From an uncultured Clostridia bacterium (lineage in GTDB: Bacteria; Bacillota; Clostridia; Christensenellales; CAG-314), in assembly GCA_947625725.1 (NCBI GenBank), contig CANQPI010000011.1, positions 1 to 52,791 on the forward strand: a DNA stretch of 52,791 nt, written 5' to 3'. Position 1 is the stretch's first letter. Each line of letters begins with the position of its first letter. The notes under the pieces are model-generated. The model ran no database searches. It worked only from the letters and a program-made list of their open reading frames with translations, and was not told the DNA's origin. The position numbers and the translations under genes were made by a program. Below are positions 1 through 52,791 of this stretch, piece by piece.

Positions 1-123
1 TAAACTACCAAAAACCGGTAGATTTATTTAACGAATTTCTTTCTAAGTGTTGCACTTAGTTTGACAATTCACCTGTTTAAAAAGAGCGAAAAACGAAAAA
101 ATATTTTTTACACACAAGTTGAC

Positions 124-332
124 CACATTTTCTTTGCTATGGGATGATGTGGAGTATCTGTGTTTTATGTTTTGCGGAGACGATAATGCTTTTGATTTTC
201 CGCCCGAAGACTGAGGTGTGCATATGAAGAGATGACGGAATACGAAATTGAAAAGGCAAAAAACAAGAGATTGTGCTTGTCCGCAATGAATTTCACGTTA
301 TAGATAAGTATGATATTACTATTGTTGATTAA
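124..332 (+). pseudogene. Decayed C-terminal gene remnant
   Basis: A coding-like frame (about 124-214) ends with the peptide FCGDDNAFDFPPED and a stop. A second stretch reads MTEYEIEKAK, then continues only after a one-base shift in the A-run near 262-268 as EIVLVRNEFHVIDKYDITIV before TAA at 330-332. At least two frame breaks separate the pieces. The acidic, protein-like composition suggests the tail of a dead gene. The original family is not recognised. It lies in the AT-rich left flank of the island. Confidence 0.35.
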
Positions 333-1004
333 CAACAAATAGATCTAAACAAAATAAAATTTTTGGACTATATACAGAAAATAATTTAAGTGAATAGTTA
401 TATAAATTAGTTGCCAAATAATTTGCAGATCAAAATTATTGATTTTTTACAGTTACATAGGCGAAGAATCAGTGTTTTTGCTTAAATATTCATAAATCCA
501 GAAGTTAATAGAGAATGCGTTAAACCGCGTTAATATGGTCAAGAAGGACGTTGGGTTTCGTAAATTTTGTTAAAAGCAGCTGTTTTCTATATCTCATTGG
601 TTACTTCTATTGTTTTATTTTTGCAGATTTAAGCGTTTTATTTCATCTTTAAAGAGGAAGGTGTTTAATTGTATAAATTTTTCACTTCTAATTTTCAAGT
701 TTTCATAACAGTTGATTTTTCAAGAATAAGACTATTACAGAATAGGCATGAGTAATTTGCTTTTTATGAAATAATATAAAATGCGGAAGTTGTATGCAAC
801 AGGAACAGGTATGTGTATTATTAAATAGTTGCTATAACAATAACAACAAAAACAAATTTGAAAAAAACAAAATTTACTTAATTTTTATAAAAATTAAAGA
901 TATATTATATTGTCAGTAAAGTTCAACTCAAAGATTTTTAAAAAACCGATAAAATTTGTTACTTATTATGACAGAGTTCAAATATGCACCAAGGAGGTAA
1001 GTAA
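333..1004. other. AT-rich gap, no gene seen
   Basis: About 670 bases with stops in all frames and long A/T runs. No convincing promoter could be fixed, although AT-rich -10-like sequences occur between about 900 and 985. The only clear signal is the AAGGAGG ribosome site at 991-997 serving the gene at 1005. Confidence 0.6.
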
Positions 1005-4000
1005 ATGAAAATTATTATTGAAACAAATACGCGGGGAAAATGGGTTGAGGCTCAGGGAGAAGTTTATAAAAAGCTCTCATTAAGCAAGGCGTTCGAACAG
1101 ATTGACTTTGTATTGACTTTAAATACAAAAAAATTTAATTTGGAAGAAAGTGATGTTACCAATTTACGATATTATTTTCCTCTATGCAATTCATTACAAA
1201 AGGAAAACTATACTTGCTCACTTACAATAAATATTGATAAATCTCAAAAATATTACGATGATATTTATTATCGTGTGATAAGTTTTTTAAAATTTTTGAC
1301 AGAGCCTGATTCGATTAGAAAAACTATTTATATTAACCAAACTAAATTGGAACAATGTCCTCAAATCAATAAAATTGAGCCTAGCGATATTTTCCCCATA
1401 ATGGTAACCGATTTGGGAAAAATAAACTTTGATGTATTAAAAATTATTAATAATAAGAAGATTGAGTCGTTAATAAACCCAACTATTAGAGAGATTTGTA
1501 AAACGAGATTGACTATCAATAAATATGATTTTGAATCTAATATTTTGGCTAACACTATTGCATTAGTTCTTCTTGAAAATATGTTGAAAGAGGAGAACGA
1601 TTTGGTTTTGGCAAATAGCTATCAGGATTGTATAGATAGGTGTATTCTCAGTGCAAGAACATATGCCGATGGAATTTATCAAATTATAGAAAATGCGTGC
1701 TTTCACTCAGAGGGAAAGAAGGCTTTTTGGGGGTTTAGAGTACACAAGGCGGATAAAAACGCACCAATGAGCAAATACGAAAAAGAAACTCAAACACGGG
1801 TGCGTCTATATGAAAAATATAAGTGGTGTTTTACCAATCATTATCCGCCAGAAAATTCAGCAAAGGAAGGAAAAATGCGTAATATCGCCGACGCTGATAT
1901 AAGTGCACGTATATTTGGCAATTCCAAATATAAATATTTTTTAGAAATATTTGTATTGGACGATGCTGTTCAACAAATCGAAAAAATAAACTCCACTCGC
2001 GATGTCGATAAAATATTTGAATCACAGGGAATTGTTAGCAAGATTAGAAACCAAAACAATTTGATTTTGGACGCTAAACAAACAATTTTTTGTATAGAAG
2101 ATATTCTTTTGTTGAAAGAGGAAAATTATAAAGACACTTCGTCATATTATATTGAACACTACGGTTTGCGTTGGTTTGATAAAGTAATCAAAAAAAATGA
2201 CGGTCTATATTATATTATTACTCCACAAAATAATAAGACATCTACCTATTACAGTCACAAAAAATTCGACCCTCACCATCAGTGTGAAATAACAAGCATT
2301 AATCAGTGGCTACGTAAATTGACTGTTCCGATTCATTTCGCAGAACGTGTAGACGAGTTTTTAAAATATCAAAATTTCAACGTATATAATTTTTTGGCAT
2401 CCTATTGTTATCCGTCGAAAGAGTTGGATAGTGTTGCATACAGTACCGAATACAACATTTTGTTGCCTATTTCGGAAACTATGATTGTGGAAGACGATAT
2501 CGACAAGGTAAACCTGAACATTTTCAACTACAAAGAAAAGGAAATATTGAAATGGGATGCGGCGTTGGAAACAACGGATAAAATGTTGAAGTCTATGAAT
2601 TTAACATCATTAGAAATAGATAATGCCGACCTTATAAAATCCAATATAACAAACACGGCAGCCTCGAAGAAAAATTTTAAAATAGAATTAGTGGAGAAAT
2701 TAATACAAAATATTTTAATAACATCTCCCAAAGAGAATTATCAATATGCCGATATCGAGGTAAAGCGAATTTTAGATCTATTTAGCAAATTCAACATAGA
2801 TATAAATATTGAAATTCTTGCAAAGGCTTTATTTTTGAGCGTCTATAATTTACGACAAAACGGAATCGATAAAGAGCTTTTGTTTGAATTGGATTTTGAA
2901 GATTTGGGGAACAATTCGAAGGACGAGATGGAACCCATAATGATGTTGGAATTTGTGCGAGTTTTTTCTATTGTATATAATAAAATTGGCGAAAATAAAT
3001 ATATGAATTTAGTTCAAATCGCCATTTGCTACGATGACAACAATGAGAAAAAAGTCGGTTTGGTTCTCGCGGGAGAAACGCTTAAATCAGCCTATAAAAG
3101 TGCTCGCGCTCAGTTGTATTACAACGGAGCCGATGCTATACCTTTTTTATCTGCTGTCAAGGATCTTGCAGATGATGACTCGAACTATGCAACCATTCCA
3201 AGCTCATCAACTTTATATCCGTTTGACATTCGACTTGTAGACGGAAAATACATAAATTCCGATTCAAACGGATATAAAAATCTATTTTTAAATCGAATAG
3301 AACGCATTCTCGAAAAAGATTATCAAAACAAAGATTACGGTTGTAAAATAAAAAACACCCATATTCGAATAAGCTCAAGAATTCATTTGACAGAGTTTTA
3401 TGAGGCAGAATTACTCTTTCACAGTATTAGCAATGTTTATAAATTTGCAGAGCTGTTGGCAGATGATATACAAAACGAAATACTTGCCGATGCTAAAAGT
3501 AACGATAAAAAAAATATTTTGTTGGTTGGATATGAAAAGTATTCGTCGTCATTGATCTTGCGTTTGCAAGAAGTATTAAAAAGACGCGAGATTGATATGA
3601 ATCGAAAAATCGATGCCGCAATTGTGTTAAAATCAGGTGATTCTTCGGTGTTGGACGAGCATTGCGAGGTTTACTGGTTCAAACCTATTGATAGAGAAGG
3701 AAGGGGCCAAATCATCGTTCCTACAATTTCCGACAAATATGATTTATACTCAATCGTTCCAATCGGATCTACTATGTCTACAATATACAAAATTCAAGAT
3801 ATAATAAGAAATTATTTATCTGCGCACTTTGTACAAAATATACAGAAAAAAACACAAAGCAGTTTGGTTGATAATGATAACGCAAACAAAATTGATGCAC
3901 AGGACAACTGGGAACATTTGGATAAAATACATAACTATGTGTTGTTGGCTGTTTTGCCAGATAAAAACAGCGAGAAGATTGGAAGACGATACTTAGATAT

Positions 4001-6104
4001 GAATCCACAGCCTACAACAGGATTATTTTCACAATATGCAATCAAACCTCGTAACAAAAACAATATTGGTCAAATGGTTAAATGTCTTTTGATTGAAAGA
4101 GCAGCATGGCATGCTGCCGACAAATGTGAAATTTGCGCAAAAGAGCGCCTTCCATTGATAACTGTTGATAAAACCTCGACGTTGCCAAAAGTTATTTTCG
4201 AAGAAACAGAGGATAAATTTCGGCAATCGTTTGAAAATAACAACGAGCTTGATTTGCAACCAAACATGGTTATTGCTCACAACGGACATCTCGCTTGCGA
4301 GTCATTTTTAACATACGGGCATATTATAAAAGGCGAAAGTCATTATCAATTTTATTTTAATTTTGATGGAATGGTCCAAAAGCAGAAAGATACAATCGAG
4401 AAATGGGCGAAAAATGAGGGGGAACTTATAGACAAAAAGGCATTTAACATTGTGGTATCGCCTTTAAGCGAATCAAACTCGGTATTTTTAAAAATTATTT
4501 TAGATAATGTTTTTGAGAGTACGGCACGATTTTTACATATTGATATCGGTATGTATAAAGAAGATGTGCGCGCAAAGTTTAGTTATATTGCCCACGAAAT
4601 AAAACAAATAAAACTTAACAATCCCTTATCTAAAATTAATTTTTATTTTGTTGACAACTCAACATCACAAGGATTGTTACTGCAACGTAGTAAAATGCTT
4701 ATGCAATTGTTATTAAGTCAAGCACAATTATCTGAACGACAGCGTGTTGGGATCGAGCTCTACAAAAGGATTTTTTTATTTGTAAATCGTTCATCATACG
4801 ACACTCTAAAATTATTTTTAAAAAATCCCTTAACGGATTGCCGTTCGTTTTACAATGTTTTATTTCCTGCTTTTAATATGAAAGCAGGAGAATGTCCTAT
4901 ATGTAAGTTGCAAAAGCGATATAAAATATTGCTCAAAAGAGCGTCGACTGTTGAAATTGCCAGGGCTTTCTCGCACTTCGTACACAAGCACAAAAAACGC
5001 ACTTTGGAGGAATATGACGAATGGCTCTCAAATGAAATATTGGATAATCATTCATACCTTGGGTGGTTGAAACTCTGGTTGATATCTTCGGGAGGATCAA
5101 AAACAAATGATAAAAAAATCGATGAAATTATAGGGCAAATTGAGAAAAAAATAAAAGACGATGCAAGCACAAAATATTCAAACGTTGTCAACGGCAAGTC
5201 CGTCAAGGGGCTATACGAATCGTCTTCAAATACAGAAAGTGACCACGTGCAAAACTATTTACGAGAAATAAACAAAGTAACTATTCGTCAATTATTTGAT
5301 AACGAAAATAATATGCAAACCGATGTAGTTGAATTGGTCAAATATATCGTTTCAAAACGGGCGTGTATTCGTTTTGATGCACTACAAGAGAGCTATAAAA
5401 TGTTGATGGTAGAAATTTGGAACGACAAACAGCAACAATCAAATCAAGATTATGACTTGATAGAAAAGACAAAAAGCGCAATATGGGAATTATTATGCAA
5501 AAAATTGTCGAAAAATATGACGAAAGACAAAATTTATGATGACTTTGAGTGGCTTGAATCCTGTGTTAAGGCAATTTGCCGGGAACAATTGGTAAATTAC
5601 TATCGTGTGCGTCAAGCTGTTTTTAATGTTTTGCAAGAATTGCTCGAAATATTGATAAACAAGCAGGATCGTGATCCCAACAACAACTCATTATGTAAGA
5701 AAATCATAAGAGAGCACGTTCACAGTGATAACGAACAACGTTCTAAAAAAGGGAATATGCGAAGTGTACCGATAATGTGCCAATATAATTTGTTTTCTGC
5801 AATCACACACGGTCTCGCATCTTTACACTGTTTCTATGTGTTAGGGCTTGATGAGAAACGGAGATTAATTGACGGAGAAAACAAGCCCTTAGATTACGAT
5901 CAAATTTACAAAGATGTTTTTTTGAAATTTTGCAAGTTAACATCATCCAACGACTTTTTACAAGAATGTCCGTCGCAACAAGATGTAATTATAAGTCGAA
6001 TAGTCGCGATAAAAACAGTTGCAATGTTAGAGGACGATGACGCTCAATGTTTCAGATTGACTGACGCTATAAATATGAAGGAGAGACAAAATGAATCAAA
6101 ATGA
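1005..6104 (+). CDS. Large GHKL-ATPase-like / PRTase-like protein, putative defence component
   Basis: A 1699-residue protein of unrecognised family. ATG at 1005 follows AAGGAGG by seven bases. Residues about 220-410 carry motifs resembling a GHKL ATP-binding fold: an N-box-like IIENACFHS (E229, N230, H234), a G1-like EIFVLDD (D319-D320) and a G2-like YGLRWFDKVIKKNDGL near 386-401. Residues about 832-940 resemble a phosphoribosyltransferase core, with IVPIGSTMSTI (G921-S922-T923) in the PRPP-loop position but no acidic pair. A second PRPP-loop-like motif, FVDNSTSQGLLLQR, includes D1217 and G1223. CxxC pairs at C1041/C1044 and C1297/C1300 could bind zinc. The C-terminal ~400 residues look mainly helical. 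No membrane segment or signal peptide is evident. The gene is AT-rich and overlaps the next gene by 14 bases, so the pair is an operon. An ATP-dependent sensor or regulator in a conflict system is an inference; domain assignments are by eye. Confidence 0.6.
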   Translation: MKIIIETNTRGKWVEAQGEVYKKLSLSKAFEQIDFVLTLNTKKFNLEESDVTNLRYYFPLCNSLQKENYTCSLTINIDKSQKYYDDIYYRVISFLKFLTEPDSIRKTIYINQTKLEQCPQINKIEPSDIFPIMVTDLGKINFDVLKIINNKKIESLINPTIREICKTRLTINKYDFESNILANTIALVLLENMLKEENDLVLANSYQDCIDRCILSARTYADGIYQIIENACFHSEGKKAFWGFRVHKADKNAPMSKYEKETQTRVRLYEKYKWCFTNHYPPENSAKEGKMRNIADADISARIFGNSKYKYFLEIFVLDDAVQQIEKINSTRDVDKIFESQGIVSKIRNQNNLILDAKQTIFCIEDILLLKEENYKDTSSYYIEHYGLRWFDKVIKKNDGLYYIITPQNNKTSTYYSHKKFDPHHQCEITSINQWLRKLTVPIHFAERVDEFLKYQNFNVYNFLASYCYPSKELDSVAYSTEYNILLPISETMIVEDDIDKVNLNIFNYKEKEILKWDAALETTDKMLKSMNLTSLEIDNADLIKSNITNTAASKKNFKIELVEKLIQNILITSPKENYQYADIEVKRILDLFSKFNIDINIEILAKALFLSVYNLRQNGIDKELLFELDFEDLGNNSKDEMEPIMMLEFVRVFSIVYNKIGENKYMNLVQIAICYDDNNEKKVGLVLAGETLKSAYKSARAQLYYNGADAIPFLSAVKDLADDDSNYATIPSSSTLYPFDIRLVDGKYINSDSNGYKNLFLNRIERILEKDYQNKDYGCKIKNTHIRISSRIHLTEFYEAELLFHSISNVYKFAELLADDIQNEILADAKSNDKKNILLVGYEKYSSSLILRLQEVLKRREIDMNRKIDAAIVLKSGDSSVLDEHCEVYWFKPIDREGRGQIIVPTISDKYDLYSIVPIGSTMSTIYKIQDIIRNYLSAHFVQNIQKKTQSSLVDNDNANKIDAQDNWEHLDKIHNYVLLAVLPDKNSEKIGRRYLDMNPQPTTGLFSQYAIKPRNKNNIGQMVKCLLIERAAWHAADKCEICAKERLPLITVDKTSTLPKVIFEETEDKFRQSFENNNELDLQPNMVIAHNGHLACESFLTYGHIIKGESHYQFYFNFDGMVQKQKDTIEKWAKNEGELIDKKAFNIVVSPLSESNSVFLKIILDNVFESTARFLHIDIGMYKEDVRAKFSYIAHEIKQIKLNNPLSKINFYFVDNSTSQGLLLQRSKMLMQLLLSQAQLSERQRVGIELYKRIFLFVNRSSYDTLKLFLKNPLTDCRSFYNVLFPAFNMKAGECPICKLQKRYKILLKRASTVEIARAFSHFVHKHKKRTLEEYDEWLSNEILDNHSYLGWLKLWLISSGGSKTNDKKIDEIIGQIEKKIKDDASTKYSNVVNGKSVKGLYESSSNTESDHVQNYLREINKVTIRQLFDNENNMQTDVVELVKYIVSKRACIRFDALQESYKMLMVEIWNDKQQQSNQDYDLIEKTKSAIWELLCKKLSKNMTKDKIYDDFEWLESCVKAICREQLVNYYRVRQAVFNVLQELLEILINKQDRDPNNNSLCKKIIREHVHSDNEQRSKKGNMRSVPIMCQYNLFSAITHGLASLHCFYVLGLDEKRRLIDGENKPLDYDQIYKDVFLKFCKLTSSNDFLQECPSQQDVIISRIVAIKTVAMLEDDDAQCFRLTDAINMKERQNESK

Positions 6105-8358
6105 TATTAAATATTATAGTATTCTTGAAAACACGCGTATGCTATTCAGTTTTATCGAGGAGTTAGATCGATTGTTTTGTCATTGTAACCAGATAAGTAT
6201 AGGAGATTCGACTAATCAGTTTGTTTATAATGGCACGGGTGGACTAGCAAAAAGAAAAAAAATACTCCAGAAAGAGTATGAATTTGTCATGAGCGAATTA
6301 GCCAATGCTGTCAAGGGTCAAAATTTTCTTTGGCAAAACACGCTATCAAGATATTTGCGTTTTTGGAATGTATTTTATAAAAATAAAGATATCTCAAATT
6401 ATGATGAACCATGGTGGAGGAAAGTCGGCGACGATGAAGATATCAAAAATATTGCTCAGATGTTGCACTTATTTAGAACAGTTCGAGCGCTATCGGATGC
6501 TAATGTTGAGGAGCTGTCCGAATTTACAAATGCACTTCCGTATTTATATGAAGATATTTGTTTAACTATAAAGGAACTTATGGGAGGAAAAACGTGTGGA
6601 TTATTGTACCAAAACGAAGTTGGTGAATTTCAAACGGTTTCGATAGCGGGGTATGTTTTTAAGAAAGAAGCTCAAGAGAAATTTACCGAGTATTTTGATT
6701 TTGCAAAATACAATTCTTTTAAACACAATAAGCATAAGGAAGAGTTTGCATTTGATTGCTATTGTGTTTATTCTGATGATAAGTATACTTGCAGGGAATT
6801 TAAATTCCCAATGACTTTACAAAAAAATACACAAGAATTCTATCTTGCGGTAATATTTGATAAGGAGGATACATGTGAAAAGGAAGAGGAAATTTATCGT
6901 ATAACAAAATTACTGTTTGTGCGAGATAGTATGATGCGGATTATATCACGGGATTATGCGACATTGCTTAATTTTAGATACGATTATAGTTATGTGCGTC
7001 CAATAAATGAGGCATATCCGCTTAAATTGGTACATATTTCGGACTTGCATGCCAAGGAAGATGCAACTTGGGCACAAGATGGACAATTGTGTTGCAAAAC
7101 ATACAAAAGTTTTATTCGCGAAGCACAAGAATGTGAACTTTTGGGTATAACTGGGGATATTGTTGATTTTTCTATTTCGGCGTACGATGCACGACAAAAA
7201 TATAATAGTGTGCAGCAGTATCTAACTAAACTTGCGATAGCACTATGGGGAAGTCCGGACGGAAATGGCAATATCGTAATGTCACACGATTGGAAAAAGA
7301 GGGTGATTATTACAACCGGAAATCATGATTATTTGGCGGTTAACGAACTTCGAGTTGTGACAAAAGACAGAAAAACCCAAAATGCTTTGCCAGCGAATAC
7401 AACCGATGATAATGCATTGGTTAAATTTACTTATTTTTTACAATTTTTGCAAAACTTTTTAGACGCGCCTATTAAGGAATTGGCACAGAATGATCTGAAT
7501 GAGTGTCGTAAGTACAGATATTTAAATATATGCGCTTGGGTTCTTAATTCTAATTCTTTGGCAAATAGTTTGCAAAACAATAAGGTGGGTTTCGCAAAGA
7601 CTGTGGGAGAATTAATAGAAACTCACAAAAACAATGTTGATCTTAATAACATTATCTTTGTGCATCACGGACCGCTTTATAAAATAGATTATATTAAAGA
7701 TATTTATGAGCCGTGGAAGATCCGTAATTGGGAAAATAAGTCCAAGAATTGCCCGAAGAACAAATGCAAGGAGACTGAGAATTGTGCGAAGATAGTCAAG
7801 ATGGTTGACGAGTTAATTAATAATTATATAGATAAAATTATTAAGAAAATTATAGATAATTTTTCACAAGAAGACAAAATTTTGGAAATGGATGAACTTA
7901 AAGATTTACAGAAATGTTTTGATGAGTGCAAAAATCTGATTGATAAAATGTTGATCAAATCCCCCGAAACTTTGATTAAATGTAAGTATATAAATTGGTG
8001 GCTCAATTCGACTTTATATAAAGATTTATGTACGCTGTGTGTGGATTATGGAGAAAGTCCAAACGAATTTTTGTTGCAACTGTTTAATAATTTGCATACA
8101 AGGTTTATAATGCAAGAAAAAGACAATCACAAATTTAAAAGTATATTTAAAAAAATAATACCAAGTGAAAGTAAATCAATAGCGGGGGAGCATTATTTGG
8201 TTCTTTGTGGACATGAGCATCGATTCGCCAAAAGTTATGAATTAACTTTTCATAATGTAATTGCGGAAACAGGTCAAAAAAGTTACAATCTTATTACTTT
8301 AAATAATGATCCCAATCCCCAAAATGCGATAGATATACAAGAAATATTTCTAAGTTAA
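6091..8358 (+). CDS. Calcineurin-like metallophosphoesterase with N-terminal sensor-like domain
   Basis: A 755-residue protein. ATG at 6091 follows AAGGAG and lies inside the end of the upstream gene. The C-terminal half has the full metallophosphoesterase signature: SDLH (D318, H320), TGD (D356), GNHD (410-413), VHHGP (H525-H526) and GHEH (707-710). All metal ligands expected for an active dimetal enzyme are present. Between VHHGP and GHEH sits a long insert (about 540-690) that is helical and Lys-rich with several Cys. The N-terminal ~300 residues begin helical, then residues about 165-305 alternate strands and end in a long helix, resembling a GAF domain; this is tentative. The substrate could be nucleic acid or a (cyclic) nucleotide; the sequence does not decide. 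Translational overlap with the GHKL-like gene implies joint function. Confidence 0.8.
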   Translation: MNQNDIKYYSILENTRMLFSFIEELDRLFCHCNQISIGDSTNQFVYNGTGGLAKRKKILQKEYEFVMSELANAVKGQNFLWQNTLSRYLRFWNVFYKNKDISNYDEPWWRKVGDDEDIKNIAQMLHLFRTVRALSDANVEELSEFTNALPYLYEDICLTIKELMGGKTCGLLYQNEVGEFQTVSIAGYVFKKEAQEKFTEYFDFAKYNSFKHNKHKEEFAFDCYCVYSDDKYTCREFKFPMTLQKNTQEFYLAVIFDKEDTCEKEEEIYRITKLLFVRDSMMRIISRDYATLLNFRYDYSYVRPINEAYPLKLVHISDLHAKEDATWAQDGQLCCKTYKSFIREAQECELLGITGDIVDFSISAYDARQKYNSVQQYLTKLAIALWGSPDGNGNIVMSHDWKKRVIITTGNHDYLAVNELRVVTKDRKTQNALPANTTDDNALVKFTYFLQFLQNFLDAPIKELAQNDLNECRKYRYLNICAWVLNSNSLANSLQNNKVGFAKTVGELIETHKNNVDLNNIIFVHHGPLYKIDYIKDIYEPWKIRNWENKSKNCPKNKCKETENCAKIVKMVDELINNYIDKIIKKIIDNFSQEDKILEMDELKDLQKCFDECKNLIDKMLIKSPETLIKCKYINWWLNSTLYKDLCTLCVDYGESPNEFLLQLFNNLHTRFIMQEKDNHKFKSIFKKIIPSESKSIAGEHYLVLCGHEHRFAKSYELTFHNVIAETGQKSYNLITLNNDPNPQNAIDIQEIFLS

Positions 8359-8647
8359 TGATATTAAAACATTACCGCAGATGAAATGTAATTACTATAA
8401 TGAGTTACATCACCTTAATATGCAAGCATACTTTATCGTATTTATATGTATCATATTAATTGGCGGTGTGTAGGATGGATGACGTTGACTACAAAATAGA
8501 CTCCCAGAACATGTGGTGTCTGCATTGATGCGTGCGTGTTCTTCGTTTGCAAGAGAAAATAGACGGTACAAGGAAAGATAAGAAATTCTTAGATTTATAC
8601 TGTACCTTGCCCCAAAGTCAAACGATTATCATTATAAAAAAGGATGA

Positions 8648-8746
8648 AACTTTGATTGCGTGATTATTACAAATAAGGTGAAACCTGACACAAAACGCAT
8701 ATTGACGACAGGCGAGTTGGAGCGACTCAAGAGATTTCGTGGTTGA
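8648..8746 (+). pseudogene. Gene remnant, C-terminal fragment
   Basis: A frame of about 32 codons reads FDCVIITNKVKPDTKRILTT and then GELERLKRFRG before TGA at 8744-8746. A stop (TGA) lies directly upstream. A neighbouring frame just before it also reads protein-like (KKDETLIA), which suggests a frameshift. The family is not recognised. Confidence 0.35.
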
Positions 8747-8957
8747 ATATATGCATAATACTTATGTAATAGAAATGAAAAAGCTTATTTTGTGCAAAAC
8801 ATACATGGCATGATAAACCTGACCTTTGGCTGAGGCTGCTTTAAGACTATTTAAAAACGATAAGGTATAAAAAGCGTTTGAAGAGGTTAAAAGTTTTTAA
8901 TATCAAGTGCGCTACTTCACGAGTTAACGATCAATTAAATTCATTCGCTTGTTTTGA

Positions 8958-9074
8958 CGTATAAATTGCATTATCGCGGGGTTTATCGTAGAGTTCGCTA
9001 GTATACTCGGTGCAAAGACTGAACCTTCACAATCTTATTTGACTAAGTCGAAAATGGACGAGTTGCTAATTTAA
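8958..9074 (+). pseudogene. Gene remnant, C-terminal fragment
   Basis: An open stretch of about 38 codons reads INCIIAGFIVEFASILGAK followed by TEPSQSYLTKSKMDELLI and TAA at 9072-9074. It has no start codon or ribosome site. The hydrophobic then charged composition is protein-like. It is probably the tail of a deleted gene; the family is not recognised. Confidence 0.35.
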
Positions 9075-9247
9075 TATACAGAGAGCAAACGGAGCATCCT
9101 TGAACAAAAGTAAATATTTATGCGGGTAAAATAGATTATTGCCCCTTGTAAGTAGCACAGCCGCGCAAGCCAACATCAAAAACCCGCGCAAATAAGGCAA
9201 AATAGCGACATGGGGTAGAAAAAATTTAATATTTTGCGATAGTAATC

Positions 9248-9274
9248 AAACCCGTTCCGTTTTGGAGCGGGTTT
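9248..9274. terminator. Hairpin closing the island
   Basis: AAACCCGTTCC pairs with GGAGCGGGTTT around a five-base loop, an 11-bp stem with one wobble. The T-tail on the + strand is short. It marks the boundary between the AT-rich island and the lipoprotein locus. Confidence 0.5.
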
Positions 9275-9390
9275 GCTGTTTGTCTAAAAAAGCGAGGCTA
9301 TATGTCAAATGTTGGATAGAAAACCAAAAAGTAGTTGATTGCTTTGACTTTTTTAGTTCTGATTGTTTCCTAACATTATTTCGTTGTTGC

Positions 9391-9559
9391 TGTAAAATGA
9401 AATTACCACATTATTCCAATATACAAAGTAATACGCACGGTCTATTTTGGTAGATTGATATGTCTGTTTTCAATGTGTGTATTACCATTGAAATAGTGTG
9501 GTGGCTATCGAGGCACGCGTCTACAAGTGTCGTGACGGTAGTTGCGGCACTTTTTTTTT
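9391..9559 (+). ncRNA. Putative structured RNA, copy 1
   Basis: Homologous along its length to 37830-37990; both start with TGTAAAAT. Closing helix: TTACCACA (9403-9410) with TGTGGTGG (9497-9504). Inside it, hairpin A is GGTCTA/TAGATT and hairpin B is TTTCAATG/CATTGAAA with a loop starting TGTG. In copy 2 hairpins A and B have different bases but the same pairing, which supports a conserved RNA rather than chance. A conserved single strand (CTATC, AGGC) leads into a terminator at 9525-9559. No known riboswitch class was recognised. It ends 11 bases before the poly-G promoter of the LRR lipoprotein gene. The short ORFs crossing it are not conserved. Confidence 0.55.
9525..9559 (+). terminator. 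Intrinsic terminator of RNA copy 1
   Basis: AAGTGTCGT pairs with GCGGCACTT (G-U pairs included), followed by a run of Ts ending at 9559. The same terminator with matching sequence lies at 37963-37990. Confidence 0.75.
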
Positions 9560-9570
9560 ATTCCAACCTA

Positions 9571-9600
9571 TTGACAAAATGCCAGGGGGGGGGGTACAAT
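9571..9600 (+). promoter_or_regulatory. Poly-G spacer promoter (putatively phase-variable)
   Basis: TTGACA at 9571-9576 and TACAAT at 9595-9600 are separated by 18 bases, of which 9585-9594 are ten consecutive Gs. One G fewer would give the optimal 17-base spacing. Homopolymer G tracts between -35 and -10 are known to cause slipped-strand phase variation in other bacteria (Neisseria porA). It drives the lipoprotein gene at 9655. Confidence 0.75.
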
Positions 9601-9654
9601 TATCTTTGTATACACATATATATAAAGTTTGATAACAGAAAGAAGGCAAAAATT

Positions 9655-12600
9655 ATGAAAATCAAACGAATTTTGTTGATAGCAATCGCGTTCATTTTGA
9701 TCGTAGCCTTGTCAATATGTGCGTTTGTCGGTTGTAACAACGGCGACAACCCGAACAATCCGAGCGGTAATCCGGACACGGGAAGCGGTAGCGGTAGCGG
9801 TACAGGCACAGGCACAGGCACAGGTACAGGCTCAGGCACAGGCTCAGGCTCAGGTTCAGGTACAGGAAGTGGTACAGGGACAGACGGCGTTCATCAACAC
9901 ACATTCTCACAAAATTGGTCGAGCAATGACGAATACCATTGGCACGACGCGACTTGCGACGACACCACCGAGCGTGCCGACGTTGCAATGCACACTTTCA
10001 AGCAAACGGGTAGAGTGGAACCCACCTGCACGGAGTCGGGCAGTATAACCAAGCAATGCACGGTATGTGGCAAAACCGTTACGGAAACCATCAATTCAAC
10101 AGGGCATAGTTTCTCCGATCAATGGTCGAGCGACGACGAATACCATTGGCACGACGCGACTTGCAATCACAATGTAAAGAGCGAACCATTGGCGCACAAT
10201 TACGTAAACGGCGTTTGCATGACCTGCCAACACGCGCATATAAATCATACTTTCGGAAATTGGATCGAAGATATCCCCGCAACGCAGGAAAGCGAAGGAC
10301 ATCGCTATCAGGAATGTGCATGCGGAAAGAGAAACGAGGAAACCATTCCCATGCTTTCCCCGTTTACCTTTGCGCCAAGCGGTAACGGGCTTGCCGTTAC
10401 GGGCTATACCGGTACACAGACGGATATAATCGTTCCTGCCGAACATGATGGTAAGAAAGTTATCGCCATTGCCGAACAAGCATTTTATTACAGTGACATT
10501 ACTTCTGTTTCTCTACCCGACAGCATAAAGGAAATCAGCAATTACGCATTTGGCTACTGTACGAAATTGAAAACAGTAAATATCCCACATTGTACCCGTA
10601 TCGGCGATTCGGCGTTTATCGGTTGTGCCGCTTTACGGGAGATTACTCTCCCCGAAGATATTGTAACGCTTGGCAATGCTCTTTTCAACTATTGCAGTGC
10701 ATTGCAAAAGGTCACAATTCTCGGAGGAACTCTCGGAAGCAATACCTTGTTCGGCGGTACGGCGATTCAAGAGATAATTGTCGGTGACAAAGTAACATCT
10801 GTCGAGCAATACGCCTTTGTCGCTTGCACAAATTTGAAGTATCTTACTCTGCCTCGTGTGGAAACAGGGGTTTCTTTCTTAAATTACTACTTCAACTTGA
10901 AAAAACAAACGTATACTTATCGTGGCACGGGGGCTGATGAAGTGGAACCGTATGAAATCAATGTATACTCCGTTGGTAATAAAGTCTTCGGTCTTCCCAA
11001 AGATGGAACCGATTGGTACTGTCTTAAAGAGGCAATAGAGGTAAATGGAAACGTGTATCATTATAGTGGTAAGCCCGTCAGTGTTTCTTCCTATAAAGAA
11101 TATTTCGATGTCACGGTGAACGTCTACTATCGTAAACCTGCGTATTGGACGGCAGAATTTTACTACTATCCCGAATGTTCCTTGGAGCGTTTAACTATCA
11201 CTAATCAACTTATCTCCACCTATGATGATGTTTTTGAGGGGTGCGGTTGCAGTTTGGATATTTGGGAAAAATTTCCCGTTTCCACGCTTGAAGTAAAGGG
11301 CGCGACGGAAGTTTATATCGACGAATTTTCGTGGAGCGATTACACGCTTTACGTGACGCGCACGGATGGCTACACAGAAACACATCCCCTTTTGGACTAT
11401 ATTTCTTTCGAAGAAACCGACTCATTCGAAACAGCAGGGGAAAACACCGTTACAGCGGTCTTTGAAGATCAGACAATTACGCAAACCATCACTCTGAAAC
11501 TCCATACCTTCGACGACGCGGTGTTCGAATCAAAAGAATGTATTTTTAACGGTTCAATACAGTCGCTTGAAGTGACGGGTGTACCCGATGGGACAAAAAT
11601 CGAATATTCCGGAAACGGGCAGACGGAACCGGGAGAATATACGGTGACGGCAACGCTCACCAAGGAGTATCACGAGCCGAAAACGCTCACGGCAACGCTG
11701 AAAATCTTCAAGTCGGAATATGAAATCCAATATGTACTTGGGCTTGAAAATGCAGAAAACAACAACCCATCAACTTACATAACCGACGGTGAGGATATAA
11801 TATTGCAAGATCCCGTTCGCCCCGGTTGGGAATTTTTGGGTTGGTACACCGAAGAAACGTTTAATAACAAAATAACTTCTATCAAGGGAAACGCTCATAC
11901 GGATTACACCCTGTATGCAAAGTGGCAAACAGTGTTCACTTTGAAAGGGGACATGATAACGGGACTGACAGAGTACGGAGAAAAGCAGACGACGCTCATC
12001 ATTGACAAAACAATCAACGGAGTGAGTGTGACTTCGATTGGGGAAAAGGCATTTTATAATTGCTCCAATTTGACGGAATTAACAATTCCAAGTACTGTCA
12101 CAAGCATAGGCAACTACGCTTTCTACTGTTGCACCAATTTGCAAACGATAACGTTTGACGACGACAGTCAAGTGCAAAGTATAGGTGACTCCGCTTTCTG
12201 TGGTTGCAGTAACTTGACGGAAATAACAATTCCAAGCACGGTCACAAGTATAGGCGACGTCGCTTTTTATGATTGCACCAATTTGAAAAACGTTTACTAT
12301 GGAGGAACGATAGAGAGTTGGTGTGGAATTACGTTTGACAATTATTATGCTAACCCAATGTATTATGCAAATCACTTTTTAATGAAACAGGGTGGCGATG
12401 GGCAGGAAGTTACGGAAATAGAAATTCCCGAAAACATTACCGCAATAGGCGATTATCAATTCCGCAAGTTCAAAATTTCGTCCGTCACTATTCCCAGCAA
12501 CATAACAAAAATCGGTGAACAGGCGTTCGATGACTGTGACGCTTTGAAAGAAATCACTTTTGCCGAAAATATTCATCTAACCAATATAGGGGGAAGTGCT

Positions 12601-14853
12601 TTTAGCGGTTGCGACAATCTGAAAAATGTTTACTATGGCGGAACAGTCGAAGATTGGTGCGGAATTGAGTTTGGCAATGAATATGCCAATCCAATGTGCT
12701 GTGCAGTCAATTTCTTTATGAAACAAAGCGGTGATTGGCAAAAAGTGACAGGAAAAATCGAGATTCCCGAAAGCGTAGAAAAAATCGGCAATTATCAATT
12801 TTACGGTTTCAATAACATAACGTCGGTCACAATTCCCGGCACGGTTACGAGCATAGGCGAAGAGGCTTTCCGTAGTTGCAGGAACTTGACGGAAATAACA
12901 ATTCCAAGCACCGTCACAAGCATAGGTGGCTACGCTTTCGCCGGCTGTAGCCAATTAACAATTTATTGCGAGGCGGCGAGAAAACCGAGCGGCTGGGATA
13001 GCAGTTGGAACTACAGCAGCCGCCCCGTTGTGTGGAATTGCTGTGGTATCACAACAGTTGGCGGCGTTGTCTACGGACTCCAACGTGACAACGTTGCAAC
13101 CGTGGCCAACCGGACAACCGATTTGCCTGCACATGTAACAATTCCGCAAGCAATAGAATTCGACGGAAAACAATTTACAGTCACAAGCATAGGCGACTAC
13201 GCTTTCGACATATGCTCCAATCTGACGGAAATAACAATTCCAAGTATGGTCACAAGCATAGGCAAGGATGCTTTCTACAATTGCACCAATTTGCAAACGG
13301 TAACGTTTGAGGGCGACAGTCAATTGCAAAGCATAGGCGACAATGCTTTCGGCTATTGTAGTAGCTTGACATCGATTATAATTCCAAGCACGGTCACAAG
13401 CATAGGCAAGGATGCTTTCTACAATTGCACCAATTTGCAAACGGTAACATTTGAAAGCGAGAGTCAATTGCAAAGCATAGGAGAATTCGCTTTCAGTTGG
13501 TGCGAGAATTTGCAAACAGTAACTTTTGAAGGTGACAGTCAATTGCAAAGCATAGGCGAATATGCTTTCCAGAATTGCAGCAGGTTGCAAACGGTAACTT
13601 TTGAAGGCGACAGTCAATTGCAAGGCATAGGTGCTTCCGCTTTTCGCTATAGCGGTCTAACATCAATCACAATTCCAAGCACCGTCACATGCATAGGCGA
13701 ATACGCTTTCCAAAATTGCAGCAATTTACAAACAATAACGTTTAAGGGCGACAGCCAATTGCAAAGCATAGGCGAATACGCTTTCCAAAATTGCAGCAGG
13801 TTGCAAACGGTAACTTTTGAAGGCGACAGCCAATTGCAAAGCATAGGCGAATATGCTTTCAATGGTTGCATTGGGCTTACAAGCATCACCATTCCAGAGA
13901 AAGTGACATCTATCGACAACAATGCATTCTCCGGTTGCACAAACCTTGCCATAGTTACTTGGAACGCAATCAATTGCAAGTACGCCGGTACATATGTTGA
14001 TACCATATTCAAAGACTGCACAAATCTTACAACAGTAATTTTCGGTAGCGAGGTAAACATTATTCCTGTGTGTGCATTTTTCAAGTGCTACGGTTTACAA
14101 AAGATAACTATTCCCGCAAGTGTGACGTCTATTGGCATATCTGCATTCTCGGGTTGCAACAATCTTGCCACGGTGACATTTACAGACGGCAGTTTATTGC
14201 AAACTATCGACTGCTACGCATTCTACCAATGCAGTAGTTTGCAAGAGATAACCATTCCCGAGAAGGTATCATTTATCGGCGACAATGCTTTTGAAGGCTG
14301 TACAAACCTTGCCATAGTTACTTGGAACGCAACTGATTGCACGTCTGTTGGTAAATACGTGTCAAGTAATAATTATACCATCTTCCGCAGTTGCACAAAT
14401 CTTACAACGGTAAATGTCGGCGCAAATGTTACATCTATTCCTGCGTATGCATTCCACGGTTGCGACGGCTTGCAAACGGTAACGTTTGAGGGCAACTGTC
14501 AATTGCAAAGCATAGGCAACTACGCTTTTCGCTATAGCGGTCTAACATCAATCACAATTCCAAGCACCGTCACAAGCATAGGCGATAACGCTTTCTACTA
14601 TTGCACCAACTTGCAAACAGTAACATTTGAGAGTGACAGTCAATTGCAAAGCATAGGAGGTCGGGCTTTCTGTGGTTGTAGTAACTTGACGGAAATAATA
14701 ATTCCAAGCACGGTCACAAGCATAGACTACTACGCTTTCATCGGCTGTAGCCAATTAACAATTTATTGCGAGGCGGCGAGAAAACCGAGCGGCTGGGATA
14801 GCAGTTGGAACTACAGCAGTTGCCCCGTTGTGTGGGGATACAAACAACCATGA
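9655..14853 (+). CDS. Giant BspA-like LRR surface lipoprotein
   Basis: A 1732-residue protein. ATG at 9655 is chosen because it follows AGAAGG and begins a lipoprotein signal (MKIKRILLIAIAF, lipobox-like FVGC at about residue 28-31); the frame is open further upstream but crosses the promoter. Order: signal; Gly-Ser/Gly-Thr linker of 17 dipeptides (43-76); two His/Cys-rich modules of the type HTFS-W-HWHDATC plus a CxxC segment (about 80-230); LRR_5 (BspA-like) repeats; a beta-rich middle; an InlB-type beta repeat ending LYAKWQ (about 690-760); then a long second LRR block. More than 30 units of the type SIGxxAF-C-NL-ITIP are visible. A 79-bp segment ending each of two LRR blocks is repeated exactly 1800 bases apart. 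Family members are surface adhesins or matrix-binding proteins. The promoter has a poly-G spacer. Confidence 0.85.
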   Translation: MKIKRILLIAIAFILIVALSICAFVGCNNGDNPNNPSGNPDTGSGSGSGTGTGTGTGTGSGTGSGSGSGTGSGTGTDGVHQHTFSQNWSSNDEYHWHDATCDDTTERADVAMHTFKQTGRVEPTCTESGSITKQCTVCGKTVTETINSTGHSFSDQWSSDDEYHWHDATCNHNVKSEPLAHNYVNGVCMTCQHAHINHTFGNWIEDIPATQESEGHRYQECACGKRNEETIPMLSPFTFAPSGNGLAVTGYTGTQTDIIVPAEHDGKKVIAIAEQAFYYSDITSVSLPDSIKEISNYAFGYCTKLKTVNIPHCTRIGDSAFIGCAALREITLPEDIVTLGNALFNYCSALQKVTILGGTLGSNTLFGGTAIQEIIVGDKVTSVEQYAFVACTNLKYLTLPRVETGVSFLNYYFNLKKQTYTYRGTGADEVEPYEINVYSVGNKVFGLPKDGTDWYCLKEAIEVNGNVYHYSGKPVSVSSYKEYFDVTVNVYYRKPAYWTAEFYYYPECSLERLTITNQLISTYDDVFEGCGCSLDIWEKFPVSTLEVKGATEVYIDEFSWSDYTLYVTRTDGYTETHPLLDYISFEETDSFETAGENTVTAVFEDQTITQTITLKLHTFDDAVFESKECIFNGSIQSLEVTGVPDGTKIEYSGNGQTEPGEYTVTATLTKEYHEPKTLTATLKIFKSEYEIQYVLGLENAENNNPSTYITDGEDIILQDPVRPGWEFLGWYTEETFNNKITSIKGNAHTDYTLYAKWQTVFTLKGDMITGLTEYGEKQTTLIIDKTINGVSVTSIGEKAFYNCSNLTELTIPSTVTSIGNYAFYCCTNLQTITFDDDSQVQSIGDSAFCGCSNLTEITIPSTVTSIGDVAFYDCTNLKNVYYGGTIESWCGITFDNYYANPMYYANHFLMKQGGDGQEVTEIEIPENITAIGDYQFRKFKISSVTIPSNITKIGEQAFDDCDALKEITFAENIHLTNIGGSAFSGCDNLKNVYYGGTVEDWCGIEFGNEYANPMCCAVNFFMKQSGDWQKVTGKIEIPESVEKIGNYQFYGFNNITSVTIPGTVTSIGEEAFRSCRNLTEITIPSTVTSIGGYAFAGCSQLTIYCEAARKPSGWDSSWNYSSRPVVWNCCGITTVGGVVYGLQRDNVATVANRTTDLPAHVTIPQAIEFDGKQFTVTSIGDYAFDICSNLTEITIPSMVTSIGKDAFYNCTNLQTVTFEGDSQLQSIGDNAFGYCSSLTSIIIPSTVTSIGKDAFYNCTNLQTVTFESESQLQSIGEFAFSWCENLQTVTFEGDSQLQSIGEYAFQNCSRLQTVTFEGDSQLQGIGASAFRYSGLTSITIPSTVTCIGEYAFQNCSNLQTITFKGDSQLQSIGEYAFQNCSRLQTVTFEGDSQLQSIGEYAFNGCIGLTSITIPEKVTSIDNNAFSGCTNLAIVTWNAINCKYAGTYVDTIFKDCTNLTTVIFGSEVNIIPVCAFFKCYGLQKITIPASVTSIGISAFSGCNNLATVTFTDGSLLQTIDCYAFYQCSSLQEITIPEKVSFIGDNAFEGCTNLAIVTWNATDCTSVGKYVSSNNYTIFRSCTNLTTVNVGANVTSIPAYAFHGCDGLQTVTFEGNCQLQSIGNYAFRYSGLTSITIPSTVTSIGDNAFYYCTNLQTVTFESDSQLQSIGGRAFCGCSNLTEIIIPSTVTSIDYYAFIGCSQLTIYCEAARKPSGWDSSWNYSSCPVVWGYKQP
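9781..9882 (+). repeat. Six-base tandem repeat coding a Gly-Ser/Thr linker
   Basis: Seventeen degenerate units of GGN-(A/T)C(A) type, six bases each, encode alternating Gly with Ser or Thr. Unit gain or loss keeps the frame, so linker length could vary between the lipid anchor and the LRR domain. Confidence 0.8.
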
Positions 14854-14892
14854 TAATGGTATTTATAAAAAAAACAAAAGGAGAAACAACAA

Positions 14893-15345
14893 ATGGAACT
14901 ACAAGAACTCAGAGATGTTTTGGGCAATAAAAGCCAAAAATTGTTTGGAAAAGACATTGCAAGAACTGCCGAAGGAAAACTCGGTCAATTTCTCAAAGAC
15001 GGCAAAAACGATTGCTCGGCATTTGAATTTAACGGCGTATACATTATATTTGACGACAATGAACAAATACTATACATAGGCGAATCGTACAAAAAGAGCG
15101 TAAGAGAACGTCTTTACTTGCAAGTTAAATGTAACATAACCAACAGTACGCTTGCAAAACACTATTCCCTTTGCAAATTAAAAAAACCATACGAGAAATT
15201 GTCCGAAGAAGATTTGAAACAACTTAAAACGGACATACAACAATACAATGTGTTGGCAATAGAAGAAGTAGATTTGGAAACGCGCCTGATAACGGAAATG
15301 AAACCCAAGTGGAACAAGGCGGGTAACAAAAAACAATGTGAATAA
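14893..15345 (+). CDS. Stand-alone GIY-YIG nuclease-family protein
   Basis: A 150-residue protein. ATG at 14893 follows AAAGGAG. The centre shows the GIY-YIG core as GVYIIF and then LYIGES (about residues 47-64), followed by VRERL, where the family's catalytic Arg lies, and a conserved Glu in DLETRLITEMKPKWN near 120-133, a metal-binding position. The N-terminal ~40 residues form a small helical extension. It sits 39 bases after the LRR lipoprotein gene and may be cotranscribed. Related small GIY-YIG proteins are mostly uncharacterised; a DNA-cutting or repair role is possible. Confidence 0.75.
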   Translation: MELQELRDVLGNKSQKLFGKDIARTAEGKLGQFLKDGKNDCSAFEFNGVYIIFDDNEQILYIGESYKKSVRERLYLQVKCNITNSTLAKHYSLCKLKKPYEKLSEEDLKQLKTDIQQYNVLAIEEVDLETRLITEMKPKWNKAGNKKQCE

Positions 15346-15616
15346 AACAAGACAGTAGGGACTGTCGCATTAAGCGGCGACCCATTTCAGTTGCGACATA
15401 AGAGCGAATGTCAGCCCAAATGGTCCGAGTGATCGGATTTGTCCCGAGCGGAGTCGAGTAAGTGTTATTCGACATCAAACCAATCTGCACTTTTCCTACG
15501 GCGAAAAATTTCAATATCTTTTGTTGGAAATTTTTCCCCACTTGCCAAAGTTTGCTTGCGTCACGGTGGCGGCGGTGGTATAATAGGGTCGCATCAAAAA
15601 AAAGGAGATGAAGTTT
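15346..15616. other. Intergenic region with hairpins
   Basis: No gene seen. GACAGT/ACTGTC forms a small hairpin at 15350-15365. GAAAAATTTC (15503-15512) pairs perfectly with GAAATTTTTC (15527-15536). The minus strand is open for about 100 codons, but nothing resembles a protein family and no ribosome site precedes it. The stretch may be an intergenic repeat element. Confidence 0.45.
15556..15584 (+). promoter_or_regulatory. Promoter of small membrane protein gene
   Basis: TTGCGT, 17-base spacer, TATAAT at 15579-15584, about 30 bases before the start codon. Confidence 0.6.
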
Positions 15617-15949
15617 ATGTCAAAAAAATCCAACGAACCTACCACCAATTACGGTATAGTCAAAGTTACGGCGTTTTGGGGAATAATCATTTCCGGTATC
15701 GCCGGCATTATTACGTTTGTTATTCAGTGCCTTATCCGCTGGAATGTTATCGGCAGCGCGGGCGCGGTTATGGGTACGGTCATCAGCGTTATGAATTTGA
15801 TCGCCAATATCGCGCTGTTTGTCAGCGTTTTCCTTGCCGCCTACGCTCACTCCAAGAGCAAAACAAGAGTTTTCAGAGTGCTGTTTTGGATATTTTCCAT
15901 ACTGACGCTGTTGGGAATTTTGGGCTTTAACGTGCTGAATATGTTTTGA
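15617..15949 (+). CDS. Small three-helix membrane protein, unknown function
   Basis: 110 residues starting MSKKSNEPTTNYG. The ATG at 15617 is preferred over 15608 because GGAG at 15603-15606 is correctly spaced only for the later codon. Three hydrophobic segments are visible (about 17-39, 47-73 and 85-107), with a short basic loop (HSKSKTR) before the last. No family was recognised. It has its own promoter and terminator and is convergent with the DMT transporter gene. Confidence 0.65.
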   Translation: MSKKSNEPTTNYGIVKVTAFWGIIISGIAGIITFVIQCLIRWNVIGSAGAVMGTVISVMNLIANIALFVSVFLAAYAHSKSKTRVFRVLFWIFSILTLLGILGFNVLNMF

Positions 15950-15960
15950 TAAAATTCAAA

Positions 15961-15999
15961 AAATCGGTTTGCGTCGCGGTGCGCAGACCGATTTTTTTT
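15961..15999 (+). terminator. Intrinsic terminator
   Basis: AAATCGGTTTGCG pairs with CGCAGACCGATTT (one wobble), then eight Ts. It ends the small membrane protein transcript. Confidence 0.85.
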
Positions 16000-16249
16000 G
16001 ACTCGTCAAACTTGCAAACGTCGATTTTCTGTCCGACATGTTTGCGGCGGCAAAAATTGATTTTTTGCGGCAAAATGAGGACATGGGGTGACTTTTTTTT
16101 GCAAAAAATTCTTGCGCAAAGGGGCAATTTGCAATATTTCGATCGCCGCTTGGCGGCAGTTGCTAATTATTTGCGCGGCGGAACAAGACGACAAGAAAAA
16201 TTAAAAACCAAATGGCGTTGAGAGGGTTCTGCGCGAGGGTATTGCCCTA

Positions 16250-17239
16250 TCAACCGTCCTTGTCGCAGGCGTCGTCGTTTTCCGTTTGCGCCGATTCGTT
16301 TTGCAAGGCTCTAAGTCTTTCGCGATCGGCGCGCCGTTTTTCCAGCAGGTGAGGAACGGCTTCCGCAAGCACGACGGCGGCAACTACCAGCAAACCTCCC
16401 ACAACCGTACCACACAAAAAGGGTTCTTCGCCTACCGCCATGGATAGCGCGGCGCCTATGGGCGACTCGCACGCCATTATCAACGACGTTTCGGACGGGG
16501 CAAGGTGTACCTGCGCGTAGGTTTGAGCATAGTAGGCAAACGCCGTTCCGCCCAAGACAACGATCGCCAATCGCCACAGGTCGTAGGACGGATCGATATG
16601 CAACGAAGCGTAACTTTTGCTTTCGAATATTGCCGAATACAACAAAAACAGTACCGCGGCAAAAGCAACCTGCCAAAATGTAAGTTGTACGTAGTCTGTT
16701 TTGTTGCGTTTGAGCGCCCAATCCGCCCAAACAATCTGCAACGCAAACAGCAACGATCCCGCAAGGGTGATCAGGTCGCCTTTCCAATTGCCGCCTCTAT
16801 CTCCGTCGGCAAAATTGAGCAACAGCAGTCCGCCTATGGCAAGAGTAACGCTCAAAAAAGTTACCCAATGGGGACGTTTGCGGTAGGTGATCCACGCCAC
16901 AAAGGGGACCAACACCACGTAGAAAGCGGTAAAAAACCCGCTGTGCGACGGAGTGGTGTACTTTATACCGATAACCTGCGTCAAAAACGCGCCGAACAGC
17001 ATCAAACCGCCCACTCCTCCGTACAACAAAATGTTTTTGTTGAAACGGATTTTTTTGTTGAAAACGGCAAGCAAAATCAACGCCGACGCTCCGAAGCGCA
17101 ACGCATTGAGCAGCGACGGCGCGCTGTCGAAAGCGGATCGGAGCAGTTGAGCGTTAAGGACAAATCCAGCCCCCCAAAAAAACGCCACGAACAGCAGCAT
17201 TATCAAACCTATTGTGTGTTGTCGTTTGCTTGTTACCAT
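16250..17239 (-). CDS. EamA/DMT-family transporter
   Basis: A 329-residue protein starting MVTSKRQHT at 17239. A GTG 78 bases upstream extends the frame, but that extension would run through a terminator-like hairpin, and the DMT fold begins at GLIMLLFVAFFWGAGF. About ten hydrophobic helices in two EamA halves are visible, with typical signatures WGAGFVLN, PSHSGFFTAFYVVLVP and APSETSLIMACESPIGA. The C-terminus is charged. The family exports or imports small metabolites; the substrate is unknown. The gene has a consensus promoter and a ~100-nt structured leader ending in a hairpin plus T-run, so expression may be controlled by attenuation. Confidence 0.85.
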   Translation of the reverse strand: MVTSKRQHTIGLIMLLFVAFFWGAGFVLNAQLLRSAFDSAPSLLNALRFGASALILLAVFNKKIRFNKNILLYGGVGGLMLFGAFLTQVIGIKYTTPSHSGFFTAFYVVLVPFVAWITYRKRPHWVTFLSVTLAIGGLLLLNFADGDRGGNWKGDLITLAGSLLFALQIVWADWALKRNKTDYVQLTFWQVAFAAVLFLLYSAIFESKSYASLHIDPSYDLWRLAIVVLGGTAFAYYAQTYAQVHLAPSETSLIMACESPIGAALSMAVGEEPFLCGTVVGGLLVVAAVVLAEAVPHLLEKRRADRERLRALQNESAQTENDDACDKDG

Positions 17240-17243
17240 CTTC

Positions 17244-17280
17244 AAAAAATAACGACAAACTAAAATATTAGTCTGTCGTT
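17244..17280 (-). terminator. Terminator-like hairpin in the DMT transporter leader
   Basis: On the minus strand AACGACAGACTAA pairs with TTAGTTTGTCGTT (13 bp, one wobble) around a four-base loop, followed by ATTTTTT five bases before the ATG. Its position inside the 5' leader suggests an attenuator. Confidence 0.65.
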
Positions 17281-17286
17281 GAATTG

Positions 17287-17328
17287 CCGAGGCGAATGGA
17301 CACGGGATTTCTCCCACATTGCCGTCGG
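17287..17328 (-). promoter_or_regulatory. Compact structured leader RNA of unknown class
   Basis: On the minus-strand transcript CCGA, GGC and AATG pair in order with CATT, GCC and TCGG, with single-base bulges. They enclose GGGA-GAAA-TCCC, a stem capped by a GNRA-type tetraloop. Placed between promoter and terminator hairpin it has riboswitch-like geometry. It matched no riboswitch consensus I know. Confidence 0.35.
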
Positions 17329-17346
17329 ATATTTATTTACCGTTAA

Positions 17347-17375
17347 AGTATATGCCAATAGTTTCGATTTGTCAA
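17347..17375 (-). promoter_or_regulatory. Promoter of DMT transporter gene
   Basis: On the minus strand TTGACA (17370-17375), 17-base spacer, TATACT (17347-17352). It gives a leader of about 100 bases. Confidence 0.75.
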
Positions 17376-17559
17376 CAAAAAGGACGATTTTGATGTAATC
17401 GCTCCGTTGATTTTGTCGCAGGCGCGCCTTGTCGCAGTTTAATTTGTAAAGTTTATTTCAAATAATTGCATTAAAATGTAACTAATGTTAAAATATACTT
17501 TGTGTGACAAGACGTACACAGTCCCAACGCACATCGAGCAATTTTTTTTGAGGAACTAT

Positions 17560-19032
17560 ATGAGATCGAGCGGAATTTTGTTGCATATCACGTCCTTGCC
17601 GTCCACAAGCGGCGTCGGTACTCTTGCCGAAGCGGACAAGTTTATTCGTTTTTTACAGGCTTCCAAACAAAAATATTGGCAGATATTGCCCATAACCCCA
17701 ACTGATTTTGTCAATTCTCCCTACGCGTCGCCGTCGGCGTTTGCAGGCAACACGCTTGTGATCGACTCCGAAGAACTTTGTCGCGACGGTTTGGTAAGCA
17801 ATGATTTTTTGGCAGAGCACACGGGGCAAGCCCGCGGCAACGACTACGGCTACGCAATCTACCACAAGGAAGCGATCTTGCGCGAAGCGTTCGGCAATTT
17901 TATCAAGAACGATCCCCCCGCCGACTTTGAGGAGTTTTGTCAACGCAACGCTTTTTGGTTGAACGATTACGCGTTGTTTTGCGCATTGAAAAAACATTTC
18001 GACGGAAGATCCTGGTTGGAGTGGGAGGACGAGGACGTCCGCATGAGAAAGCCGTCCGCGCTCGCCAAATATTCCGAAGAACTTTCCGACGAAGCGGACT
18101 ACGTTGTGTTCTGTCAATACATTTTCGACAGGCAGTGGAAGAAGTTCCGCGGCAAACTACATTCGGCGGGCATCAAGTTGATAGGCGACATACCCATTTA
18201 CGTCGCGTACGACTCGGCGGATGTATGGGCGCACCCGGAATTGTTCGACTTGACGGACGACCGTCGCCCCAATTGGGTTGCAGGCGTACCGCCCGATTAT
18301 TTCAGCGAGGACGGACAACTTTGGGGCAATCCCCTTTACGATTGGGACGCTATGAAAAAGCAAAACTTCGAGTGGTGGACCGCCCGCGTGAAAAAGTGCT
18401 CGGAACTAATGGACGTGCTGCGCATAGACCATTTCCGCGCGTTTGACAGTTACTACGCCATCAAATACGGCGAAACGACCGCGCGCAGAGGTCATTGGCG
18501 CAAGGGTATTGGGTACGAATTCCTCAAACATTTGCAGGACGCTTTCCCCGAATTTACGATAATAGCGGAGGATCTGGGCGACATTCCCAAGAGCGTGTTG
18601 GAATTGCGCGACAGGTGCGGACTTGCGGGAATGAAAGTCGTTCAGTTTGCCTATGACGGAAATTGGTCCAATCCGTTCCTTCCGCAGAACTTCGAGGAGC
18701 ATTGCGTCGCCTATCTCGGCACTCACGACAACGACACGACCGTGGGTTGGTATAACAGCCTTGAACAGTGGCAACGCGACGTCGTTCGCAACATGACGGG
18801 GCTTTCGGGAGAACACATAGCCCGCAACCTCATCAAAATTCTCGCCGAGAGCAGAGCGGAATTGACGGTGTACTGCATGCAGGACATAGCGGAGGACGAT
18901 TCAAACTCGCGCATGAACATACCCGGCACTCTCGGCTGTTGGAAATACATGGCAAAACGCGGAGATTTTTCGCAGGCAAATGCCGAGTGGCTTGCGGAAC
19001 TGACTGTTTCGGCAGGTCGAACGGAGGACTGA
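17560..19032 (+). CDS. malQ: 4-alpha-glucanotransferase (amylomaltase)
   Basis: A 490-residue GH77 enzyme that transfers maltosyl units between alpha-1,4-glucans. The start MRSSGILLHITSLPS at 17560 follows GAGGAAC and matches where the family begins; an upstream ATG at 17485 has no ribosome site. GH77 landmarks include the N-terminal SGILLHITSLPS, GDIPIYVAYDSADVWAHPEL, VLRIDHFRAF (nucleophile Asp), IIAEDLG (acid/base Glu) and the terminal YLGTHDNDTTVGW. The length is normal. It is the first gene of a tight operon with glgB (4-base gap), glgP and a GH13 gene, so it works in glycogen/maltodextrin turnover. A TATACT -10 lies at 17494-17499 without a clear -35. Confidence 0.95.
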   Translation: MRSSGILLHITSLPSTSGVGTLAEADKFIRFLQASKQKYWQILPITPTDFVNSPYASPSAFAGNTLVIDSEELCRDGLVSNDFLAEHTGQARGNDYGYAIYHKEAILREAFGNFIKNDPPADFEEFCQRNAFWLNDYALFCALKKHFDGRSWLEWEDEDVRMRKPSALAKYSEELSDEADYVVFCQYIFDRQWKKFRGKLHSAGIKLIGDIPIYVAYDSADVWAHPELFDLTDDRRPNWVAGVPPDYFSEDGQLWGNPLYDWDAMKKQNFEWWTARVKKCSELMDVLRIDHFRAFDSYYAIKYGETTARRGHWRKGIGYEFLKHLQDAFPEFTIIAEDLGDIPKSVLELRDRCGLAGMKVVQFAYDGNWSNPFLPQNFEEHCVAYLGTHDNDTTVGWYNSLEQWQRDVVRNMTGLSGEHIARNLIKILAESRAELTVYCMQDIAEDDSNSRMNIPGTLGCWKYMAKRGDFSQANAEWLAELTVSAGRTED

Positions 19033-19036
19033 CGTT

Positions 19037-20899
19037 ATGAACAAATTTACCGATTTCTACAACGGCGACAGCGACGACGCTTATCAATTGCTGGGTTGTC
19101 ACAGAGCGGGCGACAACCTGTATCACTTTGCCGTGTGGGCGCCCAACGCCAGGGACGTGTGCGTTGTGGGCGACTTCAACAATTGGCTGTTCGGTCACAA
19201 CAAATTGACGCTCGAAGACGGTATTTGGCAAGCCACCGTCGAGGCTCGCGAGGGAGATTGCTACAAATTTGCCATAACAACGCAGTACGGCGGCATACTC
19301 TACAAGGCGGATCCCTATGCAAGATATTCGGAAGTTCGCCCCAAAACGGCAAGCATAATTTACGACCCCGTGCAACCGTTTGCGTGGTCGGACGAAAAGT
19401 GGATAGAACGGCAAAAGAAACGGGACGTATATAGATCCCCCGTCAACATTTACGAGGTACACGCGGGCAGTTGGCGACGTCACTACGACGGCAGGTGGTA
19501 TTCCTATCGCGACCTTGCGCGCTATCTTGTACCCTATGTCAAGAGCATGGGTTACACGCACGTGGAATTTATGCCCCTTGCCGAGCACCCTTTCGACGGC
19601 AGTTGGGGCTATCAGGTAACGGGGTTTTACTCTCCGACCAGCCGCTACGGCACGCCCGACGACTTCAAATATCTCGTCAACAAGTTCCACAAGGCGGGCA
19701 TAGGAGTAATTTTGGATTGGGTCCCCGCGCATTTTTGCAAAGACGCGCACGGCTTGATTGAGTTTGACGGCACGTGTTGCTACGAGAGCGCAGACGTGTT
19801 CAAGCAGGAACACAAGAGTTGGGGAACTCGCATATTCGATTACTCGCGCTACGAGGTGCAGAGTTTTCTTGTATCCAACGCGGTGTATTGGCTCAAAGAG
19901 TTCCATCTGGACGGCTTGCGCGTTGACGCCGTGGCAAGCATGCTGTATCTTGACTACGACCGTCAAGATGGCGAGTGGCGTCCCAACAAGTGGGGCGGCA
20001 AGGAAAATCTCGAAGCCATCGACTTTTTGCGCAAGTTGAGTTGCAAGGTGTTTCAGGTTTGTCCGTACGCGCTGTTTGTGGCGGAGGAATCGACGGCGTT
20101 TCCCAAAGTCACTCATCCCACATACGTGGGCGGTTTGGGCTTCAATTACAAGTGGAACATGGGTTGGATGAACGACGTGCTGTCCTATATGAAAACGGAC
20201 ACTTTGTGGCGCGCGGAACATCACAATCAACTTACCTTTTCCATGTGCTATGCCTATTCGGAAAATTACATTTTGCCGCTGTCGCACGACGAGGTGGTCC
20301 ACCTCAAAGGCAGTTTGATAAACAAAATGTTCGGCGACTACGACAGCAAATTCGCTCAACTCAAAGCGTTGCTCGGTTTTCAGTACGCGCACCCCGGCAA
20401 AAAACTCAACTTTATGGGAGTGGAACTCGCGCAATGGAACGAATGGAGCGAAAACCGCGAGTTGGACTGGATGTTGTTGTCCTATCCCAAGCACGACAGT
20501 CACAAACTGTTTGTAAGCGAATTGAACAAAATCTACAAAAAGTACAAACCGCTGTACCAAAACGACGGCGGTTGGGAAGGCTTCAAGTGGTTGCTTGCCG
20601 ATGACAGTCAAAACAGCGTTTTGGCATTCGAACGTTTGGACAAAAAGGGCAACGTTGTGCTGGCGATAATCAATTTCAGCATTTACGACTATCGCAAGTA
20701 CGGGTTCTTTATGGACGCGGGCGATTACGAGTTGATACTCAACAGCGACGAATTGCGCTTTGGGGGCAGAGGAGTGGAAACGGAAAGCGAGATACATACC
20801 GACGGTAACGGTTACGCTGAGTTCACAATACCAGCCGCAAGCGTGCAGTACTACTACAAGTCGGCGCAAAAACAACAAAACAACAGGGAGATAAAGTAA
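19037..20899 (+). CDS. glgB: 1,4-alpha-glucan branching enzyme
   Basis: A 620-residue GH13 enzyme that makes alpha-1,6 branches in glycogen. GGAGG lies about ten bases before the ATG. The N-terminal CBM48 reads FAVWAPNARDVCVVGDFNNW (about 31-50). The catalytic barrel shows YTHVEFMPLAEHPFDGSWGY, VILDWVPAHF, the nucleophile in GLRVDAVASM (D297), the acid/base in VAEEST (E350) and PLSHDEVVH. The short form lacks a long N1 extension. It ends one base before glgP starts. Confidence 0.96.
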   Translation: MNKFTDFYNGDSDDAYQLLGCHRAGDNLYHFAVWAPNARDVCVVGDFNNWLFGHNKLTLEDGIWQATVEAREGDCYKFAITTQYGGILYKADPYARYSEVRPKTASIIYDPVQPFAWSDEKWIERQKKRDVYRSPVNIYEVHAGSWRRHYDGRWYSYRDLARYLVPYVKSMGYTHVEFMPLAEHPFDGSWGYQVTGFYSPTSRYGTPDDFKYLVNKFHKAGIGVILDWVPAHFCKDAHGLIEFDGTCCYESADVFKQEHKSWGTRIFDYSRYEVQSFLVSNAVYWLKEFHLDGLRVDAVASMLYLDYDRQDGEWRPNKWGGKENLEAIDFLRKLSCKVFQVCPYALFVAEESTAFPKVTHPTYVGGLGFNYKWNMGWMNDVLSYMKTDTLWRAEHHNQLTFSMCYAYSENYILPLSHDEVVHLKGSLINKMFGDYDSKFAQLKALLGFQYAHPGKKLNFMGVELAQWNEWSENRELDWMLLSYPKHDSHKLFVSELNKIYKKYKPLYQNDGGWEGFKWLLADDSQNSVLAFERLDKKGNVVLAIINFSIYDYRKYGFFMDAGDYELILNSDELRFGGRGVETESEIHTDGNGYAEFTIPAASVQYYYKSAQKQQNNREIK

Positions 20900-23320
20900 A
20901 TGGAAACAGCCTACGGCAATATAACGAAATCGCGCGTCAAAGATATGATAGAGAGCGCCTCCAACAAGGCTTACGGTATATCCGCAAGCGAACTTACCGT
21001 TTCGCAGTTGTACAAATGCGTGGCAAGCGTGGTGAGAGATATGCTCCTCGAAAAGCGTACCGCTTTCAACAGACAGCACAAGGCGCGCGACAGAAAAAGA
21101 GTCCACTATCTTTCAATGGAATTTTTGATGGGTCGCAGCCTCAAAAACAATCTTTTTAATATGGAATTGGAGGATCTGTTCCGCGATACCATCCAAAAGT
21201 ACTATTACGTGGATATGGAAGATCTGTACAATTGCGAGCCTGACGCCGGTTTGGGCAACGGCGGTTTGGGCAGACTTGCCGCTTGCTATCTGGATTGCCT
21301 CGCCAAGGAAAACTATCCCGTTATGGGACATTCCCTGCGTTTCGAATACGGATTTTTCCAACAAAAAATCGTAGACGGTTGGCAAACGGAACTTCCCGAA
21401 AATTGGCTGCCGGGCGGCGAGGTCTGGCTCAAAGAACGTCCTGACAAAATTCAGGTAGTGCGCTTCGGCGGCGAAGTAAAGGAAGTCTGGACGGAAAACG
21501 GACCTGTCTATCGGCAGACGAACTGTCAGGAAGTAAAGGCTTTTCCTTACGATATGGTGGTGGAAGGCTACGACGCTACGGCGGTGGGAGTATTGCGCCT
21601 TTGGGCGGCACGTCCCAACAAACCGTTCGACTTTCGCACATTCGGTCAGGGCGAGTACCTGAGAGCGCTCGAAGAACAGTCGCAAGCGGAAATGATCACC
21701 AAAGTGCTGTACCCCAACGACGATCACGAAGAAGGCAAGACTTTGCGCCTCAAACAGGAATATTTTCTTGTTTCCGCGGCAATGCAAAATATCGTCGCAG
21801 ATCATTACAAACGTTACGGCAACTTTGACAAATTTACCGACTTGGTGGCGGTACACATCAACGATACCCACCCCGCGCTTTGCGGACCGGAACTTATGCG
21901 CATATTCATAGACGAATACAACATGGATTGGGACAGAGCGTGGAGTATTGTCAAATCCGTAACCGCCTACACCAATCATACCGTAATGGCGGAAGCGTTG
22001 GAGCGTTGGCCTGAATACATTTTCCAACGTCTGTTGCCGCGCATTTACCAAATAATCGTGGAGATCAACGAGCGCGCCTGCAAGGAATTTTTCGAAAAAA
22101 CGCAGGATTTCAAAAAGGTATCCGACCTTGCAATAATCGCCTACGGACAGGTGCGCATGGCAAATTTGTCGATAATTACCTCCCACAGCGTCAACGGCGT
22201 GTCCGAGTTGCACAGCGAAATACTCAAAAAGGAACTTTTCCACAACTTCTACGAGTTGCAACCGGATCTGTTTTGCAACGTGACCAACGGTATCGCTCAC
22301 CGCAGATGGCTGTGTCAGGCAAACCCCGGGCTTACCTCTCTCATCAAGGATCTTATCGGCGACGGCTTTGTGTCCGACGCAAGTCAGTTGACCAAACTCA
22401 ACGCCTTTTTGGACGACAAGAGCGTACACAAGCGTATGGGCGAGATAAAGTTGGCAAACAAACAGCGTTTTGCTCAGCACGCGTTGCAACATCTGGGAGT
22501 AAAAATCGACCCCAACACGCGTTTTGACGTGCAGATCAAGCGTTTGCACGAGTACAAACGTCAATTGCTCAACGTACTCAAAATAATTTCGTTGTATCAC
22601 GATCTCAAAGCCGATCCCGATTTGGACGTAACGCCGCAAACGTTTATTTTCGGCGCAAAAGCCGCGCCGAGTTACTACGCCGCAAAGGAAGTCATCAAAC
22701 TTATTTGCTTTATCCAAAAAGATCTGGAAGCGCACCCCAAGATACGCGAGAAACTCAACGTTGTGTTTATGGAAAATTACAGCGTTACCATGGCGGAGGA
22801 CCTCATTCCCGCCTCGGAAATTTCCGAGCAGATTTCGCTTGCGGGCAAGGAAGCCAGCGGCACAAGCAACATGAAGTTTATGATAAACGGCGCGTTGACT
22901 TTGGGTACTTTGGACGGCGCCAACGTGGAAATAAACGATTGCGTGGGCGAAAACAACATCTTTATCTTCGGCATGAACGCCAAGGAGGTCGCGGAGTTGT
23001 GGGAGTCGGGTTACAACAGCACAGCCTACTACTTCAAGTTGCCCAAGTTGCGCGTCATCGTCGAGGAACTTAACAACGGCTTTGCGGGCGAAACTTTCGA
23101 AAGTATCAGCAATTATCTTTTGAGAAACTATCCCGTTGCCGATCCCTACATGTGCTTTGCGGATTTCTCCGACTATATGTCCGCCTACGACAAACTCGAC
23201 GCCGCCTACGCCGATTTCGATCGTTGGAACAGAATGTCCCTCAAAAACATCGCCGAGTCGGGACGCTTTGCCGCCGACCGCGCCGTCAAAGAGTACGCGA
23301 CGAAAATCTGGAGAATGTAA
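20900..23320 (+). CDS. glgP: Glycogen/starch phosphorylase
   Basis: An 806-residue GT35 enzyme releasing glucose-1-phosphate from alpha-1,4-glucan ends. The PLP lysine is in EASGTSNMKFMINGALT (K659). Other signatures are NGGLGRLAACYLDCLA, the VHINDTHPAL segment and RFDVQIKRLHEYKRQLLN. ATG directly abuts the glgB stop, with AGGGAG at 20884-20889 as ribosome site. Together with GlgB, MalQ and the GH13 enzyme it allows complete trimming and remodelling of glycogen. No glgC or glgA is present in the window. Confidence 0.97.
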   Translation: METAYGNITKSRVKDMIESASNKAYGISASELTVSQLYKCVASVVRDMLLEKRTAFNRQHKARDRKRVHYLSMEFLMGRSLKNNLFNMELEDLFRDTIQKYYYVDMEDLYNCEPDAGLGNGGLGRLAACYLDCLAKENYPVMGHSLRFEYGFFQQKIVDGWQTELPENWLPGGEVWLKERPDKIQVVRFGGEVKEVWTENGPVYRQTNCQEVKAFPYDMVVEGYDATAVGVLRLWAARPNKPFDFRTFGQGEYLRALEEQSQAEMITKVLYPNDDHEEGKTLRLKQEYFLVSAAMQNIVADHYKRYGNFDKFTDLVAVHINDTHPALCGPELMRIFIDEYNMDWDRAWSIVKSVTAYTNHTVMAEALERWPEYIFQRLLPRIYQIIVEINERACKEFFEKTQDFKKVSDLAIIAYGQVRMANLSIITSHSVNGVSELHSEILKKELFHNFYELQPDLFCNVTNGIAHRRWLCQANPGLTSLIKDLIGDGFVSDASQLTKLNAFLDDKSVHKRMGEIKLANKQRFAQHALQHLGVKIDPNTRFDVQIKRLHEYKRQLLNVLKIISLYHDLKADPDLDVTPQTFIFGAKAAPSYYAAKEVIKLICFIQKDLEAHPKIREKLNVVFMENYSVTMAEDLIPASEISEQISLAGKEASGTSNMKFMINGALTLGTLDGANVEINDCVGENNIFIFGMNAKEVAELWESGYNSTAYYFKLPKLRVIVEELNNGFAGETFESISNYLLRNYPVADPYMCFADFSDYMSAYDKLDAAYADFDRWNRMSLKNIAESGRFAADRAVKEYATKIWRM

Positions 23321-25170
23321 TGGAATACGTAAGATACAATCCCACCGACGAATTTTACAAATCGGTAGTGGGCGCAGTGGGCGAGGGTGTGCGCTTCGGC
23401 ATACGTTTGCAAATTCACGAGTCCGTCAATCCCTCCAAGGTGACTTTGGTGGTGTACAACGACGACAACTCCGTGCAAAACGAGTACGTAATGTACAAGG
23501 ACGCCAACGGCGACGGCTATGACAACTTTCTTGCCGATCTGCAACTCAAAAAGGGACTTTATTGGTACTATTTTGTGATGGACGGCGTGGTTTACGAGCG
23601 TTTCGTCGGCAGAGGCAAAAACAATCAGGCGTCTATGTTTTTCGAAAACGTAACGCCTTACCAATTGTCCGTCTACAAAAAGCAGTACGAAACCCCCGAT
23701 TGGCTCAACAAGGGCGTGATGTATCAAATAATGGTGGATCGCTTTGCCGCCACGGGCGAAACCGTCGCCACCGAGGACAAGATAATGCGCCGTTGGGGAG
23801 ATCAGCCGTTTTATCGCGAGGAGGACGGCGTTGTGCGCAACCGCGACTTTTTCGGCGGAAATTTGCGCGGAATAATTTCCAAATTGGATTATCTTCGCTC
23901 GCTCAACGTCACGACGTTGTACCTCAATCCCATTTTCAAGGCGTATTCCAATCACAAGTACGATACCGAAGATTACGAACTTATCGACCCCATGTTCGGC
24001 ACGGAAGAAGATTTTGTCGAACTGTGCGACAAGGCGGGCAAGTTGGGTATCCGCGTGATACTTGACGGGGTATTCAATCATGTGGGCAGCACTTCCAAAT
24101 ATTTCAACCGAGGCAAAAAGTACGGTCAGGGCGGCGCATACAACGACGAAAACTCTCCCTACCGCAATTGGTTTACCATATATCCCGACGGAAGTTACGA
24201 GTGTTGGTGGAATTTTCAGAGTTTGCCGCGTATCAACGCAAGCAACCGCGACGCGCAAAAATATTTCGCCTCCAAGAACGGTATCGTTCCGCGTTGGTTG
24301 AGGGCGGGCGCGTCGGGTTGGCGTTTGGACGTGGTGGACGAAATCGCCGACTGTATGTTGGACAAGATCGTCGCCTCCGCCAAAAAGGAAAAGCCCGACG
24401 CCGTTATCATCGGCGAAGTGTGGGAGGACGCCTCCAACAAGGTAGACTACGGCGTGCGCCGTCATTATCTGGACGGCACTCAGTTGGACAGCGTAATGAA
24501 CTATCCGCTTATGAACGGCATCATATCCTTTGTGCGCGACGGCAACGAACAGGCGTTGTCCAACGTGGTGTTCGACACGGTAAACAACTACCCCCGTTTT
24601 GTGCGCAACAATCTTATGAACATTTTGGGCACGCACGACACCATTCGCATTTTGACAAACTTGGCGGGAACGCGTCTGGACAACGCTCCCAAAGAGGCAA
24701 TGGCGCGCACTTCGCTCAACGATCAACAATACATGCAGGGTTGCAAGTTGCTCAAAATCGCCGCCGTGTTGCAGTACACTTTGTTCGGTTTTCCGTGCGT
24801 TTTTTACGGTGACGAGGTGGCGGTGCAGGGTTACAAAGATCCGTTTTGCCGCGTTTGCTACCCTTGGGGAGAGGAGAATAAATTGATGCTGGACTTTTAC
24901 CGCAGATTGGGCGAGTTGCGCAAACTGTCGGTGTTCAGCGACGGCGATTTCCACCAATTGGTGGCGGAGCGCGGCGTGTACGCTTTTGAACGCGTGGATA
25001 CCGACAGCGACGTACAGGCAATAGTTGCCGTCAATCGCGGCGACGACGTGTACAAGTTGTATCTCGGCGGAACCTATGAGGACGTGCTTACGGGGCGCAA
25101 ATACTCCAAGAGTTGTCATTTGCAACACAACGGGTACGTAATTCTGAAAAAAATCACCGCCAACGTCTGA
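23320..25170 (+). CDS. GH13 alpha-glycosidase (neopullulanase/maltodextrinase type)
   Basis: A 616-residue GH13 enzyme. ATG at 23320 overlaps the glgP stop by one base (TAATG); an in-frame extension to 23152 is rejected because it is antisense-like coding inside glgP. The N-terminal ~110 residues form a beta-sandwich domain preceding the barrel, as in neopullulanase and cyclomaltodextrinase. Barrel motifs: GVMYQIMVDRFA, VILDGVFNHVG, GWRLDVVDEI (nucleophile D337), IIGEVWED (acid/base E366) and LGTHDTIRI (D440). It probably hydrolyses maltodextrins or branched limit dextrins made by the operon's other enzymes; the exact specificity cannot be read. Confidence 0.88.
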   Translation: MEYVRYNPTDEFYKSVVGAVGEGVRFGIRLQIHESVNPSKVTLVVYNDDNSVQNEYVMYKDANGDGYDNFLADLQLKKGLYWYYFVMDGVVYERFVGRGKNNQASMFFENVTPYQLSVYKKQYETPDWLNKGVMYQIMVDRFAATGETVATEDKIMRRWGDQPFYREEDGVVRNRDFFGGNLRGIISKLDYLRSLNVTTLYLNPIFKAYSNHKYDTEDYELIDPMFGTEEDFVELCDKAGKLGIRVILDGVFNHVGSTSKYFNRGKKYGQGGAYNDENSPYRNWFTIYPDGSYECWWNFQSLPRINASNRDAQKYFASKNGIVPRWLRAGASGWRLDVVDEIADCMLDKIVASAKKEKPDAVIIGEVWEDASNKVDYGVRRHYLDGTQLDSVMNYPLMNGIISFVRDGNEQALSNVVFDTVNNYPRFVRNNLMNILGTHDTIRILTNLAGTRLDNAPKEAMARTSLNDQQYMQGCKLLKIAAVLQYTLFGFPCVFYGDEVAVQGYKDPFCRVCYPWGEENKLMLDFYRRLGELRKLSVFSDGDFHQLVAERGVYAFERVDTDSDVQAIVAVNRGDDVYKLYLGGTYEDVLTGRKYSKSCHLQHNGYVILKKITANV

Positions 25171-25199
25171 CAAAATTTCAGTCAATTTTGCTCAAATCA

Positions 25200-25228
25200 T
25201 TGACATATTTCGCAACAAGGATTATATT
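25200..25228 (+). promoter_or_regulatory. Promoter of YitT-family pair
   Basis: TTGACA (25200-25205), 17-base spacer, TATATT (25223-25228). Confidence 0.75.
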
Positions 25229-25237
25229 TGTTTTTAG

Positions 25238-25270
25238 AGAGATTTTGTATTGAATATATGCAAAATCTCT
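25238..25270 (+). terminator. Leader hairpin before the YitT genes
   Basis: AGAGATTTTG pairs perfectly with CAAAATCTCT around a 13-base loop, followed by TTTG. It lies between promoter and first start codon, so it would act as an attenuator or as 5'-end protection. Confidence 0.5.
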
Positions 25271-25295
25271 TTTGTTACGGCAAGAGGTTTACGAC

Positions 25296-26222
25296 TTGAA
25301 AAAACTTACGGCAAGATCATTTTTGACCAAACTCAAAGAATATTTTTGGCTGACGGTTGCGGGCATACTCAACGCCGTTACACTGTATGTGTTTTTGAAT
25401 CCCGCCAAACTTATCGCGGGCGGTTTCAGCGGGTTGAGTTCCGCGCTCACTTATATTTTGAAACTTTTTGTGGATTCCGTCACCTATGACAGTTTGATGT
25501 CGATAGTGTACTTTGTTCTCAACATACCGCTACTCATTTGTTCGGTGGTGTTTTTGCGAGGCGATTTTACCGTCAAAACGGTGTACGCCACGCTTGTTTG
25601 TTCGGGAGTGTTGGCTATCTTCCCCTACGTCAAAATGCCGCAATTTACCGAATCGAATACGATAGGCGTGATTTTTGCCGCCGTTCTCATCGGCTTTGCA
25701 ATGTACATCGCCAGCGAGTACAACGGCAGTAACGGCGGTACGGAAGTTATCGCGCGTATCGTCGCCAAATTCCGTCCCGAAATCGACCTCAGCAAAGTAA
25801 TAATGATTTGCAATTTTGCCATTGCCGTAGCGGGCAGTATAATCGTAATTATCGTCGAAGGCGAAAGCGGCGCGATCGTTTTGTACTCGCTTTGTTACGT
25901 TATTTTGGGTTCGGCGTTTATGGGCATGTTCAAACGCGGTTTCAATCATCCGCAAAAGTTCATGATCGTCACCTCCGAATACGAGCAACTGACAAAGGAC
26001 ATCACAACTTACTTCAAGCGCGGTTGCAGTTGCATTGACGTTCGCAACGACGACCCCGACAAGCCCGAGCGCAAAATCGTCGCGGTAGTCGTGCAATACC
26101 GACAGCGCGTGCATCTCAAACAGTTGGTCAAATCGCGCGATCCGCACGCATTTGTCTTTGTCAAGGACGTTTACGACGTGTTCAGTCGCCCCACATTCAA
26201 CAGGAGTTACAAAACCAAATGA
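25296..26222 (+). CDS. YitT-family membrane protein, first of pair
   Basis: About 308 residues, with TTG as likely start at 25296 (AAGAGG eight bases upstream); a TTG at 25272 would add eight residues that overlap the leader hairpin. Five or six hydrophobic helices occupy residues 20-200 (FWLTVAGILNAVTLYVFLNP, then AGGFSGLSSAL), followed by a soluble C-terminal DUF2179-like domain with KRGCSCIDVRNDD and VKSRDPHAFVFVKDVYDVF. YitT proteins are widespread in Bacillota; their substrate is unknown. It overlaps the paralogous next gene by four bases (ATGA). Confidence 0.85.
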   Translation: MKKLTARSFLTKLKEYFWLTVAGILNAVTLYVFLNPAKLIAGGFSGLSSALTYILKLFVDSVTYDSLMSIVYFVLNIPLLICSVVFLRGDFTVKTVYATLVCSGVLAIFPYVKMPQFTESNTIGVIFAAVLIGFAMYIASEYNGSNGGTEVIARIVAKFRPEIDLSKVIMICNFAIAVAGSIIVIIVEGESGAIVLYSLCYVILGSAFMGMFKRGFNHPQKFMIVTSEYEQLTKDITTYFKRGCSCIDVRNDDPDKPERKIVAVVVQYRQRVHLKQLVKSRDPHAFVFVKDVYDVFSRPTFNRSYKTK

Positions 26223-27226
26223 AAAATTCTCAAATACAATACAAGCGGACGTTCGCCTACAATCTCAGACAGTATCTGTTGATCTTCTGCGCAAGTATTT
26301 GCACCGCGGTCGCGGTGGAGGTTTTTCTGTTGCCCGCCAACGTTATTCAGGGCGGCGTTTTGGGCATATCCTCCACTTTGGATCTGTTGTTGACGGGGCT
26401 TAGCGCGTCCAAATGGTATCTCTCCGCGGGCTTGTGGTTGATCGCGCTCAACATACCTATACTTATCTATTGTTTTTGCAGATACCGCACGCGTTTTGCC
26501 GTCAAGACAACGGTGTACTTGCTTATGCTCGCCACTGAGTTGGTAGTTTTGCGCGTGTTGAACGTCGCCGAACTTGTCAAGGGCATAATGGCGAGCGAAT
26601 CCGGCGACCTCGACAAGGTGCTTTATGTGATTTTGGGCGCGGCATTGCACGGGTTGTCGTTGCCGTTGATATTGTCCGTCAACGCCTCTACCGGAGGGAC
26701 GGATATCGTCGGTCTGATAGTTCAACGTTATTCAAAAAAGAGCAGCAGCGACGCAATGCGTTTCATTTTGTTGGCAAACGCCGTCGTTATCACCGTCGCG
26801 TCGGTAGTTTACGGCATTGTCAACAAAACGGTTGCGGAAGCGGTCAATATGTTTATTTATTCTATCGCCGCGCTGTTTGTGTGCGAAATCGTGCAGGAAG
26901 TTATTTTCAAGGGCTTTTCTTCGGCGATAGAACTTGAAATCACCACCGATAAACCCGAAGAAATGACCGACGCGCTCACCTCTCAACTGAAACACGGGCT
27001 TACATCCGTCAAAGTTATGGGCGGATATTCTCATCAAGAAAAAATAATGTTGCTGTGCGTGATAAACAAATCGCAACTCGTCAAGGCGCGCCGCATTATC
27101 AATCACGTAGATCCGACGGCGTTTGCCTACGTGGAAAACGTCAAGGAAGTGATCGGCAAAGGCTTTGCCAACAAGGAAAACGAATTGGAGGAGGAAAACG
27201 ACGAGGAATCCGACTCGTCGAAGTAA
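26219..27226 (+). CDS. YitT-family membrane protein, second of pair
   Basis: A 335-residue paralogue of the upstream gene, translationally coupled to it. The N-terminal membrane domain includes VEVFLLPANVIQGGVLGISS and VNASTGGTDIVGLIVQRYS; the C-terminal DUF2179-like domain includes LKHGLTSVKVMGGYS and DPTAFAYVENVKEVIGKGF. The tail is strongly acidic (ELEEENDEESDSS). Tandem paralogues with an overlap suggest a heteromeric complex. Function is unknown. Confidence 0.85.
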   Translation: MKNSQIQYKRTFAYNLRQYLLIFCASICTAVAVEVFLLPANVIQGGVLGISSTLDLLLTGLSASKWYLSAGLWLIALNIPILIYCFCRYRTRFAVKTTVYLLMLATELVVLRVLNVAELVKGIMASESGDLDKVLYVILGAALHGLSLPLILSVNASTGGTDIVGLIVQRYSKKSSSDAMRFILLANAVVITVASVVYGIVNKTVAEAVNMFIYSIAALFVCEIVQEVIFKGFSSAIELEITTDKPEEMTDALTSQLKHGLTSVKVMGGYSHQEKIMLLCVINKSQLVKARRIINHVDPTAFAYVENVKEVIGKGFANKENELEEENDEESDSSK

Positions 27227-27242
27227 CGAGAAATTTCGTTTG

Positions 27243-27275
27243 AAAGGGCTACCCCCGAGTGGGCAGCCCTTTTTT
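27243..27275 (+). terminator. Terminator of YitT operon
   Basis: AAAGGGCT and CCC pair with GGG and AGCCCTTT, followed by a T-run ending at 27275. Confidence 0.85.
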
Positions 27276-27309
27276 GTCGTTAGTTATGTACAAGAGAGTG
27301 GAACTTGCG

Positions 27310-27558
27310 CTATTTGCAACTCGGACCTACGGATATTCCGCCCGTGCAGAACAGCAGCGCGACCAACAGGATCAAGCAGCAGGGATTTACGCTCAGGCTG
27401 AAATTTTTGAGTTTTCCGCCGCAGCAACTGAGAAACAGTATTATGAGCAAAACCCACGTGCAGTTGCAACCGCCAAAGGTCATTCCGCCGCAGCCGCCGC
27501 AGTTGCCGTTTCCGTTGCCTTCGCCGTAGCCGCCTTCGTTAAACATTCCGTTGAACAT
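27310..27558 (-). CDS. Small Gly/Cys-rich membrane-associated protein
   Basis: 82 residues. The ATG at 27558 is chosen for the GGAGG eight bases upstream; a longer frame to 27633 lacks a site. The N-terminus is Gly/Asn-rich with Cys pairs (NCGGCGG, FGGCNC), followed by two hydrophobic segments, WVLLIILFLSCCGG and CCLILLVALLFCTGG. It resembles the short high-cysteine, glycine-rich proteins often annotated in Clostridia (some near sporulation genes), but I cannot assign a role. No terminator was recognised downstream. Confidence 0.55.
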   Translation of the reverse strand: MFNGMFNEGGYGEGNGNGNCGGCGGMTFGGCNCTWVLLIILFLSCCGGKLKNFSLSVNPCCLILLVALLFCTGGISVGPSCK

Positions 27559-27663
27559 TTTGTACCTCCATTCGCCGTGATTTCGGCTTTCGTATTTGAC
27601 TGATACAGTCTGTTGTACAATATGGTTTTTCAAAAAAAAGTGTTACCGCGCCGTGAAAGTTAT

Positions 27664-27692
27664 TTGACATTTGTTACGGTATATTTTAATAT
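27664..27692 (+). promoter_or_regulatory. Promoter of MATE transporter gene
   Basis: TTGACA (27664-27669), 17-base spacer, TAATAT (27687-27692). The leader is about 135 bases. Confidence 0.5.
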
Positions 27693-27833
27693 ATTATTTA
27701 GTTTGAACGTCGCAAATATTTTGCGCTCGGCGGGTTTTCGGCGACAAATATGTTTGCCGCGCGCCCGTACTTGACGGGCATTTCGCCCTTTTGCGACGAC
27801 CGCGGCGATTTGCTGCGGCTTGTTTTTGTATTT

Positions 27834-29183
27834 ATGAAGATAAAACTCTCCGACAACTTTACATACGGCAAACTGTTGCGTTTTTGCACAGGTCCCGTGT
27901 TGATGATGATATTTACGTCCGTCTATTCGGTGGTGGACGGCATTTTCGTATCCAATTTTGCAAGGGACGAGGCTTTTGTCGCTATCAATTTGATATTTCC
28001 CGTGTTGATGATAATGGGGGCGTTCGGGTTTATGTTCGGCGCGGGCGGCACGGCGATCGTGTCCAAAACGCTTGGCGAGGGCAACAAAAAACTTGCAAAT
28101 CGTTATTTTACATTGGTGGTATTGGTTACGGAAATTTGCGGTATCGTGTTGGCGGCGGCATTTTTCTTTGTCATGCGCCCCATTGCCGAATTGATTGGCG
28201 CAAAGGGCGCGGTATTGGAGGACGCGGTAATTTATTCGCAAATAATTCTTTGCGCAATGCCGTTCTTTATGTTGCAAAACCTGTTTCAAAGTTTTTTTAT
28301 CACGGCGGAAAAGCCCAAATTGGGCTTTGCGTTTACCGTGGCGAGCGGCGTGACGAACATTGTGTTCGACGCGGTGTTTATCGTCGGTTGCAAAATGGGC
28401 GCGGTCGGCGCGGCTTTGGGAACGGCGTTGGCGCAGGTGGTGGGCGGTTTTGCTCCGATAGTTTACTTCTCTTGCAAAAATAACAGTTTGTTGCGCTTTG
28501 TTCGACCGACGTGGAACGGCAAGGTTATTTTGAAAGCGTGCGTCAACGGTTCGTCGGAACTGTTGGGAAATATCGCCATGTCCGTTGTGTCGATAATCTA
28601 CAATTGGCAACTCATGCGTACCGTGGGCGACGACGGCGTTGCGGCATTCGGAGTGATAATGTACGTGCAGTTTGTGTTTGTGGCGGTGTTTATCGGATAC
28701 TGTCTTGGGTCTGCGCCTATCGTGGGGTACAACTTCGGCGCGCAAAACAAAATCGAATTGCAAAACGTTTTCAAAAAGTCCATGATAATACTTACCGTTA
28801 TCGGCTTAACTATGACGGCGTCGGCGGAAGCGCTCGCCAAGGTCGTCGCAATGATTTTCGTCAACGACCGACCCGATCTGTTGCTGATGACGACGCGCGG
28901 AATGAGGCTGTACTCCGTGTGTTACTTGTTTTGCGGTTACTGCATGTTTTGCTCCTCGTTTTTTACCGCGCTCAACAACGGACTTGTTTCGGCCATGGTA
29001 TCTTTTGGGCGCACGCTTGTGTTCCAACTGCTTTGCATATTCATTTTGCCGCTTGTTTTCGGGTTGGACGGCATTTGGTTGGCGACTCCCGTTGCGGAGT
29101 TTTTGGCTTTGGCGTTGTGCGCGATAATGTTTGCGGTAAACAACAAACGTTACGGATACGTTGCAATCAAAAGAAAATTGTAG
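27834..29183 (+). CDS. MATE-family efflux transporter
   Basis: A 449-residue protein with about twelve hydrophobic helices in two halves. The start MKIKLSDNFTYGKLLRF at 27834 matches the family start but has a poor ribosome site; ATG at 27750 would add 28 non-family residues. Signatures include VYSVVDGIFVSNFAR, GTAIVSKTLGEGN and VGYNFGAQNK. These antiporters use a Na+ or H+ gradient to expel drugs or metabolites. The substrate cannot be read. Confidence 0.88.
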   Translation: MKIKLSDNFTYGKLLRFCTGPVLMMIFTSVYSVVDGIFVSNFARDEAFVAINLIFPVLMIMGAFGFMFGAGGTAIVSKTLGEGNKKLANRYFTLVVLVTEICGIVLAAAFFFVMRPIAELIGAKGAVLEDAVIYSQIILCAMPFFMLQNLFQSFFITAEKPKLGFAFTVASGVTNIVFDAVFIVGCKMGAVGAALGTALAQVVGGFAPIVYFSCKNNSLLRFVRPTWNGKVILKACVNGSSELLGNIAMSVVSIIYNWQLMRTVGDDGVAAFGVIMYVQFVFVAVFIGYCLGSAPIVGYNFGAQNKIELQNVFKKSMIILTVIGLTMTASAEALAKVVAMIFVNDRPDLLLMTTRGMRLYSVCYLFCGYCMFCSSFFTALNNGLVSAMVSFGRTLVFQLLCIFILPLVFGLDGIWLATPVAEFLALALCAIMFAVNNKRYGYVAIKRKL

Positions 29184-29189
29184 TATAAT
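29161..29189 (+). promoter_or_regulatory. Promoter of glycosylase/HD operon
   Basis: TTGCAA (29161-29166), 17-base spacer, TATAAT (29184-29189). It overlaps the end of the MATE gene. Confidence 0.65.
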
Positions 29190-29235
29190 GTCCTTGCAAA
29201 AATAATTTGCAACGCAGTTCGCAGGCAACTAAGTT

Positions 29236-29721
29236 ATGAGTTTTCACGTCGGTTTTCAACCTCTATATGACGGCGACAGTCGTGTGTTGGTTTTGGGCAG
29301 TTTTCCAAGCGTCAAGTCCCGCGCCGCCGAGTTTTACTACGGTAATCCGCAAAACAGATTTTGGCGCACGCTCGCCGAGGCGTTCGGAGAGCCGATCCCG
29401 CAAACAACGGAGCAAAAGAAACGGTTGTGTATTGTGCACGGCGTTGCGCTGTGGGATATTGTCGCAAGTTGCGAAATAGAGGGATCGATGGACGCCGACA
29501 TACGCAACTACCGAACGGTGGATCTGTCGCAGGTGTTGGAGCGCGCTCCCATCGTCAAGATACTTTGCAACGGACTTGTGGCGTACAGACTTACCAAACG
29601 CGCCTACGACGGAAACGTTCCTGTGGTACAAATGCCCTCGACAAGCCCTGCGAACGTTAGGTTTCAAGCGGAAAATTGGATTTTACAATTACAACAAGGA
29701 GAAACGATATGCCCGACGTAA
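29236..29721 (+). CDS. DNA-deoxyinosine (hypoxanthine) glycosylase, UDG superfamily
   Basis: 161 residues. VLVLGSFPSVKSRAAEFYYG followed by NPQNRFW is the hallmark N-terminal motif of the UDG-superfamily group that removes hypoxanthine from deaminated DNA. VALWDIV and the C-terminal MPSTSPAN correspond to the remaining active-site segments. The length is typical. It overlaps the HD hydrolase gene by 13 bases. The ribosome site is weak. Confidence 0.85.
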   Translation: MSFHVGFQPLYDGDSRVLVLGSFPSVKSRAAEFYYGNPQNRFWRTLAEAFGEPIPQTTEQKKRLCIVHGVALWDIVASCEIEGSMDADIRNYRTVDLSQVLERAPIVKILCNGLVAYRLTKRAYDGNVPVVQMPSTSPANVRFQAENWILQLQQGETICPT

Positions 29722-30302
29722 ATTTGACTAAAACGGAATTTGTCGATTTGTTTACCGCTTACGTTCACCGCGACGGAGCAGACAAATTGTTGAATTACCT
29801 TTCCGACAGCGATTTTTTCACCGCGCCTGCGTCCGCTCGCTATCACTTGGCGGAACAGGGCGGTTTGTGCCGACACTCCGTCAACGTGTACAAACGCCTC
29901 AAAGAAACGGTGCGCCGCGAGTACGGCGAGAACTATGCGAGTACTTTCGGCGAAGAAACGCTTGCGATATGCGGTTTGTTGCACGACGTGTGCAAAGTCA
30001 ACTACTACGCAACGGAAATGCGCAACGTCAAGGAGAACGGAGTTTGGGTGCAAAAGCCCTACTTCAAGGTGGAGGAGAAGTTCCCCTACGGTCACGGCGA
30101 AAAATCGGTATTTATCATCACGCAGTACATGCGCCTCACCGCCGAGGAAGCCATGGCGATCAATTGGCACATGGGCGGCTTTGACGAACGCGTCAAGGGC
30201 GGCAGTTACGCTCTCAGCGAGGCTCTTGCCAAATACAAACTCGCGTTGCTGTTGCATGTAGCCGATCTGATGGCGACTTATCTGGACGAGGAACGCGGCT
30301 GA
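29709..30302 (+). CDS. HD-domain phosphohydrolase
   Basis: 197 residues starting MPDVNLTKTEF at 29709, after AAGGAGAAACG. The HD-type metal site is visible: GLCRHSVNVYKRL (first His), ICGLLHDVCKV (H92-D93) and INWHMGG. HD proteins of this size hydrolyse nucleotides or phosphate esters; the substrate is not determined. Overlap with a DNA-deoxyinosine glycosylase gene raises the possibility of nucleotide sanitation, but this is context only. Confidence 0.8.
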   Translation: MPDVNLTKTEFVDLFTAYVHRDGADKLLNYLSDSDFFTAPASARYHLAEQGGLCRHSVNVYKRLKETVRREYGENYASTFGEETLAICGLLHDVCKVNYYATEMRNVKENGVWVQKPYFKVEEKFPYGHGEKSVFIITQYMRLTAEEAMAINWHMGGFDERVKGGSYALSEALAKYKLALLLHVADLMATYLDEERG

Positions 30303-30318
30303 ACGCAATTTTTCCCAC

Positions 30319-30358
30319 CCCATATACCTGTTTTTGATTGTAAACAGGTATTTGGGGC
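30319..30358. promoter_or_regulatory. Palindromic operator-like site before pepT
   Basis: TACCTGTTT (30326-30334) and AAACAGGTA (30343-30351) are perfect inverted repeats, extended by CCCCA and TGGGG at the outer ends. The right arm lies between the -35 and -10 of the pepT promoter. There is no T-run, so it fits a repressor site better than a terminator. Confidence 0.5.
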
Positions 30359-30367
30359 GCATATTGT
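30339..30367 (+). promoter_or_regulatory. pepT promoter
   Basis: TTGTAA (30339-30344), 17-base spacer, TATTGT (30362-30367), overlapping the inverted repeat 30319-30358. Confidence 0.5.
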
Positions 30368-30399
30368 AACGGGCATACCCGAAAATAAGGAATCACACT

Positions 30400-31620
30400 A
30401 TGAATCAACAATTACTGAAACGATTTTTGAGATATACGGCGATCGACACGGAGTCGTCGCCTGACGCGGATACATTTCCCAGCACCGCCAAACAGTTGGA
30501 TCTGCTCAAATTGTTGCGCGACGAACTTGTCGCAATGGGCGTTTCCGCGCGTATGGACAGTTACGGTTACGTTTATGCCGCGATACCCGCAAACGTCAGC
30601 GGCAACTACACGCTTGGTTTCATTGCGCATGTAGACACATCTCCCGCTGTAAGCGGCAAAAACGTCAAACCCGTTGTCACCGTCAACTACGACGGCAAAG
30701 AAATACCGTTGGCTGAGGGGCGCAAACTCTCTCCCGCGAGTTTCCCCGAGTTGTCGAGCAAGGTCGGACAAACGATAATCAGTTCCGACGGCACCACGTT
30801 GTTGGGCGCGGACGACAAGGCGGGCGTGGCGGCGATCATGCAACTTGCGCAAACGCTTGTAGATCGTCCCGACATACCGCACGGCGAAATCAGGATCGCG
30901 TTCACTCCCGACGAGGAAGTGGGGCGCGGCACCGATTTCTTTGACGTCAAGGCTTTCGGCGCGGACGGCGCGTACACGGTGGACGGCGGCGGCGTGGGCG
31001 AGTTGGAATACGAAAATTTCAACGCCGCGTCTGCCAAAGTGCATATCAGAGGCATGTCCGTACACCCGGGCAGCGCAAAAGATTTGATGTTAAACGCCAA
31101 TTTGGTGTTGATGGAATTGCAATCTATGTTGCCCGTCGAGCAAAACCCACGATATACAAGCGGTTACGAGGGATTTTTCCATTTGGACAGCATGCGCGGG
31201 GCTTGCGACGAAGCGACTGCCGAGTACATTATTCGCGACCACGACAGGGCAAAGTTCGAGCAAAAGAAAAATTTGTTCAAGGAGATAGTCGATTTTCTCA
31301 ACGTCAAATACGGCAAAGATACCGTCACTGCGGATATTTGCGACAGTTACTACAATATGAAAGAAAAAATTTTGCCGCATATTCACCTGGTGGACAATGC
31401 AAAGTCGGCTATGGAACGAGCGGGCGTCGTTCCCAAGGTAGTGCCCATTCGCGGCGGAACGGACGGCGCGCGTTTGAGTTACGAAGGACTTCCCTGTCCC
31501 AATCTGTTTACGGGCGGTTACAACTACCACGGCAGGTACGAGTACGCCGTTGGCGAAGAAATGGACAAGTGCCTGCAAGTTCTGCTCAACCTTGTAGACA
31601 TTTACAAAGATTACAAATAA
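30400..31620 (+). CDS. pepT: Peptidase T (tripeptide aminopeptidase)
   Basis: A 406-residue M20 dizinc aminopeptidase that releases the N-terminal residue of tripeptides in the cytoplasm. Metal ligands are visible in IAHVDTSP, LGADDKAGVAAIM and TPDEEVGRGTDFFD. The PepT-type start RFLRYTAIDTES and the end RGGTDGARLSYEGLPCPNLF and GGYNYHG are typical. ATG follows AAGGA. The length matches the family (about 408). It is a single-gene unit with its own terminator. Confidence 0.96.
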   Translation: MNQQLLKRFLRYTAIDTESSPDADTFPSTAKQLDLLKLLRDELVAMGVSARMDSYGYVYAAIPANVSGNYTLGFIAHVDTSPAVSGKNVKPVVTVNYDGKEIPLAEGRKLSPASFPELSSKVGQTIISSDGTTLLGADDKAGVAAIMQLAQTLVDRPDIPHGEIRIAFTPDEEVGRGTDFFDVKAFGADGAYTVDGGGVGELEYENFNAASAKVHIRGMSVHPGSAKDLMLNANLVLMELQSMLPVEQNPRYTSGYEGFFHLDSMRGACDEATAEYIIRDHDRAKFEQKKNLFKEIVDFLNVKYGKDTVTADICDSYYNMKEKILPHIHLVDNAKSAMERAGVVPKVVPIRGGTDGARLSYEGLPCPNLFTGGYNYHGRYEYAVGEEMDKCLQVLLNLVDIYKDYK

Positions 31621-31640
31621 ATATAACGTAAGTGTGGCAA

Positions 31641-31675
31641 ATTGCTTTCCGAATCCAAGCGGAAAGCAATTTTTT
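31641..31675 (+). terminator. pepT terminator
   Basis: ATTGCTTTCCG pairs with CGGAAAGCAAT, followed by Ts. Confidence 0.9.
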
Positions 31676-31697
31676 CGGGCAAAATCGAAAACTGTCG

Positions 31698-31726
31698 TTT
31701 ACTTTTTGTTTACGTAATGGTACTAT
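31698..31726 (+). promoter_or_regulatory. Promoter of glycolipid operon
   Basis: TTTACT, 17-base spacer, TACTAT (31721-31726). The leader is about 85 bases. Confidence 0.5.
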
Positions 31727-31813
31727 CATTATTTAACGGACGGCGATCGAACTACCGTTTGCGCCGTTGCAAAAGAGGACACACTAACAAAAGAATATAA
31801 ACGGAGAAGTAAA

Positions 31814-33022
31814 ATGTCATACAAACCGAAAATTCTTGTCACCTATATCGAGTCGGGTTTCGGTCATATAATGTCGGCGCGCGCCATTGCCGACGGACTC
31901 AAATCCAAGTACGGTGACGAAATGGATATCGTCGAAACACAGATAATGAGGGACGACAACGACGAAACGTTGATAAAATTCGAAAAATTTCTTACAAATC
32001 AAACCAAAGCGACCAACAAATATTGGCACTACGGCGACATGATCTTTGCCGTTATGAACTTGGGCAAACGACCTTTCATGAACTTGGTGCATCACGTGTT
32101 TTTCCGCAAGGCTGTCAACGAAATGGTGGAGAGTTTTCGCCAACGTCAGCCCGACGTGATAATTTCCACTCACTACTTTGTCACTTTTTGCGCAATGGAG
32201 TACAAGCGTCGCTACAATAGCGAACACGAAGTAACCGTCATCAGTTACAACCCCGACAACAACGTGCATATCTGGTGGGACAGGCGGTGCGACGTTTTTA
32301 TCACCAACAACAGTCTTGCCAGCACCGAAGCGATACGCAAACGCAAATTCGATTACTCGCATGTGCGGCAAGTGTACTTTACCGTGCGCAAGTGCATACG
32401 CGACTTCGATCTCACCAAACAACAATGTCGCGACAAGTACAGTATTCCGCAGGATAAGTTTTGCATAATGATCGCCGACGGCGGTTACGCGCTGAGCAAA
32501 TCCAAAAAATATTGCAAGTTTTTTCTCAAACATATCAAACAACCGCTTACGATACTGTTCCTCGCGGGCAAAAACGAACAACTCTACCGAGAGTTCGCCG
32601 AAATTGCCGCGCACGAAACGCCCCCTGACATAACGCTCATTCCCGTTGCGTTTACCGACAAAATTTACGAGTTGTACGCCGCGTGCGACTTGTTTGTCAC
32701 CAAGGCGGGACCTAATTCGATATTGGACAGCCTGTTTGTCGGCACTCCCGTTATGGTGGACTTTTGTCCGCATCCTATCGAGCGCGCGACATACAGACTG
32801 TTTGTCAAGCATTACGGTTGCGGCGTGACGGCGTTTCACAAAGGCGTTGCGCTCAAACTCATCAACAAGTATATCGCCGATCCGTCGCTGTTGGACGGCT
32901 GTCGAGCGGCTATCAAGGAACATATCGACAAAACGGTCGATGGCGGCGAGCAAATTGCCGATATAGTTTACGAACAGGTAAAGCACAAAATTGAACAAAC
33001 GTCAACGAAAACAACTGCTTAG
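31814..33022 (+). CDS. MGDG-synthase/UgtP-like glycosyltransferase
   Basis: 402 residues; GT28-like GT-B enzyme. The N-terminal glycine loop reads ESGFGHIMSARAIADGL, the pattern of diacylglycerol glycosyltransferases (MGDG synthase, UgtP). The C-terminal nucleotide-sugar site reads LFVTKAGPNSILDSLFVGTP. No signal or membrane helix is present, consistent with a peripheral membrane enzyme. An overlapping acyltransferase gene follows, so membrane glycolipid synthesis is likely. ATG follows GGAGAAG. Confidence 0.8.
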   Translation: MSYKPKILVTYIESGFGHIMSARAIADGLKSKYGDEMDIVETQIMRDDNDETLIKFEKFLTNQTKATNKYWHYGDMIFAVMNLGKRPFMNLVHHVFFRKAVNEMVESFRQRQPDVIISTHYFVTFCAMEYKRRYNSEHEVTVISYNPDNNVHIWWDRRCDVFITNNSLASTEAIRKRKFDYSHVRQVYFTVRKCIRDFDLTKQQCRDKYSIPQDKFCIMIADGGYALSKSKKYCKFFLKHIKQPLTILFLAGKNEQLYREFAEIAAHETPPDITLIPVAFTDKIYELYAACDLFVTKAGPNSILDSLFVGTPVMVDFCPHPIERATYRLFVKHYGCGVTAFHKGVALKLINKYIADPSLLDGCRAAIKEHIDKTVDGGEQIADIVYEQVKHKIEQTSTKTTA

Positions 33023-33761
33023 TCGGTTGGAAGCGCAGCGCGCTTTCGACGTGGATTACCTCCCCCAAGGCAAGCGGTACATCTTGCCCGACGGCGACTA
33101 CAAATACGTCAAAACCAACTTTTTTTACCGTATGGCTTGCGCTTTTTGCCGCACGGTAACTTTTCTGTTGGGACCGTTGGTGTGTTTTTTCGGTTACGGT
33201 CTAAAAGTGCGCGGCAAAAGCAACCTCAAAGGTATCAAGGGCGCGATCAGCGTGACCAATCATGTCGCCGTGTTGGATACCCTGTTTGTAAAACAAGCGG
33301 TGGGACATTTCCGCAGTTATCACACGGGCGCGCCGCACAACAACAAAAAGGGGCTGGGCGGCTACATTATGCGCAGAGCGGGGTTTTTGTCGCTGGGCGG
33401 AGGCTTTGCCGCGCAAAAAAAGTTTTGCCTGACGCTTCGCCGACTGCTCAACAATGGCGCGATAGTAAATTTCTATCCCGAGGAAGCGCTTTGGCAGGGG
33501 TACGAAAAGCCCCGTCCTATGAAGTTGGGCGCATTTCGCTACGCGGTCAAGATGAATGTGCCCGTTGTGCCTCTGTTCATTACTTTCGAGGGCAAGCGTC
33601 GCCGAGCTGTCGTCAACATTTTGTCCCCCGTTTACCCCGAACAGGGCGGCAAGCAAGCGGCGGAGCAAATGCGCGACAGGTGCTTTGAGCAATGGAAGCA
33701 AACCTACGAACGCGTCTACGGCAAGCCGCTCGATTACGAAGAACCCGAACGGACGGATTGA
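32991..33761 (+). CDS. PlsC-like 1-acylglycerol-3-phosphate acyltransferase
   Basis: About 256 residues. The catalytic NHx4D motif is TNHVAVLDTLF. The second block is NFYPEEALW, in place of the more usual FPEGTRS, so substrate contacts may differ. The hydrophobic segment MACAFCRTVTFLLGPLVCFF near residues 47-66 fits membrane association. The start is uncertain: TTG at 32991 gives a 32-base overlap with the glycosyltransferase gene; no ATG is usable upstream of the domain. It probably acylates lysophosphatidate or a related lipid. Confidence 0.8.
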   Translation: MNKRQRKQLLSRLEAQRAFDVDYLPQGKRYILPDGDYKYVKTNFFYRMACAFCRTVTFLLGPLVCFFGYGLKVRGKSNLKGIKGAISVTNHVAVLDTLFVKQAVGHFRSYHTGAPHNNKKGLGGYIMRRAGFLSLGGGFAAQKKFCLTLRRLLNNGAIVNFYPEEALWQGYEKPRPMKLGAFRYAVKMNVPVVPLFITFEGKRRRAVVNILSPVYPEQGGKQAAEQMRDRCFEQWKQTYERVYGKPLDYEEPERTD

Positions 33762-33788
33762 ATTTGGAACATTGCCGCAAACCCGACA

Positions 33789-33824
33789 GCAAAAGGGACT
33801 CAACTTTGAGTGAGTCCCTTTTGC
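33789..33824. terminator. Bidirectional terminator between plsC-like gene and fba
   Basis: GCAAAAGGGACTCA pairs perfectly with TGAGTCCCTTTTGC around an eight-base loop. It serves converging genes. Confidence 0.8.
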
Positions 33825-33913
33825 GTTATTTGTGAGCCGTATTGTTTGGAGTTACATTCGGCGCGTCGTTGTTGTCTGTTCTTGCGGCAGACAAGCAAAG
33901 CCGTTTACGCTTG

Positions 33914-34849
33914 TTACGCCTTGTTCGCCGAACCGAGTACGTCCACGATCTTGTGCTTGACCATTTCCTTCATCATGGTGCGAGCGTCGCCGAGGTACTG
34001 TCTGGGATCGAAGTGCGACGGATTTTCGGCAAAGTGTTTGCGCACCGCCGCGGTGAAAGCCACGCGCAGATCGCTGTCGATATTTATTTTGCACACAGCC
34101 ATTTGCGCCGCTTTGCGCAATTCGCTCTCGGGGATACCTATCGCGTTGGGCATATCTCCGCCGAAACTGTTTACGATCTCCACCTTGTCTTGCGGAACGC
34201 TGCTTGCTCCGTGCAACACTATGGGGAAGTTGGGAAGTCTTTTGCCTACTTCCTCCAAAATATCCAAGCGCAGTTTGGGGTCTTGTCCCGGCTTGAATTT
34301 GTACGCTCCGTGACTTGTGCCGATAGCGATTGCAAGGCTGTCTATACCTGTGCGCGCGGTAAATTCTTCCACTTCGTCGGGGCTGGTAAACAGCGCGTCG
34401 CTCGCTTCTACATGAACGTCGTCCTCGATACCCGCCAATTTGCCGAGTTCCGCCTCGACGACCACTCCGTGAGAGTGCGCGTATTCCACAACGCGGCGAG
34501 TCAGCGCAATGTTTTCTTCCCAAGGTTTGGAACTTGCGTCGATCATGACGGAAGTAAACCCTCCGTCGATACTCGCTTTGCAAATATCGAAATCCGCGCC
34601 GTGATCGAGATGCAATGCAATGGGAATATCCGAAGTTTCCACGGCGGCTTGCACAAGGTGTTTGAGGTAAACGGGATTGGCGTACTTGCGCGCGCCCGCC
34701 GATACCTGCAAAATGACGGGCGAACGACATTCGTTTGCCGCCTCGACGATCGCCTGTATCGTTTCCATATTGTTTACGTTAAACGCGCCTATTGCGTAGC
34801 CGTCTTTGTAGGCTTTTGCAAACATCTCTTTGGTTGTTACAAGTGGCAT
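33914..34849 (-). CDS. fba: Class II fructose-1,6-bisphosphate aldolase
   Basis: 311 residues; zinc-dependent aldolase splitting fructose-1,6-bisphosphate into DHAP and GAP. Zinc/substrate motifs: IALHLDHGADF (catalytic Asp and zinc His), VEAELGKLAGIEDD, IAIGTSHGAYKFKPG and IVLHGASSVPQ. ATG at 34849 follows GGAGGA. The length is that of the short Bacillus-type enzyme. It is divergent from gap, with both promoters packed into about 200 bases. Confidence 0.97.
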   Translation of the reverse strand: MPLVTTKEMFAKAYKDGYAIGAFNVNNMETIQAIVEAANECRSPVILQVSAGARKYANPVYLKHLVQAAVETSDIPIALHLDHGADFDICKASIDGGFTSVMIDASSKPWEENIALTRRVVEYAHSHGVVVEAELGKLAGIEDDVHVEASDALFTSPDEVEEFTARTGIDSLAIAIGTSHGAYKFKPGQDPKLRLDILEEVGKRLPNFPIVLHGASSVPQDKVEIVNSFGGDMPNAIGIPESELRKAAQMAVCKINIDSDLRVAFTAAVRKHFAENPSHFDPRQYLGDARTMMKEMVKHKIVDVLGSANKA

Positions 34850-34924
34850 AAATTTATCCTCCGATATAGATATATTTTATGTGTGGCAAAACGGAATTTT
34901 ATGTTAGAATTTTGAGTCGGGATG

Positions 34925-34953
34925 TTGTCAAACGTTCTGCCGTGTGGTATAAT
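34925..34953 (+). promoter_or_regulatory. gap promoter, overlapping a divergent -35
   Basis: TTGTCA (34925-34930), 17-base spacer, TATAAT (34948-34953). The same bases read TTGACA on the minus strand (34926-34931), a possible fba -35, but a good -10 for fba is not seen. Confidence 0.7.
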
Positions 34954-35076
34954 AAATTTTGGTGGATTTGAATACAAAAGGTACTTTCCCAACAGAAATA
35001 TTGTACCACAATACCTATTTTTAGTAAAGAAGTATTGCAAAACCAACTAAAAAAATTTTTTGGAGGTAAACTCACA

Positions 35077-36144
35077 ATGGCACAAAAAAAGGTAAGAGTT
35101 GCAATCAACGGATTCGGTCGCATCGGTCGTCTTGCGTTCCGTCAGATGTTCGGACAAAAAGGTTACGAGATCGTCGCCATCAACGACCTCACCAGCCCCA
35201 AGATGCTTGCGCACCTGTTGAAGTACGACACCGCGCAAAAGCGTTACGACTTGGCTGATACTGTCAGCAGTACCGAACCTGTTTTCAGCGAGGACGGCAA
35301 AAAGGTCATCACTCCGGGGACGCTCACCGTCAACGGCAAGACCATCAACATCTACGCCGAACCCAAGGCGGAAAAACTTCCTTGGAGAAGACTCAGAGTA
35401 GACGTGGTGTTGGAATGCACCGGCTTTTACACCAAGAAAGACAAGGCTCAGGCTCACATCACCGCCGGCGCCAAGAAAGTTATCATTTCCGCGCCCGCAG
35501 GCAACGATCTGCCCACGGTTGTTTTCGGCGTAAACGAAGGCATTTTGAAACCCTCCGATACGATTATCTCCGCGGCAAGTTGCACAACCAACTGCCTTGC
35601 GCCCATGGCAAAGGCTTTGAACGACTACGCTCCCATCGTCAGCGGTATCATGACCACTGTACACGCCTACACGGGCGACCAAATGGTGCTTGACGGACCT
35701 CACCGCAAGGGCGACCTTCGTCGCGCGCGCGCAGCCGCTTGCAACATTGTTCCCAACTCCACAGGCGCAGCCAAGGCTATCGGACTTGTCATTCCCGAAT
35801 TGGACAAGAAACTTATTGGCTCCGCGCAACGCGTACCCGTTTGCACAGGTAGCACGACTATCCTTGTCGCGGTGGTAAAGGGACATGATATTACCAAGGA
35901 AGGTATCAACGATTACATGAAGAGCGTTGCCAGCCCAAGTTACGGCTACAACGAAGATCCTATCGTCAGCAGCGACATTATCGGCGACACTCACGGCTCG
36001 ATTTTCGACGCTACGCAGACCATGGTGCAAAAACTTGACGACGACACTTACCAAGTGCAAGTTGTTGCCTGGTACGACAACGAAAACAGTTACACTTCGC
36101 AAATGGTGCGTACAATCAAGTACTTTGCCGAACTTTGCGAGTAA
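35077..36144 (+). CDS. gap: Glyceraldehyde-3-phosphate dehydrogenase, type I
   Basis: 355 residues, about 20 longer than most. ATG at 35077 is chosen for GGAGG upstream and the start [18 protein letters not shown]; the frame is open to 35035. The NAD-binding GFGRIGR and the catalytic [13 protein letters not shown] (C169) are intact, followed by [20 protein letters not shown] and [16 protein letters not shown]. The extra length lies partly between the NAD-binding core and the active-site segment ([18 protein letters not shown]). It acts in glycolysis with the divergent fba. Confidence 0.96.
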
Positions 36145-36175
36145 TTGAACAAATCGCGCAAGAACGCAATTTTTC

Positions 36176-36209
36176 AAAACAGTCAACCCGCGCGGGTTGA
36201 CTGTTTTTT
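36176..36209 (+). terminator. gap terminator
   Basis: AAAACAGTCAACCCG pairs perfectly with CGGGTTGACTGTTTT, followed by Ts. Confidence 0.92.
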
Positions 36210-36256
36210 GTCGGTGCGCTTCGTTGCTGCGCATTTACTGCGAACGTCTGCGTTTT

Positions 36257-36285
36257 GTTGACAAAATACAACGCGAAAAGTACAA
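36257..36285 (+). promoter_or_regulatory. Promoter of LRR lipoprotein gene, fixed spacing
   Basis: TTGACA (36257-36262), 17-base spacer without a G-run, TACAAT (36280-36285). It contrasts with the poly-G promoters of the other two lipoprotein genes. Confidence 0.75.
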
Positions 36286-36333
36286 TAAATATACCACCGA
36301 CAGCAAAAATCTAATAATACAAGGAGGCTGTAT

Positions 36334-37500
36334 ATGAAAAGAAAACGCTTTGTGCTGACGCTTTTTGTCGCGTTGCTCGTTGTTTCGGTGCTGACGGCAT
36401 TGTGCGCATGTACGAACAAAATATCATTTCGGCAAGACTCGGACGGTTATATAATAACAGGTTGCGGCAAAAGCATAGAGTCCCTGACTATACCTTCCGA
36501 ATATAACGGTTTACCTGTCACGGAAATAGACGACAATGCTTTTTTCGATCGTAGCAATTTGCAAAGCGTTACATTTGCAAATGACAGCAAATTACAACGT
36601 ATTGGCAGTTATGCTTTCGCGAATTGTTCCAGTTTGAAAGAAATTACTATTCCGAGTAGCGTTACGGACATAGGAGATAACGCTTTTTCCGAGTGTGACA
36701 GCCTTTCGTCACTGCGCGTTGAGCAAGGCAACCCCAAATATCACAGCGAGGGAAATTGCATAATAGAAACCGCAACGCGAACTTTGATTGCGGGTTGTTG
36801 CAATTCGACAATTCCCAATGGCGGTAGCGTTACAGGCATTGGCGAAAATGCTTTTTACAGTTGTAACAACTTGATGAATATAACTGTTCCGAGTGCCGTG
36901 ACAAGTATAGGCAGTTCCGCTTTCTTTGATTGCAACAACTTGCAAACGGTAATGTTTGGTGAAAACAGTCTGTTGCAAAGCATCGGCGAGTGTGCTTTTC
37001 AAGGTTGTTCCGAATTGAAAGGAATTGCCATTCCGCGAGGCGTCACCAACATAGAGCGTTTCGCTTTCTACCATTGCGACAGTTTGCAAAGGGTAACGTT
37101 CGAGGACGACAGCCTGTTGCAAAGCATAAACGAATATACGTTTAGTTGTTGCGACAGTTTGACGGAAATTACCATACCCCGCGGCATTGCAAGTATATAC
37201 ACACACGCTTTTGCGGATTGCGGTAGGTTGCAAACGGTAACATTTGAGATTGACAGTCAACTGCAAAGTATTGGCGAGGCGGCGTTTATGAATTGCGGTG
37301 GTCTGGCGGAAATAACTATACCCGCCAATGTTGCGCGCATAGGAAGTCACGCTTTTGACGGTTGCACAAATTTGAATAGCGTTACGTTTGAAACTTCCGA
37401 CTATTGGTACGCGGGTACTGAACAAGTGGACCTTTTGATCCCCTCGCGCAATGCCGAGTATTTGAAATACACATATCGTAACTACGATTGGTGGCGGTAG
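36334..37500 (+). CDS. BspA-like LRR lipoprotein
   Basis: 388 residues. ATG follows AAGGAGG. The N-terminus MKRKRFVLTLFVALLVVSVL continues TALCACTN, a lipoprotein signal with the lipid Cys near residue 28. The rest is about eleven LRR_5 units of the form IGxxAF-C-L-ITIP, ending in an aromatic, basic tail (YRNYDWWR). Repeats resemble those of the giant protein at 9655, including NLQTVMFGENS-type strands. It is probably surface-exposed. The promoter has normal fixed spacing, so expression is not predicted to vary by slippage. Confidence 0.85.
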   Translation: MKRKRFVLTLFVALLVVSVLTALCACTNKISFRQDSDGYIITGCGKSIESLTIPSEYNGLPVTEIDDNAFFDRSNLQSVTFANDSKLQRIGSYAFANCSSLKEITIPSSVTDIGDNAFSECDSLSSLRVEQGNPKYHSEGNCIIETATRTLIAGCCNSTIPNGGSVTGIGENAFYSCNNLMNITVPSAVTSIGSSAFFDCNNLQTVMFGENSLLQSIGECAFQGCSELKGIAIPRGVTNIERFAFYHCDSLQRVTFEDDSLLQSINEYTFSCCDSLTEITIPRGIASIYTHAFADCGRLQTVTFEIDSQLQSIGEAAFMNCGGLAEITIPANVARIGSHAFDGCTNLNSVTFETSDYWYAGTEQVDLLIPSRNAEYLKYTYRNYDWWR

Positions 37501-37800
37501 ACGCATCGCACTGCGTACTTGTAGGTATTCGGGTATTCCGTGTCAAACGGCTTCGCACAGCACTTCGGGTGCTTGCACACAAAACGGCTTCACTGCGCAC
37601 TGCGTGCTTGTTGCAGATTGTTTTGTTGTACAACACCCTCAGTGCCCCTTTTACAAGGGCAAGAGTGTTGCAGATTGTTTGTCACGAAACGCCCTCGTAC
37701 CTCGGTGGAGCATATACGACTTCGATTGAGTCTGTTGCAAAATCGGTCGGCGGTTGCTCGTATTTTGTTGTCAACTTATTCAAATGATTTACGCACAGTA
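37501..37800. other. Intergenic region with short repeats
   Basis: No gene seen. GCACTGCGT-CTTGT is present twice (near 37507 and 37595), and GTTGCAGATTGTTT is present twice (near 37609 and 37668). CAACACCCTC and GAGTGTTG flank a small GCCCCTT/AAGGGC hairpin. It may be remnant repeat DNA. Confidence 0.4.
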
Positions 37801-37829
37801 TTGACAACTCGTTGCCAAATCAGTGTAAG
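37801..37829 (+). promoter_or_regulatory. Possible promoter of RNA copy 2
   Basis: TTGACA (37801-37806), 17-base spacer, TGTAAG. The -10 is weak. It would start transcription at the beginning of the conserved RNA. Confidence 0.35.
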
Positions 37830-37990
37830 TGTAAAATTAGGCTACCGCATTGTCATTTTAATAAGGCAAATCACACATACTCTATCGGTAGAGTTAGGCG
37901 TCTTTGAACTTTGTGTGGTTTGCAAAGTGACAGTGTGGTAACTATCAAGGCGCATATCCTACAAGTGTCGCGGAGTTGCGGCACTTTTTT
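37830..37990 (+). ncRNA. Putative structured RNA, copy 2
   Basis: Second copy of the element at 9391-9559. Closing helix: TACCGCA (37843-37849) with TGTGGTA (37934-37940). Hairpin A is ACTCTA/TAGAGT with loop TCGG; hairpin B is ACTTTG/CAAAGT with a loop starting TGTG. Compared with copy 1, paired bases change on both sides of hairpins A and B while pairing is kept. The terminator at its 3' end and the poly-G promoter 22 bases later are also shared. Confidence 0.55.
37963..37990 (+). terminator. Intrinsic terminator of RNA copy 2
   Basis: AAGTGTCGC pairs with GCGGCACTT (one wobble), followed by Ts. Confidence 0.8.
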
Positions 37991-38012
37991 GTTGCTATTT
38001 TCTCTTTTTTCG

Positions 38013-38039
38013 TTGACAACGTTGGGGGGGGGGTATAAT
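38013..38039 (+). promoter_or_regulatory. Poly-G spacer promoter (putatively phase-variable)
   Basis: TTGACA (38013-38018) and TATAAT (38034-38039) are only 15 bases apart, with ten Gs at 38024-38033. Two more Gs would give optimal spacing, so the sequenced state is predicted to be weak or off. Confidence 0.75.
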
Positions 38040-38085
38040 AGAAAAAAATATTTTTGAGTTTTACAAACAAAATAAGGAGGATATT

Positions 38086-39780
38086 ATGAAAACAAAACGC
38101 ATTTTGTTGACGTTTTTGGCGGTTGCGGTAGTTATTGCCGCATTGACGGCGGCGGTCGCTTGCACACCCAAAGAACCGAAACCGTCGGAGCATACCCACA
38201 CTTTTTCCGACGAGTGGGAGTACGACGCCGACAGTCATTGGCACAAGGCAACCTGCGGAGATACGACGGAAGTGAGCGACAAAGCGCCTCATACGTTAAA
38301 CGACGAAGGCAAATGTATCTATTGCCCATATCAGGCAGTTTCGCACACCGTAACGTTTGTTGCCGATGGTGAAACCGTGCAAAGTCTGTCCTTTTGGGAA
38401 GGTACAACCGTTACAGAACCGCAAGTTCCCGACAAACTCGGTTACACAGGCGTTTGGGAGAACTACACTCTCGGCAAAAGTGATCTCACGGTAAATGCGG
38501 TGTACACGGCGATAGAGTACGATATAACGTTCCTCTATGACAGAAGCGTAGGCGAATTTGCAGATGAAGACATCACCAAGTACACAATAGAGGGTCTGTC
38601 TTTGCACACTTTTTACAGTGCGGACAAAACGCACACGGCAAGTTGGCAAGACCAAAACGGAACGATCTACACAAACGCTATCCCCGAGGGTACAACGGGT
38701 GATCTGGTGCTGACCGCTGTTTGGAAATTATATTACGATTTTTCTGAAAACAGTCATCACACCTGGGCGGCAAACGGAAAATGCACTATATGCGGACAGT
38801 TGAAAGAGCCGTATAGCGAAACGGACGGACAAACAAAACCCTATACGTTCGACGGCGACAAATTGTTGTTCGGCATGTATCCTCAAAGCGAAGTAAAAGA
38901 TACAGCCATGCGCTCTTATCTTTTGTATGAGATAAATTACAAAATGCCGACGGTTGACGACCTTAACGGTTGGACGGACTACGGCTATTACATACAGGGC
39001 GAAATACAAAGTTACATGTGGTACATAGACGTCGCGTTTCGGGGCGACACGTATCGCGGAGTTTACTTTACAAGTTACCGTCCGTTTTACACGGTAAATC
39101 ACAGTGGTTTTGTGGACGACAGTAGCAGTAAAGCGTCAAACAGTTACCAAGACGACAACGGTTACACAATCGACGAAGTGTATTGGTTCAAATTCGAGCC
39201 CATCACTTGGCGTATACTCCAACAGGAAAACGGCAAAGCCCTTGTTATGGCAGACCTTATCTTAGACAGCCAGCAGTACTACCACGAAAAAGAGGTTCGC
39301 ACCATAAACGGAGAAACGGTTTATCCAAACAACTACAAAGAAAGCGATATACGCCATTGGTTGAACAGTACTTTTTATGACGCGGCTTTCGACGAGTTGA
39401 GCAAACAACTCATCATCACCACAGAAGTAGACAACAGTGAAAACTCAACGACAAATAGCGGTCATGATAGCAACCCATACGTTTGTGAAAACACGCTCGA
39501 CAACATCTTTCTGCTGAGTTATCGGGACATAAGCAACACGAATTACGGCTTCGACGGTGCCGATAATCGCAAGTTGAAAACGACCGCCTATGCGCAATGT
39601 CAAGGAGCGCGCACATCTAACGACAGTATGGACAGGGGGTGCGGCTGGTGGATGACGAGGTCGCCGTATATTTCCGCAAAACATCAGTGGTGCATATATT
39701 CCTACGGACCGATAAACGTCAATTACAATGTTTACAACTCCGATGGCGGCGTTGTTCCTGCGTTGCAAATTCAGTTATAG
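38086..39780 (+). CDS. Surface lipoprotein with InlB-like repeats and DUF6273-like domain
   Basis: 564 residues. ATG follows AAGGAGG. The signal MKTKRILLTFLAVAVVIAAL with TAAVACT gives a lipid Cys near residue 26. Next come a His/Cys module HTHTFSDEWEYDADSHWHKA (about 36-55), closely like those in the giant LRR protein, two InlB-type beta repeats (about 85-215) and a CxxC segment (CTICGQ). The C-terminal half (about 255-564) matches the DUF6273 pattern: PITWRIL, LDSQQYYH, DIRHWLNSTFYDAAF and WWMTRSPY. This domain is common in clostridial surface proteins; its function is unknown. Expression is predicted to be phase-variable from the poly-G promoter. Confidence 0.82.
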   Translation: MKTKRILLTFLAVAVVIAALTAAVACTPKEPKPSEHTHTFSDEWEYDADSHWHKATCGDTTEVSDKAPHTLNDEGKCIYCPYQAVSHTVTFVADGETVQSLSFWEGTTVTEPQVPDKLGYTGVWENYTLGKSDLTVNAVYTAIEYDITFLYDRSVGEFADEDITKYTIEGLSLHTFYSADKTHTASWQDQNGTIYTNAIPEGTTGDLVLTAVWKLYYDFSENSHHTWAANGKCTICGQLKEPYSETDGQTKPYTFDGDKLLFGMYPQSEVKDTAMRSYLLYEINYKMPTVDDLNGWTDYGYYIQGEIQSYMWYIDVAFRGDTYRGVYFTSYRPFYTVNHSGFVDDSSSKASNSYQDDNGYTIDEVYWFKFEPITWRILQQENGKALVMADLILDSQQYYHEKEVRTINGETVYPNNYKESDIRHWLNSTFYDAAFDELSKQLIITTEVDNSENSTTNSGHDSNPYVCENTLDNIFLLSYRDISNTNYGFDGADNRKLKTTAYAQCQGARTSNDSMDRGCGWWMTRSPYISAKHQWCIYSYGPINVNYNVYNSDGGVVPALQIQL

Positions 39781-40023
39781 CAAAATAGAAATATCGGCGC
39801 AAACAACGGACTCGGCAGTTAGATAGCCGAGTTTGTTCAATTCGCGGTACGGCGGCGCGGAATGAGAGCGAACGTTTCGCACTCTCGCCGCATTCCTTTT
39901 CAGCACTTTTACGCGCCGAACAAGCGCACTCACCCCATACAATTGCAAAACAAGTAAGAGAGCAAGCGTTCTGCCTACGCGCAAGTCGGCGGGACGCTTG
40001 TTTGTTCCCGCAAAATTTGCCTA
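39781..40023. other. Intergenic region with imperfect hairpins
   Basis: No gene seen. GGAATGAGAGCG and CGCACTCTC-GCATTCC form an imperfect stem near 39860-39897. CAAGCG-CTGCC pairs with GGC-ACGCTTG at 39963-40000 followed by TTTG, a possible terminator. Confidence 0.45.
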
Positions 40024-40052
40024 TTGTGCGCGCGCAAAATGTGTGGTATAAT
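40024..40052 (+). promoter_or_regulatory. Promoter of nucleoside phosphorylase operon
   Basis: TTGTGC, 17-base spacer, TATAAT (40047-40052). The GTGTGGTATAATAAA context matches the gap promoter. Confidence 0.65.
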
Positions 40053-40111
40053 AAAATATAACGTTTGCATTGACGGCGACGCGTCGTCGGGCAAACCAAC
40101 GGGAGAAAAAT

Positions 40112-41428
40112 ATGAACATTGTTGACATTATCGAAAAGAAAAAGATCAAGCGCGAGTTGACGGACGAGGAGATACGCTACTTTGTAAACGGTTTTACCGA
40201 CGGCTCGATTCCAGACTATCAGATGTCGGCGTTACTTATGGCAATTTTGCTCAACGGCATGACCGACCGCGAAACTTTTGCAATGACGGACGCCATGCTG
40301 CACAGCGGCGACATTGTAGATATGTCCGCGCTCGGCGGCACGGTGGTGGACAAACACTCCACGGGCGGCATTGGGGACAGCACGACCCTTGCTCTTGCGC
40401 CGATACTTGCGTGTTGCGGTGTGTACGTCGCCAAGATGAGCGGGCGCGGCTTGGGCTTTACGGGCGGAACAATCGACAAGTTGGAGAGTATCCCCGATTT
40501 CGATACCGCGCTTGGAGAAAAAGAGTTTTTTGAGGTGGTAAAGCGAGTCGGTTGCGCGGTAATCGGGCAAACGGCAAACCTTGCCCCCGCGGACAAAAAG
40601 ATATACGCGTTGCGCGACGTGACAGGCACGGTCAACTCCATACCGTTGATTTGCGCAAGCATAATGAGCAAAAAACTCGCCAGCGGCTCGGATACCATTT
40701 TGTTGGACGTCAAGTACGGCAGCGGCGCGTTTATGCCCGACCCCGACAGCGCGTTGGAGTTGGCGACGAAAATGGTGGCTATCGGCACGCTTGCGGGCAA
40801 ACGCATTGGCGCGCTCATCACCGATATGCAACAGCCTCTGTCCGACCACGTGGGCAACGCGTTGGAAATCGTCGGCATTGTGGACGTACTCAACGGCAAG
40901 CGCAACCGCCTTTACAGCGAGATAAAGGAAGTGGCTGTGCGTTTGTTGGAGTTGACGGGCAAGTACACGCTGCAAACTGCCGAACAGGCGTTTCAACAGG
41001 CTATCGACAGCGGCGACGCGCTACGCAAATTTGCGCAAATGGTAGCAGCCCAGCACGGCGACGAAAGTTACATCTTCCACCCCGAAAAGTTTGTGATCGG
41101 CACGCGCGACGACGTTATTGCCGATAGCGACGGCTACGTCACGCAAATGGTGGCGGCGGATATCGGCAGAGCGGTTACGCGGCTCGGCGGCGGACGAATG
41201 ACCAAAGCGGACGTTATCGACTTTTCGGTAGGCGTGGTGATGCGCGTAGCCATTGGCAGTCGAGTGTGCAAGGGCGACGTGCTATGTCAAGTGTACCACA
41301 ACAACGGCAGAGGGCTGAACGAGGCAAAGGACTTGATACGCAACGCCATCACGATAGGCGACAGCGAGCCTGCTCCGCACAAGATCGCCTACGCCTACGT
41401 GGACAAAAACGGCGTGGAGTTGTACTGA
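40112..41428 (+). CDS. pdp: Pyrimidine-nucleoside (thymidine) phosphorylase
   Basis: A 438-residue enzyme cleaving thymidine, deoxyuridine or uridine with phosphate to base plus (deoxy)ribose-1-phosphate. ATG at 40112 follows GGGAGA. The family signature is intact: MSGRGLGFTGGTIDKLESI, preceded by the phosphate-binding VDKHSTGGIGDSTTLALAP. KYGSGAFMPD and the C-terminal domain are typical of Bacillota Pdp (about 433 residues). The alternative name is deoA; substrate preference is not decided. The next gene starts after one base. Confidence 0.94.
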   Translation: MNIVDIIEKKKIKRELTDEEIRYFVNGFTDGSIPDYQMSALLMAILLNGMTDRETFAMTDAMLHSGDIVDMSALGGTVVDKHSTGGIGDSTTLALAPILACCGVYVAKMSGRGLGFTGGTIDKLESIPDFDTALGEKEFFEVVKRVGCAVIGQTANLAPADKKIYALRDVTGTVNSIPLICASIMSKKLASGSDTILLDVKYGSGAFMPDPDSALELATKMVAIGTLAGKRIGALITDMQQPLSDHVGNALEIVGIVDVLNGKRNRLYSEIKEVAVRLLELTGKYTLQTAEQAFQQAIDSGDALRKFAQMVAAQHGDESYIFHPEKFVIGTRDDVIADSDGYVTQMVAADIGRAVTRLGGGRMTKADVIDFSVGVVMRVAIGSRVCKGDVLCQVYHNNGRGLNEAKDLIRNAITIGDSEPAPHKIAYAYVDKNGVELY

Positions 41429-41429
41429 T

Positions 41430-42089
41430 ATGGCAAGCGCAAATATCCTGCTCAACTACTACAACTTTGACGGCGATTGGGCGCGACCACATTTACAAAA
41501 TTTGTTCAAAAGCCTACCCCATGTGCTTATTTTGCCCCTTGCCTATCGCGAAATACAGGCATGGGACGACCAAAGTTGGCAAAGTATCTACGGCGTTGGC
41601 GGCGAAAAGTACGCCAATATACTCAATCCGTTTTTGTCCTACGGCTACCGCGAAAGGGATATAGAGTGGTTCAACCCCTATCGCGCGGAGAGTCATGATC
41701 GGCAACTTGACCGCGCGGAATTGCTGTTTTTTACGGGCGGCATGCCCGAAAAGGCTCTCGCACGCCTTGCTCAACTCGGCTTGACGGACAAGATTCTCAA
41801 CTTTGACGGCATTGTCGCGGGCGCTTCGGCGGGGGCAATGTTGCAACTCGATACCTACCACATCACGCCCGACGAGGACTACGCCGACTACGGCATTTGG
41901 CACGGTTTGGGCTTGGTGCGCGGGTTGGACTTGGAGGTTCACTACCTCGATACGCCTTTGCAAAACGAGTGCGCTCTGCGCGCGCACAAACAGCACGGCA
42001 TGCCTGTGTACAAGATGTGGCACGAGGGCGGTTTGCTCGTTCAAAACGACAAAGTTACCGTCTTGGGCAACGTTGAAACGTGCGCCTGA
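41430..42089 (+). CDS. Peptidase S51-like (dipeptidase E type) protein
   Basis: 219 residues. The nucleophile elbow GIVAGASAGAMLQLDTY carries S133 in the family's GASAG position. LLFFTGGMPEKAL supplies the upstream GG motif and LDLEVHYLDTP the later His region, as in class I glutamine-amidotransferase-like serine peptidases. It starts one base after the phosphorylase stop. It probably acts on small peptides in the cytoplasm; a cyanophycinase-like role is less likely at this length. Confidence 0.72.
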   Translation: MASANILLNYYNFDGDWARPHLQNLFKSLPHVLILPLAYREIQAWDDQSWQSIYGVGGEKYANILNPFLSYGYRERDIEWFNPYRAESHDRQLDRAELLFFTGGMPEKALARLAQLGLTDKILNFDGIVAGASAGAMLQLDTYHITPDEDYADYGIWHGLGLVRGLDLEVHYLDTPLQNECALRAHKQHGMPVYKMWHEGGLLVQNDKVTVLGNVETCA

Positions 42090-42107
42090 CTTTATTGTTG
42101 CATCTAC

Positions 42108-42142
42108 AAACGGACAACGTATTGCGACGTTGCCCGTTTTTT
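42108..42142 (+). terminator. Terminator of pdp operon
   Basis: AAACGGACAACGT pairs with ACGTTGCCCGTTT (one mismatch), followed by Ts. Confidence 0.8.
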
Positions 42143-42241
42143 GTCCTGTTTGTTTGGAAAAAGGCGCAAGTATTTGCAACGTATTCGGCAAGTTTAATTT
42201 GATAAATATCTATAAACTTTTCATTATTGATATAAAATTTC

Positions 42242-42271
42242 TTGACAATTTGTTTCGGGTAGGGGTATCAT
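42242..42271 (+). promoter_or_regulatory. Promoter of repeat lipoprotein gene
   Basis: TTGACA (42242-42247), 18-base spacer, TATCAT (42266-42271). The spacer ends GGGTAGGGG, G-rich but interrupted. Confidence 0.6.
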
Positions 42272-42320
42272 TTTTTGTAACGTTGTTTATTTGCAACGCA
42301 AAATAGAGGAGGATAAAATA

Positions 42321-45300
42321 ATGGTACGCAACAAAAGACTATTGGTTGTTTGCTTACTGTTGATATTTGCCCTGTGCCTTGCGTGCATAGCGGCTTGTAC
42401 CGACAAAGAGGAGGGTTTTAGCGTTACCGTCGCGCCATACGACGCTACGCAAGGCACCGTAGAGGTCAGCGACCCCGCCGAGGGCGAACTTTACGATCAA
42501 GGCGAAACCGTCACAATCACCGTTACGCCGAAAGATGGCTTCGAAGTCACCTCGTTCGTCGTAAATCACGACGACGTGCAGTCGATAGGCTCGGCGGGCG
42601 GCACACACCGTTTTCGAATTTCCGCAGACGTCACAGTGACGGTCACTTTCGACGTTGTTCCCGACAACCATGTCACTTTGGCTACGGGCACTGTGGGCGA
42701 GGGCGCAAGCGTTACTTTCGATCCGCAACCCATTGACGGCAAGGTGGAAAAAGGCACACCCGTCACCGTTACAGTGACGGTAGAGCAGGGCTACATTTTG
42801 CAAGCCGTCAAGCGCAATGGTGTGAAAGAGGAATTGACAAACAATTCGTTCGGCTTTGTCGCCCAAGAAAATACCACAATAGACGTTGAAACGCAAGCCG
42901 CTACGGCAGAGCAGGCTCTCAATGCGTTGAAGGGCGCAGTCAAATTCGAAGGCACTCTTGTGGAAGAGGACGAGGGATACGATCCGATTTACTCTACGAT
43001 CGTCAACGTGTTCGATCCTCAACGCAATGCGGTGTGGCTCAGAGAAGTGTTGGATGACGGCTCTACTTATTCCGACGAGGTTATCGGCAAAAACGACGAC
43101 GGCAACGCTATCAGGTACTCTCACAACTATCTCGACGGCAAAGTAGTCGCTTCTGTGTTGTATTACGAAAACGGTAGTCCGATTGCCTATGACTATTTTG
43201 CCAACGCATGCGACGCGCTTGTAGCGGCGGATCTTACGTCTGCCGACAACATAACTTGGACGTTTGTCAACACAGCCATAGCCAAAGCCGTGGCAAACTC
43301 CGTCACGGGTTACGACTTTGATGTGGAAACGTTTACAATTACGTTAAACGACGGCAAGGTCACTCTCAACATTGTTTCGCAACCTATCTTGATGGAAGAT
43401 GACTATGGTGAATATAATGTCGAATTGACGTTCGAATTGACCGCCTCTCACGACGGCACGGTCATTCCGCAGGAACGCTTTGAGGACTACCCCGACGTTC
43501 CCGAACTGTCCGCGGCATTGCGCAAGGCGGCTGCCCAAGACAGTTACACGGCAACCTACACCCAAACAGACCTGCCCGGCGAGTACACCCAAGCCGGCGA
43601 AACTACCTACGTTTCCTATCGCACGAGCAACGCCGTTTGGATGGACAACCCCGACGATCTTTGCGGTTACGTGGTGCGTCCTGACGGCAAAGTGTGGGAG
43701 TTCTTCTTGTACAAGGACGGCGGCATGTGGTTGGGTGACGATCCGTTTGCCAACAATTTGGGAGAAATTTCCTGCGCGTTTGACCTCGGCGGCATTAGCC
43801 CCAATATGTTCACCCTCGACGAGGACGGTAACTACGTGTTGCGTGACGCCGACGTGGTGTACTATTCCGACCGCGAAGTGTATCTCACGGCAATTGCGGC
43901 ACAGAGTTTCACAATCGGTCAAGGCGACATGTTCAACGACGCAAGTCGTGCCGTTAATTTTGCTATCACCTTGCAGGACGGCGCAATTCACTCCGTTTCT
44001 TACCACGGCGAATATTGGTACTATGATATGCTGTTTGACAATTTCGACGCAGAAATCGTGTTCGATCACTTTGGCGAAACGCAATTGCCCGACGACGTCA
44101 CGTTGGATAGCGAACTCGTTGACGGCACTATCGATCCAAACTATGTCGGCGTGTGGGTCAACGACGACAAGTCCGTGCGTATAGATATATCTTTGGACGG
44201 AATTATTGTCAATTACGCAGGTCCTGACGAAATTACGCTCATTCCCGACGGCGGTTACAAACTAACCTTTATCGACGGCGAGATCACGATTGCGCTCAAC
44301 GGCGACAAACTTGTCGTCAAAGGTATGGGCGAGGGCGAGATGCAACTCCGTCGTCAATTGTGCGAGTGGGAAGACATCTTAGGTACATTCTCCACAGTGC
44401 TGTTTGACGAAAACGGTGTTCCCACCAAGATAAGCGTGGAAATAACCTTGGACAGCCTCACTGTTACCATTGGCGACATTTCCGAAGTTTACAAAGACTT
44501 TTTGTGGGATTATGGTCAATTTATGTTTGACGATTATTCCACGATATATCAATTAGATCTTGACGGCAACGTAATCAAATACAATTTCTATGTTTCTTAT
44601 CTCCCCTACTCTTTCCCGCTGTATCGCGAGGGAATGGAAGTGGATCTGACCGACTATGTCGGCACATACACCACAGACGATCCCGAGTATTCGGGAACCA
44701 GAGTGGTCATCAAAGAGGACGGTATTTCCGTGTGGCTCACGGGCGTTACGGGCGAAAATGTTGCAAGCGACATAGTTGTATCGCATTACCTGGACGACGA
44801 CACGCAAGAAGAATTTGTTCAAATCACCTTTGTAGTAGAGGGCGGATGGGTGTTCCACATTCAACCGCTCAGCAAAGACAAAATCTTTTTGTTTGACGAA
44901 ATGGAAGACTTCTTCCCCGAAGCCGCCCTGTTGGTAAGCGATACCTATGTAGAAGACTATTCCGCGTTCTGCGGCGAATACACGGGTATCGGCGGCAACC
45001 AAATCACCATCAAGATAGAGCAAGGCAAGATCACCATCACGTTGGGACGCAACGCGCCGCCCACGGTGATCGAGCAATTCGACTTTTACGACGTTGAGTA
45101 CGGTACGCCGTGCTTTGTGTGGGAGGACGAGCAAGGCATTATTTACACTATCGAGCAGTACGGACTTGATTTGGGCTACATCAATTACTACGGTTTCGAT
45201 CCGGATAATAGAGAGATTACTTTTGACAATTATTTGGAGAAAAACGATCACGTTGTAGATCTCGGCAACATTGTCGGTACTTACTTCGGCAATGACGGAA

Positions 45301-47246
45301 CAGACAGTTACAAGGTGGAAATCACCGAGCGCGAGTTCAAACTGTACAAAAACGACGCGTTGCAAACGATTACCGTATTGATGTATGTCAGCCAAAAGGT
45401 CTATGGCGAAATTGTGTACGATTTCTCCTTCCAATGGAATGGCAACTATTACCACGTGCAACCCGTCGGCATGCTTGACGGCAAAGTAGTGCAATTGGCA
45501 TTCGGCGTGGAAACGGAGGAGGGAATCCGGCAACTGTTCGTTTGCAACATGGACCTCACCAAGGACGAAACCGACATGTCTGTATATGCAGGCACTTACG
45601 AGGGCGAGGGCTTCAAAGCCGTCATCACCGATACGACGCTCACTTTCTACGTGGACGGACAACAAACGGAGTTGACGGATATGCGCTTTGTGTCCTACTT
45701 CGACTTTGACGTCGAGGAAACGTTCTACAAATATACGTTCTCCATTGGCGGCGTTACCTACGAAATGCAGTCTGCCGACGACAAAAACTGCATGTTGTTG
45801 ACGTCGAACGACGGCAAGGTGTACGTGTTGATTTCCTCCGAATACTCTCACGTTGCCGAGTACTACGGTTACAACGGCTATTTCGAGTCCGAGGACGGCA
45901 AGTACGCCATAGAAATAACCGACGATACCGTTGATATTTCCGTTGACGGCGCAAAGCAACAGACGGCGGTGGTCTATTTCGGCTATGAGGCGGGCTTGGT
46001 CGTTACGTTCGGCGGCAAAACCTACCATATCGGCGTGGGCTACTCCGAAGAGCGTGACAGCCGCTACCTGCTGTTGTTGGATAACGACGCGGTCAAAGTC
46101 ACGTTGTTCGCCATAGGCAAACCGATCGACGATTGGACTAACTACTACGGCAGATACGAAGGCATGGCAGAAGGCAAGGAATACGCCGCGGAAATCGGCG
46201 ACGGCGTTTTCAACATCACTATCAAGGGCGAAACAATTGCGGCGGAGAACATCATTCTGCGCCACGACAGCGAAGAAGATATCGACATATTCTACTTTAC
46301 GCTCAACGGCGAGCCGTACCGCCTCAGAATGGAAAACGACGGTGAGGCGCGCGTTGTCAGTGCCGACGGCGAGATCAATTGTTGGCTGGAAATAGTGCGC
46401 GAATCGGACGCTTGGAAACAATTCTTCGGCATTTGGGAAGGCAAGGACGGTCAAACGACTTACCGTATCGAGATAAGCGCAGACGAGAAAAAGTTGTTTG
46501 TAGACGGCGAGGAGCAAACCGCGACGTTCAAGTTCGACAGCGGTAATAGATTTGACGTTACTTGGGCAGGCTCGTATATGACTCTTGGATTGGTTTATCA
46601 CAGCGATGAAAATGGCGAATATCTCAATTTTAGCGGAATGACGCCGACAGGGGACTTTGTAGATGTCGATTTGTACCCCGTGCAGGAGTGCGCTTGGGCA
46701 GACGCTGTCGGCACCTACAACGGCGACGAAACGAACTCCGTCGTTATTCGTGAGGATAGTATCGAGGTGTCTATCGGCGACCTGCATTTTACCGTATATG
46801 CCGAGGACATAGAGTACAGTTACCGCACGCCTGAGGACGAGGACCCTTATCACAGATTTTTCTTCACGGTCAACGGCAGCGACTATGTTATCGAGGTCTA
46901 TTCCGATTTGAATTTTCTCACGATAGAGGACGACGGCGAACTGTACGAAAGTTTGAATCGCCCGACAGCCTGCGCTTGGGCAGAGTACTTTGGCACTTGG
47001 TCGTATATAGAAGGTTCAGACGTATATGAGATTGTTATCTCGGCAGATGGTTTTGATGTTACCTGCCTTGATGACGTCTACACGGTATCCGCTGATGACA
47101 TCACGTTCAATTTCGATCCCGAAACGGGCTTTACTTGGACTCATGATGGGGTACATTATAATCTTGAAATCAACGACGATCACTTTGACTTTTTTGATGA
47201 CGGCTACAATTTGCTTGCAGGCTATGGTCTTTATCGCGCGGAGTAA
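42321..47246 (+). CDS. Giant acidic lipoprotein with ~94-residue tandem repeats
   Basis: 1641 residues. ATG at 42321 follows GAGGAGG and starts the signal MVRNKRLLVVCLLLIFALCL with ACIAAC as lipobox. Residues about 35-195 contain two InlB/bacterial-repeat-type beta domains (GTVEVSDPAEG, TPKDGFEVTSFVVN). A less regular region follows (about 200-600). From about 44140 to the end, eleven tandem units start with a pattern like YxGTYxG, followed by an Ile/Val-rich strand and a VDG or DG turn; spacing converges on 282 bases (94 residues). The pattern suggests small lipocalin-like beta barrels. Composition is very acidic. The family is unrecognised; the protein is probably cell-surface or carbohydrate-binding. 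Confidence 0.8.
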   Translation: MVRNKRLLVVCLLLIFALCLACIAACTDKEEGFSVTVAPYDATQGTVEVSDPAEGELYDQGETVTITVTPKDGFEVTSFVVNHDDVQSIGSAGGTHRFRISADVTVTVTFDVVPDNHVTLATGTVGEGASVTFDPQPIDGKVEKGTPVTVTVTVEQGYILQAVKRNGVKEELTNNSFGFVAQENTTIDVETQAATAEQALNALKGAVKFEGTLVEEDEGYDPIYSTIVNVFDPQRNAVWLREVLDDGSTYSDEVIGKNDDGNAIRYSHNYLDGKVVASVLYYENGSPIAYDYFANACDALVAADLTSADNITWTFVNTAIAKAVANSVTGYDFDVETFTITLNDGKVTLNIVSQPILMEDDYGEYNVELTFELTASHDGTVIPQERFEDYPDVPELSAALRKAAAQDSYTATYTQTDLPGEYTQAGETTYVSYRTSNAVWMDNPDDLCGYVVRPDGKVWEFFLYKDGGMWLGDDPFANNLGEISCAFDLGGISPNMFTLDEDGNYVLRDADVVYYSDREVYLTAIAAQSFTIGQGDMFNDASRAVNFAITLQDGAIHSVSYHGEYWYYDMLFDNFDAEIVFDHFGETQLPDDVTLDSELVDGTIDPNYVGVWVNDDKSVRIDISLDGIIVNYAGPDEITLIPDGGYKLTFIDGEITIALNGDKLVVKGMGEGEMQLRRQLCEWEDILGTFSTVLFDENGVPTKISVEITLDSLTVTIGDISEVYKDFLWDYGQFMFDDYSTIYQLDLDGNVIKYNFYVSYLPYSFPLYREGMEVDLTDYVGTYTTDDPEYSGTRVVIKEDGISVWLTGVTGENVASDIVVSHYLDDDTQEEFVQITFVVEGGWVFHIQPLSKDKIFLFDEMEDFFPEAALLVSDTYVEDYSAFCGEYTGIGGNQITIKIEQGKITITLGRNAPPTVIEQFDFYDVEYGTPCFVWEDEQGIIYTIEQYGLDLGYINYYGFDPDNREITFDNYLEKNDHVVDLGNIVGTYFGNDGTDSYKVEITEREFKLYKNDALQTITVLMYVSQKVYGEIVYDFSFQWNGNYYHVQPVGMLDGKVVQLAFGVETEEGIRQLFVCNMDLTKDETDMSVYAGTYEGEGFKAVITDTTLTFYVDGQQTELTDMRFVSYFDFDVEETFYKYTFSIGGVTYEMQSADDKNCMLLTSNDGKVYVLISSEYSHVAEYYGYNGYFESEDGKYAIEITDDTVDISVDGAKQQTAVVYFGYEAGLVVTFGGKTYHIGVGYSEERDSRYLLLLDNDAVKVTLFAIGKPIDDWTNYYGRYEGMAEGKEYAAEIGDGVFNITIKGETIAAENIILRHDSEEDIDIFYFTLNGEPYRLRMENDGEARVVSADGEINCWLEIVRESDAWKQFFGIWEGKDGQTTYRIEISADEKKLFVDGEEQTATFKFDSGNRFDVTWAGSYMTLGLVYHSDENGEYLNFSGMTPTGDFVDVDLYPVQECAWADAVGTYNGDETNSVVIREDSIEVSIGDLHFTVYAEDIEYSYRTPEDEDPYHRFFFTVNGSDYVIEVYSDLNFLTIEDDGELYESLNRPTACAWAEYFGTWSYIEGSDVYEIVISADGFDVTCLDDVYTVSADDITFNFDPETGFTWTHDGVHYNLEINDDHFDFFDDGYNLLAGYGLYRAE
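44143..47243 (+). repeat. Eleven diverged tandem protein repeats
   Basis: Unit starts near 44143, 44377, 44656, 44967, 45268, 45586, 45862, 46144, 46423, 46705 and 46987. Typical unit starts are YVGTYTT, YAGTYEG, YYGRYEG, FFGIWEG and YFGTWSY. The last four intervals are 279-282 bases. Confidence 0.75.
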
Positions 47247-47326
47247 CATACGCGGTGTCAAAACTCTGTTTCGGCAGAGCGACGGCAAACGACAAAGTCA
47301 CAAAAAGTTCCATTTGCGGAACATCG

Positions 47327-47357
47327 AGAGGACGCAAAACCGCGTCCTCTTTTTTTG
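47327..47357 (+). terminator. Terminator of repeat lipoprotein gene
   Basis: AGAGGACGC pairs with GCGTCCTCT, followed by seven Ts. Confidence 0.88.
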
Positions 47358-47365
47358 CGCCGCAG

Positions 47366-47394
47366 TTGACAGGCAAAGTATATTTGAGTATAAT
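47366..47394 (+). promoter_or_regulatory. Promoter of GH95-like gene
   Basis: Perfect TTGACA (47366-47371), 17-base spacer, TATAAT (47389-47394). It probably also drives purC and genes beyond. Confidence 0.85.
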
Positions 47395-47430
47395 AATAAA
47401 TTGTAATGCTATGCTCTTTTGGGAGAAATT

Positions 47431-49800
47431 ATGTCAGACAAATTTGCCGATATTTTGAAATTTTGCACGCCCGCGCGTTGGTGGGGCGAAAAATGGCGCG
47501 AGGGACTTTACCTCGGCAACGGCAAAATGGGCGCAAATATCTACGGAGGGGCTTCGGAGGAAAAAATTTTGCTCAACGAAGCGTCCCTTTTTTGGCGGGG
47601 TCGCACAACCGTCGTCCCCGACGTGTCGGACAGGATAGAGGAAACAAAACGACGTATTGACGAGGGGAACTTTTTGGGAGCGCAAAAAGTCATTCCCGAC
47701 GCACTCAAACAAAAGAATTTTCGTCCGCAGGCGGCGTATCCTTTGCCGTTGTGCGAGTTGGATATGATTTTTTCCCAAACGGACGTCACGACGGACTATT
47801 GCCGTCTGTTGGATATGTCCAAGGGCGAGGCTACCGTCACCTACACCGCGGGGGATACCAAGTACAAACGTTGCGCGTTTGTTTCTCGCGCGGACGACGT
47901 GTTGGCTTATCGCGTGACCAAGCAGGGCAATGGTACGGTATCCGTCAGACTGTGCTTTCAGTTGATGCACAGAGTCAATTCCCACACCTACGAGGGACTG
48001 TGCGACATGCCCGAGGGCGTTTCCGTCGCGTACGACCGTCAAAACATGTTTTTTGCCGCGCGCAACGACGACAACGGCACCGACTACGGAGCGGTGGCAA
48101 AACTGCACGTTTTGGGCGGCACCGTTCGCGCCGAGGCGGATCACGTGGACGTTATCAACGCGCAATCGGTGTTGATTCTTGTCAAAACTTTTGCCGTCGG
48201 CTCGCGGGAACGCGAGTGGAACAACCTCAAAAACAGTTTGGCTACATTCAAGGACGGCTACGAAAAAATGCTCAAAGCCCACGCCGCGCTACATTCCAAG
48301 TTGTACCAAACTGCGGCGGTGCATATAGGCAAAACGCAGGACGCGCCTATCGAGGACTTGATGTTGCAGGCGGAAAACGGGCTTTTGCCTCCGCAACTTG
48401 TAGAAAAACTCTATCAATTTGCGCGGTATCTCAAAGTCAGCGGTACGGGCGAGGATGGCTTGTTTGGACCTTGCGGGCTTTGGAACGGCTGTTACAAGCC
48501 TTACAGGGCGTTCAGATGTATGAGCGGAGAACAGCAAATGACCATGCTATTTGCCTTGCAGGGCAACATGTACGCCGATTTCGAAAAGTCTTTCGACTAC
48601 TTTTGGAACAATCTCGGCGATTACCGCAACAACGCGCAACGTATCTTTGGTTGTCGCGGCATAGCCGTACCCGTCGTCGCCGCTCCCAACACGGGACGGT
48701 TGGGCAGTACGGACGTGTTCGCCGTTCATTTTTGCGGTTGCGCGGCGTGGATAGCCAACTTGTACTACAAGTACTGCAAGTACAGCGGCAACGTCAAGTT
48801 TCTCAAAAACCGCCTGATACCTTTCATGAAAGAAGCGGCGCAGTTCTACGAGGACTTGTTGCAACGCACGGACAAGGGATTGGAAATCAACCCCTCCGCG
48901 TTGCCCGTCCGCATTGCCGACGGATACAGCATTACCGACCGACCGCTTGTGGCAAAAAACAGCGATCTTGATTTCGCCCTCGCAAGGGACATGCTGTCCA
49001 ATTTGGTGGAGGCTTGCAAAAACAACAACGTGCGCGGTCGTCTTGCCGTGTGGCAAAAGTTGTTGGAGGAGTTCCCCGACAAGCAGTGCGGCAGCGACGG
49101 CGTTTACCGCGAGTTTGTCAACTCTCTCATTTCCGTTGACTACACGGGCATTTCCAACGGCACGCTGTACTCGGCTTACTTCGGCGAGGACGTAAATTTT
49201 TTGACCGATACCGAAACCAAATCGCACTACATAGCCACCGCCGACAAAAAGCGTTCGAGAGCGGCGTCGCAAAACAGTTACAACATGACGGTGCTTGCGG
49301 CGGTCTACGCCCGATTGGGCGAGGCGGACAAGGCAAACCTGTGCTTGACCAACGCCGTGCGCGGTTGCGCGATCAACAATCTCGCTTTCGTAGACAAGGA
49401 TTGGCGCGGCATGGGCGTGTGCGGCAGCGGCGTTTGGACGCCCGTTCAACTCAACGTCAACATGGTGTTTGCGCATGCCGTCCAACAAATGTTGATGTAC
49501 TCTCACGGCGACGTGTTGGCGTTGTTTCCCGCATTTCCCCGCAGTTGGGGCAAGGCGAGTTTTGAGGGGTTTGTCGCGGAAAACGGAGTAGAGGCTTCGG
49601 CGACTTTCGACGCGGAAAAGGGCATGCTGAACATCAAACTAGACAGCAAAAGGGAAACTTCTCTGCATTTGTATTTGCCCGACTGCGTCAAAAAAGTCGT
49701 CAAAACCAAATCCTCGCCCAAAACGGACGCAAAGGATTTTGTCGTGACCGTACCCGCAGGCAAAAGTCTGGAACTTAATTACAAGGTTAAATTGGTGTAA
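47431..49800 (+). CDS. GH95-like glycoside hydrolase (alpha-L-fucosidase family)
   Basis: 789 residues. ATG at 47431 follows GGGAGA. The N-terminus has the GH95 signature PARWWGEKWREGLYLGNGKM followed by NEASLFWRG. The middle carries LFGPCGLWNGCYKPYR and a helical barrel region. The end has the usual terminal beta domain with LALFPAFPRSWGKASFEGF. No signal peptide is present, so it acts in the cytoplasm. GH95 enzymes remove alpha-1,2-fucose (some galactose) from mucin or plant glycans. Catalytic residues could not be mapped by eye, and several regions differ from well-known members, so specificity is open. Confidence 0.75.
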   Translation: MSDKFADILKFCTPARWWGEKWREGLYLGNGKMGANIYGGASEEKILLNEASLFWRGRTTVVPDVSDRIEETKRRIDEGNFLGAQKVIPDALKQKNFRPQAAYPLPLCELDMIFSQTDVTTDYCRLLDMSKGEATVTYTAGDTKYKRCAFVSRADDVLAYRVTKQGNGTVSVRLCFQLMHRVNSHTYEGLCDMPEGVSVAYDRQNMFFAARNDDNGTDYGAVAKLHVLGGTVRAEADHVDVINAQSVLILVKTFAVGSREREWNNLKNSLATFKDGYEKMLKAHAALHSKLYQTAAVHIGKTQDAPIEDLMLQAENGLLPPQLVEKLYQFARYLKVSGTGEDGLFGPCGLWNGCYKPYRAFRCMSGEQQMTMLFALQGNMYADFEKSFDYFWNNLGDYRNNAQRIFGCRGIAVPVVAAPNTGRLGSTDVFAVHFCGCAAWIANLYYKYCKYSGNVKFLKNRLIPFMKEAAQFYEDLLQRTDKGLEINPSALPVRIADGYSITDRPLVAKNSDLDFALARDMLSNLVEACKNNNVRGRLAVWQKLLEEFPDKQCGSDGVYREFVNSLISVDYTGISNGTLYSAYFGEDVNFLTDTETKSHYIATADKKRSRAASQNSYNMTVLAAVYARLGEADKANLCLTNAVRGCAINNLAFVDKDWRGMGVCGSGVWTPVQLNVNMVFAHAVQQMLMYSHGDVLALFPAFPRSWGKASFEGFVAENGVEASATFDAEKGMLNIKLDSKRETSLHLYLPDCVKKVVKTKSSPKTDAKDFVVTVPAGKSLELNYKVKLV

Positions 49801-49802
49801 CT

Positions 49803-50510
49803 ATGAATTTGCAAAAATCGAATTTACTTTCCGAGGGCAAAACAAAACGCCTTTGGGCGACAAACGATCCCAAGTTTGCCATAGCGGAGTTCTACGACGA
49901 CGCAATGATGTATCACGGCAAGCGCAAGTTGTACTTTGAGGGCAAGGGCAATCTTACCAACGAAATAAACGAAATTTTGATGCGCGTGTTGGAGGACAAC
50001 AACATCAACACCGCGTTTGTGGGGAGATATTCCGACAATTCCGCCATTGTCAAACTTGCGGAAATGTTGCCTATCGAGGTAGTTGTGCGCAACTACGCCG
50101 CAGGCACCATGCCGGAAAGGTTGGGGTTGGAATATCACAAAAAACTCAAATCTTCCGTGCTGGAATTTTGTTACAAAAACGACGCCTTGGGCGACCCCGT
50201 GATAAACGAATATCACGCTTACGCAATGGAACTTTGCACGCAGGAGGAAATGTCCGCAATGTGCTACAACGCCATGCGCATCAACAAGGTGCTGACGGAT
50301 TTGATGAAAGAAGCGGACGTGATCGTCGCCGATTTCAAAGTGGAGTTCGGCAGAGTAAACGGTCGTTTGCTTGTCGCAGATGAAATTTCTCCCAACGTTG
50401 CGCGTTTTTGGGACAAAAATACTCTGCGTCGCATGGATAACGACGGCAAAAACCCCGAACAGGAGTATCAAACATTGCTGAAACTTCTCAAAAGCATTAC
50501 CGACAAATAG
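49803..50510 (+). CDS. purC: Phosphoribosylaminoimidazole-succinocarboxamide synthase
   Basis: A 235-residue SAICAR synthetase of purine biosynthesis joining CAIR and aspartate with ATP. Landmarks: LLSEGKTKRLWAT, the VVVRNYAAGTM segment and the late VADFKVEFGR and LVADEISPNVARFWD. The length is typical. It starts two bases after the glycosidase stop, so it lies in the same transcript despite unrelated function. No other purine genes are in the window. Confidence 0.96.
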   Translation: MNLQKSNLLSEGKTKRLWATNDPKFAIAEFYDDAMMYHGKRKLYFEGKGNLTNEINEILMRVLEDNNINTAFVGRYSDNSAIVKLAEMLPIEVVVRNYAAGTMPERLGLEYHKKLKSSVLEFCYKNDALGDPVINEYHAYAMELCTQEEMSAMCYNAMRINKVLTDLMKEADVIVADFKVEFGRVNGRLLVADEISPNVARFWDKNTLRRMDNDGKNPEQEYQTLLKLLKSITDK

Positions 50511-50526
50511 CCCAAAGGAGATTTTT

Positions 50527-51003
50527 ATGAAATGTATGTACTGTGGCTGTGAAGACAGCAAGGTGATTGACTCGCGTTCCACCGACGACGGAAGAAGTAT
50601 TCGCCGTCGCCGTGAGTGCGTGGCTTGCGGCAAGCGTTTTACCACCTTCGAAACGATCGAAACGGTGCCTTTTTTGGTGATCAAGCGGGACGGCACAAGA
50701 CAAATATACGACCGTTCCAAAATAAAAAACGGCATTTTGCGCGCCTGCGAAAAGCGTCCCATATCCATGGCGCAGATCGATGCCGTGGTGGACAATATCG
50801 AAAAATCGCTCTACAACAGTCTGGACGAGGAAATTACCTCGCAAAAGATCGGCGACCTTGTAATGGAACAACTCAAAGAGTTGGACGACGTCGCCTACAT
50901 TCGTTTTGCGGCGGTGTACCGTCAATTCAAGGACAGCGCGACTTTCTTTGAGGAAATGAACAAAATTTTCAACACAGGCAACTCCAAAGGAAAGATCCGT
51001 TGA
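50527..51003 (+). CDS. nrdR: Transcriptional repressor NrdR
   Basis: A 158-residue regulator of ribonucleotide reductase genes. The N-terminal zinc ribbon has CMYCGC and CVACGKRFTTFE; the ATP-cone begins PFLVIKRDGTRQIYDR. The length is typical (about 150-160). AAAGGAG precedes ATG. No nrd gene or NrdR box was recognised in this window, so targets lie elsewhere. Confidence 0.97.
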   Translation: MKCMYCGCEDSKVIDSRSTDDGRSIRRRRECVACGKRFTTFETIETVPFLVIKRDGTRQIYDRSKIKNGILRACEKRPISMAQIDAVVDNIEKSLYNSLDEEITSQKIGDLVMEQLKELDDVAYIRFAAVYRQFKDSATFFEEMNKIFNTGNSKGKIR

Positions 51004-51563
51004 TGAGAAACCTCGAACAGGAACTTAAATTGCGTTTGGACGAACGGGAGTACGGCATTTTGTCGCAGTTGACCCAAGCCGAACCGCAATTGCAGATCAA
51101 CTACTATTTTGCCTATCGCCAAATGCCGCGCGACGAAATGGTGCGCGTTCGCAAAAAGGGCGACGCTTACACGCTCTGTTACAAAAAACGTCTTGCCGAT
51201 ATCGACGGCGTAAACGTCTGCGACGAGCGCGAGAGCAAGTTGGAAACCGTTCACGCGCAGTACATTCTGACGCGCGGACTGACCGTGGACGAAATGCGCA
51301 AACTGTGCGGAGTCGCCGTTCCCGAGCAACTGCGGCTGTTGGGCAGTATGGAAACTTTCCGCACGCGATTTGTTTGGAACGAGTGGACTTTGGAATTGGA
51401 CAAAAACGTCTACCTGGGCGCGACCGACTACGAATTGGAGTGCGAAAACGGCGACGCGTCGCGGTTGGACGGACTCAAAAACCGCCTTTACTACGATTTC
51501 GGCATACGTTCCAAACCCTCTTTACCCAAGATAGAAAGATTTTTGAACAGGTTGAAACAATGA
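51003..51563 (+). CDS. CYTH-domain protein (triphosphate tunnel family)
   Basis: 186 residues. It starts MRNLEQELKLRLDEREY; the ATG overlaps the nrdR stop by one base (TGATG). The ExExK signature is EQELK near residues 5-9. Alternating basic and acidic strands (MVRVRKKGDAYTLCYKKR, then YELECENGDASRLDGL) fit the eight-stranded tunnel that binds triphosphates. Members are thiamine-, RNA- or inorganic triphosphatases or adenylate cyclases; which one is not decided. Confidence 0.8.
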   Translation: MRNLEQELKLRLDEREYGILSQLTQAEPQLQINYYFAYRQMPRDEMVRVRKKGDAYTLCYKKRLADIDGVNVCDERESKLETVHAQYILTRGLTVDEMRKLCGVAVPEQLRLLGSMETFRTRFVWNEWTLELDKNVYLGATDYELECENGDASRLDGLKNRLYYDFGIRSKPSLPKIERFLNRLKQ

Positions 51564-52204
51564 AACTGACCAAAACTTACAAATACATAATTTTCGATTT
51601 CGACGGCACGCTCAACGACACGTCGCCCGGTATCTACGCGACGTTTACCGCCGTATTGAACAGTTTCGGCGCGGACGCGTCCAGGACGGATCTGTCCCGA
51701 CACATCGGTCCTCCGCTCGAAGACAGTTACACCGAACTGTTGGGCGCAGATCGTTGCGCCGCCGCGGTGGCGTTGCACAAACAGATATTCGCTCAAACGC
51801 ACGCCGCCGAGAACAGTCGTTTGTACGACGGTATTACCGATGTGCTTGCCGCGCTCCAAGCGCACGGATACGTGCTTTCCATTGCTTCCAGCAAGTACGA
51901 ACCGCACGCTATCGAATCGCTTCGGTATCACAAACTTACCGATTATTTTCAATTTGTCTACGGGCAAACGGACAAGCGCGGTTTCAAGCGGGACGTGCTT
52001 GCGCAGTTGATAGGCGACCACGGGTGGAACAAGGACGAATGTCTGTTGATCGGCGACACTGTACACGACGCCCTGGGCGCAGAGTATTGCAACATAGATT
52101 TCGTCGCCGTCACCTACGGCTTCGGCAAAGAGGACGAACTGAAAAAATTCCACCCCATATCCACAGTTTCGTCGCCGAAACAAATTTTGGAGTTACTTAT
52201 TTGA
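51560..52204 (+). CDS. HAD-family phosphatase, phosphoglycolate-phosphatase-like
   Basis: 214 residues starting MKLTKTYKYIIFDFDGTLND. ATG overlaps the CYTH stop (ATGA). HAD motifs: I DFDGTL (nucleophile and acid/base Asp), II LSIASSKYE, III the Lys in the KRGFKRDVL region, and IV LLIGDTVHDALGA. The helical cap between I and II matches subclass C1, like Gph or PpaX. The substrate is not determined. Confidence 0.88.
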   Translation: MKLTKTYKYIIFDFDGTLNDTSPGIYATFTAVLNSFGADASRTDLSRHIGPPLEDSYTELLGADRCAAAVALHKQIFAQTHAAENSRLYDGITDVLAALQAHGYVLSIASSKYEPHAIESLRYHKLTDYFQFVYGQTDKRGFKRDVLAQLIGDHGWNKDECLLIGDTVHDALGAEYCNIDFVAVTYGFGKEDELKKFHPISTVSSPKQILELLI

Positions 52205-52206
52205 CA

Positions 52207-52791
52207 ATGAAACGCAAAGATTACAAAAGTTATTTCAAAAACGTAATAGTTCCCGTTTTCGTCTACGGCGCTATCACGGGATTGATCGTCGGCACGGCGG
52301 TGTACTTTTTCAAGTGGGTAGCCGAGTGGTTGACGGAACAGTCGGCGATTATTTACCGCTATGCGCAAACGCATTGGTGGCTGGCATTGGCGGTGGTCGC
52401 GGGAGCGGCGTTGTTGTCCGTCGTGGCGTATTTCCTGCAAAAATGGTCGCCCGAAACGGCAGGCGGGGGCATACCTCGCGCCGAAGGCGTGTTGCGCGGC
52501 TTGCTTACGTTCAGGTGGTTGCGCACGGGTATAGCCGTGGTAGTCAACAGTTGGATCAGTTTTTTTGCGGGGCTTCCGTTGGGTAGCGAGGGACCTAGCG
52601 TGTTGCTCGGCACCGCTATCGGCGGCGGAACGTGCAAACTGCCTCTTTCCCACAACAGTTGGGATCGCTACATCATGACGGGCGGCGCGTGCGCGGGATT
52701 TGCCGTTGCGACTGCCGCGCCTATCACGGGCATTTTGTTCGCGCTGGAAGAAGCGCACAAACGTTTTACTCCCATGATCTTTCTCATGGCG
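52207..52791 (+). CDS. ClC-family chloride channel/transporter, 3' end missing
   Basis: The first 195 codons, cut by the window edge. They start MKRKDYKSYFKNVIVPVFVY at 52207, two bases after the HAD stop. ClC signatures are present: GGGIPRAEG (the GSGIP ion-binding region) and LPLGSEGPSVLLG (GxEGP with the gating Glu), then a hydrophobic helix ending ALEEAHK. Presence of the gating Glu is compatible with an H+/Cl- exchanger. A C-terminal domain cannot be assessed. Confidence 0.9.
   Translation, partial: MKRKDYKSYFKNVIVPVFVYGAITGLIVGTAVYFFKWVAEWLTEQSAIIYRYAQTHWWLALAVVAGAALLSVVAYFLQKWSPETAGGGIPRAEGVLRGLLTFRWLRTGIAVVVNSWISFFAGLPLGSEGPSVLLGTAIGGGTCKLPLSHNSWDRYIMTGGACAGFAVATAAPITGILFALEEAHKRFTPMIFLMA

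Follow-up and report, generated by a model that had tools for sequence, protein, structure and literature searches.

Our analysis of a single stretch of DNA, hereafter the window (52,791 nucleotides, the whole of contig C11 in a genome of 1.68 Mb and 39 contigs), leads us to a family of structured leader RNAs that probably act in cis as attenuators, each unit with its own promoter, and that at some loci are overlaid by an independent, probably phase-variable promoter with a poly-G spacer. Computation reveals the family itself, its conserved helices, the positions of its promoters and terminators, the genes it precedes and two alternative pairings that overlap.

We suggest that transcription begins at the base of a long hairpin in two parts (P1, then a junction, then P2), whose apical loop would pair over about 16 bp with the linker 3' of the hairpin (pairing X). 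As long as X holds the linker, the terminator would form and the gene would stay off; with X absent, the linker would pair with the upper 5' arm and the loop of the terminator (pairing AT) ahead of synthesis of the 3' arm, and RNA polymerase would read on into the gene. We infer that X excludes AT in the cell and that the trigger, which could be a ligand, a protein, an RNA or the rate of transcription, acts by disturbing X. At a subset of loci, both cassettes of the window included, a poly-G promoter 3' of the terminator would drive transcription independently of the leader, and slippage of its G tract would shift the spacing between the -35 and -10 elements, probably switching the promoter.

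Both cassettes of the window, copy 1 (W1) and copy 2 (W2), are genuine: each contains an RNA of about 160 nt with its own promoter, an intrinsic terminator, a promoter of the form TTGACA-N-G10-TAYAAT and a lipoprotein gene. Their parts are as follows.

9370-9398, plus strand: promoter of the W1 RNA unit, with a weakened -35 (CTAACA-17-TAAAAT), at the distance from the RNA start usual in the family
9402-9560, plus strand: W1 leader RNA unit, a covariance-model match of 160.8 bits and one of the four seeds of the first model
9403-9415, plus strand: 5' strand of W1 P1, pairing by fold with 9492-9504 in a helix that covaries
9449-9481, plus strand: W1 apical region with the X strand; GTAGAT (9450-9455) can pair with GTCTAC (9519-9524), the remainder of X being weak
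9503-9524, plus strand: W1 linker with the AT and X strands; for AT, GCTATCG (9504-9510) pairs with CGGTAGT (9536-9542)
9525-9559, plus strand: W1 intrinsic terminator, a stem (9525-9552) followed by a T tract
9571-9600, plus strand: W1 poly-G promoter, TTGACA-N8-G10-TACAAT, with a spacer of 18 and ten Gs at 9585-9594
9655-14853, plus strand: W1 surface lipoprotein gene (1732 aa), with a lipobox-like N-terminus, BspA-type LRR and a List_Bact repeat
37801-37837, plus strand: promoter of the W2 RNA unit, probably broken, with TTGACA and TAAAAT 25 nt apart
37841-37994, plus strand: W2 leader RNA unit, with a shortened terminator loop and the AT pairing lost
38013-38039, plus strand: W2 poly-G promoter, TTGACA-N5-G10-TATAAT, with a spacer of 15 and ten Gs at 38024-38033
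38086-39780, plus strand: W2 lipoprotein gene (564 aa), DUF6273

The initial annotation had described a structured RNA and terminator, set 11 bases before a promoter with ten Gs in its spacer, upstream of a giant surface lipoprotein gene and repeated 28 kb away; the RNA's own promoter was absent from it. Much of this description is borne out. The RNA folds below its shuffles in both copies (z -3.7 for W1, -5.5 for W2), the Ts of the W1 terminator end at 9559 and TTGACA begins at 9571, leaving exactly 11 bases (9560-9570), and W2 repeats the parts in the same order. The word giant suits the product of the W1 gene, which matches LRR_5 in Pfam with an E-value of 3.6e-258, but not the far shorter product of W2. 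The pattern TTGACA-N8-G10-TACAAT with up to three mismatches occurs once in the window, compared with 0.00 times in 100 shuffles. The W1 leader has an X pairing of about -12 to -13 kcal/mol, against a family mean of about -16 to -17, and an AT predicted in the nascent RNA with a probability of 0.57. In W2, the spacer of the RNA's own promoter exceeds by 8 nt that of the three other copies aligned from this genome, and AT is lost because the terminator loop is shortened; read-through control is therefore probably defunct there and the leader decayed, which would leave the gene dependent on its poly-G promoter. Elsewhere in the window, a small ORF at 14893-15345, directly 3' of the LRR lipoprotein gene, appears GIY-YIG-like by eye (GVYIIFDDNEQILYIGES), and upstream of the ORF at 15608 lies an interrupted G-rich spacer (15555-15590, GGTGGCGGCGGTGGTATAAT), perhaps a poly-G promoter in decay.

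A DNA search of the same genome yielded two further RNA units, on contigs C5 and C3, neither of which has a poly-G promoter: the terminator is followed at once by the ribosome-binding site and then the gene. When 41 genomes of the taxonomic family were searched with a first covariance model (R1), built from the four copies, 17 had matches, each a member of the window's own genus (one of the 17, the match at locus L102 in genome G005, was later dropped as false), with up to 8 paralogues per genome; the 16 genomes of ten other genera of that family had none. The initial annotation had named a lack of further homologues with covariation as its refutation; homologues and covariation are both abundant. 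With a broader model built from 61 sequences, 107 of the 396 genomes searched in the order have matches, the window's own included, as do 37 of 142 genera, compared with none of 397 other genomes of the phylum, a search that doubles as a specificity control; both searches were run with stricter filters, at which weak matches are lost. The gap in the sister genera suggests loss or transfer. In the window's own genome the later model brings the total to 6 RNA units, of which only W1 and W2 are followed by a poly-G promoter; the sixth (L251:932-1148, or G000:C2:101431-101647) is longer than the others and lies before a lipoprotein-like gene. Scanning named genomes by pattern turned up 27 stretches, of which 26 are in assembled genomes (MAGs) of uncultured Clostridia and 1 in a Clostridiales MAG; the 'Lapin' isolate names among the 26 probably point to rabbit gut.

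The sets used below derive from these matches: 74 from one search less 6 (E-values 0.0035-0.06) leave 68, and 67 from another less 2 in antisense leave 65, in total 133, from which removal of the false L102 gives the 132 units counted for gene context, promoters and tandem arrays. Leaving out L087, L097 and L201 gives the 129 sequences used for pairing clusters, conservation, folds, leader ORFs and the overlap of X and AT, while an early comparison of X with the antiterminator covered 67 genus sequences; 60 places outside the genus were taken up from among the matches listed for the broader model. The window has no match in Rfam 15 at the gathering threshold. In laxer scans of locus L002 and nine loci from the order, other families matched below threshold, and some of these matches overlap the unit, the best of them being mir-312 (E 0.17); a tmRNA match lies outside the unit. 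Among the literature matches listed, no title describes the RNA family, and the main text of PMC8040213 contains none of lipoprotein, Christensenella, DUF1273 or zinc ribbon; the family may be in its tables of 3161 candidates. A viral origin of the RNA was set aside, as one type-A and one type-B pattern had no exact match in a viral collection. We also dropped a Cas9/tracrRNA idea, suggested by a slight likeness of the unit to a single-guide RNA: Pfam Cas9-BH is silent in the window's own genome, though equally so in 14 control genomes.

Each unit appears to be a self-contained transcription unit. A sigma-70-like promoter scores at least 9 in 115 of 132 units, compared with 7 of 132 when shuffled, and in 112 the best -10 keeps the same spacing to the RNA start, which would place that start at the foot of P1. 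For 40 type-A sequences, the proposed structure, with X and the AT core counted in, has 96.3% of its cells paired, and 25 of its 54 pairs change on both sides, giving a covariation score of 0.430 against 0.170 in shuffles (0/500) and 0.06-0.10 when the structure is slid. Of these double-sided changes, 21 fall in P1, P2 and the terminator, 4 in X and none in the AT core, and one X pair fails in 21 of the 40 sequences. A conserved, covarying structured domain of the kind expected of riboswitches thus lies in the 5' leader, the transcription of the leader being deduced from the promoter and gene positions. Tandem units occur at 12 loci of the 132-unit list. At five of these, all in the genus (L059, L067, L071, L080 and L082), every unit has its own promoter, by eye, and a type-A unit (TACCACATT) comes first while a type-B unit (TTGCGACAC or similar) adjoins the gene; at L059 a third unit type stands between the two.

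Could the hairpin-linker fold be an aptamer, in which a small molecule stabilizes X? Such a true riboswitch, itself a special case of the attenuator model, is possible though tentative. It would account for a complex conserved fold with its own expression platform, for the several paralogues per genome (up to 8) and the tandem units at 12 loci, for the junction between P1 and P2, often AATA (in 88 of 129 junction windows, shuffled mean 41), and for the 47 columns in an alignment of 106 sequences where one base reaches at least 75%. By eye, however, most of these columns belong to P1, the AT strand of the linker and the terminator, with only a junction ATA and an apical T, GG and A conserved elsewhere; the sequence of P2 and X differs between subtypes, and the downstream genes share no common metabolic theme. 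The short conserved motifs at the junction and apical loop would equally suit a protein that binds either one and so governs termination, as would the use of the unit on unrelated accessory genes; we regard this second special case of the attenuator model as rather doubtful.

The predicted pairings would give the attenuator model its switch. AT is kept between subtypes with different letters: across 38 linker clusters its energy is -15.2 kcal/mol with the unit's own linker and -9.1 with swapped linkers, own linkers beating the swapped means in 36 clusters and reaching the best 5% of swaps in 23 (p 1.5e-11). For X, where the signal is weaker, the energies are -15.9 and -12.9 kcal/mol, with 26 of 38 clusters beating the swapped means and 6 within the best 5% (p 3.8e-6). 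Since the AT core shows no double-sided change within type A, the case for AT lies in the comparison between types. Of 129 sequences, 127 have three or more linker bases claimed by both X and AT, and in all 129 AT takes up three or more bases of the terminator stem, so that on paper X and AT are mutually exclusive, as are AT and the complete terminator. These predicted pairings would link a terminator/antiterminator platform to the structured domain, as in a riboswitch. When the nascent RNA is cut before the 3' arm of the terminator, AT is predicted in 127 of 129 sequences, the failures being L100 and W2; swapped linkers also give a nascent pairing above 0.5 in 144 of 304 cases, and the measure alone is therefore weak. 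Folding of the full-length RNA favours the terminator in 103 of the 129 and AT in 24, and AT would therefore have to act kinetically. Geometry argues that X formed with P1 and P2 both intact demands a sharp bend at the junction. A longer antiterminator, made of P1' and the 3' arm of the terminator, is predicted in types A, B and C, but it is weak in L088 and L094, and for this reason we prefer the shorter AT.

A start codon follows the terminator within 40 nt in 83 of 132 units; in the other 49 no start was placed within that distance, and 11 of them have no gene within 450 nt. By regular-expression labels, which count one gene repeatedly in tandem units, the next gene encodes a lipoprotein in 50 units, a protein with an N-terminal zinc ribbon in 18, a SLOG/YpsA-like protein in 17 (by eye, L201 is wrongly in this class and two L214 rows labelled 'other' look SLOG), a membrane or secreted protein in 11 and other proteins in 25, with none found in 11. 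A Pfam scan of seven proteins found zinc ribbons in L048, YpsA in L190 (PF06908, E 4.5e-27) and LRR_5 in L052, and no match in four, including L199, which looks SLOG-like by eye. Before SLOG-like genes (L183:2962-3152, L190:1548-1714, L199:496-727 and similar) the start codon often stands where the T tract ends, with a Shine-Dalgarno-like AAGGAG or AAGGGAG inside the loop or 3' arm of the terminator, which could therefore also hide the ribosome site.

The poly-G promoter is an element separate from the RNA. Across the genus, 102 such sites occur in 19 of 25 genomes, and the reversed pattern, as a control, gives none; by a wider pattern the window's own genome has 12, some of which stand without an RNA. 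The initial annotation had treated RNA and poly-G promoter as one unit, but in 60 of 67 genus units the RNA is followed by no poly-G run, and 95 of the 102 sites are not behind any unit of the first model. Nor do the two layers of control that it had implied, read-through past the RNA terminator and slippage of the G tract, lie in series: the poly-G promoter is 3' of the RNA terminator, and the leader is therefore bypassed. In the remaining seven units (two each in G000 and G020, one each in G013, G019 and G024) the G run starts 24-34 nt behind the RNA, compared with a chance expectation of about 0.005 units (from 102 sites on both strands of about 38.7 Mb, and a stretch of 60 nt behind each of 67 units), a contrast that is overstated because both elements favour like kinds of gene. 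A similar stretch with an interrupted G run lies behind the units at L051 and L063. Of 41 sites with gene context, 28 lie before a lipoprotein, secreted/membrane or zinc-ribbon gene and 9 before others, two of which resemble class II aldolase, with none found for 4. One poly-G promoter sequence recurs on contigs C10, C30, C33 and C38 of the window's own genome, three times within about 1.2 kb of a contig end, and this suggests that a repeated lipoprotein locus broke the assembly.

All these sites carry a long homopolymer inside the -35/-10 spacer, as phase-variable promoters do. Two copies of one promoter core in genome G012, with different upstream flanks, have 10 and 9 Gs, which suggests slippage, and to judge from the sequences slippage is plausible as a switch. 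The tract might instead be a constant trait of one class of promoters, structural or operator in nature, with no phase switch, a reading that we hold to be rather unlikely. Its length is tightly centred, at 9 or 10 Gs in 92 of 102 sites, and it also precedes a class II aldolase-like gene (by eye), with 9 Gs at L144 and L151; runs of 9-10 Gs are, however, generally unstable, and the G012 difference and the range of spacers (10-20, with 16-19 in 86 of 102) speak against this reading. In two genomes (L246 and L249, in G017:C4 and G023:C1) a 9-G promoter stands before a gene that is by eye a class II fructose-bisphosphate aldolase; aldolase is a housekeeping gene and an odd site for a phase switch.

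Two further readings concern the RNA, and both fare worse than the attenuator. If the units were stand-alone genes for trans-acting small RNAs, with their neighbours there by chance, one would expect the promoter and terminator that each possesses, also in tandem; the co-directional start codons close behind the terminator in 83 of 132 units and an AT pairing kept between types make this improbable. Leader-peptide attenuators, in which the ribosome stalls, have a terminator/antiterminator layout like that of the RNA units, a layout common to such leaders, but we reject this reading as exceedingly improbable, since leader ORFs are rarer than in shuffles (among 129 leaders, 17 have a start codon with a Shine-Dalgarno-like site and 5 or more codons of ORF, where shuffles give 36, and 67 have an ATG ORF of that size, where shuffles give 99).

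The cis attenuator with its own promoter thus remains our preferred reading. Beyond it, we lean towards the broader view that an order-wide, undescribed class of self-contained, stackable RNA switches, each with a promoter, a three-way switch of loop, linker and terminator, and a gene, governs surface lipoproteins and SLOG proteins of uncultured gut Clostridia and is overlaid by slipping poly-G promoters that replace decayed leaders at some loci. A covarying RNA family lacking an Rfam 15 match is present in roughly one in four of the genomes sampled from the order and in none of the 397 sampled elsewhere in the phylum, and by its position it would control surface lipoproteins together with zinc-ribbon and SLOG-like proteins. 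If the switch holds true, its trigger would expose a signal common to the controlled genes. Where an RNA switch and a poly-G promoter meet at one gene, that gene may have two separate ways of being turned on, and the overlay would show loci shifting from regulated to stochastic control.

Like the transcription-terminating riboswitches and attenuators of Gram-positive bacteria, the RNA units combine a 5' leader with mutually exclusive terminator and antiterminator, between which an upstream domain could decide. In contrast to these, they are without an Rfam 15 match, they are proposed to use a long hairpin's apical loop as anti-antiterminator, and they carry their own promoter at a fixed distance. 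T-box leaders (RF00230) likewise alternate between terminator and antiterminator; the loci scanned, however, gave no T-box match even at laxer E-values, and the genes downstream of the units are not amino-acid related. Some units precede YpsA-like genes of the SLOG/YpsA family (PF06908), and among the literature matches listed no paper joins DUF1273, SLOG or YpsA with a leader RNA. Phase-variable promoters with homopolymeric spacer tracts are known from Neisseria porA/opc, Treponema tpr and Bordetella fim, and they resemble the poly-G sites in placing a homopolymer between -35 and -10, often before genes for surface proteins. The poly-G sites differ from them in belonging to uncultured gut Clostridia, in numbering about 100 within one genus and in standing, seven times, right behind an attenuator-like RNA.
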